A stretch of 64,000 nt of DNA from NCBI GenBank assembly GCA_903865435.1, contig CAIPJS010000076.1, forward strand, positions 21,180 to 85,179, given 5' to 3'. Made by a program: the position numbers and the translations under genes. Every line of letters starts with the position of its first letter. Position 1 is the stretch's first letter. Shown here one piece after another: positions 1 through 64,000 of this stretch. The notes beneath the pieces were generated by a model. The model did no database searches, was not told where the DNA came from, and saw only the letters and a program-made list of their open reading frames with translations. Source of the DNA: an uncultured Bacteroidota bacterium (GTDB lineage: Bacteria; Bacteroidota; Bacteroidia; Chitinophagales; Chitinophagaceae).

Positions 1-462
1 TATTCTAAAGTAATTGTTTTTTGTTCTAAAAAAATCAATGTGAAGCAACTGGCCAATAAATTAATGCAAGCAAAACTTTCTGTTGCTGAAATTCATTCCG
101 ATTTAGATCAAAAAAGTAGAGAGCAATATTTACAAGATTTTAGAAATCAAAAGACCAATATTTTAGTAGCCACTGATATTTTAAGCAGAGGCATTGACAT
201 TGATGACATCGATTTAGTCATTAATTACGATGTGCCCAATGATGGAGAAGATTACATTCACAGAATTGGAAGAACTGCTCGGGCAGCTACTTCTGGCACC
301 GCTTTTACTTTGGTCGCCGAAAAAGAACAAAGCAAATTTGCCGAAATTGAAGCCTTATTGGGTGCTCCTGTATTAAAAGGGAAAGTGCCAGAGATGTTTG
401 GCCCTACACCCAATTATGCGCCCAAACAAGCAGGCGCAAAAAAATTTACAAGAAGAAGATAA
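1..462 (+). CDS. DEAD/DEAH-box RNA helicase, C-terminal part (5' truncated by window edge)
   Basis: Frame open from base 1 (YSKVIVFCSKKINVKQLANK...); helicase C motifs VATDILSRGIDIDDIDLVINYDVP and YIHRIGRTARA; basic tail. Confidence 0.95.
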   Translation, partial: YSKVIVFCSKKINVKQLANKLMQAKLSVAEIHSDLDQKSREQYLQDFRNQKTNILVATDILSRGIDIDDIDLVINYDVPNDGEDYIHRIGRTARAATSGTAFTLVAEKEQSKFAEIEALLGAPVLKGKVPEMFGPTPNYAPKQAGAKKFTRRR

Positions 463-507
463 GCGATTTTTTAAAATACATTCATTATAAACTTTTAAAA
501 TTTTACT

Positions 508-1416
508 ATGAAAGCAAACAATTCAAGAAGAAAATTTATTAGTAGTGTAGGTGCCCTTGCAGGTGGGCAATTGCTATTCACCAAGCCAATTGTAAGTCTT
601 GCATCTTTCGGCGTAAATTCTAATGAAAATATAACAGTAGGGCAAATCATGGATCAATTTATTAGTGAAGTGCCAGGGAAATTTTTAAAAGAAACAGTAG
701 ATACTTTAAAATCTGGTTCTAAAGATATAGTCGTAAAAGGAATTGTCACTTCGATGTTTGCCACAGTAGAAGTGATTAAAAAATCCATTGATCTGGGTGC
801 TAATTTTATCATTGCACATGAACCTACTTTTTACAATCACCAAGATGCCACTGAATGGTTGCAAAACGATCCAGTATATCAATACAAAATGGATTTACTT
901 AAAAAAAATAATATCGCTGTTTGGCGCAATCACGATTATGTACACCGTTTAAATCCAGATCCGGTAACATCAACTTTTTTACAAAAATTAGATTGGTTAA
1001 AATACACTACCAAAGCAGTTCCTAAAATGGCTACCTTACCAACCACTAAATTGAAAGACTTAATTACAAAAATGAAAACTACATTAGGCGTGGATCAAGT
1101 TAGATTTATTGGTGATTTGAATCAAGATTGCTCCAAGCTTTTATTTATGTTAGGTGCAAGCGGAGCCAGTTCTCATATTACAGGGATAAGACAATTAAAG
1201 CCTGATGTATTAATATGCGGTGAAATTTCGGAGTGGGAAACTGCCGAATATATTAGAGATGCCAGATCCAAAGGAGACAATGTTTCATTAATCGTACTAG
1301 GGCATATTGCAAGTGAGGAAGCGGGTTCTGAGTTTGTGGCTACTTGGTTGCATCAAAAATATCCAAGTATTAAAACCACGCATGTCCCTGCTGGAAACTC
1401 TTTATCTTTTTATTAA
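508..1416 (+). CDS. Nif3-like (DUF34/NIF3) protein with twin-arginine signal
   Basis: N-terminal SRRKFISSVGALAGG Tat-like motif; AHEPTFYNH and LGHIASEEAG resemble the metal-site motifs of NIF3 proteins. Confidence 0.7.
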   Translation: MKANNSRRKFISSVGALAGGQLLFTKPIVSLASFGVNSNENITVGQIMDQFISEVPGKFLKETVDTLKSGSKDIVVKGIVTSMFATVEVIKKSIDLGANFIIAHEPTFYNHQDATEWLQNDPVYQYKMDLLKKNNIAVWRNHDYVHRLNPDPVTSTFLQKLDWLKYTTKAVPKMATLPTTKLKDLITKMKTTLGVDQVRFIGDLNQDCSKLLFMLGASGASSHITGIRQLKPDVLICGEISEWETAEYIRDARSKGDNVSLIVLGHIASEEAGSEFVATWLHQKYPSIKTTHVPAGNSLSFY

Positions 1417-1461
1417 TTTTTTTGACAAAAATACATTCGACATCACCCACTAAAATATAAT

Positions 1462-2022
1462 ATGAAAATTTCAGAAAAATTAAAACAACGTGCGCAAGAT
1501 TTATGTGAGTTGTGTACAACAGAAATTCCCACCGAAGCATATGCTGTAAGTCCAAAAAATAACGATCTGATTGAAAATGAAGTGGCAGTATGTACTACTT
1601 GCTTAGCCATCATCGAAGGCAAAGAAGCAGGTAACCACTGGCAATGTTTGGCAGGCAGTATTTGGAATACAGCGCCAAGTGTTCAAGCTTTGAGTTATAG
1701 ATTGTTATATGAATTAAAGAACAAGGAATGGGCCAATGAAATTTTAACCTCGGTAGAATTGGAAGAACCTGTGGTCACTTGGGCCCTGAGTGCTTTTATC
1801 AAATCGCCGATACATGTAGACAGCAATGGAACAGAATTATTAAATGGAGATACCGTAGTCTTGACTCAAGGTTTAAATGTGAAGGGCGCCAATTTTATGG
1901 CACCTAAGGGTACCATTGTTAAAAAAATACATTTAGTAGCCGATAACCCTGAACAAATAGAAGGGAAAGTCAATGAGCAAACTATTGTGCTTTTGACAAA
2001 ATACTTAAGAAAGTCGAACTAG
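1462..2022 (+). CDS. PhnA domain-containing protein
   Basis: CELC...CTTC zinc-ribbon-like N-terminus and C-terminal DSNGTELLNGDTVVLTQGLNVKGAN typical of PhnA. Confidence 0.8.
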   Translation: MKISEKLKQRAQDLCELCTTEIPTEAYAVSPKNNDLIENEVAVCTTCLAIIEGKEAGNHWQCLAGSIWNTAPSVQALSYRLLYELKNKEWANEILTSVELEEPVVTWALSAFIKSPIHVDSNGTELLNGDTVVLTQGLNVKGANFMAPKGTIVKKIHLVADNPEQIEGKVNEQTIVLLTKYLRKSN

Positions 2023-2041
2023 TTTTAAATTCTAAATAGGA

Positions 2042-2203
2042 TCAACTACCTCTTGAACCACCAGTTTTAATTGGCTTCTTGGTAGTGCCAGTAGACTTTG
2101 TACTTGCTTTGGCGATAAACTTTGAACTACCTCCTTGAAAAGTAGCTTTAGCGCCAGTGGTGGCTTTTTTATCAGCCACTTTTTTATTAATATGAAATCC
2201 CAT
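2042..2203 (-). CDS. Small basic Lys/Thr/Ser/Gly-rich protein (53 aa), absent from the ORF track
   Basis: Manual translation of minus strand: MGFHINKKVADKKATTGAKATFQGGSSKFIAKASTKSTGTTKKPIKTGGSRGS*; fills the gap between two genes. Confidence 0.5.
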   Translation of the reverse strand: MGFHINKKVADKKATTGAKATFQGGSSKFIAKASTKSTGTTKKPIKTGGSRGS

Positions 2204-2261
2204 AATTAAACTTTAATACTATAAATATAAATATAATTTTTCAATTGATTGGCATTCAGTT

Positions 2262-2786
2262 TTAAATCCCAATGCCCTCTAATAGAAATAGCAGTCCCGA
2301 AGCCCCTAAAAACAAACTAATTACCCATAAAAACTTTCTTTTGGTTAAAATGGAAATAGCAGATATTGCAATGGCAATTTGAAAAAAGGTGACAGCTTTT
2401 GCAAACTTCTTTTCAATTTCTAAATGTGCTTTTGATGCTGCTTGTAAGGCTTCGGCTGCTTCTTTAATGGTAGCCTGTTCCTTTTTGTATCGATTGTATT
2501 CGGCAGTATCGGTAGAAGCGTTTCCAATTTTGATGGCTTTGATTTCAGCTTTGATGCCTTTTGCTTGGTAAAAAGCCCATTGATCAGATGCTTTAATTTG
2601 ATTGATCACTGCTTCGTTGGAATTGTGGCCTGCGAATAAGCTAGAAATGGCCGCTAATACTGCCATTAAAGCGGTGGATATGGCCACCAACATAGACCAT
2701 TTTTGCTCTTTGCCATTACTGGCATGGTGCACTTGTTCATGAATGGCTTCATGTAAATGTTCGGTGGGTACTTCTATTTCATCCAT
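2262..2786 (-). CDS. DUF4337-like membrane protein
   Basis: EQKWSMLVAISTALMAVLAAISSLFAGHNSNEAV...KASDQWAFYQAKGIKAE pattern plus C-terminal TM segments. Confidence 0.7.
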   Translation of the reverse strand: MDEIEVPTEHLHEAIHEQVHHASNGKEQKWSMLVAISTALMAVLAAISSLFAGHNSNEAVINQIKASDQWAFYQAKGIKAEIKAIKIGNASTDTAEYNRYKKEQATIKEAAEALQAASKAHLEIEKKFAKAVTFFQIAIAISAISILTKRKFLWVISLFLGASGLLFLLEGIGI

Positions 2787-2951
2787 ACTTAATAAGTTTA
2801 ATGTCAGGTAGTTAAAGACTAAAATAGGTAAGAATGCTTATTATTTGGTCAAATTTACCTTAAAAGTGCCTTAAACCACATTTTGTCAAGGAAATGCGCC
2901 ATTTATCTTTTAGATCAAAACGAAAAACTAAGAATATAGTATCTTAGTTGC

Positions 2952-4214
2952 ATGTATATTCTGTCCATTTTTACCAAAAAAATAAGTTCAATTTTTATTG
3001 TTTGTGTTTTTTGTTTTGCAAGCAGTTTTGGTCAGCAAAAACAATTGCAAGATTACATAAGTATTGGATTGGACAATAGTCCGCTTTTAAAAGATTTAAA
3101 AAATCAGAAAACGGTTAACTTAATTGACAGTTTAAAAATCTTAGCGGGCTATCAAGTGCAAGTGAATGGCATTAGTACCAATTCTTTTTCCCCTTCTTCC
3201 AATGGATGGGGCTATGATTATGCCATAACCAATGGCACCAATTTTACACAACAAGTAGTGGCCACTAAAAAATTGGTAAGTAAGGAAAATTTGGCCAATC
3301 AACATGAAGCCATTCGTTTATTGAATGAGTCATTGAATGTCTCTGGAAAAATTTCTGCGCAAGATCTTTCTAAATCCATTACAGCCCAATACATTACAGC
3401 TTATGGGGTTCATCAACAAATTATTTTTAATTTAAGTTTATTGGATTTGTTGAAAAAAGAGGTTGCCATTTTAAAGGTCTATACAGAAAAAGGTATTTAT
3501 AAACAAACCGACTATTTAAATTTTATTATTACTACGCAACAACAAGAAATTGTAAATGAGCAATTGGCCGCGCAATATCAAAACGAAATTGCTTCACTCA
3601 ATTATCTATGTGGCATCAAAGACACTGCCCGCGTACTTTTGGCAGATCCGATAATAAAAATAGAACCGCTTGCCGAAATAGAACGCACCATCTATTATCA
3701 GCAATTCATTGTAGATAGTTTTAAATTAAAGAACAACATTGCGCAGGTTGAATACAATTACAAGCCTAAATTGAATTTGTATGCAGATGGGGGGTTCTTA
3801 TCTTCTTTTTCTTACATGGGATACAAAAATTTTGGTGCAAGTGCAGGTGTTTCTTTAACAGTGCCTATCTATGACGGCAATCAAAAAAAGATGCAGTTTA
3901 ATAAAATCAAAATTGCCGAACAAACCAGACAAGATTATCGCGATTTTTTTAAGAAGCAATATGATCAACAAATTATTCAATTATTGCAACAATTGATAGC
4001 CACCAATAAAGTAATTGCACAAGCCGAAAAGCAAATTGTTTTAACAGAAACCTTGATTGATGCGAATAAAAAATTATTAGAAATTGGGGAAGTAAAAATT
4101 ACAGATTATATTTTGGCCATTAATGGGTATTTAAATACTAAAAATACCATTACGCAAAATACCATCAACAAGCTTCAAATTATCAATCAAATTAATTATT
4201 GGAATAAAAAATAG
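2952..4214 (+). CDS. TolC-family outer membrane efflux protein
   Basis: 420 aa, signal peptide, helical OEP-like repeats; adjacent to adaptor and RND permease. Confidence 0.85.
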   Translation: MYILSIFTKKISSIFIVCVFCFASSFGQQKQLQDYISIGLDNSPLLKDLKNQKTVNLIDSLKILAGYQVQVNGISTNSFSPSSNGWGYDYAITNGTNFTQQVVATKKLVSKENLANQHEAIRLLNESLNVSGKISAQDLSKSITAQYITAYGVHQQIIFNLSLLDLLKKEVAILKVYTEKGIYKQTDYLNFIITTQQQEIVNEQLAAQYQNEIASLNYLCGIKDTARVLLADPIIKIEPLAEIERTIYYQQFIVDSFKLKNNIAQVEYNYKPKLNLYADGGFLSSFSYMGYKNFGASAGVSLTVPIYDGNQKKMQFNKIKIAEQTRQDYRDFFKKQYDQQIIQLLQQLIATNKVIAQAEKQIVLTETLIDANKKLLEIGEVKITDYILAINGYLNTKNTITQNTINKLQIINQINYWNKK

Positions 4215-4220
4215 CCTAGC

Positions 4221-5138
4221 ATGAATTATAATAAAATTTTAGTCATTCCTTTTTTCTTGATTATGGCTTGTAAGCCTGCTGCTAAAGAAGCAGAGGAAAC
4301 CAATAAAGAAGCAATAGGCACGCCCGTTACGCTTACTTCTCCCGAAAAAGGCAATATGAAAGATGTAGTAGAAGTGAATGCGGTTTCGGCTTTCTTATTA
4401 AAATCGGCCGTTAAATCCAATAGCAATGGTTATTTACAAGTGGTCAATGCGACCCTTGGAAAATTAGTGAACAAAGGGGATGAATTATTTGTGATCAAAA
4501 CAAAAGAAGCCAATTCATTAGGCAATGCTTTAACTAAATTAGATTCCTCTTTTCATTTTGATGGAACCATACATATTAAATCACCAGGTACTGGATATAT
4601 TACGCAAATCAATTACCGCATTGGAGATTACGTGCAAGATGGTGAAGCCTTGGCCACTATTACAGATACCAAAAGCTTTGTGTTTTTATTAGACCTGCCT
4701 TATGAGTTAAAATCCTATCTGCCCAACAACCATCAATTGGAATTAAAGTTACCAGATGGCAGTACTTTAAATGGCATTTTGGAAGCACCCATGCCCATGG
4801 TAGATGCAGTTTCTCAAACTCAAAATTTTATCATCAAAGTAAACACCAGCAATCCAATTCCTGAAAACTTAATTGCAAAAGTGGCCTTAGTCAAAAAATT
4901 AAAAATCAATACTACTTCCATTCCCAAAGCTGCTTTGCTATCTAATGATACCCAAACAGAATTTTGGGTAATGAAAATGATGGACAGTGTGACTGCTGTT
5001 AGGGTAGATGTTAAAAAGGGAATTGAAACCAATAGTAATGTTGAAATTCTATCCCCACAATTATTTCCTAAGGACAAATTAGTACTCACTGGACATTATG
5101 GCTTGGCAGATACAGCAAAAGTGATTGTCAATAAATAA
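4221..5138 (+). CDS. RND efflux periplasmic adaptor (HlyD/MFP family), lipoprotein
   Basis: Lipobox-like FFLIMACKP; barrel-sandwich motif GTIHIKSPGTGYITQINYRIGDYVQDGEALATI; operon context. Confidence 0.85.
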   Translation: MNYNKILVIPFFLIMACKPAAKEAEETNKEAIGTPVTLTSPEKGNMKDVVEVNAVSAFLLKSAVKSNSNGYLQVVNATLGKLVNKGDELFVIKTKEANSLGNALTKLDSSFHFDGTIHIKSPGTGYITQINYRIGDYVQDGEALATITDTKSFVFLLDLPYELKSYLPNNHQLELKLPDGSTLNGILEAPMPMVDAVSQTQNFIIKVNTSNPIPENLIAKVALVKKLKINTTSIPKAALLSNDTQTEFWVMKMMDSVTAVRVDVKKGIETNSNVEILSPQLFPKDKLVLTGHYGLADTAKVIVNK

Positions 5139-5149
5139 TTAAAAAATCT

Positions 5150-8100
5150 ATGAGAAATATTTTTTCTAATTATAAAAATCCAATCATTGTCTTAGCCGTT
5201 TTTATATTGCTAGGGGGTTTCTTTGCCTACAGCAAATTGCAAACTGCATTGTTCCCAGAAATCACTTTCCCAAAAATTAAAGTGATTGCGGATGCTGGAC
5301 AGTTGCCTGTGAAAAAAATGATGGTGACGGTTACAAGACAATTAGAAAATGCCATCAAGCAAGTACCCGATTTAAAAATGATTCGCAGCACCACAAGTAG
5401 GGGTAGTGCCGAGATTTCTGCTTACATGGATTGGAAGGCCAATATCGACATCAGTCAACAAAGAATCGAATCCAAAATAAACGAGATTCGAAATACGCTT
5501 CCTGCTGAAACCAATATTACAGTAGAAAGAATGAATCCCTCTATTTTGCCCATTGCAGGATATTCGTTAGAAAGTACGACCAAATCGCCCATCGAAATGA
5601 AGCTCTTGGCATTGTATACCATCAAACCTTTTCTATCTCAAGTAGAAGGTGTGGCTGAAATTAGAGTGATTGGTGGTAAGACCAAAGAATATTGGGCCAT
5701 TTTAAATACCCAAAAAATGAGCGCATTGGGTATTACTCCAGATGTAATTAGTACCGCTTTAGGGCAAACCAATTTTATAAAGTCCAATGGCTATTTATCT
5801 GATTACAGGTTATTGTATTTAACTGTAACCGATGCGGCGGTTACTTCCATAAGTCAATTGGAAAATTTGGTAGTAAAAAATGATGGCAAAAGAATTGTGT
5901 TGATGAAAGACATTGCTGATGTTAAAATACAAGAAGCAAAAGAATATGTGAAGATTAATGCCAATGGTAAAGATGGCTTGTTGTTAGCGGTAATCAAACA
6001 ACCCAATAGCAATTTGATTAGCATCACAGATAATTTGAATATAAAATTAAAAGAATTACAAAAGATCATTCCTAAAGATGTTCAAATTAAACCATTTTAT
6101 GTTCAAGCCGATTTCGTACAAGATTCTATTAAAAGCGTAACTGACAGTTTATGGATGGGATTGGGCTTGGCTATTTTTGTTGCTATTTTATTTTTACGCT
6201 CTTTGAAATCTAGCTCGGTTATATTAATCACAATTCCCATCATTATTTCTTTGACCTTATTGTTGTTGTATGCGTTTGGTCAAACTTTTAATATTATGAC
6301 TTTGGGAGCATTGGCAGCCGCCATTGGTTTGATTATTGATGATGCCATTGTAGTGGTAGAGCAAATACATCGTACGCACGAAGAATTTCCAAATGAGCCT
6401 ACCAATAGTTTGGTGGTCAAAGCCATTAAGTATTTATTACCCGCCATGATTGGCTCTTCATTGAGTACCATCGTTATTTTCTTACCTTTTGAATTAATGA
6501 GTGGGGTGGCAGGAGCTTATTTTAAAGTGCTTACCAATACCATGATCATTGCCTTGGTTTGTTCTTTCTTTGTTACTTGGATCATCTTACCCATCTTGTA
6601 TATTTTATTTACAAAAAATGCAGAGGGCGACTCAAAAAAACAAGTAGTTCAATTAGAAGCAAAAGTAAAAACACAAAAATGGGTAGGTTTATTTATAAAA
6701 AAACCTATCATTAGTATAGGAATTATTGCTGCGCTAATTATGGCCATTGTTTTTATCCTGCCTAAATTAGAAACTGGATTTTTACCAGAGATGGATGAAG
6801 GAAGTATTGTTTTTGATTATAATTCGCCCCCAGGCACTTCTTTAGAAGAAACAGATAGAATGCTGCGTGAAGTAGAAAAGCTATTGGTACAAGTGCCTGA
6901 AGTAAAAGCGTATAGCCGACGAACAGGTACCCAGCTTGGATTTTTTATTACTGAACCCAATAGAGGAGATTATTTAATCCAATTAAAAAAAGACAGAACC
7001 AAGACCACCGAAGAAGTTATTAGCGATATTCGAAAAAAAGTAGAAGCAAGCCAACCGGCACTTAGAATTGATTTTGGACAAGTCATTGGCGATATGCTAG
7101 GTGATTTGATGACTTCGGTTCAACCTATTGAAGTAAAAATATTTGGAACCGATCAAGATAAATTAAAAGTATTGTCGCATCAAGTGGCTGCCATTATTAC
7201 TAAAGTAGAAGGCACGGCCGATGTTTTTGATGGTGTAGTGATTGCAGGTCCTTCCATCGACATTCAACCTAATTCGACTACTTTGGCCCAATATGGAATC
7301 ACCCCTGCTAATTTGCAATTTCAAATGCAATCTAGTTTAGAAGGCAATGTGGTGGGGTCGGTCTATGATCAAAATCAATTTAGCAATTTAAGATTGGTAT
7401 ATCCAGGTAGCAAAAGTTTAAGTGTAGCTGATATAAAAAATACACCTATCTTTTTACCAAATGGTAAACTAAAACCCATCAATGAATTGGCCGCCATTAA
7501 AATCAACGAAGGGGATGCCGAAATTCAAAGAGAGAATTTACAATCCATGGGGGTAGTTACTGGTAGATTAGAAGGTAGAGATTTAGGAAGTGTCATTAAA
7601 GACATTCAATCTGAAATTAAAAACAAAATAAATTTACCACAGGGTTATGCTATTGTTTATGGTGGCTCTTATGCCGATCAGCAACAGTCTTTCAAAGAAT
7701 TACTTTTAATTTTAATTACCTCTAGCTTATTGGTATTTGGTGTGATTCTATTTTTATTCAAAGAATTTAAAATTGCCATCATCATTTTATTGGTTTCTGT
7801 CTTGGGTATTTGTGGTAGTGTTTTAGGTTTATTCATCACTGGCACTCCACTAAACGTAGGTAGTTATACGGGTTTGATTATGATTGTGGGCATTATTGGA
7901 GAAAATGCCATTTTCACCTTCTTGCAATTCAAGGCTTCCTATTTAACGAATAACAATGTGGATGAATCTATTATTTATTCTATATCTACCAGATTAAGGC
8001 CTAAATTAATGACGGCTTTTGGCGCCATTATTGCATTGATGCCCATAGCCTTAGGTATTGGTACTGGGGCTCAATTGCACCAACCCTTGGCCATTGCAGT

Positions 8101-8182
8101 GATTGGGGGATTTGTAATGGCACTGCCTTTATTGTTAATCGTTTTACCTAGTTTTATACGAATGGTATATCAAAAGAAATAA
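5150..8182 (+). CDS. Efflux RND transporter permease (AcrB/AcrD/AcrF family)
   Basis: 1010 aa; TM4 motif GLIIDDAIVVVEQIHRTHEE; duplicated RND architecture. Confidence 0.95.
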   Translation: MRNIFSNYKNPIIVLAVFILLGGFFAYSKLQTALFPEITFPKIKVIADAGQLPVKKMMVTVTRQLENAIKQVPDLKMIRSTTSRGSAEISAYMDWKANIDISQQRIESKINEIRNTLPAETNITVERMNPSILPIAGYSLESTTKSPIEMKLLALYTIKPFLSQVEGVAEIRVIGGKTKEYWAILNTQKMSALGITPDVISTALGQTNFIKSNGYLSDYRLLYLTVTDAAVTSISQLENLVVKNDGKRIVLMKDIADVKIQEAKEYVKINANGKDGLLLAVIKQPNSNLISITDNLNIKLKELQKIIPKDVQIKPFYVQADFVQDSIKSVTDSLWMGLGLAIFVAILFLRSLKSSSVILITIPIIISLTLLLLYAFGQTFNIMTLGALAAAIGLIIDDAIVVVEQIHRTHEEFPNEPTNSLVVKAIKYLLPAMIGSSLSTIVIFLPFELMSGVAGAYFKVLTNTMIIALVCSFFVTWIILPILYILFTKNAEGDSKKQVVQLEAKVKTQKWVGLFIKKPIISIGIIAALIMAIVFILPKLETGFLPEMDEGSIVFDYNSPPGTSLEETDRMLREVEKLLVQVPEVKAYSRRTGTQLGFFITEPNRGDYLIQLKKDRTKTTEEVISDIRKKVEASQPALRIDFGQVIGDMLGDLMTSVQPIEVKIFGTDQDKLKVLSHQVAAIITKVEGTADVFDGVVIAGPSIDIQPNSTTLAQYGITPANLQFQMQSSLEGNVVGSVYDQNQFSNLRLVYPGSKSLSVADIKNTPIFLPNGKLKPINELAAIKINEGDAEIQRENLQSMGVVTGRLEGRDLGSVIKDIQSEIKNKINLPQGYAIVYGGSYADQQQSFKELLLILITSSLLVFGVILFLFKEFKIAIIILLVSVLGICGSVLGLFITGTPLNVGSYTGLIMIVGIIGENAIFTFLQFKASYLTNNNVDESIIYSISTRLRPKLMTAFGAIIALMPIALGIGTGAQLHQPLAIAVIGGFVMALPLLLIVLPSFIRMVYQKK

Positions 8183-8219
8183 TTTTTATCTAATTTTCTA
8201 CTCAAATATTAAACCAAAC

Positions 8220-9221
8220 ATGAAAAAATCAATCTTCTTAGTGGCGCTTGCATTCTGTGTGCTTCAAATTTTTGCACAAAGCAAATTTTCACAAACCAAT
8301 GTTTTTCACATAGCAAGTCCGGGTGGCTGGGATTATATCAGTATCAATCCTGCATCTAACAAATTATACATGTCGCACGGTACCCAAGTAAATATCTTAG
8401 ATAAAATTACTGGTGATTCATTAGGCGTTATTGCAAACACAGCAGGTGTGCATGGTATTGCATTTATCAATGCTTCTAATAAAGGCTATACCAGTAATGG
8501 TAGAACCAATGATGTGACTGTATTCAATTTAACTACCAATGAAGTCATTTCAAGAATTCCAACTGGTGAAAATCCTGATGCTATTTTTTACGATGAGTTC
8601 TCTAAAAAAATTATTACTTGCAACGGCAGAAGTAAAGACCTTTCTGTGATTGATCCTACTACAGATAAAGTAGTGGCCACCATTCCAGTGGGTGGGAAAC
8701 CAGAAACTGCAGTAAGTAATGATGCAGGACATGTGTATGTGAATGTAGAAGACAAAAATGAAATTGTAGATATAGACATTACAAAAAATGTGGTATTGGC
8801 ACATTGGTCTATCATGCCTGGTGAGTCTCCAACTGGTTTGGCCATAGACAATGCTACGCATCGTTTGTTTGCTGGTTGCGAAAAACAATTGATTGTATTG
8901 GATGCAACCAATGGTAAGGTGGTAGACAAGCTACCAATTGGTGATGGTTGTGATGGCGTTGCTTTTGACAATAAATTAAAATTTATTTTCACTTCTAACG
9001 GAGAAGGTACTGTAACGGTTATTAAAGAAAACAGTGCCACCGATTTTAAAGTAGTCGAAACTTTAAAAACTAAAAAAGGGGCAAGAACCATTGGTAACGA
9101 TGAGTCTACACACAATATTTACCTACCTACTGCCGATTTTGAAAAGCAAGAAGCTGGTGATAAATCAAGACCTAAAATGATTCCAGGAAGTTTTCAAATT
9201 TTGGTTTTCGGTAGAAAATAA
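8220..9221 (+). CDS. YncE-like beta-propeller protein, exported
   Basis: Signal peptide and repeated propeller motifs (DVTVFNLTTNEVISRIPTGENPDAI, DLSVIDPTTDKVVATIPVGGKPETA). Confidence 0.85.
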   Translation: MKKSIFLVALAFCVLQIFAQSKFSQTNVFHIASPGGWDYISINPASNKLYMSHGTQVNILDKITGDSLGVIANTAGVHGIAFINASNKGYTSNGRTNDVTVFNLTTNEVISRIPTGENPDAIFYDEFSKKIITCNGRSKDLSVIDPTTDKVVATIPVGGKPETAVSNDAGHVYVNVEDKNEIVDIDITKNVVLAHWSIMPGESPTGLAIDNATHRLFAGCEKQLIVLDATNGKVVDKLPIGDGCDGVAFDNKLKFIFTSNGEGTVTVIKENSATDFKVVETLKTKKGARTIGNDESTHNIYLPTADFEKQEAGDKSRPKMIPGSFQILVFGRK

Positions 9222-9238
9222 TTCCAAATTAAATTCTT

Positions 9239-9275
9239 AAATGGCCTATTGCTACATAGTTTTAGGCCATTTTTT
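9239..9275 (+). terminator. Rho-independent terminator after the YncE-like gene
   Basis: AAATGGCCTA-loop-TAGGCCATTT perfect 10-bp stem followed by T-rich tract. Confidence 0.8.
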
Positions 9276-9347
9276 ATTATATTTATTGATAAATTAATTA
9301 AACCTTTTTTGAATTATTGCATCTTAGAGCAAATAAATCAAATCGAA

Positions 9348-10289
9348 ATGCGTACATCCAAATTTTTCTTATTCTTTATTGTTGCATTTGTATTCATTTC
9401 TATTGATTTAACTGCGCAGTCAAATACCAACGAAGACAGTCTTGGGAAGCCCGTATTTAAAATCCAATTGGATTATTTAAACAATTATGTATACAATGGC
9501 CGTGCCGATTCCATTAAGGCCCCGTATCAAATCACTACTGCTTCATTAAATTTCGGAAATGGGATTTATGCTAATTTGATTGCCAATTATTTACTAACAC
9601 CTAATGAAAATAGATTTGATTTTTTTGAATTTGATTTGGGATATCAATACAAATTAGGAAAAAAATGGACGGGTGAAATTTATGGCTCTAAATATTCTTA
9701 TTCTAGTCAAAGTAATTTATTAAATGGAGACATTACTAGTGATTTTGGAGCCACTGCTAATTATGATTTTGGAATTTTTCAATTCAATAATACATTTGAT
9801 GTATTTTTTTCAGGTAAGTCTGATTTTCAATACATGCCAGGTATCGAAAAAACTTTTGAATTTGGCGAAAGCAATTCTAAATGGGAAATCACCCCAGGAA
9901 TTTATTCTGTATTTAGTTCCTTAAATTATTACGAGAGTGTCTTAACAAGAAAACAAAACGCCTTAAAGAATTTAAAAACTAAACCTGGTCAACCAGCCAA
10001 TACTGTTCAAACAGCTAATGTATTGAGTACTACAACCATCTTAGAAAAAGGAGTTAAGTTATTGGACATGGAGATGAGTTTGCCTATTAGCTATCAAACA
10101 AACAATTGGTCTATTGAATTTACCCCAACATGGGCCATCCCTTATCATCCCATCCACACTTTAACCGTAAATAGTACTACCTTACCCAATGGGTCCACTT
10201 CTTCCAACACAATTGATTCCACACCTTACTCTGAAAGATTCTTAAACAATCAGTTTTATTTTCAAATTGGGTTCAATTACAAATTCTAA
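9348..10289 (+). CDS. Hypothetical outer membrane protein
   Basis: ORF track starts at 9249, but that start is inside the terminator hairpin; internal ATG gives MRTSKFFLFFIVAFVFISIDLTAQ signal peptide; amphipathic strands and terminal YFQIGFNYKF. Confidence 0.7.
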   Translation: MRTSKFFLFFIVAFVFISIDLTAQSNTNEDSLGKPVFKIQLDYLNNYVYNGRADSIKAPYQITTASLNFGNGIYANLIANYLLTPNENRFDFFEFDLGYQYKLGKKWTGEIYGSKYSYSSQSNLLNGDITSDFGATANYDFGIFQFNNTFDVFFSGKSDFQYMPGIEKTFEFGESNSKWEITPGIYSVFSSLNYYESVLTRKQNALKNLKTKPGQPANTVQTANVLSTTTILEKGVKLLDMEMSLPISYQTNNWSIEFTPTWAIPYHPIHTLTVNSTTLPNGSTSSNTIDSTPYSERFLNNQFYFQIGFNYKF

Positions 10290-10291
10290 AT

Positions 10292-10864
10292 ATGGCATTG
10301 AATAAGGCTACTAAAATTTTATTGATTGCCTCAAGTTTATGGTATTTTGGCGAAGGTTTATTTGGCCCCCTTTTTGCCATATATGCTGAAAAAATTGGCG
10401 GTACTTTATTAGACATTACTTCGGCTTGGGCTATTTATTTAATTGCTATCGGAATATTTTACGCTGTTGTTGGAAAATTATTTACCCATTCAAAATTCAA
10501 AATTCATTTGATGGTTTTTGGATATGGTTTAAATGCACTACTTACTTTTGGCTATATTTTTGTACACAGTACACAGGAGCTTTTTATGTTACAAGTTGGC
10601 TTGGGTATTGCTGAAGCGGTGAGCACACCCATCTGGGATTCATTATTTGCTTCAAATTTAGAAGACAACGAAAATACCTTTCATTGGAGTTTAGCCACTG
10701 GACATACCCATTTTGTGTCTGGTATTGCCATTGCGCTAGGGGGCTTAATTGCCAATTATATTTCCTTTCAGGCACTATTTATTACCATGGGTTGTATACA
10801 ATTATTGGCCACCTTTACACAAGCCAAATTGCTTTTTTCGATAAAGAATGACTCAAAAAACTAA
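10292..10864 (+). CDS. Half-size MFS transporter-like protein (190 aa)
   Basis: MFS N-domain-like start (SLWYFGEGLFGPLFAIYAEKIGGTLLDI...), about 6 hydrophobic segments, no C-terminal half. Confidence 0.6.
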   Translation: MALNKATKILLIASSLWYFGEGLFGPLFAIYAEKIGGTLLDITSAWAIYLIAIGIFYAVVGKLFTHSKFKIHLMVFGYGLNALLTFGYIFVHSTQELFMLQVGLGIAEAVSTPIWDSLFASNLEDNENTFHWSLATGHTHFVSGIAIALGGLIANYISFQALFITMGCIQLLATFTQAKLLFSIKNDSKN

Positions 10865-10933
10865 TCTAATTACTCTAGTTTTTCTGTAACTTCAAAAGGT
10901 CATTCAATTAATTTAAACAAAAATGTTCACACC

Positions 10934-12058
10934 ATGAGTAATGCTGTACCTAAAACGAATGTATCTAATAGACTTTTATCATTAGATGCTTTAAGAGGTT
11001 TTGATATGTTTTGGATTATGGGCGCAGAAGAAATTGTGCATACACTATTTAAAGCTACTGGAAATTCTTTTTGGGGTGGTTTTTCAGATCAATTATCCCA
11101 TCCAGCTTGGAATGGGTTTCATTTTTATGATTTAATTTTCCCGCTTTTTTTATTCATCGCAGGTGTAGCCACGCCCTATTCTGTTGGTAGAGAAATAGAA
11201 TTGGGTAAAACCAAACAACAGGTAATGTTGCGTGTTTTGAAAAGAGCTTTTATTTTAGTTTTATTAGGTTTAGTGGTAAACAACGGTTTACAAATTAGAC
11301 CCATTGCAGAGATTCGTTTTGGAAGTGTATTGGGTAGAATTGGCTTGGCTTATATGTTTGCTAATTTTATTTATATCAATAGCAAGAAACAAAATACGCA
11401 AATTGCTTTTTTTGCTATTTTGTTAATAGGGTATTATTTATTACTCAAATTTACTGCTGCACCAGGATTCCCAATAGGAGATTTAACACAAGCTGGTAAT
11501 TTTGCTTCTTATTTAGATCGTTCTATTTTACCAGGCAGGTTGTATTTAGGCAATCATGATCCAGAAGGTCTTATTTCTACCATACCTGCTATTGGTACAG
11601 GTTTATTAGGCATCTTGGTAGGTAAGTATTTAAAAAATAATACAGATACAGGTACGAGAAAATCAATTAAACTTTTGTTTTTAGGTACTTTATTTGTTGG
11701 TATTGCGCTTTTGTGGAATATAGATTTTCCAATCAATAAAAATTTATGGACCAGTTCTTTTGTCATGCTGGTGGGTGGATTGAGTATGATACTCTTATCT
11801 TTTTTCTATTTTATTATTGACGTGAAAGGCTATTATAAATGGGCTTTCTTTTTCAAAATCATTGGAATGAATTCGATATTAATATATGTATCTGGACATT
11901 TTATCAATTGGGAATACACCACGCTTGCTTTATTTCATTGGTTAGGTCAATTGATTGGGGCGCCATACAATATGGTTGTTTTGGCTTCTATGTATGTTGG
12001 CATTGAGTGGTCCTTTCTATACTTTATGTTTAAAATGAAAATTTTCTTAAAAGTATAA
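10934..12058 (+). CDS. HGSNAT-like / DUF5009 membrane acyltransferase
   Basis: RLLSLDALRGFDMFWIMG and HPAWNGFHFYDLIFPLFLFIAGVA motifs. Confidence 0.85.
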   Translation: MSNAVPKTNVSNRLLSLDALRGFDMFWIMGAEEIVHTLFKATGNSFWGGFSDQLSHPAWNGFHFYDLIFPLFLFIAGVATPYSVGREIELGKTKQQVMLRVLKRAFILVLLGLVVNNGLQIRPIAEIRFGSVLGRIGLAYMFANFIYINSKKQNTQIAFFAILLIGYYLLLKFTAAPGFPIGDLTQAGNFASYLDRSILPGRLYLGNHDPEGLISTIPAIGTGLLGILVGKYLKNNTDTGTRKSIKLLFLGTLFVGIALLWNIDFPINKNLWTSSFVMLVGGLSMILLSFFYFIIDVKGYYKWAFFFKIIGMNSILIYVSGHFINWEYTTLALFHWLGQLIGAPYNMVVLASMYVGIEWSFLYFMFKMKIFLKV

Positions 12059-12095
12059 TTGCTTTATAATTTAGTAAATACTTAATTTTAAGGGT

Positions 12096-13178
12096 ATGAA
12101 AAGATTGGCATCGCTCGATTTTATGCGTGGCTTGATTATGGTGCTATTGGCCTTAGAAAGTACAGGCCTTTATGAACATTTATTTAAAGCCACTGCGCAT
12201 AATTATTTAAATGGTTTTTTTGTACAATTTTTTCATCATCCTTGGAATGGACTTCATTTTTGGGATTTAATTCAGCCAGGTTTTATGTTTATGGCGGGTG
12301 TATCAATGGCATATTCCTTGCACAAACAAAAGCAAGAGGGGTTTAGTTGGAATAAGTCCTTTATTAAAATTCTTAAAAGAAGTGTTTGGCTATTTTTCTG
12401 GGGCGTATTGGATTATGCGGTCAGGCCTAAGGGCTTGTCTTTTGAATTATGGGATGTACTTACTCAGTTGTCATTTACTACTTTAATAGCATTTTTGGTT
12501 TTTGAATGGAAAACGAGTTACCAAATTTTATTTTGTATCGGGCTGTTGTTATTGACAGAATTTTTATACCGATTTATGCATGTACCAGGTTTTGATCAAC
12601 CATTTGTTGATCAACATAATTTTGGTAATTATATTGATACTGTTTTAATGAACAAAATAAATAGTGGGGGCTGGGTGGCCATCAATTGTATACCCACTGC
12701 GGTGCACACCATAGCAGGGGCCATCATTGGGAAAATATTTTTAAATGACATGAAGGCTAAAATCAATCATTTGTTTTATACAGCTGTTGGTTGTTTACTG
12801 CTTGGTTATGGATTAGATTTTATTGGTATTACACCCATTATCAAAAGAATTGCTACTAGTTCGTTTACCATTGTTTCCTTGGGTTATTGTTTATTGGGTT
12901 TGTTAATTTGTTATTGGTGGATAGACTTACTGAACCACAGAAAATATTTATTTTTCTTTAAAGTCGTAGGGATGAATTCACTTTTTATTTATCTATTTTT
13001 TGAAATTGTCGGAGCTAGGTGGTTGAATGAATATAGCGCTCAAATAAGTAATGGAGTTTTAGCCATGGTTTCTAGTCTTACCCTATTGAATCAAATTATT
13101 TCTTCCTTGGTTATTTTTAGCTTGGAGTGGGGGCTATGTTATTTCTTATATAATAAGAAAATATTTTTCAAGCTTTAA
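12096..13178 (+). CDS. HGSNAT-like / DUF5009 membrane acyltransferase, second paralogue
   Basis: RLASLDFMRGLIMVLLALES and HHPWNGLHFWDLIQPGFMFMAGVS motifs. Confidence 0.8.
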   Translation: MKRLASLDFMRGLIMVLLALESTGLYEHLFKATAHNYLNGFFVQFFHHPWNGLHFWDLIQPGFMFMAGVSMAYSLHKQKQEGFSWNKSFIKILKRSVWLFFWGVLDYAVRPKGLSFELWDVLTQLSFTTLIAFLVFEWKTSYQILFCIGLLLLTEFLYRFMHVPGFDQPFVDQHNFGNYIDTVLMNKINSGGWVAINCIPTAVHTIAGAIIGKIFLNDMKAKINHLFYTAVGCLLLGYGLDFIGITPIIKRIATSSFTIVSLGYCLLGLLICYWWIDLLNHRKYLFFFKVVGMNSLFIYLFFEIVGARWLNEYSAQISNGVLAMVSSLTLLNQIISSLVIFSLEWGLCYFLYNKKIFFKL

Positions 13179-15614
13179 TTATTTAATACCAAATATTTTA
13201 ACTTTTAAATTTCTCATTTGCAGGTTGATGGGGCGAACATTGGAGAAGAAGGACAAATCAAATACCAGACTTTTTGATTTGTTATAATCTTTTATGGTAA
13301 ACAAATCACTTGTAGAAGCTTGATTCCATTGCTTTTCAATAAAATCATTCTTTGTCATTTGTACAATATTGTGATTGGTCCAAAATAAGAAATTCCTTTT
13401 TTTATTTATTGTATCAATCATTGATAATCTAAAGGAAGGTTGATCTTCTAATCCAGGAGAAAGAAAATTGATCTCGGCGGACACTTCTACTGAAATGAAT
13501 TTATTATTTTTTGATATAGGTAATTCTGGGATAATAGTGCTATCGGAGAGTTTTGTGATGATATTTTGAATTTTTGGATTAAAATAATCAAGTAGTAATT
13601 CCCTTTTTTCATTAACTTCTAAATTTTGATTGGGGTACAATGCATTTTTTTTGCAAACCCAGTCGTTAATAAGTTTAAAATTATTTAATAATTTGAGCAT
13701 ATGACTTTTTACAGAATCATTATCCACCTTAATTTCAAGCAAGTCTGGAGTAAGCTTATACAACTGAGTTCCTGATAAATAGTAATCTTTATAAATATAG
13801 TCTGTAATTTCTCTACTCCATTCCATAAATGGCATAGATTGATTGTTTCTGAATGCAACTGCCGTATCCATGACATCTGCCATCCAAGGCACTTCGCTGG
13901 GTCTATTTTTTAAATGTGGGTAATTGTTTAAAATTAAGTTGCTGAGGGTGGGCGCTATGTTATTATGAGAATTCACTGAATAAAACTTCTTGGGTGCTTT
14001 TAACATAGGGGAATATACAATCAATGGTACGTGATAATCGTCGATTCCACCTGTAGATGGAAAAGAACCTATATGATGATCTCCCGTTATAATAAAAATA
14101 GTGTTTTTGTATTCTGATTTTTTGGCGAATTTTTCAAAAAAGTTTTTAATGCAATCATCAGCAAACATATAAGTGACCAAAACCTGCTTTGTTTCTTTTA
14201 AAATATTTTTTACTTTAGATGAATCTGGTATGGAGCTTATTTTTTTATCAAACAATTTACCATACTCTTTTTGCTGATCAAATAGATAGGGCATATGCGT
14301 TGTGCCTGTATGGTAAATATTTAAATAAGGAGTTTTAGGAATCGAATCCATTACTTCAAAACTCCTATTAAATAAGGCATCATCTGGATACCCCATGGTC
14401 CATCCTTCTTCACCAACGCCCATCATTTTATATTTAGAACTGTATTTGGTTAAAATCATATCCGTCCCTTGTAAACGCATATAGCCTCCCATATTGTCAA
14501 AGTCGGGATTAAATCCAATTAGAAATTTTGTATGATACCCGTTGGCGCGTAAAATTTTTATTAAAGACAAATGATTAGGCAGTACATTAATGACAGAAAA
14601 TCCGCGGTTTCCATAGGGAACCGAGCCTGTAAGTGCTGGTTGTGCTGCAAAGGTGCCAGGTGCGGTACTTAAGAAATTATTCCATACCAAACTCTTACTA
14701 GAAAGTTGATCTAAGAAAGGCGTAAAGCTCCCTGCATAGGCTTTGTCTCCACTAAAATCGCGAGACAAACCTTCTACTACCAATAAAACGATATTGGGCG
14801 GATTGTCTTTATCCAGATTAAAAAAACTGCCTAAAACATCTGAATGATTGTTTTTATGCAGTAAGGGATAATTGGGATTGGTAAAATCAAAGGGTTGATT
14901 TTTTTGATAAAATTGAACCTCGTTCATCAATTCTTGCTTACTCAATCTGGTTGCATCAAAATTATTTTTATCATGTATAAAATGATAAATGTCTGTAATC
15001 CAAAAATTGAATTTATTAGAAACTAAATAATAAGTTCTTTTTTCACTAAATCTATTTTCGGAAGGATTGGAATAATTTATAAACACTACACTCAAAAGTG
15101 CTGTGATGATCCATCCATTTTTAAATTTATTACCAATGACTATTTTTTTATTAAATTGAATTAATAAATAAAAATAAAGTGTAATAAAAAAAATAAAAGG
15201 AACAAATAAAGTAAAACTACTTGTCATCATTTGCTTGGTCGTAATCCAAGATTCTTGAATACTTCTTGTTAGTATCTCATGATCAAAAGGGGCATTTCTT
15301 TCAGAAAAAACCAAGATCAATCCAATATAGGTAATAATAAAAAGTACATTCAATAAATGTGCAAGGAATTTATTAATTCTAAAATTAAATAGGGAGATTA
15401 TAAAAAGCGGTATGCCAATAAGAACACTATATATTAAGCAAATCCAAATATCATAAATACAGCCGCTCATTTCATATAAATAGGATTTTCTATTAAATGA
15501 TTTAGATGCAATCAATACATATTCGTATCCTCTTAATAAACAAAAGGCGATGATTAAAGCTAAAACAGCTTTAATGTAAAAATTCAAAAATAAATCCCAC
15601 TTTTTTAAAATCAT
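13179..15614 (-). CDS. LTA synthase-like sulfatase-fold membrane protein
   Basis: N-terminal TM segments; NIVLLVVEGLSRDF, TGSVPYGNRGF, TIFIITGDHHIG sulfatase/LtaS motifs. Confidence 0.85.
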   Translation of the reverse strand: MILKKWDLFLNFYIKAVLALIIAFCLLRGYEYVLIASKSFNRKSYLYEMSGCIYDIWICLIYSVLIGIPLFIISLFNFRINKFLAHLLNVLFIITYIGLILVFSERNAPFDHEILTRSIQESWITTKQMMTSSFTLFVPFIFFITLYFYLLIQFNKKIVIGNKFKNGWIITALLSVVFINYSNPSENRFSEKRTYYLVSNKFNFWITDIYHFIHDKNNFDATRLSKQELMNEVQFYQKNQPFDFTNPNYPLLHKNNHSDVLGSFFNLDKDNPPNIVLLVVEGLSRDFSGDKAYAGSFTPFLDQLSSKSLVWNNFLSTAPGTFAAQPALTGSVPYGNRGFSVINVLPNHLSLIKILRANGYHTKFLIGFNPDFDNMGGYMRLQGTDMILTKYSSKYKMMGVGEEGWTMGYPDDALFNRSFEVMDSIPKTPYLNIYHTGTTHMPYLFDQQKEYGKLFDKKISSIPDSSKVKNILKETKQVLVTYMFADDCIKNFFEKFAKKSEYKNTIFIITGDHHIGSFPSTGGIDDYHVPLIVYSPMLKAPKKFYSVNSHNNIAPTLSNLILNNYPHLKNRPSEVPWMADVMDTAVAFRNNQSMPFMEWSREITDYIYKDYYLSGTQLYKLTPDLLEIKVDNDSVKSHMLKLLNNFKLINDWVCKKNALYPNQNLEVNEKRELLLDYFNPKIQNIITKLSDSTIIPELPISKNNKFISVEVSAEINFLSPGLEDQPSFRLSMIDTINKKRNFLFWTNHNIVQMTKNDFIEKQWNQASTSDLFTIKDYNKSKSLVFDLSFFSNVRPINLQMRNLKVKIFGIK

Positions 15615-15823
15615 TCAATTTTGGGGCAATAAGGTAAAAGGTTCCTATTAGAAATTTAAAAGGTTAATGCCATTGACAAAGATACAATATTGTAAAGTTT
15701 AAAAATTCACTTTATTCCAATACCATTTATCATTTTAAAAACAATATTTATTATAAATTCCCTACATTCATATTGGCTTTAAGCTCTTTGGTTTGAAGTT
15801 ATAAAATTATCAAATTTAACTGG

Positions 15824-18307
15824 ATGCGCTATTTTTTTCAATATCTTTTGTTGGTTTTATTTTTAACTTTGACAATGGTATCTTTTTCACAATCAATTGT
15901 CGAAAACACTGATAGTTTAGCTGGTAGATTTATAAGTCATTTAAGATCTAAAACCAATGAACAATTATTGGTACACACCAATAAAAGATTATACATTACA
16001 GGAGAAGAGATATGGATGAAAGCCTGGATCGTAAATTCATTGTCTCATAAGTATTATTCCCATAGTAAAACATTGTATATTGATTTAGTCAATGAAAAAG
16101 ATAGTGCAGTTGCTAAGCTGCTCCTTAATATTCCAAGCGAAAGAACCGAAGCAAATATTAAATTATCAGATTCATTGAAAGAAGGTTATTATTGGCTAAG
16201 GGCGTATACTGCGCATATGCAAAAACGAGATACCAATTCTATTTCTGTTACGCCATTATACATTGTCAATAAGAAATCGCCTATTGCATTTAATGAAATT
16301 GCTTTAAATAAAAAGTCAATAACTAGTACAAATAATACAGCTCCTTCATTAAGTATATATCCTGAAGGAGGGGAATTGATATCTGGTATTAATTCAGTAG
16401 TTGCCATAAAAGCGACAAATAATGAAGGCAAACCAGTTATGCTCGAAGGATACATTAATGACAATATTGATACTTCTGCTATCACTTGGTTTAAGACAGA
16501 TAGTTCAACTGGATTGGACAAAGTGGTCTTTTTTGTTGCTAAAAACAAAAACTATACGGCCAATGTGAAGTGGGAAAATCAAATAATCAAATTTCCTTTG
16601 CCTTTAGTGAATCACTTTGCGAGTCAAATTGCTATTAAAGAACAAAATGCCTCAAGCATTAAATTGGTTATCTCGCAAGGAGATTCCTTATATAAAAAAG
16701 GGAAGTATTCTTATTTATTAGGTATAAGCAGAGACAGTCTATGTTTTGCTAGTGTTGGCAATGACATGTTCGAAGTGTCTATTTCTAAATCCAATTTCCC
16801 TGCAGGCATCTCAAAGTTTTTATTATTCAATGAAAATCAGGAAGTGGTTAGTGAAAGAACAGTATACATTGACAAACCCAAAGAAGACTATTTTATAACT
16901 ACTGATAAACAAAATTACAAAGCAAGAGAAAAAGTAACCCTCAGCATCAATAATGGAGATTCTTTGTTACATCCAAGTTTTACTGCACTTTCGGTCGCAG
17001 TAACCGATGATAATTTAATAAAGGAACTTTCCTATTTAGATAAGGAAGAAAGCTTGCCTTTCACATTTTATGAATCAAAGCCAAGCATAGATGATCTTGA
17101 AATGCTTACTGCACCATTAATGTTCAAAGGGAAAAGTTTTAATAAAGAATCATCGTTACGTGCTCAATTGGCTAAAGAAATAGAAGTGTCCTCTGATACT
17201 ATTTTTTCAAATATCAATGGCCGAATTTTAAATAAGAAAAATATGCCTGTTTCCAATAGAATAGTTACGCTTTATACCAACAAGCGTTTCTATCTTTTTG
17301 ATACAGACACCACTAAAACCAATGGACAATTTAAATTTACGGTACCTCCTTATCTAGACAGTATCCCTTTTATTATTCAAGTGGCCAATTTAAAAGGGGA
17401 TAAAGTAAATGATAAAATTATAATAGATGTGACATCGCCCTTTCCAAGTTTTTCAACACCAATTTCTTTAAAAAAGAAACTCGTTCTGCAAAGAACAGAT
17501 CTGGAAAATTATTTTAATAATACAAAAAATTTTCAAGACGTTTATATGGGTAGTGGTAAAGAGTGGCTAAAATCTGTCATTGTCAAATCTGGTATTAAAG
17601 CAAATAGCTACAATGTAAGTAAAAGAGTAAGTAATTTTTCTACCATCATGACTGGAGAAGCGCTTCAGAAAATGAACCCCAATGATGCAAGTACAGGGTT
17701 GTTAATGATACCTGGTTTGCATTTAAGATCGGGTTATTTAACATTAGGAGGTGTTACTTCTTGGACAGTATCTGAAAAAGATGAGCCCTTGCTTATAGTA
17801 GATGGAGTGATGATGGCAGGTGGAAATAGTCAACAAGCAGATACGGATGCGATCAATCTATATTTTACATCTAGCCCTTTAATGCGCGCATTGCAAACCA
17901 TTTCACCCGATATTATTGATTTTATTGAAGTTCTAAAAGGACCAGAAGCTGCTTATTATGGATCTAGGGCTATGAATGGTGTCATTTTAGTAAATACGCA
18001 AAGAAAATCAAATTTTAGTTCACATTATGAAAACTACGGGGTATTGCAATATTACCCCGCATCTTATCATTTAGCACCTTTGTACAGCATGCCCGATTAC
18101 GAAAATTTAGAAGTTAAAAACGGGAGCTTTAAAGACAATAGGGCTACACTTTATTGGAATGGACATTTGTATAGTAATGCTAAAGGAAATGCAAAGATTG
18201 AATTTTATACTGGAGACATTAACACTACGTATACCATCACAGTTACCGGTATCACCAATGGTGGCAATATCATTTATAAAAAAAGCAGCTTTAAAAGAAG
18301 CTTATAA
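15824..18307 (+). CDS. MG2-like domain protein with C-terminal TonB-receptor plug domain, no evident barrel
   Basis: Signal peptide; HTNKRLYITGEEIWMKAWIVN MG2-like; plug-like PLLIVDGVMMAGG...DIIDFIEVLKGPEAAYYGSRAMNGVILVNT near C-terminus. Confidence 0.7.
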   Translation: MRYFFQYLLLVLFLTLTMVSFSQSIVENTDSLAGRFISHLRSKTNEQLLVHTNKRLYITGEEIWMKAWIVNSLSHKYYSHSKTLYIDLVNEKDSAVAKLLLNIPSERTEANIKLSDSLKEGYYWLRAYTAHMQKRDTNSISVTPLYIVNKKSPIAFNEIALNKKSITSTNNTAPSLSIYPEGGELISGINSVVAIKATNNEGKPVMLEGYINDNIDTSAITWFKTDSSTGLDKVVFFVAKNKNYTANVKWENQIIKFPLPLVNHFASQIAIKEQNASSIKLVISQGDSLYKKGKYSYLLGISRDSLCFASVGNDMFEVSISKSNFPAGISKFLLFNENQEVVSERTVYIDKPKEDYFITTDKQNYKAREKVTLSINNGDSLLHPSFTALSVAVTDDNLIKELSYLDKEESLPFTFYESKPSIDDLEMLTAPLMFKGKSFNKESSLRAQLAKEIEVSSDTIFSNINGRILNKKNMPVSNRIVTLYTNKRFYLFDTDTTKTNGQFKFTVPPYLDSIPFIIQVANLKGDKVNDKIIIDVTSPFPSFSTPISLKKKLVLQRTDLENYFNNTKNFQDVYMGSGKEWLKSVIVKSGIKANSYNVSKRVSNFSTIMTGEALQKMNPNDASTGLLMIPGLHLRSGYLTLGGVTSWTVSEKDEPLLIVDGVMMAGGNSQQADTDAINLYFTSSPLMRALQTISPDIIDFIEVLKGPEAAYYGSRAMNGVILVNTQRKSNFSSHYENYGVLQYYPASYHLAPLYSMPDYENLEVKNGSFKDNRATLYWNGHLYSNAKGNAKIEFYTGDINTTYTITVTGITNGGNIIYKKSSFKRSL

Positions 18308-18311
18308 AGTT

Positions 18312-19775
18312 TTATAATTTATTGATCATATGCCCCAATATATCCTTAAATGAAAAACCTTCTGTTAATTTTTCTTTATTCAATTTTTTATTTTCTACTA
18401 AGGCCCATAAAATAAATTCTTTCATAAAGTAGGCATCTTCCTTTGTAGTATCAGGAGCATACTTTTTCAACAGGGCATCTAGTGGTTTTACCTCGTCTAA
18501 AATTTTCTTATATTGTTTTTCATCAAAATCTTCATACAATTCAAAGCCGCCTTCTGCTATAAACCAATCAAGTAAATCTGAATAAGCGTTTCTTTCATTT
18601 TGCTTTTCTAGTTTACTAATTTTTGGAAATTGAAATTTAAACAAAGTGCTTATGGCCTTTTCTATTAAAAGATTAGCAATTACTTCAGCACCTTCTTGCT
18701 CTCCTTCGTATACAAGTTCTACTTTTCCGGTAATGGCTGGAATAATGCCCATGAAATCGGATAAGCGCACTGCCGTTTTAGTTAAACCATTTTTTAAAGC
18801 CCTTCTTTCTGCTGTGCTAATTAAGTTTTCCATTGCGGAAATAGTCATTCTTGCACTTACACCACTTTTGGCATCAATGTATTCACTGGCTCTTGCTTCA
18901 AAACTAATTTGCTCTATAATGTCTTTAGCTAGACTAGGAACATAAACGAGTTCAGATTGTACCGCATTTATTTTTGCCTCCTGTTCGGTAATTTTTTTAG
19001 CCACCGCAATGTTTTTTGGGTAATGCGTTAAAATTTGTGAGCCTATTCTATCTTTCAAAGGAGTAACAATACTGCCTCTATTGGTATAATCCTCAGGGTT
19101 GGCAGTGAAAATAAATTGAATGTCTAAATTCATTCTCAATTTAAAACCTCTAATTTGAATATCGCCTTCTTGTAGAATGTTAAATAAGGCTACTTGTATT
19201 CTGGCTTGTAAATCGGGAAGCTCATTAATCACAAATATGCTTCTATTGGCTCTTGGAATCATACCAAAATGTATGACACGCTCATCGGCATAGGATAATT
19301 TTAAATTGGCTGCCTTAATAGGGTCCACATCTCCAATAATGTCTGCTATAGTAACATCTGGGGTAGCTAATTTTTCAAAAAACCTTTCGTTGCGGTGCAG
19401 CCATTCAATAGGAGTGGCATCGCCTTTCTCTGCAATTAAATCCTTGGCGTATCTTGATATAGGTGCTAATGGGTCGTCGTTAATTTCAGAGCCAGCCACA
19501 AAAGGCATGTACTCGTCTAATAATTGAATCATTAAGCGCGCTAATTTTGTTTTTGCCTGACCTCTCAAGCCTAATAAATTAATATTGTGCTTAGATAAAA
19601 TGGCTCTTTCAATTTCTGGAATAACAGTTTCTTCAAAACCATGAATGCCTTCAAATGCAGGAACACCTTCCTTAATTTTAAAAATTAAATTATCTCTTAA
19701 TTCGTCTTTAATGCTTTTACTTTGGTAACCTTGTTTTTTCAAGTCACCTAAAGTTTTTATTTTTTCAATTTTCAT
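18312..19775 (-). CDS. MoxR/magnesium-chelatase-like AAA+ ATPase
   Basis: Walker A-like GLRGQAKTKLAR, Walker B-like SIFVINELPDL, sensor region FIFTANPEDYTNRG. Confidence 0.85.
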   Translation of the reverse strand: MKIEKIKTLGDLKKQGYQSKSIKDELRDNLIFKIKEGVPAFEGIHGFEETVIPEIERAILSKHNINLLGLRGQAKTKLARLMIQLLDEYMPFVAGSEINDDPLAPISRYAKDLIAEKGDATPIEWLHRNERFFEKLATPDVTIADIIGDVDPIKAANLKLSYADERVIHFGMIPRANRSIFVINELPDLQARIQVALFNILQEGDIQIRGFKLRMNLDIQFIFTANPEDYTNRGSIVTPLKDRIGSQILTHYPKNIAVAKKITEQEAKINAVQSELVYVPSLAKDIIEQISFEARASEYIDAKSGVSARMTISAMENLISTAERRALKNGLTKTAVRLSDFMGIIPAITGKVELVYEGEQEGAEVIANLLIEKAISTLFKFQFPKISKLEKQNERNAYSDLLDWFIAEGGFELYEDFDEKQYKKILDEVKPLDALLKKYAPDTTKEDAYFMKEFILWALVENKKLNKEKLTEGFSFKDILGHMINKL

Positions 19776-19794
19776 ATAAATGTGTTTGTACTAA

Positions 19795-20901
19795 TTATTT
19801 AAGTTTCTTTTTTCTATTGGTTTCATAATCTTGAAATATCATCTCTCCTAAACCTTTCAAGCCTGTATAAAAAGCTTTGCCCTGATTGGCTTCGGTAAAC
19901 TCATTCACAAATCTTTGTAAATAGGGGTCCTGTGCAATCATGAAGGTGGTAATAGGAATATGTAATTTTCTAGCCATCTTCGCTTGGCTATAACATTTAT
20001 CTACTATGTATTGGTCAAGTCCATTGCTATTCATATAATAATTACCATCTGGCTCTTTAACACAACTTGGCTTGCCATCGGTAATCATGAATATTTGCTT
20101 ATTCGTATTTCTCTTTCTTCTTAAAATATCCATCGCTAGCTGCAAACCCGCTACCGTGTTGGTATGATAGGGTCCTACTTTTAAATAAGGTAGTTCCTGA
20201 ATGCTAATGGTCCAGGCATCGTCTCCAAATACAAGAATATCTATAGTGTCTTTTGGATAACGAGTAGTAATTAATTCAGCTAATGCCATCGCTACTTTTT
20301 TAGCAGGTGTGATTCTATCTTCTCCATATAAAATCATACTATGACTTATATCAATCATCAATACCGTGCTCATTTGTGATTTTTGTTCGGTCTGTTCTAC
20401 TACTAAATCGTTTTCTGTTAAATTAAATGCATCAATGCCATGATTAATTTGTGCATTTTTAATACTCTCTGTTAAAGAAATATTTTCAATATTGTCGCCA
20501 AAATTAAATTCTTTGAATTCGCCATTTTTTTCATCGCCCTGTCCTAGGGTTTTTGTTTTATGATTACCCTTGCCCGCGTTTTGTAAATCCCCGAAAATAT
20601 TATTTAGGGCAGTTTGTCGAATAGCCCTTTCTGTTTTAGCAGTTATTTTTGTTTCCCCATCTCCACCCCCATCTTTAATCTCTTGTTTGATATAGCCTTT
20701 CTTTTTTAGGTCTTCTATAAAATCATCAATGGTATATTTTTCGTCTGTTAATTTGTATTCTACATCTAACTCGCGCATCCAACTAATGGCTTCGTCAAAA
20801 TCGCCAGAAGTATGCACAATCAATTCTTTGAATATTTCAAATAATTTATCAAAGGGCGATTGATCTGGGGCTTCGTATGTTTTAAACTGAAATCCTTTCA
20901 T
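19795..20901 (-). CDS. VWA-domain protein, partner of the AAA+ ATPase
   Basis: MIDAS DISHSM, MITDGKPSC; 19-bp gap to the AAA gene on the same strand. Confidence 0.85.
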   Translation of the reverse strand: MKGFQFKTYEAPDQSPFDKLFEIFKELIVHTSGDFDEAISWMRELDVEYKLTDEKYTIDDFIEDLKKKGYIKQEIKDGGGDGETKITAKTERAIRQTALNNIFGDLQNAGKGNHKTKTLGQGDEKNGEFKEFNFGDNIENISLTESIKNAQINHGIDAFNLTENDLVVEQTEQKSQMSTVLMIDISHSMILYGEDRITPAKKVAMALAELITTRYPKDTIDILVFGDDAWTISIQELPYLKVGPYHTNTVAGLQLAMDILRRKRNTNKQIFMITDGKPSCVKEPDGNYYMNSNGLDQYIVDKCYSQAKMARKLHIPITTFMIAQDPYLQRFVNEFTEANQGKAFYTGLKGLGEMIFQDYETNRKKKLK

Positions 20902-21081
20902 TGTTGTATCTGTGTTACCTAATGCCTAGCTATTGAACGAATTAGGAGGGAGTAAATTTACTTGTAAAAACTCATTTTTTAGCAATTTGTTTAAGGCCAA
21001 GATAGGCTAGGAGGCTGGATTTAAAAACAAACCAATTCGATTGACCAAGAACCCTTATTTTTGAAGCCTAAAATACAAATT

Positions 21082-21306
21082 ATGTCTACAAAAATTACGA
21101 TCAACAATAACGGGTCATTGAAAATAGAAGGCGATTTCACTATTGAAGATCGTAGTGGTAATACTTACGATTTAGCAGGAAGAGAAGTCATTGGACTATG
21201 TCGTTGCGGCTTAAGCAAAAACAAACCTTTTTGTGATGGTGCACATAATGGCAACTTCACACACGAGGCTACTGCTTTTGCACTTCCTCCTAAAAAAACG
21301 GTTTAA
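21082..21306 (+). CDS. CDGSH iron-sulfur domain protein
   Basis: [17 protein letters not shown] motif; ATG at 21082 preferred over TTG at 21061. Confidence 0.9.
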
Positions 21307-21318
21307 TATTCAATTTTG

Positions 21319-21363
21319 AAAGAGTACTTTAATCCCTTAAAAAAATTGATTAAAGTACTCTTT
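21319..21363. terminator. Bidirectional terminator between convergent genes
   Basis: AAAGAGTACTTTAATC-loop-GATTAAAGTACTCTTT, 16-bp perfect stem with A/T flanks. Confidence 0.85.
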
Positions 21364-21415
21364 TAGTGTAAGCCATTACAGTAAAAGAGTTAAAATAGTT
21401 AACCAACATAGGTGA

Positions 21416-22465
21416 TTAACTTTTCAAACTTGCTAAGTCAATTACAAAACGGTATTTCACATCTCCCTTTAACATTCTAGTATACGCTTCGTTGATACCT
21501 TGCATAGGAATTATTTCAATGTCTGAAACAATATTGTGCTCGGCACAATAATCAAGCATCTCTTGAGTTTCTTGCATTCCACCTATACAAGAACCAATCA
21601 CACTTCTTCTGTTGGTTACTAAAGAGAATGGTTGCACTTTTGGTGATTCTATCGGAAGACCTACTACCATTAATTTTCCGTTGGTAGCCAATAAATTCAA
21701 GTAAGAAGTATAATCGTGATTCGCTGATATAGCATCTAAGATCACATCAAAATAACTATTGTATTTTTTCATGGCGTCTGCATCGGTGCTAATTAAAAAA
21801 TGAGTAGCACCTAATTTTTTTGCATCTGCTTCTTTAGATGGAGAGGTACTAATTACGGTTACTTCTGCTCCAAAAGAAACAGCAAATTTCACCCCCATAT
21901 GGCCTAGTCCACCCAATCCAACGATAGCTACTTTCATACCTTTTTTAACGCCTGCAAAAACTAAAGGAGAATAAGTGGTAATACCTGCGCATAATAATGG
22001 AGCCACTGCAGCTAAATCTAATTTAGGAGAAACATGCAAAGTATATCTTTGGTCCACTACAATTTGTGTAGAATAGCCACCCATTGTAATACCAGATCCG
22101 TTTCTTTCTTTTGCATTGTAAGTACCTGTCATGCCTTCAGCACAATATTGTTCTAAACTTTCTTGACAATTTTTACAAGTTCTGCAACTATCTACCATTA
22201 CACCCACACCGGCTAAGTCGCCTACTTTGAATTTGCTTACACTACTACCTACAGCAGTTACCTTACCTACAATCTCATGGCCAGGCACCATTGGATACAC
22301 AGATCCGCCCCATTCGTTTTGGGCTTGGTGCAAATCGCTATGGCAAACGCCACAATATAAAATTTCTACTTGTACATCGTTTTCTCCAATGTTTCTTCTG
22401 TCAAAGGAATAAGCTTCTAAAGCAGTGGTAGCACTTAATGCTGCGTATGATTGGGTATTGGGCAT
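21416..22465 (-). CDS. Zinc-dependent alcohol dehydrogenase (NAD(P)-dependent, YahK-like)
   Basis: CGVCHSDLH, PGHEIVG, GLGGLGHMGVK motifs. Confidence 0.95.
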   Translation of the reverse strand: MPNTQSYAALSATTALEAYSFDRRNIGENDVQVEILYCGVCHSDLHQAQNEWGGSVYPMVPGHEIVGKVTAVGSSVSKFKVGDLAGVGVMVDSCRTCKNCQESLEQYCAEGMTGTYNAKERNGSGITMGGYSTQIVVDQRYTLHVSPKLDLAAVAPLLCAGITTYSPLVFAGVKKGMKVAIVGLGGLGHMGVKFAVSFGAEVTVISTSPSKEADAKKLGATHFLISTDADAMKKYNSYFDVILDAISANHDYTSYLNLLATNGKLMVVGLPIESPKVQPFSLVTNRRSVIGSCIGGMQETQEMLDYCAEHNIVSDIEIIPMQGINEAYTRMLKGDVKYRFVIDLASLKS

Positions 22466-22585
22466 GATTTTTAATTTTGAGTGCTAAAGGTAAGAATGTA
22501 TTAATTGACAACCACAGTATTTTTTTATTTTTATCTAAAAATCTTATATTAAATTTAGCCAACTTTATACTTCAATGAATATCAT

Positions 22586-23248
22586 ATGATTCAGTCAACT
22601 ACCCTGCAATTTCTAAAAGCGCTTAAAAAGAACAATAATAAAGAATGGTTTGAGAAAAACAGGCCTAAGTATGAAAATGCTAAACAGGATTATTTAGCAT
22701 TTGTAACTGAAGTGCTTGATGGGATGAAATTACAAGACAAAACTCTTCAATTTTTAGAACCAAAACAATGTGTTTTTAGAATTAACAGAGATGTTCGATT
22801 TAGTAAAAACAAAGACCCCTATAAAACCAATTTTGGTGCAAGCTTTAGTAAGGGTGCCAAAAAAATTGATTGCGCTGGTTATTATTTCCATTTAGAGCCA
22901 GGGGCCTGTTTTATAGGAGGTGGCTTATGGATGCCTATGGCACCTGAATTAAAAAAATTAAGACAAGAGATTGATTATTGTTTTAAAGAATTTAAAGGCA
23001 TAGTGAATGAGAAAAAATTTAAAACCAAATACGGTACATTAACCGACACTGATAAATTAGTTAGACCACCTAAGGGTTATGAGATAGACAACCCTGCCAT
23101 TGAATTTTTAAAACTAAAAAGCTTTGTAGCCACTATGGAAATTAGCGATGCCGATGTTTTAAATAAAAACCTAGTCAAAAAAGTAATTACTTGTTTTGAA
23201 TCTATGACACCTCTCATTCACTTTATGAATAAAGCTATTGATTTATAA
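22586..23248 (+). CDS. DUF2461 family protein
   Basis: LKALKKNNNKEWFEKNRPKYE and FRINRDVRFSKNKDPYKTNFGA. Confidence 0.9.
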   Translation: MIQSTTLQFLKALKKNNNKEWFEKNRPKYENAKQDYLAFVTEVLDGMKLQDKTLQFLEPKQCVFRINRDVRFSKNKDPYKTNFGASFSKGAKKIDCAGYYFHLEPGACFIGGGLWMPMAPELKKLRQEIDYCFKEFKGIVNEKKFKTKYGTLTDTDKLVRPPKGYEIDNPAIEFLKLKSFVATMEISDADVLNKNLVKKVITCFESMTPLIHFMNKAIDL

Positions 23249-24491
23249 ATGGGGTAGACCATTTTTTATCTGTATACACTAAGGTGCCTGATAAAGTTTT
23301 CATGAATGCAATCACAGCGTCTCTTTCATCGGTAGTTAAATTTAATTGCTGTGTATTATTATTAGGTCTTAATTTTCCATCTAAATTATTGTTTCTTTGG
23401 TTCGCTGGAATATTATTATAATGTGCTAGCACTGCAGCTAAATTATTAAATACCCCATTGTGCATCATGCGGCTATTAATAGTGCCATCTGTTTTTGTTA
23501 AATCTCTTAAAGAAGGGGCCCTTGTATCATTCAATTCAATATCATTACTGCCAATAACACCTATGATACCATTGTTTCTTGAATTAGGGTCGATATCAAA
23601 TTCAGGAGCGTTATGACAACTATTACAACCTAACCCTCCTGCAATTCTTATTCCATTATTATTAAAAATGGGAGGGGTCATGTATAAATTTTTTCCTGTA
23701 TTTTCTGTTGCGGTGAAATTAGGAAAGGGGTCGTTGTCATTTCTTACCTGAACTCTTCCTGCATCATATTTTGAATCAAAAGATTGTATACTTCTTACAA
23801 ACTGTGCTAATGACTCTTGCATTCTTGCTTCTGTAACAACTGTGTCGCCATACACAAATTTAAATAGCTCATTGTAATAATTAATTTTTGAAAGCTTCGC
23901 TAATAAACTTGCCATATTACCTCTACCATTAACGCCACTAAATCCCATTTCTAAATGATCTTGAATAGGCATGGTGGTTTGTTGTTCTAAACTAGTAGCT
24001 CTTTCATTCCAGAAAAATTTCGATTCAATAGCAAATCTTGCATTTATTAAACGCATGGAATGTCTAACAGTTTGTCCGCCTTCCACACCAGCACTTGTTA
24101 AACTAGTATCGCTAAAGGCAAAGTTTTGTTTATGGCAACTACTACATGAAATGGTATTGGTAGTGCTTAAATTTTTATCATAAAAAAGTACCCTTCCTAA
24201 ACTTGCTTTTGCATTGGTGATGACATTAGTGCCGGTATTGTCTTTAACAATATAGTTAGGAATTGCTTGGTTGGCATAGTTAAGTAAACTCAGCGGGTCG
24301 ATATTGGTTCCAAATGTTAATTTAATAGCAGCTTAAGGATCTACCACTGTCATAGCAACGGGGTTATTAGTTTGCGTATTCCCACCCGTATTTGAAGGGA
24401 TAGATGGTAAGGCAAGGTCGGTTTTGGAACAACTTATGATTAAGTCAATCAATAGCAGAAATGCAATGGTAACTAAGTTTGATTTTTTCAT
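23235..24491 (-). pseudogene. Di-heme cytochrome-c peroxidase family gene interrupted by one in-frame TAA
   Basis: Same frame before (MKKSNLV...ISCSK...VAMTVVDP) and after (AAIKLTFGTNIDPLS...CSSCHKQNFAFSD...GCNSCHNAP) the TAA at 24333-24335; two CXXCH motifs. Confidence 0.7.
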
Positions 24492-24716
24492 AATGATAAG
24501 TTTTATGGTATTCAATAATGTTCTAGTAATACATAGCAGAAATAATTCTACCTACTAGCCTTCTTATTTTTGAATAAGACCTCAAACTTTTATAAAGGGT
24601 TAAGAAAATTAAATGCTTTTAACTTATTGTTAAGAATTAGAGAAATCCTTACATTTAAAAGAGGCCGAAGGGGTTATTTGCACCCTTTCTAAACGGGCTC
24701 CCCAAGATTACTTATT

Positions 24717-25025
24717 TTAATTAAGCTTTGAATTTAACTTAAACCAGGCACCGCCATTGTACACTTCTATTCCATTATTTTTCAAGATAGATTTTGCCAT
24801 ACCACTTCTTCCGCCGCTTTGACACACTGTAATGATGGGCTTACCCATTTTTTTAATACTATTTGCTTCCCTTTGAATCATATTTACCGGAATATTTTTT
24901 GATCCTTTTATATGACCATTATCAAATTCTTGAGGACTTCTTACATCAATTATAATGGCACCTTTTTCCATCAGTTCTTTATAATTTATGGCAGGGCCAA
25001 ATAAGGATTTAATAAAACTTAACAT
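24717..25025 (-). CDS. Rhodanese-like domain protein
   Basis: IIIDVRSPQEFDNGHIKGSKNIP, active-site VCQSGGRSG. Confidence 0.9.
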   Translation of the reverse strand: MLSFIKSLFGPAINYKELMEKGAIIIDVRSPQEFDNGHIKGSKNIPVNMIQREANSIKKMGKPIITVCQSGGRSGMAKSILKNNGIEVYNGGAWFKLNSKLN

Positions 25026-25035
25026 TTGATTTGAT

Positions 25036-26553
25036 TTATTGTAAAATATATTGTTCTGCTAATTGAGTAAAGCTTTTTAATTCGGCAGCTTCCCAATTTT
25101 TATCTTTTTGCAAATAAGGGGCGATAATACTTGCTACCATGGGTGCTACTGATATAGCTAATTTTGCATCTAAGAATAGCAATCTAATTCTTCTTGCTAA
25201 AATATCTTCAATACCCATGGCCATTTCATATTTTACCGCATATACAATTTGTGCTTTTGTAAAAGTGTATTTTGGATCTACTAGTTCTTCCAAGGTTGTA
25301 TCCTTTATTAAAATTTCATTCATCCTTTTTTCTTTTTCCTGTTCATTTCCAATGGGAGTATGCGCAGTGATGCATTTTTCTTTATTGAATTTTCCTATAA
25401 AGGCTGCATTGTCTACTGCATCAGCAGCCATTTTTCTATAAGTAGTCCATTTGCCACCCGTAATAGTAATAAGCCCGCTAGATGACACACTTAAATGATG
25501 TTCACGAGAAATAAGCGCCGTGCTGCCTTTGCTTTTTTGTTTGACAAGTGGTCTCAATCCCACATACACGCTATTAATATCGGCTCTAGTTATTAATACT
25601 GTACAATACCTATTAATGTGTTTAATGATAAATTCAATTTCCTCTTCTAGGGGTTTGGGTTCAAATGAAATTAGCTCAATGGGTGTATCTGTAGTGCCTA
25701 AAACTACTTTATCATGCCAAGGCACAGCAAATAGAACACGACCATCATCTGTTTTAGGAATCATCATGGCATCAATGCCTGGAAAAAATTTTGCATCTAT
25801 TACCAAATGAATTCCTTGGGAAGGACTGACTAAATCATGTTGTAAATGATCGTCCATTTGAACAATGGCATTGGTAAAAACACCCGTGGCATTAACCACT
25901 ACCTTTGTTTTTAGTGCGTATTTTTTTTCAGTTAGTGCATCAATACATTCTACCCCTGTAATTTTACCATTGGTTTTTATAAACCCAGCGGCCTTGCAAT
26001 AATTAATAACAGTAGCTCCTTTTTGAATGGCAGTGGCGGCTATTTCAATAGCTAAATGACTATCATCGAACTGTCCATCAAAATATAAAATACCCCCACT
26101 TAATTTTTCGGCGTTAATAGTTGGTAGGTGAGCGACGGTTTCTTTTTTAGAAAGTATTTGCGTATTGCCTAGTGATAATTTTCCAGAAAGTAAATCATAA
26201 AATCTAAGCCCTAATCCATAGAACATTTTTTCCAACCAGCTAAATACAGGAACAATAAAGGTTTGTATAGAAGTTAGATGAGGTGCATTTTTTAAAAGAT
26301 AGCCTCTTTCTCTGAGTGCTTCTCTAACCAATTTTATATTGCCTTGTTCTAAATACCTAACACCACCATGTACTAATTTTGTAGACCTACTTGAAGTGCC
26401 CTTGGCAAAATCATGACCTTCTAAAAGTAGGGTTTTGTAACCTCTTGTAGCGGCATCTAAGGCCGTTCCCACACCAGTAGCGCCTCCACCAATTATAATT
26501 ATATCCCAAAGAGTATCGGTGGCTAGGGATTCTAATTGTTCGCTTCTGTTCAT
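25036..26553 (-). CDS. glpD: Glycerol-3-phosphate dehydrogenase (FAD-dependent)
   Basis: IIIGGGATGVGTALDAATRGYKTLLLEGHDFAKGTSSRSTKLVHGGVRYLEQGN. Confidence 0.93.
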   Translation of the reverse strand: MNRSEQLESLATDTLWDIIIIGGGATGVGTALDAATRGYKTLLLEGHDFAKGTSSRSTKLVHGGVRYLEQGNIKLVREALRERGYLLKNAPHLTSIQTFIVPVFSWLEKMFYGLGLRFYDLLSGKLSLGNTQILSKKETVAHLPTINAEKLSGGILYFDGQFDDSHLAIEIAATAIQKGATVINYCKAAGFIKTNGKITGVECIDALTEKKYALKTKVVVNATGVFTNAIVQMDDHLQHDLVSPSQGIHLVIDAKFFPGIDAMMIPKTDDGRVLFAVPWHDKVVLGTTDTPIELISFEPKPLEEEIEFIIKHINRYCTVLITRADINSVYVGLRPLVKQKSKGSTALISREHHLSVSSSGLITITGGKWTTYRKMAADAVDNAAFIGKFNKEKCITAHTPIGNEQEKEKRMNEILIKDTTLEELVDPKYTFTKAQIVYAVKYEMAMGIEDILARRIRLLFLDAKLAISVAPMVASIIAPYLQKDKNWEAAELKSFTQLAEQYILQ

Positions 26554-26637
26554 ACTTTTTATTGAAAGAGTGAAGTAAAATTACTTATATTTATTAGTAT
26601 TAAAAATGATCTTATTCATAACCCCAAATTTGGCATC

Positions 26638-27564
26638 ATGAAATTTATAGTAAACTTATTCATCTATTCCTTTTTTGCATTGCAACTTAATGCCCAAGTT
26701 CCTGAAGGGAAAGTTGCCATTAGCTCTTTATATATTTATACCCTTGAAACAGGAAAAGCAGAATTGATTCTTCGTGAAAAAAGACATTTTGAAGCGCCCA
26801 ATTGGTCTCATGACGGCAAGTTTTTATTAATTAATGCATCGGGCATATTGGAAAGAGTAAGTACGAAGGGAGAAAAATTAGGGGTGCTTCCAACTGGAGA
26901 TATCAAAAATGCAAATAACGACCATGGCTATACATTTGATGGCAAAACCTTATTTATATCAAGCAGCCTTCCTGCTATTAAAGAGGGCTCTTCCTTTATT
27001 TTTAAAGTAGCAAGTGAAGGAGGTAGTCCCATGAGGCTAACTGCCAATACACCTTCTTACTGGCATGGGGTTTCGCCCGATGGAAAAACCATTGTGTATT
27101 GTGCCGAGCGTAATGGCAATTATGATGTCTATGCCATGAGTAGTGAGGGTGGTGCTGAAACAAGACTCACTGAAACAGAAGGTTTAGATGATGGTCCTGA
27201 ATATAGCCCTGATGGAAAATATATTTATATCAATTCTTATAGAACGGGGAAGATGCAAATTTGGAGAATGCATCCCGATGGATCAAAGACAGAGCAAGTG
27301 ACTTTTGATAATTACTCTAATTGGTTTGCGCATATCAGTCCTAACAGCAAACAAGCCACTATTATAAGTTATATGGAAGATCAAGGGCAGAGGCATCCAT
27401 TTGGTATGCAAGTGAAATTAAGATTGGTGAATTTAGAAGATAAAACCATCAAGGATTTAACAGAGCCTTTCTTTGGAGGTCAGGGCACCATAAATGTTCC
27501 TTCTTGGTCGCCCGATGGAAAGAAATTTGCTTTTGTTAGATATGAATTAGAAGATAAAAAATAA
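26638..27564 (+). CDS. TolB-like PD40/WD40 beta-propeller protein
   Basis: Signal peptide; repeated SPDGKxI motifs. Confidence 0.85.
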   Translation: MKFIVNLFIYSFFALQLNAQVPEGKVAISSLYIYTLETGKAELILREKRHFEAPNWSHDGKFLLINASGILERVSTKGEKLGVLPTGDIKNANNDHGYTFDGKTLFISSSLPAIKEGSSFIFKVASEGGSPMRLTANTPSYWHGVSPDGKTIVYCAERNGNYDVYAMSSEGGAETRLTETEGLDDGPEYSPDGKYIYINSYRTGKMQIWRMHPDGSKTEQVTFDNYSNWFAHISPNSKQATIISYMEDQGQRHPFGMQVKLRLVNLEDKTIKDLTEPFFGGQGTINVPSWSPDGKKFAFVRYELEDKK

Positions 27565-27643
27565 CCTATTAAATATTTTAATAGGTTATATAGAATATTA
27601 TAAAAAGAAGTTTAGTTTGAGTTATTCAATTAAACTTCTTTTT
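27561..27643. terminator. Two tandem hairpins between convergent genes (27561-27589 and 27602-27643)
   Basis: ATAACCTATTAAA/TTTAATAGGTTAT and AAAAAGAAGTTTA/TAAACTTCTTTTT perfect stems. Confidence 0.8.
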
Positions 27644-27645
27644 TA

Positions 27646-29037
27646 TTAAACTAATTTCATTCCAATCGGATCCCATAAAATAGGTTTGTTTTGTTGAGCA
27701 CTTAAATTACAGGCAATAGCAGGTGCTGCAGCTCTTAAACCAAACGAAGCATCTTCATAAATTTTACTACCTGTCCTAATGCCGTTAAAAAATACAATCA
27801 TGTGGTCTAATCTATCATCGTAATTATTAGGGGCTTCAAATTTAGTTTCTTTCCCTAAGTCATAACCACCTTCCGTATCATTGCCATATTCAGACTTATA
27901 CCATTTTTTAAATTCTTCTTTTTGTTTATTAGAAAAACTATCAAAAGAATCGTAACCGCCATAACCAGGTACAGCGCGTCTTTTCAATGTTTTTATCACT
28001 AAGCCATTCCCAAAGGATTCTATCACACCCTCTGTCCCAATTAATTTAATGCCAAAGGGTCCCTTGCCTTCTCCGTCGGTTAAGTTGACTCTTGTCACCA
28101 CATGAAATGCGTTATGTTTCTCTGTAGTTTTATAATCCATTACTGCATTAATGATATCAAAAGCGTCTCTGCCATCTTTCCATAATTTTAAATTCGCAAT
28201 GCTCATAATTTTTTCAGGACCTACTGCACCTGTTACGGTATGTATCCCTGTTAACAAATGCACAATTAAATCCCCAGCAGCACCTGTGCCATAGGCGCCA
28301 TAATTACGCCATCTAAAAAATCGTTTGGCTTCGAAAGGTACTTTAGGAGCAGCCCCTAAAAAAGTATCAAAGTCAATAGTTTCAGGGGAAGCGTCGGTCG
28401 GAATGGAATAATTCCATGCACCTCTTGCATCGGAACGGTCGCAAAAAGATTCTATCATGGTTAATTCGCCAATGGTACCGGCTGCTAATAATCGCTTCGC
28501 TTCTAATATGCCTACTGAACTTGCCATTTGACTTCCTACTTGAAATACTTTGCCCGTTTCTTTCTGTGCATTAATTACACCCCAACCTTGTTCAATTTTT
28601 TGAACCATTGGTTTTTCGCAATACACATGTTTGCCTGCGCGCATCGCATCAATTGCAATTCTTTGATGCCAATGATCGGGCGTACATATTAATACTGCAT
28701 CAATATCTTTGCGCGCTAACAATTCTCTATAATCTTGTGTCGTAAATAAATGATTGCCCCAGGTTTCTTTAGCACCTTCTAGTCGACCTTTGTATAAGTC
28801 GCAAACAGCTACCAATTCCACTCCTGGTACTTTTAATGCAGTAGATGCATCAAAATGTCCAATAATACCTGAACCTATTAAGCCAATGCGTATTTTATCA
28901 TTGGCACTCACTTTTATTTTAGAATTTAACACAGTGGCATTTAAATTGGTACTGTTAGCAGTTGCAGTACTTCCTACGGCCAATAAAGCCATGGAGCCAC
29001 CTATGTTTTTAATAAAATTTCTACGATTATTACTCAT
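27646..29037 (-). CDS. Gfo/Idh/MocA family oxidoreductase with Tat signal
   Basis: NNRRNFIKNIGGSMALL; IRIGLIGSGIIG; ICTPDHWH; GKHVYCEKPM. Confidence 0.95.
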   Translation of the reverse strand: MSNNRRNFIKNIGGSMALLAVGSTATANSTNLNATVLNSKIKVSANDKIRIGLIGSGIIGHFDASTALKVPGVELVAVCDLYKGRLEGAKETWGNHLFTTQDYRELLARKDIDAVLICTPDHWHQRIAIDAMRAGKHVYCEKPMVQKIEQGWGVINAQKETGKVFQVGSQMASSVGILEAKRLLAAGTIGELTMIESFCDRSDARGAWNYSIPTDASPETIDFDTFLGAAPKVPFEAKRFFRWRNYGAYGTGAAGDLIVHLLTGIHTVTGAVGPEKIMSIANLKLWKDGRDAFDIINAVMDYKTTEKHNAFHVVTRVNLTDGEGKGPFGIKLIGTEGVIESFGNGLVIKTLKRRAVPGYGGYDSFDSFSNKQKEEFKKWYKSEYGNDTEGGYDLGKETKFEAPNNYDDRLDHMIVFFNGIRTGSKIYEDASFGLRAAAPAIACNLSAQQNKPILWDPIGMKLV

Positions 29038-29260
29038 GATTGAATGGATTTAAGTGTTTATAAAATCTCCATCCTAAATCTATTAATAATATTTTGAATT
29101 TTGAAGGAATTTTATTGCCCATTACATAAGCGGTGTATAGATGGGAATAGGGATAACTATTTGATGCTTTAACTCTTGGCTTTATCATAAACTAATGAAT
29201 ACAAGTATTAATATGTAATTGAATTACCTTTGCGCTATGAAAGCAAACAATTACAAGCAT

Positions 29261-30514
29261 ATGAAATGGAACCTTATTAAATTAACTTTGTTGCTTTCTT
29301 TTTTTATTGCTACAGGATTAAAGGCGCAAGATAGTACTCAAAATGAGCAGCCTTTACATAAAAAAAATATTTTCACCTTGGGTTTATACAAACAACCAGG
29401 ATTAGATTCCATGGTAGACTTTGTAGATGGATTGTACCGCGTTTTTAATATTAATAAACTAAGAAGCCAGGTTGAAAAAACAGATAAGTTGCATTATACT
29501 TTTGTGCCGGGTGTTGAATACAGTTTAGCAACTGGATTTGCTACATCAGTGAGTGCAAGTGTAATACTGCCTTATAAAAATGCACTTGATAACCGATCTA
29601 TTATTTCTTCTGAATTAAAATACACGCAAAATAAACAAATCATTTCGCAAGTAGTTTCTAATCTTTGGTTGAAGAATAACGAATATAATATTACTACCAA
29701 CTGGTCCTATTTAAAATATCCTCAAAAAGATTTTGGATTAGGTAGCAGTAGTGATTTAAAATTATTTGACAATCTTGATTACTCTTATTTAAAATTGCAT
29801 CAATCCATTTTAAAAAGAATTGCGCCTAATACCTATTTTGGACCAGGCTTAAACATAGACTATCACTGGAATATCACAGATACGACAACATTGAACAAAC
29901 CTCTTGTTGGATTTAATCAATATGGATTTACAAAACATTCCAGCTCGGTAGGACTTTTAATAAATCTTTTATACGACACGAGAAAATCATTGGTGTATCC
30001 AGTAGCCAATAGTAGTTATTTTAATCTAGTGTATCGAGACAATCTAAGTTTTTTAGGCAGTGATGCGCCTTGGCAAACCATCATGTTCGATTATAGAAAG
30101 TACCTTCCTTTTCCAATGGGTAGTAAAAATATTTTGGCTTTTTGGTCTTATAATATTTTTACCTTGGGTGGGAAGCAGCCATATTTAGACATACCTTCTA
30201 CTGCATCAGATACCTATGGCAATTTTGGTAGAGGTTATATACAAGGACGATTTAGAGGAGATAAATTGGTCTATGCCGAATCTGAATATCGTTTTGGCAT
30301 TACCGAAAATGGTTTCTTAGGCGGCGTACTATTTGCCAATATGCAAAGTATTTCAGAAAGTCAGGGCAAACCTTTACAATCTATTTTGCCAGGTTATGGC
30401 GCAGGCATACGTATTAAATTAAATAAACATTCCAATACCAATATTGCCATTGATTATGGAATAGGACAAGGAGGTTCTAAGGGGATATTTATGAATTTGG
30501 GGGAAGTGTTTTAG
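29261..30514 (+). CDS. Outer membrane BamA/TamA-type surface antigen-like barrel protein
   Basis: Signal peptide MKWNLIKLTLLLSFFIATGLKAQ; barrel-like strands; DYRKYLPF, ESEYRFGI. ORF track start 29219 is probably too far upstream. Confidence 0.7.
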   Translation: MKWNLIKLTLLLSFFIATGLKAQDSTQNEQPLHKKNIFTLGLYKQPGLDSMVDFVDGLYRVFNINKLRSQVEKTDKLHYTFVPGVEYSLATGFATSVSASVILPYKNALDNRSIISSELKYTQNKQIISQVVSNLWLKNNEYNITTNWSYLKYPQKDFGLGSSSDLKLFDNLDYSYLKLHQSILKRIAPNTYFGPGLNIDYHWNITDTTTLNKPLVGFNQYGFTKHSSSVGLLINLLYDTRKSLVYPVANSSYFNLVYRDNLSFLGSDAPWQTIMFDYRKYLPFPMGSKNILAFWSYNIFTLGGKQPYLDIPSTASDTYGNFGRGYIQGRFRGDKLVYAESEYRFGITENGFLGGVLFANMQSISESQGKPLQSILPGYGAGIRIKLNKHSNTNIAIDYGIGQGGSKGIFMNLGEVF

Positions 30515-30521
30515 CAGTAAT

Positions 30522-30740
30522 CTATTGCTCAATCATTCTTATGTACAATTGTTCTACTTTGTTGCGCGCCCAAGGCGTTTTGCGTAAAAATTTTAAGCTA
30601 GATTGGATGCTGGGGTTGCTGTTAAAGCAATTGATGGGAATGTGTTGACCTAGATCTTCCCATCCAAAATAAGCCACTAGTTCGGTAACGATTGATTCTA
30701 ATGTTTTTCCATGTAAAGGGTCCTTGGAAGCTTGTTGCAT
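30522..30740 (-). CDS. VF530 family (DUF2132) DNA-binding protein
   Basis: MQQASKDPLHGKTLESIVTELVAYFGWEDLGQHIPINCFNSNPSIQSSLKFLRKTPWAR; start trimmed to avoid overlap with the neighbouring gene. Confidence 0.8.
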   Translation of the reverse strand: MQQASKDPLHGKTLESIVTELVAYFGWEDLGQHIPINCFNSNPSIQSSLKFLRKTPWARNKVEQLYIRMIEQ

Positions 30741-30765
30741 ATGCAATATTAAGTAATTTGCTGTT

Positions 30766-31365
30766 ATGCAGCCACACCGATATTTTGTAGTGTACAAGCC
30801 TATCAATATGGTTTCCCAATTTGTTAGTACACATCAAGTAAATTTATTGCATCAATTGAATTTTATTTTTCCTGAAGGAACTCATGCTATAGGAAGATTG
30901 GATCAAAATTCAGAAGGCTTATTGTTACTCACCACTAATAAAAAAATTACTAAACTTTTGTTTCAAGGGGCCATACCCCATACCCGTAATTATTTAGTTC
31001 AAGTAAAAAATAAAGTAGCGCCTGAAACGGTAAAAAAATTAGCGGCAGGCATTGATATAAGTGCGCCCAATGGACTAGTATTTACAACAACACCCTGTTT
31101 GGTTAAATTGTTGGAACAGCCATTTGGTTTAGCAGCAGTGGAAAATCCACTGCACCCCAATGTGCAAACTAGTTGGCTACAAGTAAGCCTTACCGAAGGT
31201 AGATATCATCAGGTGCGTAAGATGATGGCGGCAGTGAATCATAAGTGTATGCGCCTTATCAGAACTTCCATCGAAAATATTGAATTAGGCAATATGCAAC
31301 CAGGGGATGTTATTGAATTTGAAGAAGAAAAATTCTTTCATATGCTTAAGCTGCCCATGTTATAA
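30766..31365 (+). CDS. Pseudouridine synthase (RluE/RsuA family)
   Basis: AIGRLDQNSEGLLLLTTN catalytic motif; EGRYHQVRKM. Confidence 0.93.
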   Translation: MQPHRYFVVYKPINMVSQFVSTHQVNLLHQLNFIFPEGTHAIGRLDQNSEGLLLLTTNKKITKLLFQGAIPHTRNYLVQVKNKVAPETVKKLAAGIDISAPNGLVFTTTPCLVKLLEQPFGLAAVENPLHPNVQTSWLQVSLTEGRYHQVRKMMAAVNHKCMRLIRTSIENIELGNMQPGDVIEFEEEKFFHMLKLPML

Positions 31366-31366
31366 T

Positions 31367-32248
31367 TTATTCGTGTTCCACCATATCATACAAATGATGT
31401 ATGAGTCCGTCAGCCAATCCAATTTTAGGAACATATATTTCCTCTATGTCTGCCCATTTGCAAATGGCATTATAAATGCTTAAAGCAGGTACAATTACTT
31501 CTGCTCTATCTTCTTTAAGGGTGTATTTGTCCATTCTTTCTTGAACAGATAAGGGATCCATTTCCTTGTACACTTCTTTTAAACTTTCTGCACTGATAAA
31601 TTTCCCATTCTTATTGCCATTTAATGAAAATAATTTATTGATATTGCCACCAGAACCAATGCCAATCATGTTATTGTACTTTTTGGACAAGTCTTTCAAA
31701 GTTTCTTTCATTTCTTCCCAGGTTTCGTCTTTTACCTTTTTGGTCAAAATACGAACGGTACCAATATTGAATGATTTTTGAACAACTACATTGGATTTAT
31801 GGTATAAAGTAATTTCGGTACTTCCACCTCCTACATCAATATATAAGTAGCTTTTATCCTTGTCTAATAATTCTGCAATATGGTTTTCATAAATAATTTC
31901 CGCTTCTAGTTCTCCAGTAATGACTTCAATTTCAATAGTGGTTTCGGATTTAATTTCCTTGATAATTTCTTTGGCATTTTCTGCATCGCGCATGGCACTG
32001 GTAGCACAGGCCATATAATGTTCCACTTCATATACTTTCATTAAATTATTGAAAGCTTTGATGGTATTAATTAACATCTTCTTTTTTTGTCCACCAATAT
32101 GCCCTTTCTCAAAAACATCAAAACCCAAACGCACGGGAATTCTTAAAAGGCATAATTTATTAAAACCAAGTTCTTTGTCTTTTTTAACTACTTCACTAAT
32201 AAGCAATCTAACTGCATTACTTCCTATATCTATTGCTGCGAGTATCAA
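31367..32248 (-). CDS. ppx: Ppx/GppA phosphatase family (exopolyphosphatase)
   Basis: AAIDIGSNAVRLLI; YIDVGGGSTEIT; immediately downstream of ppk1. Confidence 0.9.
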   Translation of the reverse strand: MILAAIDIGSNAVRLLISEVVKKDKELGFNKLCLLRIPVRLGFDVFEKGHIGGQKKKMLINTIKAFNNLMKVYEVEHYMACATSAMRDAENAKEIIKEIKSETTIEIEVITGELEAEIIYENHIAELLDKDKSYLYIDVGGGSTEITLYHKSNVVVQKSFNIGTVRILTKKVKDETWEEMKETLKDLSKKYNNMIGIGSGGNINKLFSLNGNKNGKFISAESLKEVYKEMDPLSVQERMDKYTLKEDRAEVIVPALSIYNAICKWADIEEIYVPKIGLADGLIHHLYDMVEHE

Positions 32249-32249
32249 T

Positions 32250-34316
32250 TTATTTATTTTTTCCTATTAAATATTGGTAGGTGGCTACCTGTGATTTGTA
32301 CACTCTCTTACCAATGGAAGGTACATAATTATTGCTTAAATTTTCGTCTAAAATTCTGGCCTTGTTATTATCTTTTAATTGAATATTGATAATATCTATT
32401 AGTTCTTTTTTCAATTGAACATCTAAAATTGGTGTGGCCACTTCTATACGGTGGTCTAGATTCCTAACCATCCAATCGGCACTGGAAATAAATACTTTTT
32501 CATTGCCTTTATTATGGAAAATCATCACCCGCGCATGTTCTAAATATTGGTCCACAATGCTAATGGCATTTAATTTATGATTCAATTTTTCACTATCTTT
32601 TTTTAGTGTAAGAATACCTCTAATTATCAAATGTACTTCTACCCCTGCTTTTAAAGCTTTGTATAAATGATCTAAAAGTATTTGATCAGTTAAAGAATTT
32701 AGTTTGACAATAATCTTAGCAGGTTTGCCTAATTTTGCGAATTTTATTTCATTATTGATTAACTGAATAATGCTATTGCGCATGTTGATTGGAGAAATTA
32801 ATAAATTACGTGTTTTCTCAATAGGTTTATCACCCGATTGCCAAGTTTCTAAATAGGTAAATACTTTGTTCACTTCCATTAATAAAGATCTAGAGGCTGT
32901 AAGTAAACAATGATCCGCGTATATCCTAGCTGTTTTCTCATTTAAATTTCCAGTACTAATAAAACCATATTGTACCATTTTGCCAGCAATCTTTTTTTGG
33001 ATGATACAAATTTTTGCATGCACTTTTACATTTGGAATGCCCACTAAAACGTTTACGCCTTCTTCCTCCATAGTGTTTTTCCATTCTAAATTGGCTTCTT
33101 CGTCAAAACGCGCTTTTAATTCTAAAAATACAGTTACTTTTTTACCGTTTCTGGCTGCGTTAATTAAGGCATTGATCACTTTAGAATTATCGGCCAAGCG
33201 ATAGGCGGTAATTTTAATGGAAACAACATCATCGTCCATGGCCGCTTCTCTTAGCATATCAATCACTGGGTCAAAACTATGGTAGGGGAAATGCAGCAGT
33301 ACATCTTTTTGCAATATCACTTCTGAAATCTGACTGTATTTTTTAAAAGCTGGATGCTTAAAGGGTTTTGGTCTTTCTTGTTTTTCCACCAAAACATCTG
33401 GGAAGTCCATAAAATGTCTAAAATTATGAATATGGCCACCTGGAATGATACTGCTTTTTCTAGTGAGGTGTAATTTTTGAATTAAAAAGTCGAGCAATTC
33501 TGCATTCATGTCTTTGTCATATACAAAACGAACCGGTTTCCCTTTTCTTCTATTTTTTACACCTTTTGAAATCTTATCAACAAAATTAATACCTACTTCT
33601 TGATCTAAATCTATCTCTGCATCCTTGGTAATTTTAAAAACATGTGCATCAAATTTATTAAACTTAAAATGTGAAAATATAATGGGTAGATTAAATTTAA
33701 TAATGTCTTCTAATAATATAATGGATTTAGTGCCTGGGCTGGATGGAAGAATGATAAAACGCCCAATAGATTTAGAAGGGATTTCAATTAATGAAAATTT
33801 TTCATGATAAGCATTTTGTTTGTTTCGCATGACAATGGCTAAATACAAACTTTTATCTCTTAAATAAGGAAGCTCAGGTAAGTTTTCAATCATTAACGGA
33901 ATGATGTATGGACGCACCACATTATCAAAATAATCTCGAACAAATATCTTTTGTTCATTGTTTAATTTTCGGTCATTGATAATTAAAATTTTTCTTTTAA
34001 TTAATTCTCTATTGATATTGGCCCAAATACGGTTGAACTCGTTTTGTTGTCTTAAAACAACTTTTTGAATATCATCTAATATGACCTGCGGTGTATCGAT
34101 GATGTCGATATTGAGACTCTTCTTTTTTTCTATAAATTCTACCATGCGTTTTAAAGTAGCCACACGTACTCTAAAAAACTCATCTAAATTGTTAGAAAAA
34201 ATGCCTAAAAATCGAATTCTGTCTTTTAATGCTACTGATTGATCATTGGCTTCTTGCAATACCCTTGCATTAAAACTAAGCCAGCTAATATCTCTTGGTA
34301 TGTAATTGTTCTTCAT
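32250..34316 (-). CDS. ppk1: Polyphosphate kinase 1
   Basis: 688 aa; YIPRDISWLSFNARVLQEA; VHAKICII; FISTGNLNEKTARIYADHCLL. Confidence 0.97.
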   Translation of the reverse strand: MKNNYIPRDISWLSFNARVLQEANDQSVALKDRIRFLGIFSNNLDEFFRVRVATLKRMVEFIEKKKSLNIDIIDTPQVILDDIQKVVLRQQNEFNRIWANINRELIKRKILIINDRKLNNEQKIFVRDYFDNVVRPYIIPLMIENLPELPYLRDKSLYLAIVMRNKQNAYHEKFSLIEIPSKSIGRFIILPSSPGTKSIILLEDIIKFNLPIIFSHFKFNKFDAHVFKITKDAEIDLDQEVGINFVDKISKGVKNRRKGKPVRFVYDKDMNAELLDFLIQKLHLTRKSSIIPGGHIHNFRHFMDFPDVLVEKQERPKPFKHPAFKKYSQISEVILQKDVLLHFPYHSFDPVIDMLREAAMDDDVVSIKITAYRLADNSKVINALINAARNGKKVTVFLELKARFDEEANLEWKNTMEEEGVNVLVGIPNVKVHAKICIIQKKIAGKMVQYGFISTGNLNEKTARIYADHCLLTASRSLLMEVNKVFTYLETWQSGDKPIEKTRNLLISPINMRNSIIQLINNEIKFAKLGKPAKIIVKLNSLTDQILLDHLYKALKAGVEVHLIIRGILTLKKDSEKLNHKLNAISIVDQYLEHARVMIFHNKGNEKVFISSADWMVRNLDHRIEVATPILDVQLKKELIDIINIQLKDNNKARILDENLSNNYVPSIGKRVYKSQVATYQYLIGKNK

Positions 34317-34450
34317 GGGACTAAAAATTCACTGTAAAAGTACAATACTTGAATTAAGTAATATTCCGGTCACAATTTATTAATGTTAAGTTAATAATAG
34401 CGACACATTGAAGTTACACATCTGTGCGTTATTTACACAAACTACTAGCC

Positions 34451-35293
34451 ATGGACAAGCGACCAATGGAAATATGCATCATCAGTGACCTTCATTTAGG
34501 AACTTTTGGTTGTCAAGCAAAAGAGGCCCTAAACTATTTAAAGAGCATTAAGCCTAAAACACTCATTTTAAATGGGGACATCATAGACATATGGCAATTT
34601 AACAAACGCTATTTTCCTGCAAGTCATATGGCGGTGATCAAACAAATTTTTAGTATGGCCAGTAAGGATACGAAAGTAATTTATATCACGGGCAACCATG
34701 ATGAAGCCTTACGCAAATATGCCGATTTTGAAATGGGCAATATTCAATTAACTGATAAAATTGTTTTTGAAATTAATGGAGAGAAAAACTGGGTATTCCA
34801 TGGAGATGTTTTTGATAGAACAACCAAGGGCGGCGCAAAATTTCTAGCAAAGCTAGGCGGCTATGGGTATGATTTATTAATTCTCATCAATAGTGTATTG
34901 AATTGGGCAATGAAATTGATGGGCAAAGAAAAAATGAGTTTTAGTAAGAATGTAAAAAATGGTGTAAAAAAAGCAGTGTCTTGGATCAACAATTTTGAAC
35001 AAACAGCTGCAGAATTGGCCATTGAAAACAATTATCAATATGTTATTTGCGGCCATATTCATCAGCCACAACATCGTGTAGTGACAACCGATAAAGGCAG
35101 TGTTACTTATTTAAATAGTGGTGATTGGATAGAAAATTTAACCTCTTTGGAATATTATGACAATGCATGGAAATTATATCATTACGATCCAAAGCAATTT
35201 GAAAACGAAAAAGCAAGCAATAATAAAATCATCAATTTAAGAGAAGAATTGAGTGTGATGACAAAAGAAGTTGCATTTCAAGTATCGATGTAA
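34451..35293 (+). CDS. UDP-2,3-diacylglucosamine diphosphatase-like metallophosphoesterase
   Basis: ISDLHLGT, NGDIIDIWQF, TGNHDE, VFHGDVFD, CGHIHQPQH; internal ATG 34451 or 34424 are both possible starts. Confidence 0.88.
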   Translation: MDKRPMEICIISDLHLGTFGCQAKEALNYLKSIKPKTLILNGDIIDIWQFNKRYFPASHMAVIKQIFSMASKDTKVIYITGNHDEALRKYADFEMGNIQLTDKIVFEINGEKNWVFHGDVFDRTTKGGAKFLAKLGGYGYDLLILINSVLNWAMKLMGKEKMSFSKNVKNGVKKAVSWINNFEQTAAELAIENNYQYVICGHIHQPQHRVVTTDKGSVTYLNSGDWIENLTSLEYYDNAWKLYHYDPKQFENEKASNNKIINLREELSVMTKEVAFQVSM

Positions 35294-35304
35294 TGAACTA
35301 ATGT

Positions 35305-36300
35305 ATGAAGATATTTTACGCCATACAGGGAACCGGCAATGGGCATATTAGTAGGGCAGAGCAATTGTACCCCTATTTAAAAAAATATGGCGAAGTAGAT
35401 TTTTTTTTAAGCGGGTCCAATGCTCAATTAAATTCAAGCTTGCCCATCAAATACAAGAGCAATGGAGTGAGTTTGCATTATAAAACTACTGGCGGCATGG
35501 ATTATGGAAAAATTTCCAAATCATTGAGTTTTAATATTTACAAAGAAGCCAAGGCTTTGCCCCTTGACAAATACGATGTTATTATTAATGATTTTGAATT
35601 TATTACATCGCTTGCTTGTAAATTTAAAAAGAAAAAAAGCATTCAATTTGGACATCAAGCCAGTTTCCAAAGTAAGCGCACACCAAGGGCCAGCAGTTTC
35701 AATCCTATTGGAAATTTAGTATTAGATAATTTCGTCCAAAGCACGAATTATTTAGGATTGCATTTTGAGTCCTATGACCAACATATTTACAATCCAATTA
35801 TTAAAGATGAGGTAGTACAGGCCACTGTAAGTGATGAAGGACATATCTGCGTTTATTTGCCTCAATACTCCATTGAATTCTTGCAACCTTATTTATTAGC
35901 ACAGCCTGGCTTTCATTTTGAAGTATTTACAAAAGAGGTAACACAAATAACCAATTACAAGAACATTGGTTTTTTTCCAATAGAAAATAAATCGTTTACC
36001 AGTAGTTTAATTCGATGCCATGGATTGATTACTGCAGGTGGTTTTGAAACCCCAGCAGAAGCCATGTATTTAAAAAAGAAAATATTAAGCATTCCTATTT
36101 TAAATCACTTTGAACAAGAATGCAATGGAGCAGCCATGAAAAAATTAGGGGTAACTGTTATTAAAAAGATAGATGCAAAATTTAATCAAATTTTTAATGA
36201 TTGGGTGAGTGCGGAGAATCATATTCAATTTAAACTAACCCATTCCACTGAGGAAATTGTGGCTATTTTAATGCAAAATATGCCTACCAATCATCATTAA
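35305..36300 (+). CDS. MJ1255/VC2487-like glycosyltransferase family protein
   Basis: MKIFYAIQGTGNGHISRAEQL; FFLSGSNAQLN; LITAGGFETPAEAMYLKKKILSIPILNHFEQ. Confidence 0.85.
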   Translation: MKIFYAIQGTGNGHISRAEQLYPYLKKYGEVDFFLSGSNAQLNSSLPIKYKSNGVSLHYKTTGGMDYGKISKSLSFNIYKEAKALPLDKYDVIINDFEFITSLACKFKKKKSIQFGHQASFQSKRTPRASSFNPIGNLVLDNFVQSTNYLGLHFESYDQHIYNPIIKDEVVQATVSDEGHICVYLPQYSIEFLQPYLLAQPGFHFEVFTKEVTQITNYKNIGFFPIENKSFTSSLIRCHGLITAGGFETPAEAMYLKKKILSIPILNHFEQECNGAAMKKLGVTVIKKIDAKFNQIFNDWVSAENHIQFKLTHSTEEIVAILMQNMPTNHH

Positions 36301-36342
36301 TTTTCTACAATTCTTAAAATATAAAAACAAACAATTGCCATC

Positions 36343-36690
36343 ATGTATTTAATACAAAACCAAAACAAAGAAACAGTGGGCTATATTCAAAACATGATGA
36401 TATTGGATACTACACAAGAGCATGTTATAGGCATTTTAATTGGAGATTGTTTTTTCGGGAAAAACAAAAAAGTAGTAGGTAAGATATTTAATAAAACGGC
36501 CTATTTGTTAAATGGAGAAATGGTTGGGAAAATTGAACTAAATAAAAGTTTTAAAAATACAGCCATCAAGAAAAGCTTAATGGCGCAAGCCTGGGACATA
36601 TTGATGAATATTTCTGAACATACTGGTGCTTGGATTCAAGAAACTAAAAAATGGAGTAAAACCGATCTTGCGAAAAATTTAGAAGCTTAA
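36343..36690 (+). CDS. Hypothetical protein with four 16-17 aa repeats (beta-flower-like)
   Basis: Repeated (V/I)G-x-(I/L) units: VGYIQNMMILDTTQEH / IGILIGDCFFGKNKK / VGKIFNKTAYLLNGE / VGKIELNK. Confidence 0.7.
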   Translation: MYLIQNQNKETVGYIQNMMILDTTQEHVIGILIGDCFFGKNKKVVGKIFNKTAYLLNGEMVGKIELNKSFKNTAIKKSLMAQAWDILMNISEHTGAWIQETKKWSKTDLAKNLEA

Positions 36691-36704
36691 AAAATATAAA
36701 TATA

Positions 36705-36741
36705 AAAAAGCCATTGTACTAATTTTCTACAATGGCTTTTT
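36705..36741. terminator. Bidirectional terminator between convergent genes
   Basis: AAAAAGCCATTGTA-9 nt-TACAATGGCTTTTT, 14-bp perfect stem. Confidence 0.9.
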
Positions 36742-36763
36742 GTTTTTAAGGAAGCACTAATTT

Positions 36764-37720
36764 TTATTTTGCTGGAAACCAGGTTCCAAATTTAGTAAGA
36801 TCTACATTGCCTCCAGTAAATATAATACCTACTTTTTTCCCCTTGAACAAGTGTGCATTTTTAATGGCAGCAGCAAAAGGTACGACACAACTTGGCTCTA
36901 CAATAATTTTCATTCTTTCGTATACTAATTTTAATGCTGCAATAATTTCTGTATCTGAGACTAATAATACATCGGTAACATATTCTTTAATAATATCTAA
37001 AGTACGTTCACTTAAAGTAGTGAGCAATCCGTCGGCAATGGTATCTACAAAAGGGGCTTTTTCTAATTTGCCAGATTTAAAACTTAATACTGCATCTGCT
37101 GCACCTTCTGGTTCACCAGCATACACTTTCAAACCTGGTTGAAAGTAATGTGCACCCAAACAAGTTCCAGAAAGCAATCCACCCCCACCAACAGGAGCAA
37201 TGACTACTTCTAAGTCGGGCACTTCTTCGATCAATTCTTTAACACAAGTAGCTTGTCCAGTAATTACACGATCATCATCATAAGGATGAATAAATTCAGC
37301 GCCTGTTTCTGCAACAACTTTATTTAATGCAGTTTCTCTTGCAGTTTGATTGGATTCGCATATAATTACTTCGGCACCATAACCTCTTACTGCATCTATT
37401 TTTACTTGTGGAGAAGCTTTGGGCATCACGATATAAGCTTTGATGCCCAATGTTTTTGCTGCAAAAGCCAAAGCTTGTGCATGATTGCCCGAAGAATGCG
37501 TAGCAATTCCATTTTTTAATTGTTCTGGACTTAAACTTAAAGTTGCATTCATGCCTCCTCGAATTTTAAATGCACCAATCTTTTGAAAATTCTCGCACTT
37601 AAAATAAAAATCAATGCCCGTAATTTCGTTGATACTTTTATTGGTAAGAACAGGAGTGCGGTGTATATAAGGCTTTATTGTTTTTTCGGCCAATTCAATG
37701 GCGGCTTTTGTAATTTTCAT
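36764..37720 (-). CDS. Threonine/serine dehydratase-like PLP enzyme (fold type II)
   Basis: KCENFQKIGAFKIRGG (PLP lysine), SSGNHAQA, PVGGGGLLSG. Confidence 0.93.
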   Translation of the reverse strand: MKITKAAIELAEKTIKPYIHRTPVLTNKSINEITGIDFYFKCENFQKIGAFKIRGGMNATLSLSPEQLKNGIATHSSGNHAQALAFAAKTLGIKAYIVMPKASPQVKIDAVRGYGAEVIICESNQTARETALNKVVAETGAEFIHPYDDDRVITGQATCVKELIEEVPDLEVVIAPVGGGGLLSGTCLGAHYFQPGLKVYAGEPEGAADAVLSFKSGKLEKAPFVDTIADGLLTTLSERTLDIIKEYVTDVLLVSDTEIIAALKLVYERMKIIVEPSCVVPFAAAIKNAHLFKGKKVGIIFTGGNVDLTKFGTWFPAK

Positions 37721-37871
37721 TTTTTACTTTTTTTAATGCACTGATGTCATTTGATGTCATGCCTTTTTCAGCTCCTCAATTTAAATAAAAAATTAAGTAA
37801 CTACCCATTTGTGTTGCTAAGTTTATTATATTTAAAGTAGCGTTTGCAAGTTGAGCGTTTAAAAAAATACT

Positions 37872-38696
37872 ATGTCAACTCCTTTTTTATCCAAAGAACA
37901 AATAGAAGCCTATCACAGAGATGGCTATGTAATTGTAAAAAATTTCTGCTCCCAAATGGAGGTTGATAAATTATATACAACCGCATTGGCTGATAATGCT
38001 ATGGAAAAAAATGCATTGGATTTAAATGATCAATCTGGAAAGAAAACAAGATTGTCATTATGGTTTACCCCAGGCAATGATGTTTTTGGTTATTTAACCC
38101 GAAGTGAAAGAATGGTGCAAGCTGTGGGACAATTAATGGATAGTCCGTCACCCGTTTGTCATTTTCATTCCAAGCTTATGCAAAAAGAGCCCAAAGTGGG
38201 GGGTGCTTGGGAATGGCATCAGGATTATGGGTATTGGTATAAGAATCAATTTATGTTTCCGGATCAATTAATTAGTGTGATGGTGGCATTGACCCCAGCC
38301 AATAAAGAAAATGGCTGTATCCAAGTAATAAAGGGGTCCCATAAAATGGGTAGGGTGAACCATGGTTTTGCAGGCGAGCAGGTGGGTGCAGACCAAACTA
38401 TGGTAGACAATGCATTGAAAACCATGGATTTAGTTTATGTAGACATCTTACCAGGCGATGCACTTTTCTTTCACAGCAATATATTGCACCGATCCGAAGC
38501 CAATTTGTCTGATAGCCCAAGATGGTCCATTATTTCCTGTTATAGTGCCCAATCTAATTTGGCCTATAATGAGACTTCTACCTCTTGGAATACACCCATC
38601 GAAATAGTGCCCAATGAGGCAGTTTTAAATTGGGCATCCAGCTCCCTTTCTGGGGCAGATTTTTTGAAAAAAGAGAACGACCCGGCTTTAAAATAA
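37872..38696 (+). CDS. Phytanoyl-CoA dioxygenase family protein
   Basis: HRDGYVIVKNFC; WEWHQDYGYW (HxD); PGDALFFHSNILHRS. Confidence 0.92.
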   Translation: MSTPFLSKEQIEAYHRDGYVIVKNFCSQMEVDKLYTTALADNAMEKNALDLNDQSGKKTRLSLWFTPGNDVFGYLTRSERMVQAVGQLMDSPSPVCHFHSKLMQKEPKVGGAWEWHQDYGYWYKNQFMFPDQLISVMVALTPANKENGCIQVIKGSHKMGRVNHGFAGEQVGADQTMVDNALKTMDLVYVDILPGDALFFHSNILHRSEANLSDSPRWSIISCYSAQSNLAYNETSTSWNTPIEIVPNEAVLNWASSSLSGADFLKKENDPALK

Positions 38697-38818
38697 AAAC
38701 TACAACAAAATTTACTTGGTATATTTTGTAAGTACTTAATTTACAATTAGTTATAATTTTATTTTATATATTTATGCTCTTTTTAAGGCAAATTATTTTT
38801 TATTTGTTAATAAATTAT

Positions 38819-38826
38819 TAAATTTG
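38819..38826 (+). promoter_or_regulatory. Candidate Bacteroidota -7 element for susC-like gene
   Basis: TAAATTTG matches TAnnTTTG about 54 bp before the preferred start; no well-spaced -33 seen. Confidence 0.35.
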
Positions 38827-38879
38827 TTTTTACTCGTTATAGCAATAATTAGTTGAGTTTAACAAAAATCAAATCAAGT

Positions 38880-41800
38880 ATGAGAAAAAAAATCTTATGG
38901 AGTCTACTTGCATCGTGCTTATTTTTAGGTACTGCAATGGCCCAAAATTCTACCATTAATGGTAAAGTTGTTGATGAAAAAGGAGATCCAATTTCAGGAG
39001 CTTCTGTTCAAGTAAAAGGAACTAGAACTGGTGCCACAGTTAATTCTGATGGTTCTTTTTCTGTTAAAGCTGCCAATGGGGCATCTTTAGTTGTTACTGC
39101 ACTTGGATTTGAATCAAAAACAGTCGCTGCTGCTGCAAACATGACAATTAAACTAGCCACTGATGTGAAAGCATTAAGTGAGGTAGTTGTAACTGGTTCT
39201 GGTGTGGCAACAAGTAAAAGAAAATTAGGTATCTCTGTAGAATCTATTACTGCAGATAAATTACCAGCTGCTCCTTCTGCTTCTATCGACCAAGCTTTGG
39301 TTGGTAAAATTCCAGGAGCTGTCATTTCTTCTATCTCTGGTAACCCAGGTGACCCTGTTAACATAGTATTAAGAGGTATTAATACCGTACAAGGTGGTAC
39401 CAAACCAATGATATTGGTTGATGGAGTTGAATTAAAGTCAACCGACCTTCAATCTATCGATTTGAACAACATTGAAAGAGTCGAGGTAGTACAAGGTGCT
39501 GCATCTGCTTCTATCTATGGTGCGCAAGGAGCCAATGGAGTAATTCAAATTTTTTCTAAAAAAGGAAAAAAGGGAAATACTCAAATCAGTGCATCATCTA
39601 GTTATTCTACCCAAGAGTTTATCAACTCAGGTAATTTTAACAAATCTAAAATGAATCCTTACTTGCACAATGCTGCTGGTGAGTTAGTAAGTACAAATGG
39701 TACTCAACTTGCAATTGATCCAATTTTAGGTTTAGGTGGTTCTTCAACTTCAACAAGTATTGCTTACCAATATGGTGGTGCTGCTCGTTATGGTATCTTG
39801 GATCCAAGAAATGCGAACCAATATCCTTACACAGCTACTATTCCTTGGTACGATCATTTTGCTCAAATTTTCCAACAAGGAAATACTTTGAACAATTCAG
39901 TTACCTTTGCTGGTGCATCTGATAAATCAGATTTCTCTTTGACTGTTTCTAACAACCATACCAATACAGCCGTAATGACTGATATCAATGGTTACTTAGA
40001 TCGTTCAAACGTAACTGCAAACTTAGGTACTGAAATATTTAAGGACTTTAAAATTCGTTCAATTACACAATTGATTTACCAAAAAAATACCATGGCTCCA
40101 GGTTTAGGATTTGGTTCTGGTGGTACAGATGGTAACTCTTTAGGTAGTAATGGTCAAGTGTATTCTTTCTTGAACACTTCACCTTTCTTTGACTTAAAAT
40201 ATAAGTCACCAACAGATAATAACTATGTTGCTAACCAATATTCTCGTTTCTTGAGTGTAAACGGTTACAACCCTTATTATCAAGCTGCAAATTCGCATGC
40301 TTTAGGACAAAAAATAGACATCATTCAGAATTTCCAAGCTACTTATAAGGTTAATAAATACATTGATGTTGATGCGAAGTATTCAATTAACTACAGAACA
40401 TCAAATGACCACGTAATTTATCCAAACCAAACTGCTAATGAAAACTCCAACTATTGGGGCTATTGGGCAGGTGGTGGAAATGACAATAGTGGAGAAATCA
40501 CTGATAACACTTATAACAGTACTTTCAAAAACTTCTTAGCAACCATCAGTGCTAAAACAGATTTCCAAAAAGATTTTGGTTTTAAAATTCCTTTAACAAC
40601 CAATACTCAAATTGGATTTGACCATAGAAAACAAGATCAAAATTACATTAGTAGTTATGGTCTTTCTTTACCAACAGCTCCTCCTATTAGTTTTAGTTCT
40701 ACTCAAACACAAGCTGTTTCAGAATATAAAGTACCATTCGTTACTTATGGTTATTTGTTCAATCAAAAATTTGATTACAGCAACTACTTAGGTTTGACTG
40801 CTGGTATCAGATCTGATTACTCTTCAACATTTGGAGCTGGTTCAAAACCATTTACTTTCCCTCATGCTGATCTTTATTTATTACCTTCTCAAATGGATTG
40901 GTGGAAAGGTAAATTACAAGATGTAGTTCCTTTCTTTAAAGTAAGAGCTGCTTATGGTGAGGCGGGTATCCAACCTGGTCAATTTGATCGTTACCCAGTA
41001 TTGAACCAACAAAATATTGGTAGCCAAGTTGCTTATGCACTTTCTAATCCAAATAGAAATCCAAACTTACAAGTAGAGGTTTCAAAAGAAACTGAATTTG
41101 GTACAGATTTCACTATCAATACCAATTCAAATTCAAATTGGTTCAAATCAGTTACTGCTAGTTTCACTTATTGGAAAAGAAGTTCTGCGAACGTTATTTA
41201 TAGTGTAGCGGTTCCTTTATCAACTGGTGCTAGTGGAATTTTGGATAATGCAATTGACATGAGTTCTCATGGTCAACAATTCTCTTTAAACATTCCAGTA
41301 TATTCTTCTAAGAATTTAACTTGGGATTTCACAACCAACTACGGAACAGCAGTTTCAATGATTGATAAAATCTCTGGCGGTTCCGATATTCCTTTGACAT
41401 CATCTGCAGGTAGTACTTCAGTGGTATTGGCTGCCGGTCATCCAATTGGTCAAATTTATGCTTACCAAACAATTAGAAGTTTAACACAAACACATTCTGA
41501 TGGTACTCCTTACTTTACAGCAGCTCAACAAGCTTCTGGAAGATGGGTAGTCGTTAAAGATCCGGTGTATGGTGGAAACGTAGTGGTGGATACAACTACT
41601 AAAGGTGCAATGATTGGTTCTGAGTTATTACCTTTAGGTGATCCAGCTCCTAAATTCAATATGTCTTTCATTAACAATATCACTTTCAACAATTGGATTA
41701 ACTTAAATTTCCAGTTTGATTGGATCAACGGTTCACATTTGTATAACCAAACCAAAGAGTGGATGTATCGTGATGGTATTAGCAATGACTTCGATAAAGT

Positions 41801-42170
41801 AGTTAATATTCCAGGTTTCACACCTGCTGCATACACTGCATACCATGGTAGTTTCTACTATGCATTGTGGGGTTCAACTAGAGGTGTAGGTAACAACGTA
41901 ACTAAAGACTACTTCTTAGAAGATGCATCTTTCGTAAGATTAAGAAACGTATCTCTTAGTTTTGATTTAGCTAAAACTAATTCATTCAAGAAATTCAAAA
42001 AACTTCAACTGGTATTTACAGGTCGTAATATCTTGACATTTACAAATTACACAGGTCAAGATCCTGAAATTAGTTCTGGTTCTGTTAACTCTTCTTTTGA
42101 TAGAGGAATTGACCACAGTACTATGCCAAATACGAAATCATACCAAGTTGGTTTAAACATAGGTTTCTAA
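38880..42170 (+). CDS. SusC/RagA family TonB-linked outer membrane protein
   Basis: Signal MRKKILWSLLASCLFLGTAMAQ; STINGKVVDEKGDPISGASVQVKGT; plug PMILVDGVELKS...GAQGANGVIQIFSKKG; ORF track start is 38853. Confidence 0.97.
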   Translation: MRKKILWSLLASCLFLGTAMAQNSTINGKVVDEKGDPISGASVQVKGTRTGATVNSDGSFSVKAANGASLVVTALGFESKTVAAAANMTIKLATDVKALSEVVVTGSGVATSKRKLGISVESITADKLPAAPSASIDQALVGKIPGAVISSISGNPGDPVNIVLRGINTVQGGTKPMILVDGVELKSTDLQSIDLNNIERVEVVQGAASASIYGAQGANGVIQIFSKKGKKGNTQISASSSYSTQEFINSGNFNKSKMNPYLHNAAGELVSTNGTQLAIDPILGLGGSSTSTSIAYQYGGAARYGILDPRNANQYPYTATIPWYDHFAQIFQQGNTLNNSVTFAGASDKSDFSLTVSNNHTNTAVMTDINGYLDRSNVTANLGTEIFKDFKIRSITQLIYQKNTMAPGLGFGSGGTDGNSLGSNGQVYSFLNTSPFFDLKYKSPTDNNYVANQYSRFLSVNGYNPYYQAANSHALGQKIDIIQNFQATYKVNKYIDVDAKYSINYRTSNDHVIYPNQTANENSNYWGYWAGGGNDNSGEITDNTYNSTFKNFLATISAKTDFQKDFGFKIPLTTNTQIGFDHRKQDQNYISSYGLSLPTAPPISFSSTQTQAVSEYKVPFVTYGYLFNQKFDYSNYLGLTAGIRSDYSSTFGAGSKPFTFPHADLYLLPSQMDWWKGKLQDVVPFFKVRAAYGEAGIQPGQFDRYPVLNQQNIGSQVAYALSNPNRNPNLQVEVSKETEFGTDFTINTNSNSNWFKSVTASFTYWKRSSANVIYSVAVPLSTGASGILDNAIDMSSHGQQFSLNIPVYSSKNLTWDFTTNYGTAVSMIDKISGGSDIPLTSSAGSTSVVLAAGHPIGQIYAYQTIRSLTQTHSDGTPYFTAAQQASGRWVVVKDPVYGGNVVVDTTTKGAMIGSELLPLGDPAPKFNMSFINNITFNNWINLNFQFDWINGSHLYNQTKEWMYRDGISNDFDKVVNIPGFTPAAYTAYHGSFYYALWGSTRGVGNNVTKDYFLEDASFVRLRNVSLSFDLAKTNSFKKFKKLQLVFTGRNILTFTNYTGQDPEISSGSVNSSFDRGIDHSTMPNTKSYQVGLNIGF

Positions 42171-42194
42171 TCAAAAAAATAAAAAATTATAGTC

Positions 42195-43895
42195 ATGAAT
42201 AAAATAAAAATACTTTACTTGGGCTTTTTCGCAGCTTTAGTCATGTTTTCGACTAGCTGTCAAAAACAACTAGAAGTTGGTAACCCAAATGCCCCAACTA
42301 TTTTTGGGAATGTTACTAATGAGACAGGTTTAATTGGCCTTGCTCAAGGTGGTGTATACTTAAACGGCCTTAACTACGGTGATGGCTGGTTAGGTGATAG
42401 TTATTTCTCTTTACCATGGGGTTACCATGATGAAATGGGAGATATCATTGGTGGTGGTGAAGGTTCTAACAACCAAACTACTACAATACCAGCTCCACAA
42501 TCTATCCAATTAGATCCAGCGAGTGCTGCTAGCTTGATTACCAATCCTTCTCCGAATGTTTCTATTGTACGCGCTTATAATACAAGAGGTGCTACTGCTC
42601 AAACAAACAATGCACTTGTTTATGAGTGGCAGAATATGTATGCTATGCAACAAGCAATGAACAATGTACTTGATAATGTTGCTACTGTTAGTTACACAGG
42701 TGACAAAGGCACAAAACAAGCTACTATGAAAGCATGGGCTTATTTCTGGAAAGGTTGGTCTTATGCTCAAATTGGAACCATGTATTATGCAGGTTTAATT
42801 ACCGATACTACTGGTAAAACATCTGGCAATTACGTAGACCACAATGCCATCATTTCTCGTTCTAATTATTATTACGATTTAGCGGTTACTACTTTAGGTA
42901 GTGCTTCTTCAACGAATGATTATACAGCAGTTTTGGGGAAATTAATTCCTGCTTTTTGTCAAGTTGGTCATGGACAAGTAATGACTACTGCTATGTGGAT
43001 TAGAAACATCAATACTTTAAAAGCGCGTAATTTATTATTGAATAAATTAAATCCATTTGTAAATGGTAAAGCTGCAACCATATCTAAGAGCTCAATGTCT
43101 GGTACAATGACTGCTGCAGATTGGAATACAATTTTAACATTAACTGCAAATGGTGTTACTGCTACTGACTATGTATTAACTGGACGCACTGCTGCTATCA
43201 ACGGATTCTTCTCTGCTGGTGGTGGATCTGTAGCTGGTATTACAACTGGTAAAGCAAGTGCCACTACTTATAAAGTAAGTGAGCGTTTAATTCAAGAATT
43301 TGATCCAGCTGACTTACGTTTGAAAAGTAACTTTACTACTGCTTATAACTTTACACAAGGTTTGAGCTTTGGTACTAGATATAGTTTAAATCCTGAATGG
43401 CAAACTACCAATTTACCTGGTGGAGGTACCATTGCTGGTGTTTATTCTTATGGTACAAGAAACGTTGGTCAATATGAGTTAATTATTGCTGCTAGCTACG
43501 AAGAAAATGCTATGATGCAAGCAGAAGCAAATATCCAATTAGGTAATATTGCAACTGGTTTAACTTTCATTGATGCTGTAAGAAAATTCCAAGGTGCTGG
43601 TTTAACAGCTTCCACTGCTGCTAATCAAGCTGCTGCAATGACTTTATTAACTAGAGAAAGAAGAGTTGCTCTTGCTTTCCGTGGTATATCTTTCTACGAT
43701 GCAAGACGTTGGGGTTGGAGTTATCCAATTGCTAGCGGTGGTGGTCGTTATGGTGCTACTGTTTATGACGTTACTGCAAAAGTTTGGACCAATGCAATCA
43801 TTAACTACAACTTCATGGACTATTGGGATGTTCCTGCTGATGAGACTGACTTAAACAAGCCAACTTCAGGTGTCGTTACCAATCCAAATTTCTAA
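42195..43895 (+). CDS. SusD/RagB family nutrient-binding lipoprotein
   Basis: Lipobox FSTSCQK; RERRVALAFRGISFYDARRWG; directly after SusC. Confidence 0.95.
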   Translation: MNKIKILYLGFFAALVMFSTSCQKQLEVGNPNAPTIFGNVTNETGLIGLAQGGVYLNGLNYGDGWLGDSYFSLPWGYHDEMGDIIGGGEGSNNQTTTIPAPQSIQLDPASAASLITNPSPNVSIVRAYNTRGATAQTNNALVYEWQNMYAMQQAMNNVLDNVATVSYTGDKGTKQATMKAWAYFWKGWSYAQIGTMYYAGLITDTTGKTSGNYVDHNAIISRSNYYYDLAVTTLGSASSTNDYTAVLGKLIPAFCQVGHGQVMTTAMWIRNINTLKARNLLLNKLNPFVNGKAATISKSSMSGTMTAADWNTILTLTANGVTATDYVLTGRTAAINGFFSAGGGSVAGITTGKASATTYKVSERLIQEFDPADLRLKSNFTTAYNFTQGLSFGTRYSLNPEWQTTNLPGGGTIAGVYSYGTRNVGQYELIIAASYEENAMMQAEANIQLGNIATGLTFIDAVRKFQGAGLTASTAANQAAAMTLLTRERRVALAFRGISFYDARRWGWSYPIASGGGRYGATVYDVTAKVWTNAIINYNFMDYWDVPADETDLNKPTSGVVTNPNF

Positions 43896-43917
43896 TACAT
43901 TTATTAGTATAATTTAT

Positions 43918-43952
43918 AAAGTGCCCCCGATCTTTCGGGGGCACTTTTATTT
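43918..43952 (+). terminator. Rho-independent terminator after susD-like gene
   Basis: GTGCCCCCGA-TCTT-TCGGGGGCAC plus T-rich tract. Confidence 0.95.
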
Positions 43953-43984
43953 TAGGGCATTAGCAAAAAATTAGGCATATATTT

Positions 43985-44013
43985 CTTAGTTTTAGATAGC
44001 TTAAAACTAAGCT
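43985..44013 (+). promoter_or_regulatory. Inverted repeats immediately upstream of xylB (operator or mRNA leader hairpin)
   Basis: CTTAGTTTTA-gatagct-TAAAACTAAG, overlapping AGCTTA-AAAC-TAAGCT. Confidence 0.5.
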
Positions 44014-44021
44014 TTATAACC

Positions 44022-45518
44022 ATGTATTTATTAGGCATTGATATAGGTTCTTCTTTTATTAAATTGTCTTTGGTAGATGCTTCTACTCAAAAAAAGATTG
44101 CTACCGTTCAATATCCAGATACCGAGAATGCTATTGTTTCAAAGCAAACTGGCTGGGCCGAACAATCACCAAATCAATGGTGGGATCAAGTGAAGCAAGG
44201 GGCCTTAAAGCTTCATACAGCCGCTTTAAAAGAAAATCCTAAATACAACTCCTTTGATATTGCAGCCATTGGCATTGCTTACCAAATGCATGGTTTGGTG
44301 ATGGTTGATAAAAATCAAAATATTTTAAGAGACAGTATTATTTGGTGTGATAGCCGTGCTGTGGAATATGGTAAAAAAGCCTTCGATGCCATTGGACATG
44401 AAAAAGCTTTGTCCCATTTATTAAATTCTCCTGGAAATTTTACTGCAGCCAAATTGGCTTGGGTAAAAGAAAACGAACCCGAACTGTTTCAACAAATTGA
44501 TAAAATGATGTTACCTGGTGATTTTATCGCTATGAAATTAACAGGTGAAATAACCACGACAGTAGCTGCTTTATCCGAAGGTATTTTTTGGGATTTTAAA
44601 AACAAAGAAATTTCAAAATCGGTTTTAGATTATTTTGGATTTGATGCATCTATCTTTCCAAAAATACAAGAAGTGTTTAGTAACCATGGAAACTTACAAT
44701 TATCAGTAGCCAATACTTTACAATTAAAAGCAGGCATCCCCGTAACCTATAAAGCAGGTGATCAACCCAACAATGCCCTTTCTTTAAATGTGCTTCAACC
44801 AGGAGAAGTAGCAGCTACTGCAGGCACTTCTGGGGTCATCTATGGTGTGGGCGATACTTTGTCTTATGATAAAGCATCACGTGTGAATAGTTTTGCGCAC
44901 GTCAACCATACGACCAGCAACAACAGAATTGGAATGCTTTTATGCATTAATGGTACGGGTATTTTAAATAGCTGGGTGAAAAAAATGGTAGGTGTAAATT
45001 GTGATTACCATCAAATGAATTTGGCAGCAGCGAGCATTGCAGCAGGTAGCGAAGGTTTGAAAATTTTTCCTTTTGGAAATGGTGCAGAGCGCATTTTTAA
45101 CAATAAAATTCTAGGGGCACAATTTTCAGGTATCAATTTAAACAAACATACAGCAGCCCATATTTTTAATGCAGCCCAAGAAGGAATTGCTTTTGCATTT
45201 AGATATGGTTTAGACATCATGCGTGAAAATAATTTGCAACCCAATATTATTAGAGCAGGTTATGCCAATCTATTTTTGAGCAAAGTATTTAGCAATGCTT
45301 TTGTAAATGCAACAGGGGTAGCAGTGGCATTATATCATGCAGATGGAAGCGTAGGAGCGGCTCTAGGAGCAGGCATTGGCGCAGGTATTTATAAAGATGC
45401 AGCAGCTGCTTTTTCGGATTTCAAATGCATTGAAATCATCGAGCCCATGCATGCAAAAATATATGATGACCTTTATTTGGAATGGAAAGATCAACTAGAA
45501 AAACAATTGCTTCATTAA
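44022..45518 (+). CDS. xylB: Xylulokinase (FGGY family)
   Basis: LLGIDIGSSFIKLSLVD; GWAEQSPNQWW; GTSGVIYGV; followed by xylA. Confidence 0.95.
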   Translation: MYLLGIDIGSSFIKLSLVDASTQKKIATVQYPDTENAIVSKQTGWAEQSPNQWWDQVKQGALKLHTAALKENPKYNSFDIAAIGIAYQMHGLVMVDKNQNILRDSIIWCDSRAVEYGKKAFDAIGHEKALSHLLNSPGNFTAAKLAWVKENEPELFQQIDKMMLPGDFIAMKLTGEITTTVAALSEGIFWDFKNKEISKSVLDYFGFDASIFPKIQEVFSNHGNLQLSVANTLQLKAGIPVTYKAGDQPNNALSLNVLQPGEVAATAGTSGVIYGVGDTLSYDKASRVNSFAHVNHTTSNNRIGMLLCINGTGILNSWVKKMVGVNCDYHQMNLAAASIAAGSEGLKIFPFGNGAERIFNNKILGAQFSGINLNKHTAAHIFNAAQEGIAFAFRYGLDIMRENNLQPNIIRAGYANLFLSKVFSNAFVNATGVAVALYHADGSVGAALGAGIGAGIYKDAAAAFSDFKCIEIIEPMHAKIYDDLYLEWKDQLEKQLLH

Positions 45519-45545
45519 TATAATAATAACTAAAAATTTAAATTT

Positions 45546-46874
45546 ATGTCGGTAGTACTAGGTAAAAAAGAATTTTTTAAAGGCATTGGTGCCGTAAAAT
45601 TTGAAGGTTTGAATAGCGATAATCCATTAAGCTATCGTTGGTATGATGAAAATAAAATAGTGGCAGGTAAATCTATGAAAGAATGGTTGCGTTTTGCAGT
45701 AGCGTATTGGCATAGTTTTGTAGGCAATGGTGCTGATCCGTTTGGCGAACCCACCCTTATTTATCCTTGGAATGATAACATTGATGCTATTGCGCGCGCC
45801 AAAGACAAAGCAGATGCGGCTTTTGAGTTTATCACAAAATTAGGCTTACCGTATTATTGCTTTCATGATGTGGATGTGGTAGATCATACCAATGATGTAA
45901 AAGAGAATGAAATTAGATTGCAAGCCTTAACTGCTTATTTAAAAGAAAAGCAAGATGCAAGTGGTGTAAAATTATTATGGGGCACGGCCAATGTATTTAG
46001 CAATAAACGCTATATGAATGGTGCTTCTACGAATCCCGATTTTCATGTATTAACACATGCTGCTTCACAAGTAAAAAACGCCATGGATGCAACCATTGCT
46101 TTGGGCGGAGAGAATTATGTTTTCTGGGGTGGGCGTGAAGGGTATATGTCTTTGCTCAATACCAACATGAAAAGAGAGAAAGAACATCTGGCTAAATTCT
46201 TACATACTGCAAAAGATTACGCAAGAAAAAATGGTTTTAAAGGTACTTTCTTTATTGAGCCTAAGCCCTGTGAGCCTACCAAACATCAATACGATTATGA
46301 TAGTGAAACGGTGATTGGTTTTTTAAGACAATACGATTTGCTAAATGATTTTAAATTAAATATCGAAGTGAATCATGCAACATTAGCAGGGCACACGTTC
46401 CAACATGAAATACAAGTGGCAGCCGATTCAGGTATGCTAGGAAGTATGGATGCCAATAGAGGCGATTATCAAAATGGTTGGGACACCGATCAGTTTCCTA
46501 CCAATATCAATGAATTGGTAGAAACCATGTTGATTATTGTTGAAGCAGGTGGATTTCAAGGAGGCGGTATCAATTTTGATGCCAAGCGCAGAAGAAATTC
46601 CACCGATCCAGCCGATTTATTCCATGCACATATTGGGGGCATTGATACTTTTGCACGTGCATTAATTACTGCAGATGCTGTATTACAAAAATCTGATTAT
46701 AAAAAAATTCGTTCCAATAGATATGCTTCTTTTGATACTGGTAAAGGAAAAGAATTTGAGCAAGGTAAATTAAGTTTAGAGGATTTAAGAGCGTATGCGA
46801 TTGAACATGGTGAACCTAATGCAACCAGTGGTCAACAAGAATTAATAGAAAACATTATTAATAGGTATATTTAG
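45546..46874 (+). CDS. xylA: Xylose isomerase
   Basis: 442 aa; [52 protein letters not shown]. Confidence 0.98.
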
Positions 46875-46876
46875 AA

Positions 46877-48193
46877 ATGGAAGTAGCCGAAAAAAAATTA
46901 GGTTTATGGACTAGTACTTCTTTAGTAGTAGGCAATATGATTGGAGCAGGTGTTTTTCTAATGCCTGCTACACTAGCTAGTTTTGGAGGCATAAGTTTAT
47001 TAGGTTGGGTATGCTCGGCTATTGGTGCTTTTTTAATTTCAAAAGTGTTTGCGCATTTAAGTAATTTATTACCCGCTGCCAACGGAGGTCCTTATGCTTA
47101 TTCTCAAAAAGGCCTAGGTGACTTCGCAGGTTTTTTAGTAGCCTGGAGTTATTTAGTTTCGGTATGGTGTACTAATGCGGCTATTACGGTTTCTTTTATT
47201 AGTGCTTTAAGTACTTTCATTCCTGCATTAGCTTCTAACTCATTATTGGCTATTGTTACAGGCTTGGGTACTATTTGGTTTTTAACTTGGATCAATTCTT
47301 TAGGCATTTTTACTTCTGGTGTGGTACAATTAATAACCACCATTTTAAAAATTGTGCCTATTATTTTAATTGGCCTTGCTGGTTTATTTTATATTCATTG
47401 GGACAATTTCTTACCCTTCAATACAAGTGGAACTTCTACCATTGCTGCCATTACAGCCACAACTACTTTAACTTTTTTTGCTTTTTTGGGTATTGAATGT
47501 GCTACCATTCCTTCGGGTAGCGTAGACAATTCGGCAGTTACCGTTGCAAAAGCTACTACTTTAGGAACACTTATCGCCACTGTGGTATATATTTTAAGTA
47601 CAGTAAGTATAATGGGCATGATTCCAGCAGCACAATTAAAAAATAGTGTAACACCTTTTGCCGATGCAGCAGTATTAATATGGGGCCATGGGGCCGAGTA
47701 CTGGATAAGCGCAGGGGTTGCTATTGCTGCCTTTGGAGCTTTGAATGGTTATATATTAATTCAAGGTCAACTACCTTATGCCATTGCTAAAGACAAATTA
47801 TTTCCTGAAATTTTCATGCGTTTAAATGTAAAAGGAGTGCCAGTACTTGGGGTAGTTATTTCAAGTGTATTTGTTTCTGTATTAATGAGCATGAATTATA
47901 CCAAGGCCTTAGTAGAGCAGTTTAAGTTTTTAATGTTAATGACTACTTCTACTATTTTAATTCCTTATATTTTTTGTAGCGCTTCTTATTTAATTATGAG
48001 ATTGAGACTAGGATTTAAATCAAGTAAACATTTAGCCATGGCTATTTTATTAGTTTCTCTTACTTTTATATTTTGTTTATGGTTAATGATTGGCTTGGGT
48101 CAAGAAATTGTTTTCTGGGGCTTTTTCTTAACCATGTCTGCAGTGCCAATTTATGTTTTTGCTATTTGGAAAAAAGAACAACAATTACATTAA
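46877..48193 (+). CDS. APC-family amino acid permease (basic amino acid/polyamine antiporter-like)
   Basis: LVVGNMIGAGVFLMPATLA; multiple TM segments; 2-bp gap after xylA. Confidence 0.88.
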   Translation: MEVAEKKLGLWTSTSLVVGNMIGAGVFLMPATLASFGGISLLGWVCSAIGAFLISKVFAHLSNLLPAANGGPYAYSQKGLGDFAGFLVAWSYLVSVWCTNAAITVSFISALSTFIPALASNSLLAIVTGLGTIWFLTWINSLGIFTSGVVQLITTILKIVPIILIGLAGLFYIHWDNFLPFNTSGTSTIAAITATTTLTFFAFLGIECATIPSGSVDNSAVTVAKATTLGTLIATVVYILSTVSIMGMIPAAQLKNSVTPFADAAVLIWGHGAEYWISAGVAIAAFGALNGYILIQGQLPYAIAKDKLFPEIFMRLNVKGVPVLGVVISSVFVSVLMSMNYTKALVEQFKFLMLMTTSTILIPYIFCSASYLIMRLRLGFKSSKHLAMAILLVSLTFIFCLWLMIGLGQEIVFWGFFLTMSAVPIYVFAIWKKEQQLH

Positions 48194-48205
48194 AAATATT
48201 ATTGC

Positions 48206-49075
48206 ATGAATGCTCATTCAGAATCGGGAAAACTCAATACTTTATTTATTAAAAAAGCGGCTGCTGCATTTATAAACGATGCGCATATAACTAAGCATTG
48301 GGAGACTTTGAATTATTTAGGAAAACCTTTAATAGAAAAAGCCCTTACTGAATACGAGTCCTTTGAACAAATTTTAAAAGACAATGGAGCTCAAATTTTA
48401 TATTTTCCTGAAGACAGTACAGTGAATATGGATTCTATATATTGCAGAGATGCTGCTATTGCTACAAGCAAGGGCATGATAATTTGCAATATGGGAAAGG
48501 AAGGAAGAAAGCATGAACCTCTGGCTCAACAAAAAGCTTATGAAGCAGAAGGCATTCCAGTCCTAGGCGTGATTCAAGCTCCTGGCACCATTGAAGGAGG
48601 AGATGTTGCTTGGTTAGATGCTAAAACTTTAGCCGTAGGCCATACCTATAGAACCAATGAAGAAGGTATTAAACAAGTAACCGCCTTATTAAAGCCATTA
48701 GGTGTGGAAGTGATCACTGTGCCCATGCCACATTATAGAGGCCCTTCCGATGTATTTCATTTAATGTCGGTATTAAGTCCAGTGGCTGACAATTTAGCTG
48801 TGGTATATTCCCCATTGATACCTATTGTATTTAGAAATGAATTAATTAAAAGAGGTTTTGAATTAGTAGAAGTACCAGAAGTCGAATTTGATAGTATGGG
48901 CTGTAATGTTTTAGCGATTGCGCCTCGTACTTGTTTGATGGTAAAAGGCAATCCTATTACGAAGTCTCGATTAGAAGCTGCAGGTTGTAAAGTCATTGAA
49001 TATGAAGGTGCAGAAATTAGTGTGAAAGGAGGCGGAGGCCCCACTTGTTTAACGCGTCCAGTTTCACGTGACTAA
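48206..49075 (+). CDS. Dimethylarginine dimethylaminohydrolase-like (amidinotransferase superfamily)
   Basis: IEGGDVAWLD, PSDVFHLMSV catalytic His region, GGGGPTCLTRP catalytic Cys region. Confidence 0.82.
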   Translation: MNAHSESGKLNTLFIKKAAAAFINDAHITKHWETLNYLGKPLIEKALTEYESFEQILKDNGAQILYFPEDSTVNMDSIYCRDAAIATSKGMIICNMGKEGRKHEPLAQQKAYEAEGIPVLGVIQAPGTIEGGDVAWLDAKTLAVGHTYRTNEEGIKQVTALLKPLGVEVITVPMPHYRGPSDVFHLMSVLSPVADNLAVVYSPLIPIVFRNELIKRGFELVEVPEVEFDSMGCNVLAIAPRTCLMVKGNPITKSRLEAAGCKVIEYEGAEISVKGGGGPTCLTRPVSRD

Positions 49076-49160
49076 AAAAGACACGGTACCTCAAACGGGG
49101 TAAGTTTAAAATTGGCTCACTTAATAAGTACTAAGTTCGCTTTATCTTATTTGATTGGTT

Positions 49161-49715
49161 TTATTTATTCCAATCCCATAATACAATATCCCAAGAAGCG
49201 CCACCATAGCCAATGGTATGAATAATTTCAAAGCCTGTTTTTAAATGCGCTTTAATAGATCTTGGATTGTCCTGCGCTACATCGGTAATACAATAAGTAA
49301 ATTCTTTTTGCAATTCAGTTTTAAAAAAGCCATACATTTTTTGAACCAGCCCTTGACCACGATAATTTTTACCCACACATAGCTGCCCCACTAAAACATA
49401 ATTCGTTTCTTTGAGTGGCTTATTGTTAAAACTTAGTTTATCTGTCTCATCAAATAGACTATCTAATAAGGGGTGACCTCCGTAAATAGATTTTACCGCC
49501 ACCATGGCATAGCCAACTACTTTATTGCCGTCTATTGCTATAACAGAAGGGCTGGCAGTATTCATTTGCTTTAAAAATTCAAAACTATATTCTGCTGTGA
49601 CAAAACCTTCCTTAGCTGCTTCTTCTGCGCTAATTAATTTTTTTAAATTCTCTTTTTGTAATAATCGAATGCCTTCAATTTCTGTATCATTTGTTACACG
49701 CACTATTTCAACCAT
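49161..49715 (-). CDS. GNAT family N-acetyltransferase
   Basis: VLVGQLCVGKNYRGQGLVQKMY acetyl-CoA motif. Confidence 0.85.
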   Translation of the reverse strand: MVEIVRVTNDTEIEGIRLLQKENLKKLISAEEAAKEGFVTAEYSFEFLKQMNTASPSVIAIDGNKVVGYAMVAVKSIYGGHPLLDSLFDETDKLSFNNKPLKETNYVLVGQLCVGKNYRGQGLVQKMYGFFKTELQKEFTYCITDVAQDNPRSIKAHLKTGFEIIHTIGYGGASWDIVLWDWNK

Positions 49716-49766
49716 TGTATTTTTTTAAATCTTTACTTATTTAATTTTTATTTGCGTTCAATTCTT

Positions 49767-51053
49767 TTATAACTCTTTAGTCTTAGTTATAAAATTATAT
49801 AAATCATATTTGGCGCCAATTTTAAGTTTAGCACTATAAATGCCATTCATTCCAGAAGCGAAATATGCCACTGTACTAGCAAGCCCCACAAATATACCGG
49901 CCTGTATTCCAAATAGCTCCATACCCATAATAATGGAGGCAATGACACAATGCGTAGCCCCTGCAAATACAGCCACAAAGCCCATTCCAGCCAGAAGGGC
50001 CATAGGTAGGGGAATAAACCAAACAAGTATATTACCCAGGGTAGCACCTATAAAAAATAAGGGTGTTACTTCACCACCCTTAAAGCCTGCGCTTAAAGTA
50101 AAGCTGGTTAATAATAACTTTAATGCAAAATCAAAATGGCCAGCAGGAGTCATAAAGGCATCTACGATAGAAGGAATACCTAATCCAATATATTTTGTAT
50201 TGCGAAACAGTACAATAAATAAAGCAATTATGACACCTCCAATAAACGGACGCCAAGGTGCAAATTTTATTTTTGAAAATAGACCTTCAAAAAATTTACC
50301 AGTATAAATAAAAAAGAAAGCAGCTAGCCCAAAAATAATTCCTGCAAGCATTGTCCAACTTAAACTGCTTAATGTAAAACCAGGTATAATGCTAATAGTA
50401 TAGACAGTATGTTTTACCTGCCAAGCCAAACAAATATAATGTGCACCAAAGGCTGCTAAAAAACTAGGAATAATATTTTCAAATTTTATTTTTTTAAAAC
50501 TCATTATTTCTAAAGCAAATACAGCAGCTGCCCATGGTGTTCCAAACACTGCAGCAAAACCTGCACTCACACCCATTATGAGTATGGTTTTTCTTTCAGC
50601 AGCATTTAATTTAAATACATTTGTCAATTGATCTGCAATAGCGCCACCCATTTGCACCGCAGTGCCTTCTCTGCCTGCAGAGCCTCCTCCAATATGTGTA
50701 AGTAAAGTACTTATAAATACAAACGGGGCCATTAGAAAGGGAATGGGTTTCAGCTTCTCATCTGTTTGCGAAGCTTGCGTACTAATAGTTTCTGCAGCTT
50801 GGTGCGTTTCTATAATTAAGTTATTTCCTTTTTTAGTTTCACCGCCATAATAATGGTAAGCAAGACCAATACCTAATCCCATTAAGGGTAAAAAATTAAC
50901 TATCCAAATATGATCACTACGCCATTGGGTAACATAATCTAAGGCCATTAAAAACCATGCAGTGGCAGAGCCTATTAAACTTGCCGTTAAAATAGTAATG
51001 GCTAGCCATTTCAGCATACATAAAAAACTTGTATTTATATTTTTCATTTGCAT
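49767..51053 (-). CDS. Voltage-gated chloride channel (ClC) family protein
   Basis: GGGSAGREGTAVQMGG selectivity motif; GFKGGEVTPLFFIGATLG. Confidence 0.93.
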   Translation of the reverse strand: MQMKNINTSFLCMLKWLAITILTASLIGSATAWFLMALDYVTQWRSDHIWIVNFLPLMGLGIGLAYHYYGGETKKGNNLIIETHQAAETISTQASQTDEKLKPIPFLMAPFVFISTLLTHIGGGSAGREGTAVQMGGAIADQLTNVFKLNAAERKTILIMGVSAGFAAVFGTPWAAAVFALEIMSFKKIKFENIIPSFLAAFGAHYICLAWQVKHTVYTISIIPGFTLSSLSWTMLAGIIFGLAAFFFIYTGKFFEGLFSKIKFAPWRPFIGGVIIALFIVLFRNTKYIGLGIPSIVDAFMTPAGHFDFALKLLLTSFTLSAGFKGGEVTPLFFIGATLGNILVWFIPLPMALLAGMGFVAVFAGATHCVIASIIMGMELFGIQAGIFVGLASTVAYFASGMNGIYSAKLKIGAKYDLYNFITKTKEL

Positions 51054-51110
51054 TAGCGTATGAACTAATTCCCTTGGCTATTTAATTAGTAAAACATTTA
51101 ATTCTATCAT

Positions 51111-51371
51111 TTATATATTAATGTCATTTCCCTTTTGTTTATCTTTTTTTGTAAGCATTACAATAGCAATAATCACCCATACAATATTGACCAACATAGA
51201 GGGGTAAGCCTGGTGATAATAGGTATTTAAAATAAAAAACAAACCCCCTACAATATTGGCAATCACATAGATTTTACTATGGGCTGCCAGTTTACCTGTA
51301 ATATTTAAGGCATAAGACCCTACAATCAAAACAGAGGCAATCCAACCCAACACTTCTATTAATATACGCAT
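51111..51371 (-). CDS. Small membrane protein, CBU_0592-like
   Basis: 86 aa; EVLGWIASVLIVGSYALNITGKL...ANIVGGLFFILNTYYHQAYPS. Confidence 0.7.
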   Translation of the reverse strand: MRILIEVLGWIASVLIVGSYALNITGKLAAHSKIYVIANIVGGLFFILNTYYHQAYPSMLVNIVWVIIAIVMLTKKDKQKGNDINI

Positions 51372-51463
51372 GCAATAAAATTAAGTTAAATAGCATAAAT
51401 GCCTGGTTAAATGATGATTAAACTTTAAACAAAATCCAAAATATTGCCTAATTTTATTCTTGC

Positions 51464-52096
51464 ATGGAAAAATCATACAATAAGCTTTTAGAGAACAATA
51501 AAAAGTGGGTAGCAGACCAATTGGCTTTGGACCCAACTTATTTTCAAAAACTGGCCAATAGCCAACATCCCGAATATTTATGGATAGGCTGCTCTGATAG
51601 CAGGGTGCCTGCCAATCAAATTACGGGCACTTTACCAGGGGACATTTTTGTTCATCGCAATATTGCCAATATGGTCATTCATAGCGATATGAATATGCTA
51701 AGTGTTTTATCTTATGCTGTAGAAGTGTTGAAAGTCAAACACATAATTGTTTGCGGACACTATGGCTGCGGTGGGGTGATGGCTGCCATGGAAAACAAAC
51801 AATTTGGATTAATTGATAATTGGCTAAGACATATTAAAGATGTGTACCGTTTTCATTTTAAAGAATTAGAATCTATCACAGACAAAAAGCAAAGAGCAGA
51901 TAGATTAGTGGAATTAAATGTGATTGAACAAGTTCAAGACTTGGGAAAAACTTCCATTGTTCAAAATGCATGGAAAAGAGAACAACCTTTGCATTTGCAT
52001 GGCTGGGTGTATGATGTAAAAGACGGTATCATCAAGGACTTAGATGTGAATTTTAAAGGCACAAGTGATATTCACAGTGTTTTCCACTTAGATTAA
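51464..52096 (+). CDS. Beta-class carbonic anhydrase
   Basis: [13 protein letters not shown] and [10 protein letters not shown] zinc-ligand motifs. Confidence 0.97.
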
Positions 52097-52125
52097 CGAG
52101 CATCTTAATTTATAATTATTTCCCT

Positions 52126-53448
52126 ATGAAAAATTTCATTCTAGTAGCCTTGTGCTTTTTTTTTATCAATGCAAAAGCGCAAACCTACATTCCTTCTAAA
52201 GAAAATATAAAAGCCAGAACTGCTTTTCAGGACAATAAGTTTGGTATGTTTATCCATTGGGGAGATTTTAGTGTACTTGGAGATGGCGAATGGGTGATGG
52301 AAAATAAAGGCATCAATAAAACAGATTATACAAAACTGATTAAATTATTTAATCCAGTAAATTTTGATGCGGCTAAATGGGTAAGCACTGCTAAGAATGC
52401 AGGCATGAAATACATTGTACTTATTACAAGACATCATGATGGATTTTCAAATTGGGATACCAAACAATCTGCTTGGAAAATTACCAATACTTCATTCAAA
52501 AGAGATCCATTGAAAGAGTTGGCAGCAGAATGTAAAAAGCAAGGCATCAAGCTTGGTTTCTATTATTCCTTATTGGATTGGAATAGAGAAGACTATCCTT
52601 ATGAAACAGGTAAAACAGGGAAAAAAGCTGGAAGAACTACGAAAAGTAATTATGATTCCTATTTAAAATTTATGAAGGGCCAATTAACGGAATTGCTTAC
52701 CAATTATGGAGATATTTCCTGTATTTGGTTTGATGGACATTGGGACCAAACCAATCCTGAAGGATCCAAAGACAGAACCTCTCGTTTGAATTGGAAATAT
52801 GATGAAATTTATAGTCTAATACATAAGTTACAACCTGCTTGTATGATTGGAAACAATCATCATCTAGATCCTATTACCGGCGAAGACTTTCAAATGTTTG
52901 AACAAGACTTACCTGGGCAAAACAATTCAGGATTAAGTTTTCAAACAGCCTCTGAATTGCCTTTGGAGTCTTGTATTACTATGAATGATTCATGGGGGTT
53001 CAAAATCAATGACCATAATTTTAAATCCTTTAATAATATCATTCAAACCTTGGTGGGTGCGGCGGGACGCAATTCTAATTTATTATTAAATGTAGGGCCC
53101 ATGGCCAATGGAGAAATACAAGAAGAATTTAGAGATACGCTAGCCTTAGTAGGTAAATGGGTTAAAAAATATGGAGCTAGTATTTATGGTACAAGAGGGG
53201 GCCCTTTGGCGCCACAAAATTGGGGCGTGACCACGCAAGATGCGAAGCATGTTTATGTGCATATTTTAGCACCACGAAATACTTCTGGTTTATTTATCCC
53301 TGGTAAAATAAAGGCAACTAAAGTAAATTTAATGGGAACGACTACATCCTTGCCTTTTATAGTAAAAAATAATGGTATATTAATTGATACGCATGGGTTA
53401 AATATAACAGGTCCAGATACCATTATTGAAATACAAAAAGCACTTTAG
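52126..53448 (+). CDS. Alpha-L-fucosidase (GH29)
   Basis: KFGMFIHWGDFSVLGDGEWV; YIVLITRHHDGFSNWDT; ISCIWFDGHWD nucleophile region. Confidence 0.93.
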   Translation: MKNFILVALCFFFINAKAQTYIPSKENIKARTAFQDNKFGMFIHWGDFSVLGDGEWVMENKGINKTDYTKLIKLFNPVNFDAAKWVSTAKNAGMKYIVLITRHHDGFSNWDTKQSAWKITNTSFKRDPLKELAAECKKQGIKLGFYYSLLDWNREDYPYETGKTGKKAGRTTKSNYDSYLKFMKGQLTELLTNYGDISCIWFDGHWDQTNPEGSKDRTSRLNWKYDEIYSLIHKLQPACMIGNNHHLDPITGEDFQMFEQDLPGQNNSGLSFQTASELPLESCITMNDSWGFKINDHNFKSFNNIIQTLVGAAGRNSNLLLNVGPMANGEIQEEFRDTLALVGKWVKKYGASIYGTRGGPLAPQNWGVTTQDAKHVYVHILAPRNTSGLFIPGKIKATKVNLMGTTTSLPFIVKNNGILIDTHGLNITGPDTIIEIQKAL

Positions 53449-53484
53449 TACTTTCCAATAGCTTCATTATCAATGTTTCTCCTA

Positions 53485-53553
53485 GGTAACAATTTAGTAA
53501 CATGAGAGGTAACAATTTGGTAACATGAGAGGTAACAATTTGGTAACTTTTAA
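53485..53553. repeat. Three tandem 23-bp repeats GGTAACAATTTGGTAACATGAGA (six GTAAC half-sites)
   Basis: Copies begin at 53485, 53508, 53531; GTAAC at 53486, 53497, 53509, 53520, 53532, 53543. Confidence 0.95.
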
Positions 53554-53607
53554 ATAGCCTTTAACAATTCATTATGTTCTTCTTTTGTGGTTCAAATTAA
53601 GAAACAA

Positions 53608-56600
53608 ATGAAAAAAGTACTATTAAGTATTATCCTAGGTTTAAGTTTAGTGAGTGTTTTTGCTCAAGAAACTTCTTCAACTTTAAGTGGACGTGTTACC
53701 AATGAAAAAAATGAAATTGTTGCCGGCGCAACCATCAAATTAACGCACGTTCCAACGGGCGCAACAACTACTTTTCAATCCAATGCAAAAGGATTGTTTG
53801 TAGCACCTAACTTAAAACCAGGTGGTCCTTATGTTATTAAAATCAGCTCTGTTGGTTTTAAAGACCAGGATTACAATGATGTTACTTTAACATTGGGAAA
53901 CAATCCTGATGTGAATATCATCTTGTCTTCAAAAGTGAATCAACTTTCTGATGTTGTCGTAAACAGCAACAGCAAAAAAAGAGCAGAGGGTGGTACTGTA
54001 ATTGGCGCAAGACAATTAAACGCTTTACCTACTCTAGGTAGAAGCTTAAGTGATTTCACAAGATTAACTCCACAGTCTAATAACAACTCATTTGCAGGTT
54101 CTAGCTTCCGTTACAATAACCTAACTATTGACGGTGCAATCAACAATGATGCATTTGGATTTAGTAACTCAGCTGGTGGAACAAGTGGCGGTGGTCAATC
54201 TGGCGCAGCAGGTTCTGGAACAAGAACAAACCCATATAGCTTGGATGTGATTCAAGAAGTTCAAGTGCAATTAGCACCATTTGATGTTAAATTAGGAAAT
54301 TTCACAGGTGGTAGCGTAAATGCGGTAACTAAGAGCGGTACCAATGAGTTTCATGGTAGTGTTTATAACTATGCCCGTAATGCGAGCTTAGTAGGTAATA
54401 GTGTGGATGGTTTAAAAACCCCAATGGCTTCTAGTTTTTATGACTATAACCAAGGTGTTACAATTAGTGGTCCAATTTTAAAGAACAAAGCGTTCTTTAT
54501 CGTAAACTATGAAAGAACAGATCGTCAAGAACCAAGTTCTTACAATATTGGTGATCCAGGTGCTGCAATTACTTTAGCTGAAGCACAATCTATTGTAACT
54601 AAGTTACAAACTAAGTATGGCTACGATCCAGGTAGTTATATGGGTGCATATACTATTTTTACAAAAAGTGATAAATTATTTGGTCGCTTAGATTTCAACA
54701 TCAATGATAAAAACACATTGACAGTTCGTGGTATTTATACTAATGGAAGTGGTAATAACTTAGAGCGTTCTGCTACTAACTTCCAATTTGGTTCAACTGA
54801 CTTTACACAATACACAAAGAATATTAACTTAACTGCAGAATTAAAAACGAAGTTCAGCAATAGCGTTAACAATCAATTTAATGTAAGTTATATTAATGTT
54901 CATGAATACAGAGATTTCCCTGGAACTTTAGCTCCTTATATGGATATTGATAACGGTCGTATTACTTTAGGTACTTGGAGAGAAGCTTCTATCTATAACT
55001 TAAAGCAAACCACTTTTGAATTATCTGACAACTTAACTATTACAAAAGGCATTAATAAATTCACATTAGGTACGCATAATGAATTCTATGATTTATCTTA
55101 TGGATTCATTAACTCATACAATGGTCGTTGGGAATATTCAAGAGGTTTAACTAGCTTCTTGAATGACAACCCTAGCCGTATTCGTGGAGCGTTTATCACT
55201 GCTCCAGGTTTAGATGGAACAAGAAATGGTATTTATAATAATCCGCCTAATCCGTTTAAAGTTGCCTTAATGAGTGCATATTTCCAAGACGAAATATCTG
55301 CAAGCAGCAAATTTAAAGTGAGCCCTGGTATTCGTTTTGACTACTCATATGTAGGTAATCAACCTGTTATTGATGCTGGCTTAAATGGCACTAATGCAGT
55401 AGGATACGTTTCTGCAAAACCTACTTATAGCGCTCCAGCATTTAGTACTTTAACTGATCAAATTCCTTCTCGCGTTTCAATTTCTCCTCGTTTAGGATTT
55501 ACTTATGATGTGAAAGGCGACCAATCTATTGTGATTAGAGGCGGTACGGGTATCTTTACTGGTAAGGTTCCATTTGCATGGTACGGATACGCTTACACTT
55601 TAAGTGGTAACACTTATGGTAATATTGACTGGAATGGTCCAGCAGCAGGAGCAACTGTTCCATTGGCTTTTAACACTGATAAATTAAAGGATACTGTTAC
55701 TAAATATGGCGGTGCTTCAAGAAGTGCAACCAGAGAAGTAGATGTATTTGACAATAACTTTAAATTACCAACTGTTTGGAGAAGTAGTTTAGCGGTTGAT
55801 TACAAATTTGGTAATGGCTACAAATTCACTGGTGACGTTTTATTTACTAAAACAATCTATGATGTGAAGTACGAGCAAATCAACTTAAAAGATTCCGTTG
55901 CTTACTTTACTTCAGGACCTACTCAAACACCAGTATATGTGGGTGGTAAATACAATTCAAACTACTCTAACGTTTACTTTTTAACAAACACAAGTGAAGG
56001 TTATAGATATAACTTGACAGCACAATTGTCAAAAGCTACCAACAACATTTCAATGGGTAAAACTGTTGCAAATATGAACTGGAGTGTTGCTTATACTTAT
56101 GGTATGAGTAAGGATATCACAAATGGTATTCGTAACTCTTGGGAAAGTAGTTATAACGTAAACCCAACAATTACGCCAAGTAATTCTCAATTAGCTTATT
56201 CTAACTTTGATTTACGTCACAGAATTGTTGCTACTTTCTCAAATAATTTCATTTGGAATAAAATGAATTCAACTTCAGTTGCGTTTGTTTATTCTGGTCA
56301 ATCAGGCAATCCTTATAGTCTAATTTATCAATCAGCTCCATTTGGTAACGGATCTAATGCTCCATTACCTTATATTCCTAAAGATGCTACTGATATTATT
56401 TTTAGAGATATCAAAGATGCTGCTGGTAACGTAACATATACTGCTGCAAACCAATCTACAGATTTCTTTAATTTTGTAAATAACGATGATTATTTAAAAA
56501 CTAGAAAAGGACAATACGCGGAAAGAAACGGAATGCGTACACCATGGGTACACCAATTAGATATGAAATTAATGCATGAATTTAAGTTGAATAAAAATAA

Positions 56601-56883
56601 CCCTAAACAATCTTTACAGGTTAGCTTGGATGTATTCAACGTATTAAACTTAATTAATAATGATTGGGGTCACATCAACTTTGTAACTAACTTAAACAAT
56701 TACACAGTTAACTTCTTGAAATTTGCAACTGATGCAAATGGCAAAGCAGCTGGTGCACCTTCAACAGGGTATATTCCATCTTTCAACTTTGTTAAACCAA
56801 CAGGGGTAGGTGGTCAATATTACTCAGTAGATCCAATCAATTCAAGATGGCAAGGTCAATTGGGAATTAAGTTTAACTTCTAA
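53608..56883 (+). CDS. Oar-like TonB-dependent receptor with carboxypeptidase-regulatory domain
   Basis: Signal MKKVLLSIILGLSLVSVFAQ; STLSGRVTNEKNEIVAGATIKLTHVPTGATT; VKLGNFTGGSVNAVTKSGTNEFHGSVY; ORF track start is 53587. Confidence 0.92.
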   Translation: MKKVLLSIILGLSLVSVFAQETSSTLSGRVTNEKNEIVAGATIKLTHVPTGATTTFQSNAKGLFVAPNLKPGGPYVIKISSVGFKDQDYNDVTLTLGNNPDVNIILSSKVNQLSDVVVNSNSKKRAEGGTVIGARQLNALPTLGRSLSDFTRLTPQSNNNSFAGSSFRYNNLTIDGAINNDAFGFSNSAGGTSGGGQSGAAGSGTRTNPYSLDVIQEVQVQLAPFDVKLGNFTGGSVNAVTKSGTNEFHGSVYNYARNASLVGNSVDGLKTPMASSFYDYNQGVTISGPILKNKAFFIVNYERTDRQEPSSYNIGDPGAAITLAEAQSIVTKLQTKYGYDPGSYMGAYTIFTKSDKLFGRLDFNINDKNTLTVRGIYTNGSGNNLERSATNFQFGSTDFTQYTKNINLTAELKTKFSNSVNNQFNVSYINVHEYRDFPGTLAPYMDIDNGRITLGTWREASIYNLKQTTFELSDNLTITKGINKFTLGTHNEFYDLSYGFINSYNGRWEYSRGLTSFLNDNPSRIRGAFITAPGLDGTRNGIYNNPPNPFKVALMSAYFQDEISASSKFKVSPGIRFDYSYVGNQPVIDAGLNGTNAVGYVSAKPTYSAPAFSTLTDQIPSRVSISPRLGFTYDVKGDQSIVIRGGTGIFTGKVPFAWYGYAYTLSGNTYGNIDWNGPAAGATVPLAFNTDKLKDTVTKYGGASRSATREVDVFDNNFKLPTVWRSSLAVDYKFGNGYKFTGDVLFTKTIYDVKYEQINLKDSVAYFTSGPTQTPVYVGGKYNSNYSNVYFLTNTSEGYRYNLTAQLSKATNNISMGKTVANMNWSVAYTYGMSKDITNGIRNSWESSYNVNPTITPSNSQLAYSNFDLRHRIVATFSNNFIWNKMNSTSVAFVYSGQSGNPYSLIYQSAPFGNGSNAPLPYIPKDATDIIFRDIKDAAGNVTYTAANQSTDFFNFVNNDDYLKTRKGQYAERNGMRTPWVHQLDMKLMHEFKLNKNNPKQSLQVSLDVFNVLNLINNDWGHINFVTNLNNYTVNFLKFATDANGKAAGAPSTGYIPSFNFVKPTGVGGQYYSVDPINSRWQGQLGIKFNF

Positions 56884-56905
56884 TTTTCAAGCAAATATAT
56901 TTGTC

Positions 56906-56935
56906 AAAAATGGCCTCCAATTGGGGGCCATTTTT
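56906..56935 (+). terminator. Rho-independent terminator after the Oar-like gene
   Basis: AAAAATGGCC...GGGGGCCATTTTT. Confidence 0.85.
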
Positions 56936-57029
56936 ATTTAGCTGTATAATAAGTTTCTTTACTTATTTATAGGAACTAGCCAATAAGAATTAAGTTTTTA
57001 TAAGACATCCTATTTGATAATACTACTTT

Positions 57030-57446
57030 CTAATTCATATACTCTCCTACAAACTTTTCGCAGTAATCTTTAATTAATCTTCTTACTGCTCTAAACTGCT
57101 CATTTATTTCATCTTCTGTACCAACCGCTTTGGCAGGATCTGGAAAATTATAATGTAATTTAACTGCCTTGGTAGGAAAATAAGGGCAGCGTTCTTTAGC
57201 ATTATCGCATACGGTAATCACGTAATCAAAAGCAACACCAAAGTATTCTGTGATATTATTTGAGGTATGGTCTCCAATATCAATACCTATTTCTTTCATT
57301 GTATCAATAGCCTTTGGGTTCACACCATGCGTTTCCACGCCTGCAGAATATACATTGGCTGTGTCCGAAGTCATAGATGCTAAAAACCCATGGGCTATTT
57401 GACTTCTGCAACTATTGCCTGTACATAAGACTAAAATATTTTTCAT
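57030..57446 (-). CDS. arsC: Arsenate reductase / LMW protein tyrosine phosphatase family
   Basis: VLCTGNSCRSQIAHGF P-loop; VCDNAKERCPYFP; DPAKAVG. Confidence 0.9.
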   Translation of the reverse strand: MKNILVLCTGNSCRSQIAHGFLASMTSDTANVYSAGVETHGVNPKAIDTMKEIGIDIGDHTSNNITEYFGVAFDYVITVCDNAKERCPYFPTKAVKLHYNFPDPAKAVGTEDEINEQFRAVRRLIKDYCEKFVGEYMN

Positions 57447-57493
57447 AAGATTTTATATAGAAAGTTCTATTAAAATTAATTCATTTTAGAACA

Positions 57494-57530
57494 TAAAAAA
57501 GCCCAGTCTTTTGAAGGACCAGGCTTTTAA
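57494..57530 (-). terminator. Rho-independent terminator for alanine dehydrogenase gene
   Basis: Minus strand AAAAGCCTGGTCCTTCAAAAGACTGGGCTTTTTT (one mismatch/wobble). Confidence 0.8.
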
Positions 57531-57550
57531 ATATCAAACCCATTCGAATA

Positions 57551-58636
57551 CTATGCGTTGTAAGCGTCGGCTACGCCTTTGTGTAAAATTTTTCCTGCTT
57601 TAATGTTTAATCCTTTCGCTAAAGCTGCATTTTCAACACAGGCTTTTTCCCATCCTTTGTTGGCAATGGCAATGGCATAAGGTAAAGTAGCTTGTGTTAA
57701 AGCGCGTGTAGAGGTTTGTGGAACAGCCCCTGGCATATTGGCTACACAGTAATGCAAAATATTTTGATCCATGTACACAGGGTTTTCATGGGTGGTTGGT
57801 TTGCAAGTTTCAATACAACCTCCTTGGTCCACCGCAACATCTACTACCACTGTGCCTGCTTCCATTAAAGCTAAATCTACTTTCTTAATTAAATGTGGCG
57901 CTTTGGCACCATGTAATAATACGGCACCTATTACTAAATCAACAGTTGGTAATTTTTCTTGAATGGCCATTAAGGTAGAATATTGAGTAACTACATTCGC
58001 TGGCATCACATCCGATAAATATCTTAAACGTGTTAAGTTGGTATCCATAATAGTAACATTGGCACCTAAACCAGCAGCCATTTTAGCGGCCTGTGTTCCT
58101 ACAATACCACCACCTATAATTAATACCTCTGCTGGTTTCACACCTGGCACACCTCCTAATAATTTTCCTTTTCCTCCAAATGGTTTGCCTAAATAATAAG
58201 CACCCACATTCACCGCCATTCTTCCAGCTACTTCCGACATGGGAACCAATAAAGGCAATGAACCGTCTGGTAATTCAACGGTTTCATATGCAATACAAAC
58301 AGCTGATGATTTCATCATTGCATCTGTTAATTCTTTTGATGCAGCAAAGTGGAAATAAGTAAATAAAATTTGACCTGGTTTAATTAATGGAAATTCCGCA
58401 GCAAGTGGCTCTTTTACTTTAATAATCATTTCACTGGTGCCGTACACTTCTTTAGCAGTTGCTAAAATAGTGGCACCCGCTTTTATATAAGCCTCGTCAG
58501 AAAATCCTGAGCCAAGACCTGCCTTGGTTTCAACATTCACCGTATGACCTTGTCTTGTAAGTGCATCCACACCTTCTGGTGTTAAACCCACTCTATACTC
58601 TTGAATCTTAATTTCTTTTGGAACTCCAATGACCAT
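57551..58636 (-). CDS. ald: Alanine dehydrogenase
   Basis: MVIGVPKEIKIQEYRVGLTPEGV; GGGIVGTQAAKMAAGLGANVTIMD; CVANMPGAVPQTST. Confidence 0.97.
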   Translation of the reverse strand: MVIGVPKEIKIQEYRVGLTPEGVDALTRQGHTVNVETKAGLGSGFSDEAYIKAGATILATAKEVYGTSEMIIKVKEPLAAEFPLIKPGQILFTYFHFAASKELTDAMMKSSAVCIAYETVELPDGSLPLLVPMSEVAGRMAVNVGAYYLGKPFGGKGKLLGGVPGVKPAEVLIIGGGIVGTQAAKMAAGLGANVTIMDTNLTRLRYLSDVMPANVVTQYSTLMAIQEKLPTVDLVIGAVLLHGAKAPHLIKKVDLALMEAGTVVVDVAVDQGGCIETCKPTTHENPVYMDQNILHYCVANMPGAVPQTSTRALTQATLPYAIAIANKGWEKACVENAALAKGLNIKAGKILHKGVADAYNA

Positions 58637-58675
58637 GGTATTTTGTTTTTATTTCTGTACAAATATCGATTAAAA

Positions 58676-58706
58676 GAAAATATTCATTTAAAAATGAAAA
58701 TATTCA
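58676..58706. promoter_or_regulatory. Candidate Lrp-type operator in ald/lrp divergent region
   Basis: GAAAATATTCA direct repeat at 58676 and 58696 (20-bp offset) around palindrome TTCATTTAAAAATGAA. Confidence 0.45.
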
Positions 58707-58792
58707 GTAAAATATCTTGTAATTTTGGTTAAATAGCATAAAATAACGTTCTTTACACTAGATATTTAAACAAAAACAGAAATTATTTCTCT

Positions 58793-59251
58793 ATGGCACT
58801 TGACCCTATTGATAAGTCTATTTTAAAAATCCTACAAAAGGATGCCCTAGCCAAGCTAAAAGACATTAGCGCTGCCATTAATTTATCACTTAGCCCCACA
58901 CACGACCGTATTAAAAGACTAGAAGCAGAGGGTTATATTTTAAATTATGTTACCCTGCTGGACAGAAAAAAATTAGACCTTGGTTTGGTGGTGCACTGCC
59001 AGGTAACTTTAGACAAACAAACCCGTTCACACTTTTCTGAATTTGAAAAAACCATTGCGCAGTTTCCAGAAATAACATCTTGTAGTTTGGTATCGGGTAG
59101 CTTTGATTATTATTTAAAATTAGTCACCAAGGATGTTGAATCTTATAATAAATTTTATCAAGAACGATTAGCAGTGCTTCCTATGGTGGCACATATTAAT
59201 AGTTTATTTGTAATGGATGAAATTAAAATAACCACCGAGCTTCCACTTTAG
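58793..59251 (+). CDS. Lrp/AsnC family transcriptional regulator
   Basis: LDPIDKSILKILQKDALAKLKDISAAINLSLSPTHDRIKRLEAEGYI. Confidence 0.95.
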   Translation: MALDPIDKSILKILQKDALAKLKDISAAINLSLSPTHDRIKRLEAEGYILNYVTLLDRKKLDLGLVVHCQVTLDKQTRSHFSEFEKTIAQFPEITSCSLVSGSFDYYLKLVTKDVESYNKFYQERLAVLPMVAHINSLFVMDEIKITTELPL

Positions 59252-59301
59252 AAATTAAAATAACTTTAACTAAGTAATTAACTAAAAAATAATAATTAAC
59301 T

Positions 59302-59916
59302 ATGTATAATATACCTTATTATAAAGCCAAGGATCATCAAGAAGTATTGGACTTTATGCAAGCAAACCCTTTTGTAACTATTTGTGGCGTTGATGCTGAA
59401 GGATTTCCTGTGGCAACGCAGGTGCCCGTTTTATTAACTATAGAGAATGATAAAATTATTATTAGTGGACATGTAATGCGCAAGCAAGAACATACCATTG
59501 CCTTTGAAAATAACAATAAAGTATTAGTTATTTTTTCTGGTCCATCGGCCTTTGTGAGTGCGAAATGGTATACTACAAAAAATATGGGAAGTACTTGGAA
59601 TTATCAGTCGGTGCAAGCCAAAGGCAGTTTAGAAATTAAAGATGAAAAGCATTTATATAATTTATTAGAAAAGCTTACACTGCATTTTGAAAAAGATACG
59701 AATTCGCCTACGCAAGTAAAAAACTTATCTGCTGAATATATGGAACAGAATATGAAAGCCATTTATTCTTTTGATATACTGGTAAGTGATTTACAACATG
59801 TTTTTAAATTAAGTCAAAATAGAGATGAGGCTTCTAAAGCTAATATTCATGCGGAACTAAGCAAGGGCGATGCAGCTTCTAAGCATATGGCAGCTGCTAT
59901 GAAAAGGCCTGAGTAA
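59302..59916 (+). CDS. FMN-binding negative transcriptional regulator (PaiB-like)
   Basis: MYNIPYYKAKDHQEVLDFMQANPFVTICG; SGHVMRKQEH; FSGPSAFVSAKWY. Confidence 0.85.
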   Translation: MYNIPYYKAKDHQEVLDFMQANPFVTICGVDAEGFPVATQVPVLLTIENDKIIISGHVMRKQEHTIAFENNNKVLVIFSGPSAFVSAKWYTTKNMGSTWNYQSVQAKGSLEIKDEKHLYNLLEKLTLHFEKDTNSPTQVKNLSAEYMEQNMKAIYSFDILVSDLQHVFKLSQNRDEASKANIHAELSKGDAASKHMAAAMKRPE

Positions 59917-59960
59917 TAATAATTATTATTAGAGTAGTAAAGTAGAGAAATAAATTATTT

Positions 59961-60359
59961 CTATTTCTTCGAAGGCTCAATCAAATCCCAAAGATTCCCA
60001 TAAAAATCTTTAAACACCGCAACCGTTCCATATTCTTCCACATGCGGCGCAATAGTAAATTCAACTCCTTTGGAAATATAATTCTGATAATCTCTTTCAA
60101 AATTATCGGTGTATAAAAATAAAAATACACGACCTCCTGTTTGATAGCCAATAAACTTTTCTTGTTCAGGCGTGGCCGCTTTGGCAAGCAATAACATACA
60201 ACCATTTTCGGATCCAGTTGGTTGCACCATGACCCATCTTTTGGTTTCAGATAAAACAGTGTCTTCAATTAAGGTAAAGCCTAAAGTATTGGTATAATAA
60301 GCAATGGCTTCATCGTAATCTCGAACCACAACAGCAATATGTGCTAAGCTTTGTTTCAT
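59961..60359 (-). CDS. VOC/glyoxalase family protein
   Basis: HIAVVVRDYDEAIAYYTNTLGFTLIEDT; KDFYGNLWDLIEP. Confidence 0.93.
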   Translation of the reverse strand: MKQSLAHIAVVVRDYDEAIAYYTNTLGFTLIEDTVLSETKRWVMVQPTGSENGCMLLLAKAATPEQEKFIGYQTGGRVFLFLYTDNFERDYQNYISKGVEFTIAPHVEEYGTVAVFKDFYGNLWDLIEPSKK

Positions 60360-60428
60360 ATTTCAAATATACAATTAATTAAAATCTTTCTTTAACTTCA
60401 CCACTCTATTTATTCTACAACAAATTTA

Positions 60429-61058
60429 ATGTACATGGCTGCGGTTAAAAATTTAATATTCGACTTAGGCAATGTTTTATTTGATATTGATTTTAAAAAA
60501 ATGAATGCCGCTTTTACCTCTATTGGCATTGAAGGCATGGACAAGCATTTTACTTTGAATAAATCGCATCAATTATTTTTAGACTTGGAAATGGGCTTTG
60601 TAAATGAACAGGAGTTTTATGATGGGGTAAGAGCCTTAGTGAATTTACCTTTAACCAATGAGCAAATTCAATTTGCTTGGAACGCTTTATTAGTGGGCTT
60701 TAGAAAAAATAGCATTGACTGGATCAAGCAAAACAATACTAAGTACAATACTTTTTTATACTCCAACACCAATCAAATTCACCACGATCATTTTATTCCT
60801 TTATTTGAAAAAGAAGTGGCAGAATATCCGTTTGAATCTTTATTTAAAAAACCCTACTATTCTCATGAAATGGGCCAACGCAAACCAGATCCAAAATCCT
60901 TTATTTATATACTTGAAAAAGAAGGCCTTGTGGCCAATGAAACACTTTTTATCGACGACAATGAACCCAATATCCTGGCCGCCGCCTCGGTGGGTTTACA
61001 AGTACTTTATTTAAAAGAGGGGATGTTGGTGGAAAAAGAGATGGGGGCGTATTTATAG
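60429..61058 (+). CDS. HAD family hydrolase
   Basis: LIFDLGNVLFDIDF; YSNTNQIHHD; FIDDNEPNILAA. Confidence 0.92.
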   Translation: MYMAAVKNLIFDLGNVLFDIDFKKMNAAFTSIGIEGMDKHFTLNKSHQLFLDLEMGFVNEQEFYDGVRALVNLPLTNEQIQFAWNALLVGFRKNSIDWIKQNNTKYNTFLYSNTNQIHHDHFIPLFEKEVAEYPFESLFKKPYYSHEMGQRKPDPKSFIYILEKEGLVANETLFIDDNEPNILAAASVGLQVLYLKEGMLVEKEMGAYL

Positions 61059-61105
61059 GCTATTATGACGATAAATTATTTTGAAATTAGCTATAAAATT
61101 AGGCT

Positions 61106-61348
61106 TTATTTCTTCTTAACTTCTTCAAAATCAATGTATTCTGCCTCAATTGGAGCTTCTTTTTTAGATGCAGTTGCAGCTGCTGTACTGGCCTGTTGTG
61201 CCTTTTTGATGGCTTCGGCCTGTTGTTGTTGCATTTTCTCCATATTCTGCCTAACCGTCTTTACACCATTGCTTACCGGAACCACTACTTGGAAGATGAC
61301 TTTGTACAAAAAGTAGATCAACATTCCATATAATATTAGCTTCATCAT
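61106..61348 (-). CDS. Small DUF4834-like membrane protein
   Basis: N-terminal TM then Gln/Ala/Lys-rich tail ending EAEYIDFEEVKKK. Confidence 0.65.
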   Translation of the reverse strand: MMKLILYGMLIYFLYKVIFQVVVPVSNGVKTVRQNMEKMQQQQAEAIKKAQQASTAAATASKKEAPIEAEYIDFEEVKKK

Positions 61349-61375
61349 GCAGCAAAAATACGGTGCTTGGCAATA

Positions 61376-61410
61376 TTTTTGGGTTATTTCATCCTCTTTT
61401 ATTACCTTTG
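61376..61410 (+). promoter_or_regulatory. Candidate Bacteroidota promoter for rimP-nusA-infB
   Basis: TTTTTG (61376-61381), 21-bp spacer, TACCTTTG (61403-61410) matching -33 TTTG / -7 TAnnTTTG consensus. Confidence 0.6.
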
Positions 61411-61431
61411 GTACAGAATAGAAGAAAATGT

Positions 61432-61464
61432 GAAGGGAACGAAATCGTTCCCTTCTTCTTTTTT
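61432..61464 (+). terminator. Terminator-like hairpin in leader of rimP (possible attenuator)
   Basis: GAAGGGAACG-AAAT-CGTTCCCTTC perfect 10-bp stem followed by TTCTTTTTT. Confidence 0.75.
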
Positions 61465-61468
61465 AAGT

Positions 61469-61939
61469 ATGCAAGCAAACGAGATCATAGACTTAGTAAA
61501 TCCAATTTTGGAACAACTTCTTAAAGAGGAGCCCAACTATTTCTGTGTTCAGATTAAGGTGAAGCCTACCAATAATATAAAGATATTCTTGGATGGCGAT
61601 CAGGGTTTGCCTATTGAAAAATGCACTTTCATCAACCGAAAATTGTACCGAATCATGGAAGAGGCCGCTTGGTTTCCAGAAGGAGATTTTTCACTAGAAG
61701 TTTCTTCGCCTGGCATTGATGAACCGCTACTTTTAAATCGTCAGTATGTAAAGAATATTGGACGTAAAGTTGAAGTAAGCTTTTTGGATGGAAGTGTGAA
61801 AGAAGGCATTTTAAAATTAGTAACAGAAAAAGATATTTTAATAGAGTGGACAGAAGGAAAAGGTAAGAAAGCAGTATTGCAAGAATTATTAATCCCTTTT
61901 GAACAAATAAAAACAACCATAGTTCAAATTCAATTTTAA
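61469..61939 (+). CDS. rimP: Ribosome maturation factor RimP
   Basis: MQANEIIDLVNPILEQLLKEE; LEVSSPGIDEPLLLNRQYVKNIGRKV; upstream of nusA; internal ATG preferred over ORF track start 61367. Confidence 0.9.
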   Translation: MQANEIIDLVNPILEQLLKEEPNYFCVQIKVKPTNNIKIFLDGDQGLPIEKCTFINRKLYRIMEEAAWFPEGDFSLEVSSPGIDEPLLLNRQYVKNIGRKVEVSFLDGSVKEGILKLVTEKDILIEWTEGKGKKAVLQELLIPFEQIKTTIVQIQF

Positions 61940-61980
61940 CAAACAAAAAATCAGGTAGAAGCCTGAAAAAAAATTATGTT

Positions 61981-63231
61981 ATGGCAAGTATAAATTTGAT
62001 TGAAGCCTTTCAGGAGTTTAAAGACGCAGAAAGCATTGATCGTCCAACGATGATGAAAGTGGTAGAAGATGTATTCAAAACCTTATTGAGAAAAAAATAC
62101 GGTAGCGATGAAAACTTCGATGTCATCGTTAACGCTGAAAAAGGTGACTTGGAAATTATTCGTCGTCGTCAAATTAGAGACGATGATGATGTAGACAATC
62201 CATTAGAAGAAGTATCTTATTCTGAAGCAATAAAAATTCAACCCGATTATGAAGTGGGGGAAGATTTATTAGAAGAAGTGGATATTCTTGATTTTGGAAG
62301 AAGGGCCATCCTTGCGGCTAAGCAAACTTTGGCTTCTCGTATCAATGACTTAAAGAAAAATGCATTAGTGAAGAAATATTCTGATAGAATTGGTGAAATC
62401 ATTAATGCAGAAATATATCAAGTATGGAAAAAAGAAGTTTTATTATTAGATGAGGAAGGCAACGAATTGATCTTACCTAAGTCTGAACAAATTCCACAAG
62501 ATTTTTTCAAAAAAGGAGAAAATATTAGATCAGTAATTGCTAGAGTGGATATGAAAAACAATTCACCAGTTATTATTTTGTCTAGAACCAGTCCATTGTT
62601 CTTAGCTAAATTATTAGAAATAGAAGTACCTGAAATTTTTGACGGCTTAATTACCATCAAGAAAATTGTACGTGAACCAGGTGAGCGTGCTAAAGTAGCC
62701 GTTGAATCTTTTGACGATCGCATCGATCCAGTAGGTGCTTGTGTGGGAATGAAAGGAAGTCGTATTCATGGTATTGTTAGAGAGTTAAAAAATGAAAACA
62801 TTGATGTGATTAATTTTACGACCAATACACAATTGTTGATTCAACGTTCTTTAACGCCTTCAAAAATTAGTTACATGAATATTGATGCTGAAAAAATGCA
62901 CGTTGATGTTTATTTGAAAGCAGATCAGGTTTCATTGGCGATTGGCCGCAGAGGGGTGAATATTAAATTGGCTTCTGAGTTAACCGGTTATGAATTAGAT
63001 GTGTACCGCGAAGACGAAGAAATTGTGGATGAATTTGATATTGACTTGGATGAATTTACCGATGAAATTGAAACTTGGATTATTGACGAATTTAAGCGTG
63101 TGGGTTGCGATACGGCAAGAAGCGTATTGAATTTAGGCGCAGAAGAATTAGAAAAAAGAACAGATTTAGAAAAAGAAACGATTGCAGATGTGCGTCGAAT
63201 CTTGCAAGAAGAATTTGATAAAGGTGAATAA
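61981..63231 (+). CDS. nusA: Transcription termination/antitermination factor NusA
   Basis: S1/KH region GACVGMKGSRIHGIVRELKNENIDVI; AIGRRGVNIKLASELTGYELDV. Confidence 0.97.
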   Translation: MASINLIEAFQEFKDAESIDRPTMMKVVEDVFKTLLRKKYGSDENFDVIVNAEKGDLEIIRRRQIRDDDDVDNPLEEVSYSEAIKIQPDYEVGEDLLEEVDILDFGRRAILAAKQTLASRINDLKKNALVKKYSDRIGEIINAEIYQVWKKEVLLLDEEGNELILPKSEQIPQDFFKKGENIRSVIARVDMKNNSPVIILSRTSPLFLAKLLEIEVPEIFDGLITIKKIVREPGERAKVAVESFDDRIDPVGACVGMKGSRIHGIVRELKNENIDVINFTTNTQLLIQRSLTPSKISYMNIDAEKMHVDVYLKADQVSLAIGRRGVNIKLASELTGYELDVYREDEEIVDEFDIDLDEFTDEIETWIIDEFKRVGCDTARSVLNLGAEELEKRTDLEKETIADVRRILQEEFDKGE

Positions 63232-63300
63232 CCTTTGATTTTTGAAAGTATATTTGTATTAGGTGACTCGCTTCGTTAAATCGGGGCAAAAAACAACAGA

Positions 63301-64000
63301 ATGTCAGAATTGAAATTACCAAGATTGTTAGCAGCTGCTAAAGAATTCAATATCGGTCAAGATACCTTGATTGAATTCTTAGTGAAAAAAGGTTTTCCCA
63401 AAGACGACCTTAAGCCCACTGCTAAATTAACTGAGGATCAGTATTATTCTTTGCAAGCAGAGTTTCAAAGTGATAAAGTAGCTAGAAACAAAGCAGACCA
63501 TGTAGAATTGCCAAAGAATGCTGTTGCCGATAAAGACAAGGCAAAAAAACCTGTTGTGGCTGAAGTAGTAGAAGCCCCTAAAGTAGAAGTGGCAAAGCCA
63601 GCTGAAACAAAAGCATGGCCTTCTGCAGAGGAACCAAAACCAGAAATCAAAGAAGTTGAGCAACCAAAGAAAACCAAAATAGTTAGTCCCGAAATAGAGT
63701 CCCCAAAAGTGGTGGACAAAATTGATCTTTCCTTAATAGATTCTTCTACAAGACCTAAAAAATCTGCTAAAAAAGCAGAAGAACCTGCTGCAACAACTCC
63801 TAAAGAGCCCGTTGCAAAAAAATCTACTAAAAAAGAGGATGATGCGAAAGCCGCTGAAGAAAAGAAAGCGAAAGCCGCTCCAGTAGATCATTCCATTGCA
63901 CCTGAAAACGTGCATGGAAAAATTGAAAATATTGCTACCAAAAAATTAGAAGGTCCTAAAGTAATGGGCAAAATTGAATTGCCTATTAATAGCGATACAC
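63301..64000 (+). CDS. infB: Translation initiation factor IF-2, N-terminal part (3' truncated by window edge)
   Basis: MSELKLPRLLAAAKEFNIGQDTLIEFLVKKGF then Lys/Ala/Glu/Pro-rich linker; downstream of nusA; not in ORF track because no stop in window. Confidence 0.92.
   Translation, partial: MSELKLPRLLAAAKEFNIGQDTLIEFLVKKGFPKDDLKPTAKLTEDQYYSLQAEFQSDKVARNKADHVELPKNAVADKDKAKKPVVAEVVEAPKVEVAKPAETKAWPSAEEPKPEIKEVEQPKKTKIVSPEIESPKVVDKIDLSLIDSSTRPKKSAKKAEEPAATTPKEPVAKKSTKKEDDAKAAEEKKAKAAPVDHSIAPENVHGKIENIATKKLEGPKVMGKIELPINSDT

Follow-up and report, generated by a model that had tools for sequence, protein, structure and literature searches.

A probable Pho box array of 11-bp direct repeats upstream of an Oar-like TonB-dependent receptor in Chitinophagaceae

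The Pho box of Escherichia coli has a period of 11 bp. The effector domains of PhoB bind its direct repeats in tandem (1GXP; PMC3348028), and the box overlaps the -35 region of the promoter (PMC3348028). Tandem direct repeats also make up the cyanobacterial Pho box bound by PhoB/SphR, where they share a conserved TTAA core and each is required for binding (PMC11126600), as well as the PHO box of PhoP in Streptomyces, which consists of 11-bp direct repeats (PMC9019756), and the GlnR box of S. venezuelae has the layout GTnAC-n6-GTnAC (PMC10704036). In Flavobacterium johnsoniae, phosphate depletion strongly induces several TonB receptors, including Fjoh_3841 with its PF13620 domain (PMC8115612). 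We found no Bacteroidota Pho box consensus or PhoB binding motif in the papers searchable through PubMed Central. Here we describe an array of GTAAC motifs in a 64,000-nucleotide stretch of DNA from an uncultured Chitinophagaceae bacterium (the window), which is very probably a Pho box through which a PhoB-type response regulator would activate an Oar-like receptor under phosphate limitation.

The six GTAAC motifs start at positions 53486, 53497, 53509, 53520, 53532 and 53543, exactly where an earlier sequence-only reading had placed them. The near-perfect 23-bp repeats described in that reading are likewise borne out, as Tandem Repeats Finder reports 53484-53547 as a tandem repeat of period 23 (2.8 copies, 97% match, score 121), the top-scoring one in the window, with the refinements that unit 3 is incomplete, having GTAACAATTTGGTAAC and lacking ATGAGA, and that in unit 1 an A replaces a G (TTTAGTAAC). 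The half-sites form three pairs on the forward strand, i.e. GTAACAATTTAGTAAC at 53486..53501 and GTAACAATTTGGTAAC at both 53509..53524 and 53532..53547, and are spaced 11/12/11/12/11 bp apart, with 11 bp inside pairs and 12 bp between them. All three GTAAC-N6-GTAAC matches in the window fall within the array against 0.04 expected, which rules out chance; as many were reached in none of 100 shuffles. The suggestion that all six half-sites share one face of the DNA holds inside the pairs but not strictly for the ends of the array, because the end-to-end drift is ~154 degrees when computed at 10.5 bp per turn.

The array ends ~60 bp upstream of the receptor ATG at 53608 and lies in an intergenic gap of 159 bp whose other neighbour is an alpha-L-fucosidase gene ending at 53448. 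The -7 promoter element of Bacteroidota has the consensus TAnnTTTG, and a probable element of this type, TTCTTTTG, is located at 53580..53587 (+). The conserved core-promoter segment TTTAACAATTCATTA at 53560..53574 (+) is the probable -33 region and also resembles a half-site (TTAACAAT). The gene that follows (53608..56883, +) encodes an Oar-like TonB-dependent receptor of 1091 aa with a CarboxypepD_reg domain (PF13620) and an outer-membrane barrel (PF25183), for which a structure search found no match among solved structures. Directly downstream of the receptor is a low-molecular-weight phosphatase/arsenate-reductase-like gene (57030-57446, -), which adjoins the receptor in the relative L010 too; arsenate uses phosphate routes into cells.

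To compare upstream regions, 49 loci of receptor relatives were taken from genome contigs, mostly of Chitinophagaceae or unclassified Bacteroidetes. In line with the regulatory role proposed from the window, the seven close relatives preserve pairs 1 and 3 at a separation of ~45 bp, along with the core promoter, while the remaining DNA of the gap diverges. Pair 1 keeps its position in all close relatives and pair 3 is near-invariant in the 8 aligned species (base 1 is G, and A in L010). Pair 2 is degenerate in six of the seven; in L010 it is consensus-like, as in the window, and there all six half-sites keep a strict 11-bp spacing and the linker differs. It is plausible that copy number tunes the receptor promoter, because the middle pair varies in this way.

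The repeat reaches well beyond the close relatives. In the 40 distant orthologues whose upstream DNA spans 200 bp or more, 48 [GT]TAAC pairs stand at 11 bp, giving tandem direct repeats with the period of a Pho box, and a further 32, 15 and 7 stand at 22, 33 and 44 bp; every other spacing has 0-6 pairs, with none at 12 bp, and shuffles of the full set (n = 47) give ~0.2 per spacing. Upstream of the same 40 orthologues, GTAAC lies on the receptor's strand 79 times and on the other strand 6 times, and a de novo motif search on orthologue upstream DNA returned nnGGTAACATTTnGGTAACATT (27 bits). The distance from a half-site to a TAnnTTTG-like -7 element in the distant orthologues is 15, 26 or 37 bp (24, 22 and 21 cases, others being few), which amounts to a fixed helical phase of 15+11n bp relative to the core promoter. 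The last half-site of the array (pair 3) is 37 bp (15 + 2x11) from its -7 element and so keeps this phase, although the window and its close relatives, unlike the distant orthologues, have degenerate half-sites at the promoter-nearest positions (15 and 26 bp from -7), leaving the array apart from the -7 element. The 23-bp repeat is the local form of a conserved element made of KTAACATT direct repeats with an 11-bp period.

We searched the genome for GTAAC-N6-GTAAC, as the sequence-only reading had proposed. The bare pattern is not enriched by count, with 6 matches against 14 for a reversed control pattern. The only other exact copy of the 16-mer GTAACAATTTGGTAAC (G000:C20:96782) precedes a PhoU_div (DUF47) gene together with a PHO4-family phosphate permease (DUF47-PiT). 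Allowing three mismatches returned 48 real and 93 control matches; sites with a low match therefore did not count by themselves and were kept only with the support of a motif model of 39 positions spanning the repeat and the -7 element. At E < 0.35 this model picks out 10 sites in the 2.33 Mb genome. Three belong to the array and one to the DUF47-PiT phosphate transporter on C20; the others precede an acetyltransferase and a GDPD (phosphodiesterase)/alkaline phosphatase gene (C2:22436), a phosphonate operon with TIGR03364, PhnZ-like TIGR03276 and PhnX-like TIGR03351 (C2:28409, the last two matches being slightly under cut-off), a second TonB receptor (C29:2418) and a PhoB-like regulator with a PhoR/PnpS-like kinase (C95:65076), while C52:59312 and C29:10458 have no clear target assignment. 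As a negative control, the TonB receptor promoters of the genome carry the motif in 2 of 18 cases. The sequence-only reading had named a repeat unconserved in relatives and without any other genomic occurrence as grounds for giving up its proposal; we find the repeat both conserved and recurring.

The two sites on C2 fall in a phosphorus-acquisition island (G000:C2:17500-38000; L128, L166) that holds a SusCD pair, a tyrosine-phosphatase-like protein, the GDPD/alkaline phosphatase, a purple-acid-phosphatase-like protein and a phosphoesterase, and whose phosphonate-degradation operon includes a DUF5690 membrane protein, probably a transporter. The best model match of the genome (G000:C52:59312-59347; L130, L133) precedes a 104-aa protein that matches no Pfam family and may be a previously unrecognised member of the phosphate response. 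A porin O/P gene is absent from this genome, and its PBP_like_2 protein, which resembles a lower-scoring orphan type, has no motif upstream.

In 61 Chitinophagaceae genomes the extended (exact) motif has 7 matches, against 0 for the control. Its targets are three Oar-like receptors, two porin operons, a DUF47-PiT operon and one locus without a clear target; one of the porin operons includes pstS, and at the other pstS lies ~1.5 kb downstream by position. The motif model yields 16 sites at E <= 0.001 in the same genomes, before four Oar-like receptors, two porin-pstS operons, six further TonB receptors (two being divergent from DUF47-PiT), a metallophosphoesterase paired with a glycosyltransferase, similar to lipid-remodelling genes, and, in three cases, genes without a clear phosphorus role. 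Strong model matches at L178 (G016:C1:1186684) and L179 (G006:C88:13398) precede an ECF-sigma/FecR-like pair and a large secreted protein. The element is found before the porin-pstS operon for 7 of the 11 best PstS-type proteins, compared with 1-2 of 19 lower-scoring PBP_like_2 proteins that share their Pfam domain. Taking this genome and its relatives together, sites are located before PiT, pstS, alkaline phosphatase and phosphonate genes, and none of the own-genome or family sites examined led to a recognised nitrogen-assimilation gene. The same DNA signal marks phosphate genes across Chitinophagaceae, a large family of environmental Bacteroidota.

At 30 DUF47-PiT operons, motifs with a score of at least 8 lie upstream in the operon direction in 3 cases and divergently in 16, with none in downstream controls, and the divergent ones point to porins or TonB receptors wherever the gene could be identified. 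At L170, L171, L175, L176 and L180 the DUF47 gene and the gene of an outer-membrane receptor or porin run divergently from a common gap that holds Pho boxes, a recurring pairing of inner and outer membrane in Chitinophagaceae.

The genome contains a single PhoB-like regulator (G000:C95:64352-65029), which with its adjoining kinase is the likely regulator of the array. PhoB is the best match of the regulator and PnpS/PhoR that of the kinase, both under the curated cut-offs (208 bits against 296 for the PhoB-like protein with TIGR02154). Among the five OmpR-family regulators of the genome, a good upstream motif in the sense direction is present only at this one, and its orthologues carry an upstream site scoring at least 8 in 8 of 30 cases (own included), typically TTAACAATTnnATAAT, against 0 of 30 downstream control stretches; the element is missing before some phoB genes and some DUF47-PiT operons. 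Neighbours of the receptor orthologues, identified independently of the motif, include DUF47-PiT at 12 loci, a PhoB orthologue at 7 and a porin at 4, and the PhoB orthologue and PiT are at most 30 kb apart in 13 of 41 genomes. Among solved DNA-binding domains the nearest are 8hig and 8hml, which belong to another OmpR-family regulator and not to PhoB. Comparison of the recognition region, RTIDVHIRKIRAKLG in the PhoB-like protein and RTVDVHVRRLRAKLG in 8hig, reveals a region common to both. We take 8hig to be GlnR. A GTAAC-type half-site for the regulator is supported by this similarity, since the layout of the GlnR box is also that of the array.

These likenesses, along with family-level HMM scores under cut-off and the GTnAC-n6-GTnAC layout of Actinomycetes GlnR boxes (PMC10704036), could also mean that some other OmpR/PhoB-family regulator, answering another signal, occupies the array, with phosphate genes only part of its regulon. 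We consider this unlikely, as the sites precede genes for phosphate, phosphonates and phosphatases and not nitrogen genes, the PhoB-like gene is alone among the five OmpR-family regulators in having a good sense-direction motif upstream, and its orthologues cluster with the receptor and PiT.

Two further explanations have very little probability. A functionless 23-bp duplication by slippage could explain why repeat number or quality changes, with a consensus-like middle unit in the window and in L010 and a degenerate one in six others, yet it would hardly preserve the outer pairs and their spacing amid diverging flanks, the 11-bp repeats are common to distant orthologues, and simple copying leaves the different linker of L010 unexplained; in its simple form it is refuted by the conservation of the half-sites. 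Equally improbable is that the array serves a general DNA-binding protein such as a nucleoid-associated one, an idea the sequence-only reading had entertained and which the AT-rich repeat and near-helical spacing might recommend, because the motif is gene-specific: the 10 sites in 2.33 Mb are few, are promoter-phased in relatives and mark a functional set that includes only 2 of the 18 TonB receptors. The other idea of that reading, cooperative binding of a regulator at the receptor promoter, is supported by both the conservation and the regulon content, which point to the PhoB-type class as the likely one.

On the Pho box reading, a PhoB-type regulator phosphorylated when phosphate is scarce would cooperatively occupy the 11-bp half-sites, head to tail, and would recruit RNA polymerase to the -7 element just downstream, so that the Oar-like receptor is switched on and takes up phosphate or some substrate containing phosphorus. 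The sequences themselves establish the motif, how it is conserved, how it is phased to the promoter in relatives, which genes it precedes, that a PhoB-like regulator is present and that the genes cluster. We infer that the regulator binds and activates, that low phosphate is the inducing condition, and what the receptor carries. A wider proposal, to which we give an even chance, is that a family-wide Bacteroidota phosphate regulon has its own Pho box, a repeated (K)TAACATT-N3, and that Oar-like receptors are the main outer-membrane entry of phosphorus feeding PiT; the setting would be streamlined lake bacteria without a porin O/P gene or a recognisable high-affinity pst operon, and the cargo phosphate or small phosphorus compounds.

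On this interpretation an unexplained repeat becomes a readable signal that allows the Chitinophagaceae phosphate regulon to be listed from sequence, and the large family of 'orphan' Oar-like receptors acquires a proposed function, phosphorus uptake, that can be put to the test, in a phylum that is abundant in lakes and soils and whose response to phosphate depletion includes TonB receptors (PMC8115612). How the number of Pho boxes sets promoter output could be examined through the natural variation of the middle pair.

Set beside the described systems, the array shares direct repeats with the E. coli Pho box, but its half-site is KTAACATT rather than TGTCA, its core promoter has a Bacteroidota -7 element and the boxes of the window lie further upstream. 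The cyanobacterial Pho box comes from a different phylum, and here GTAAC is the commonest core with up to six half-sites; the Streptomyces PhoP half-site, GTTCACC, again differs from KTAACATT. The layout GTnAC-n6-GTnAC of the GlnR box is present in the array, whereas the targets of GlnR are nitrogen genes, of which none was recognised at the sites examined here. Fjoh_3841 resembles the receptor of the window in its PF13620 domain, and the term "Pho box" does not appear in the report of its induction (PMC8115612).
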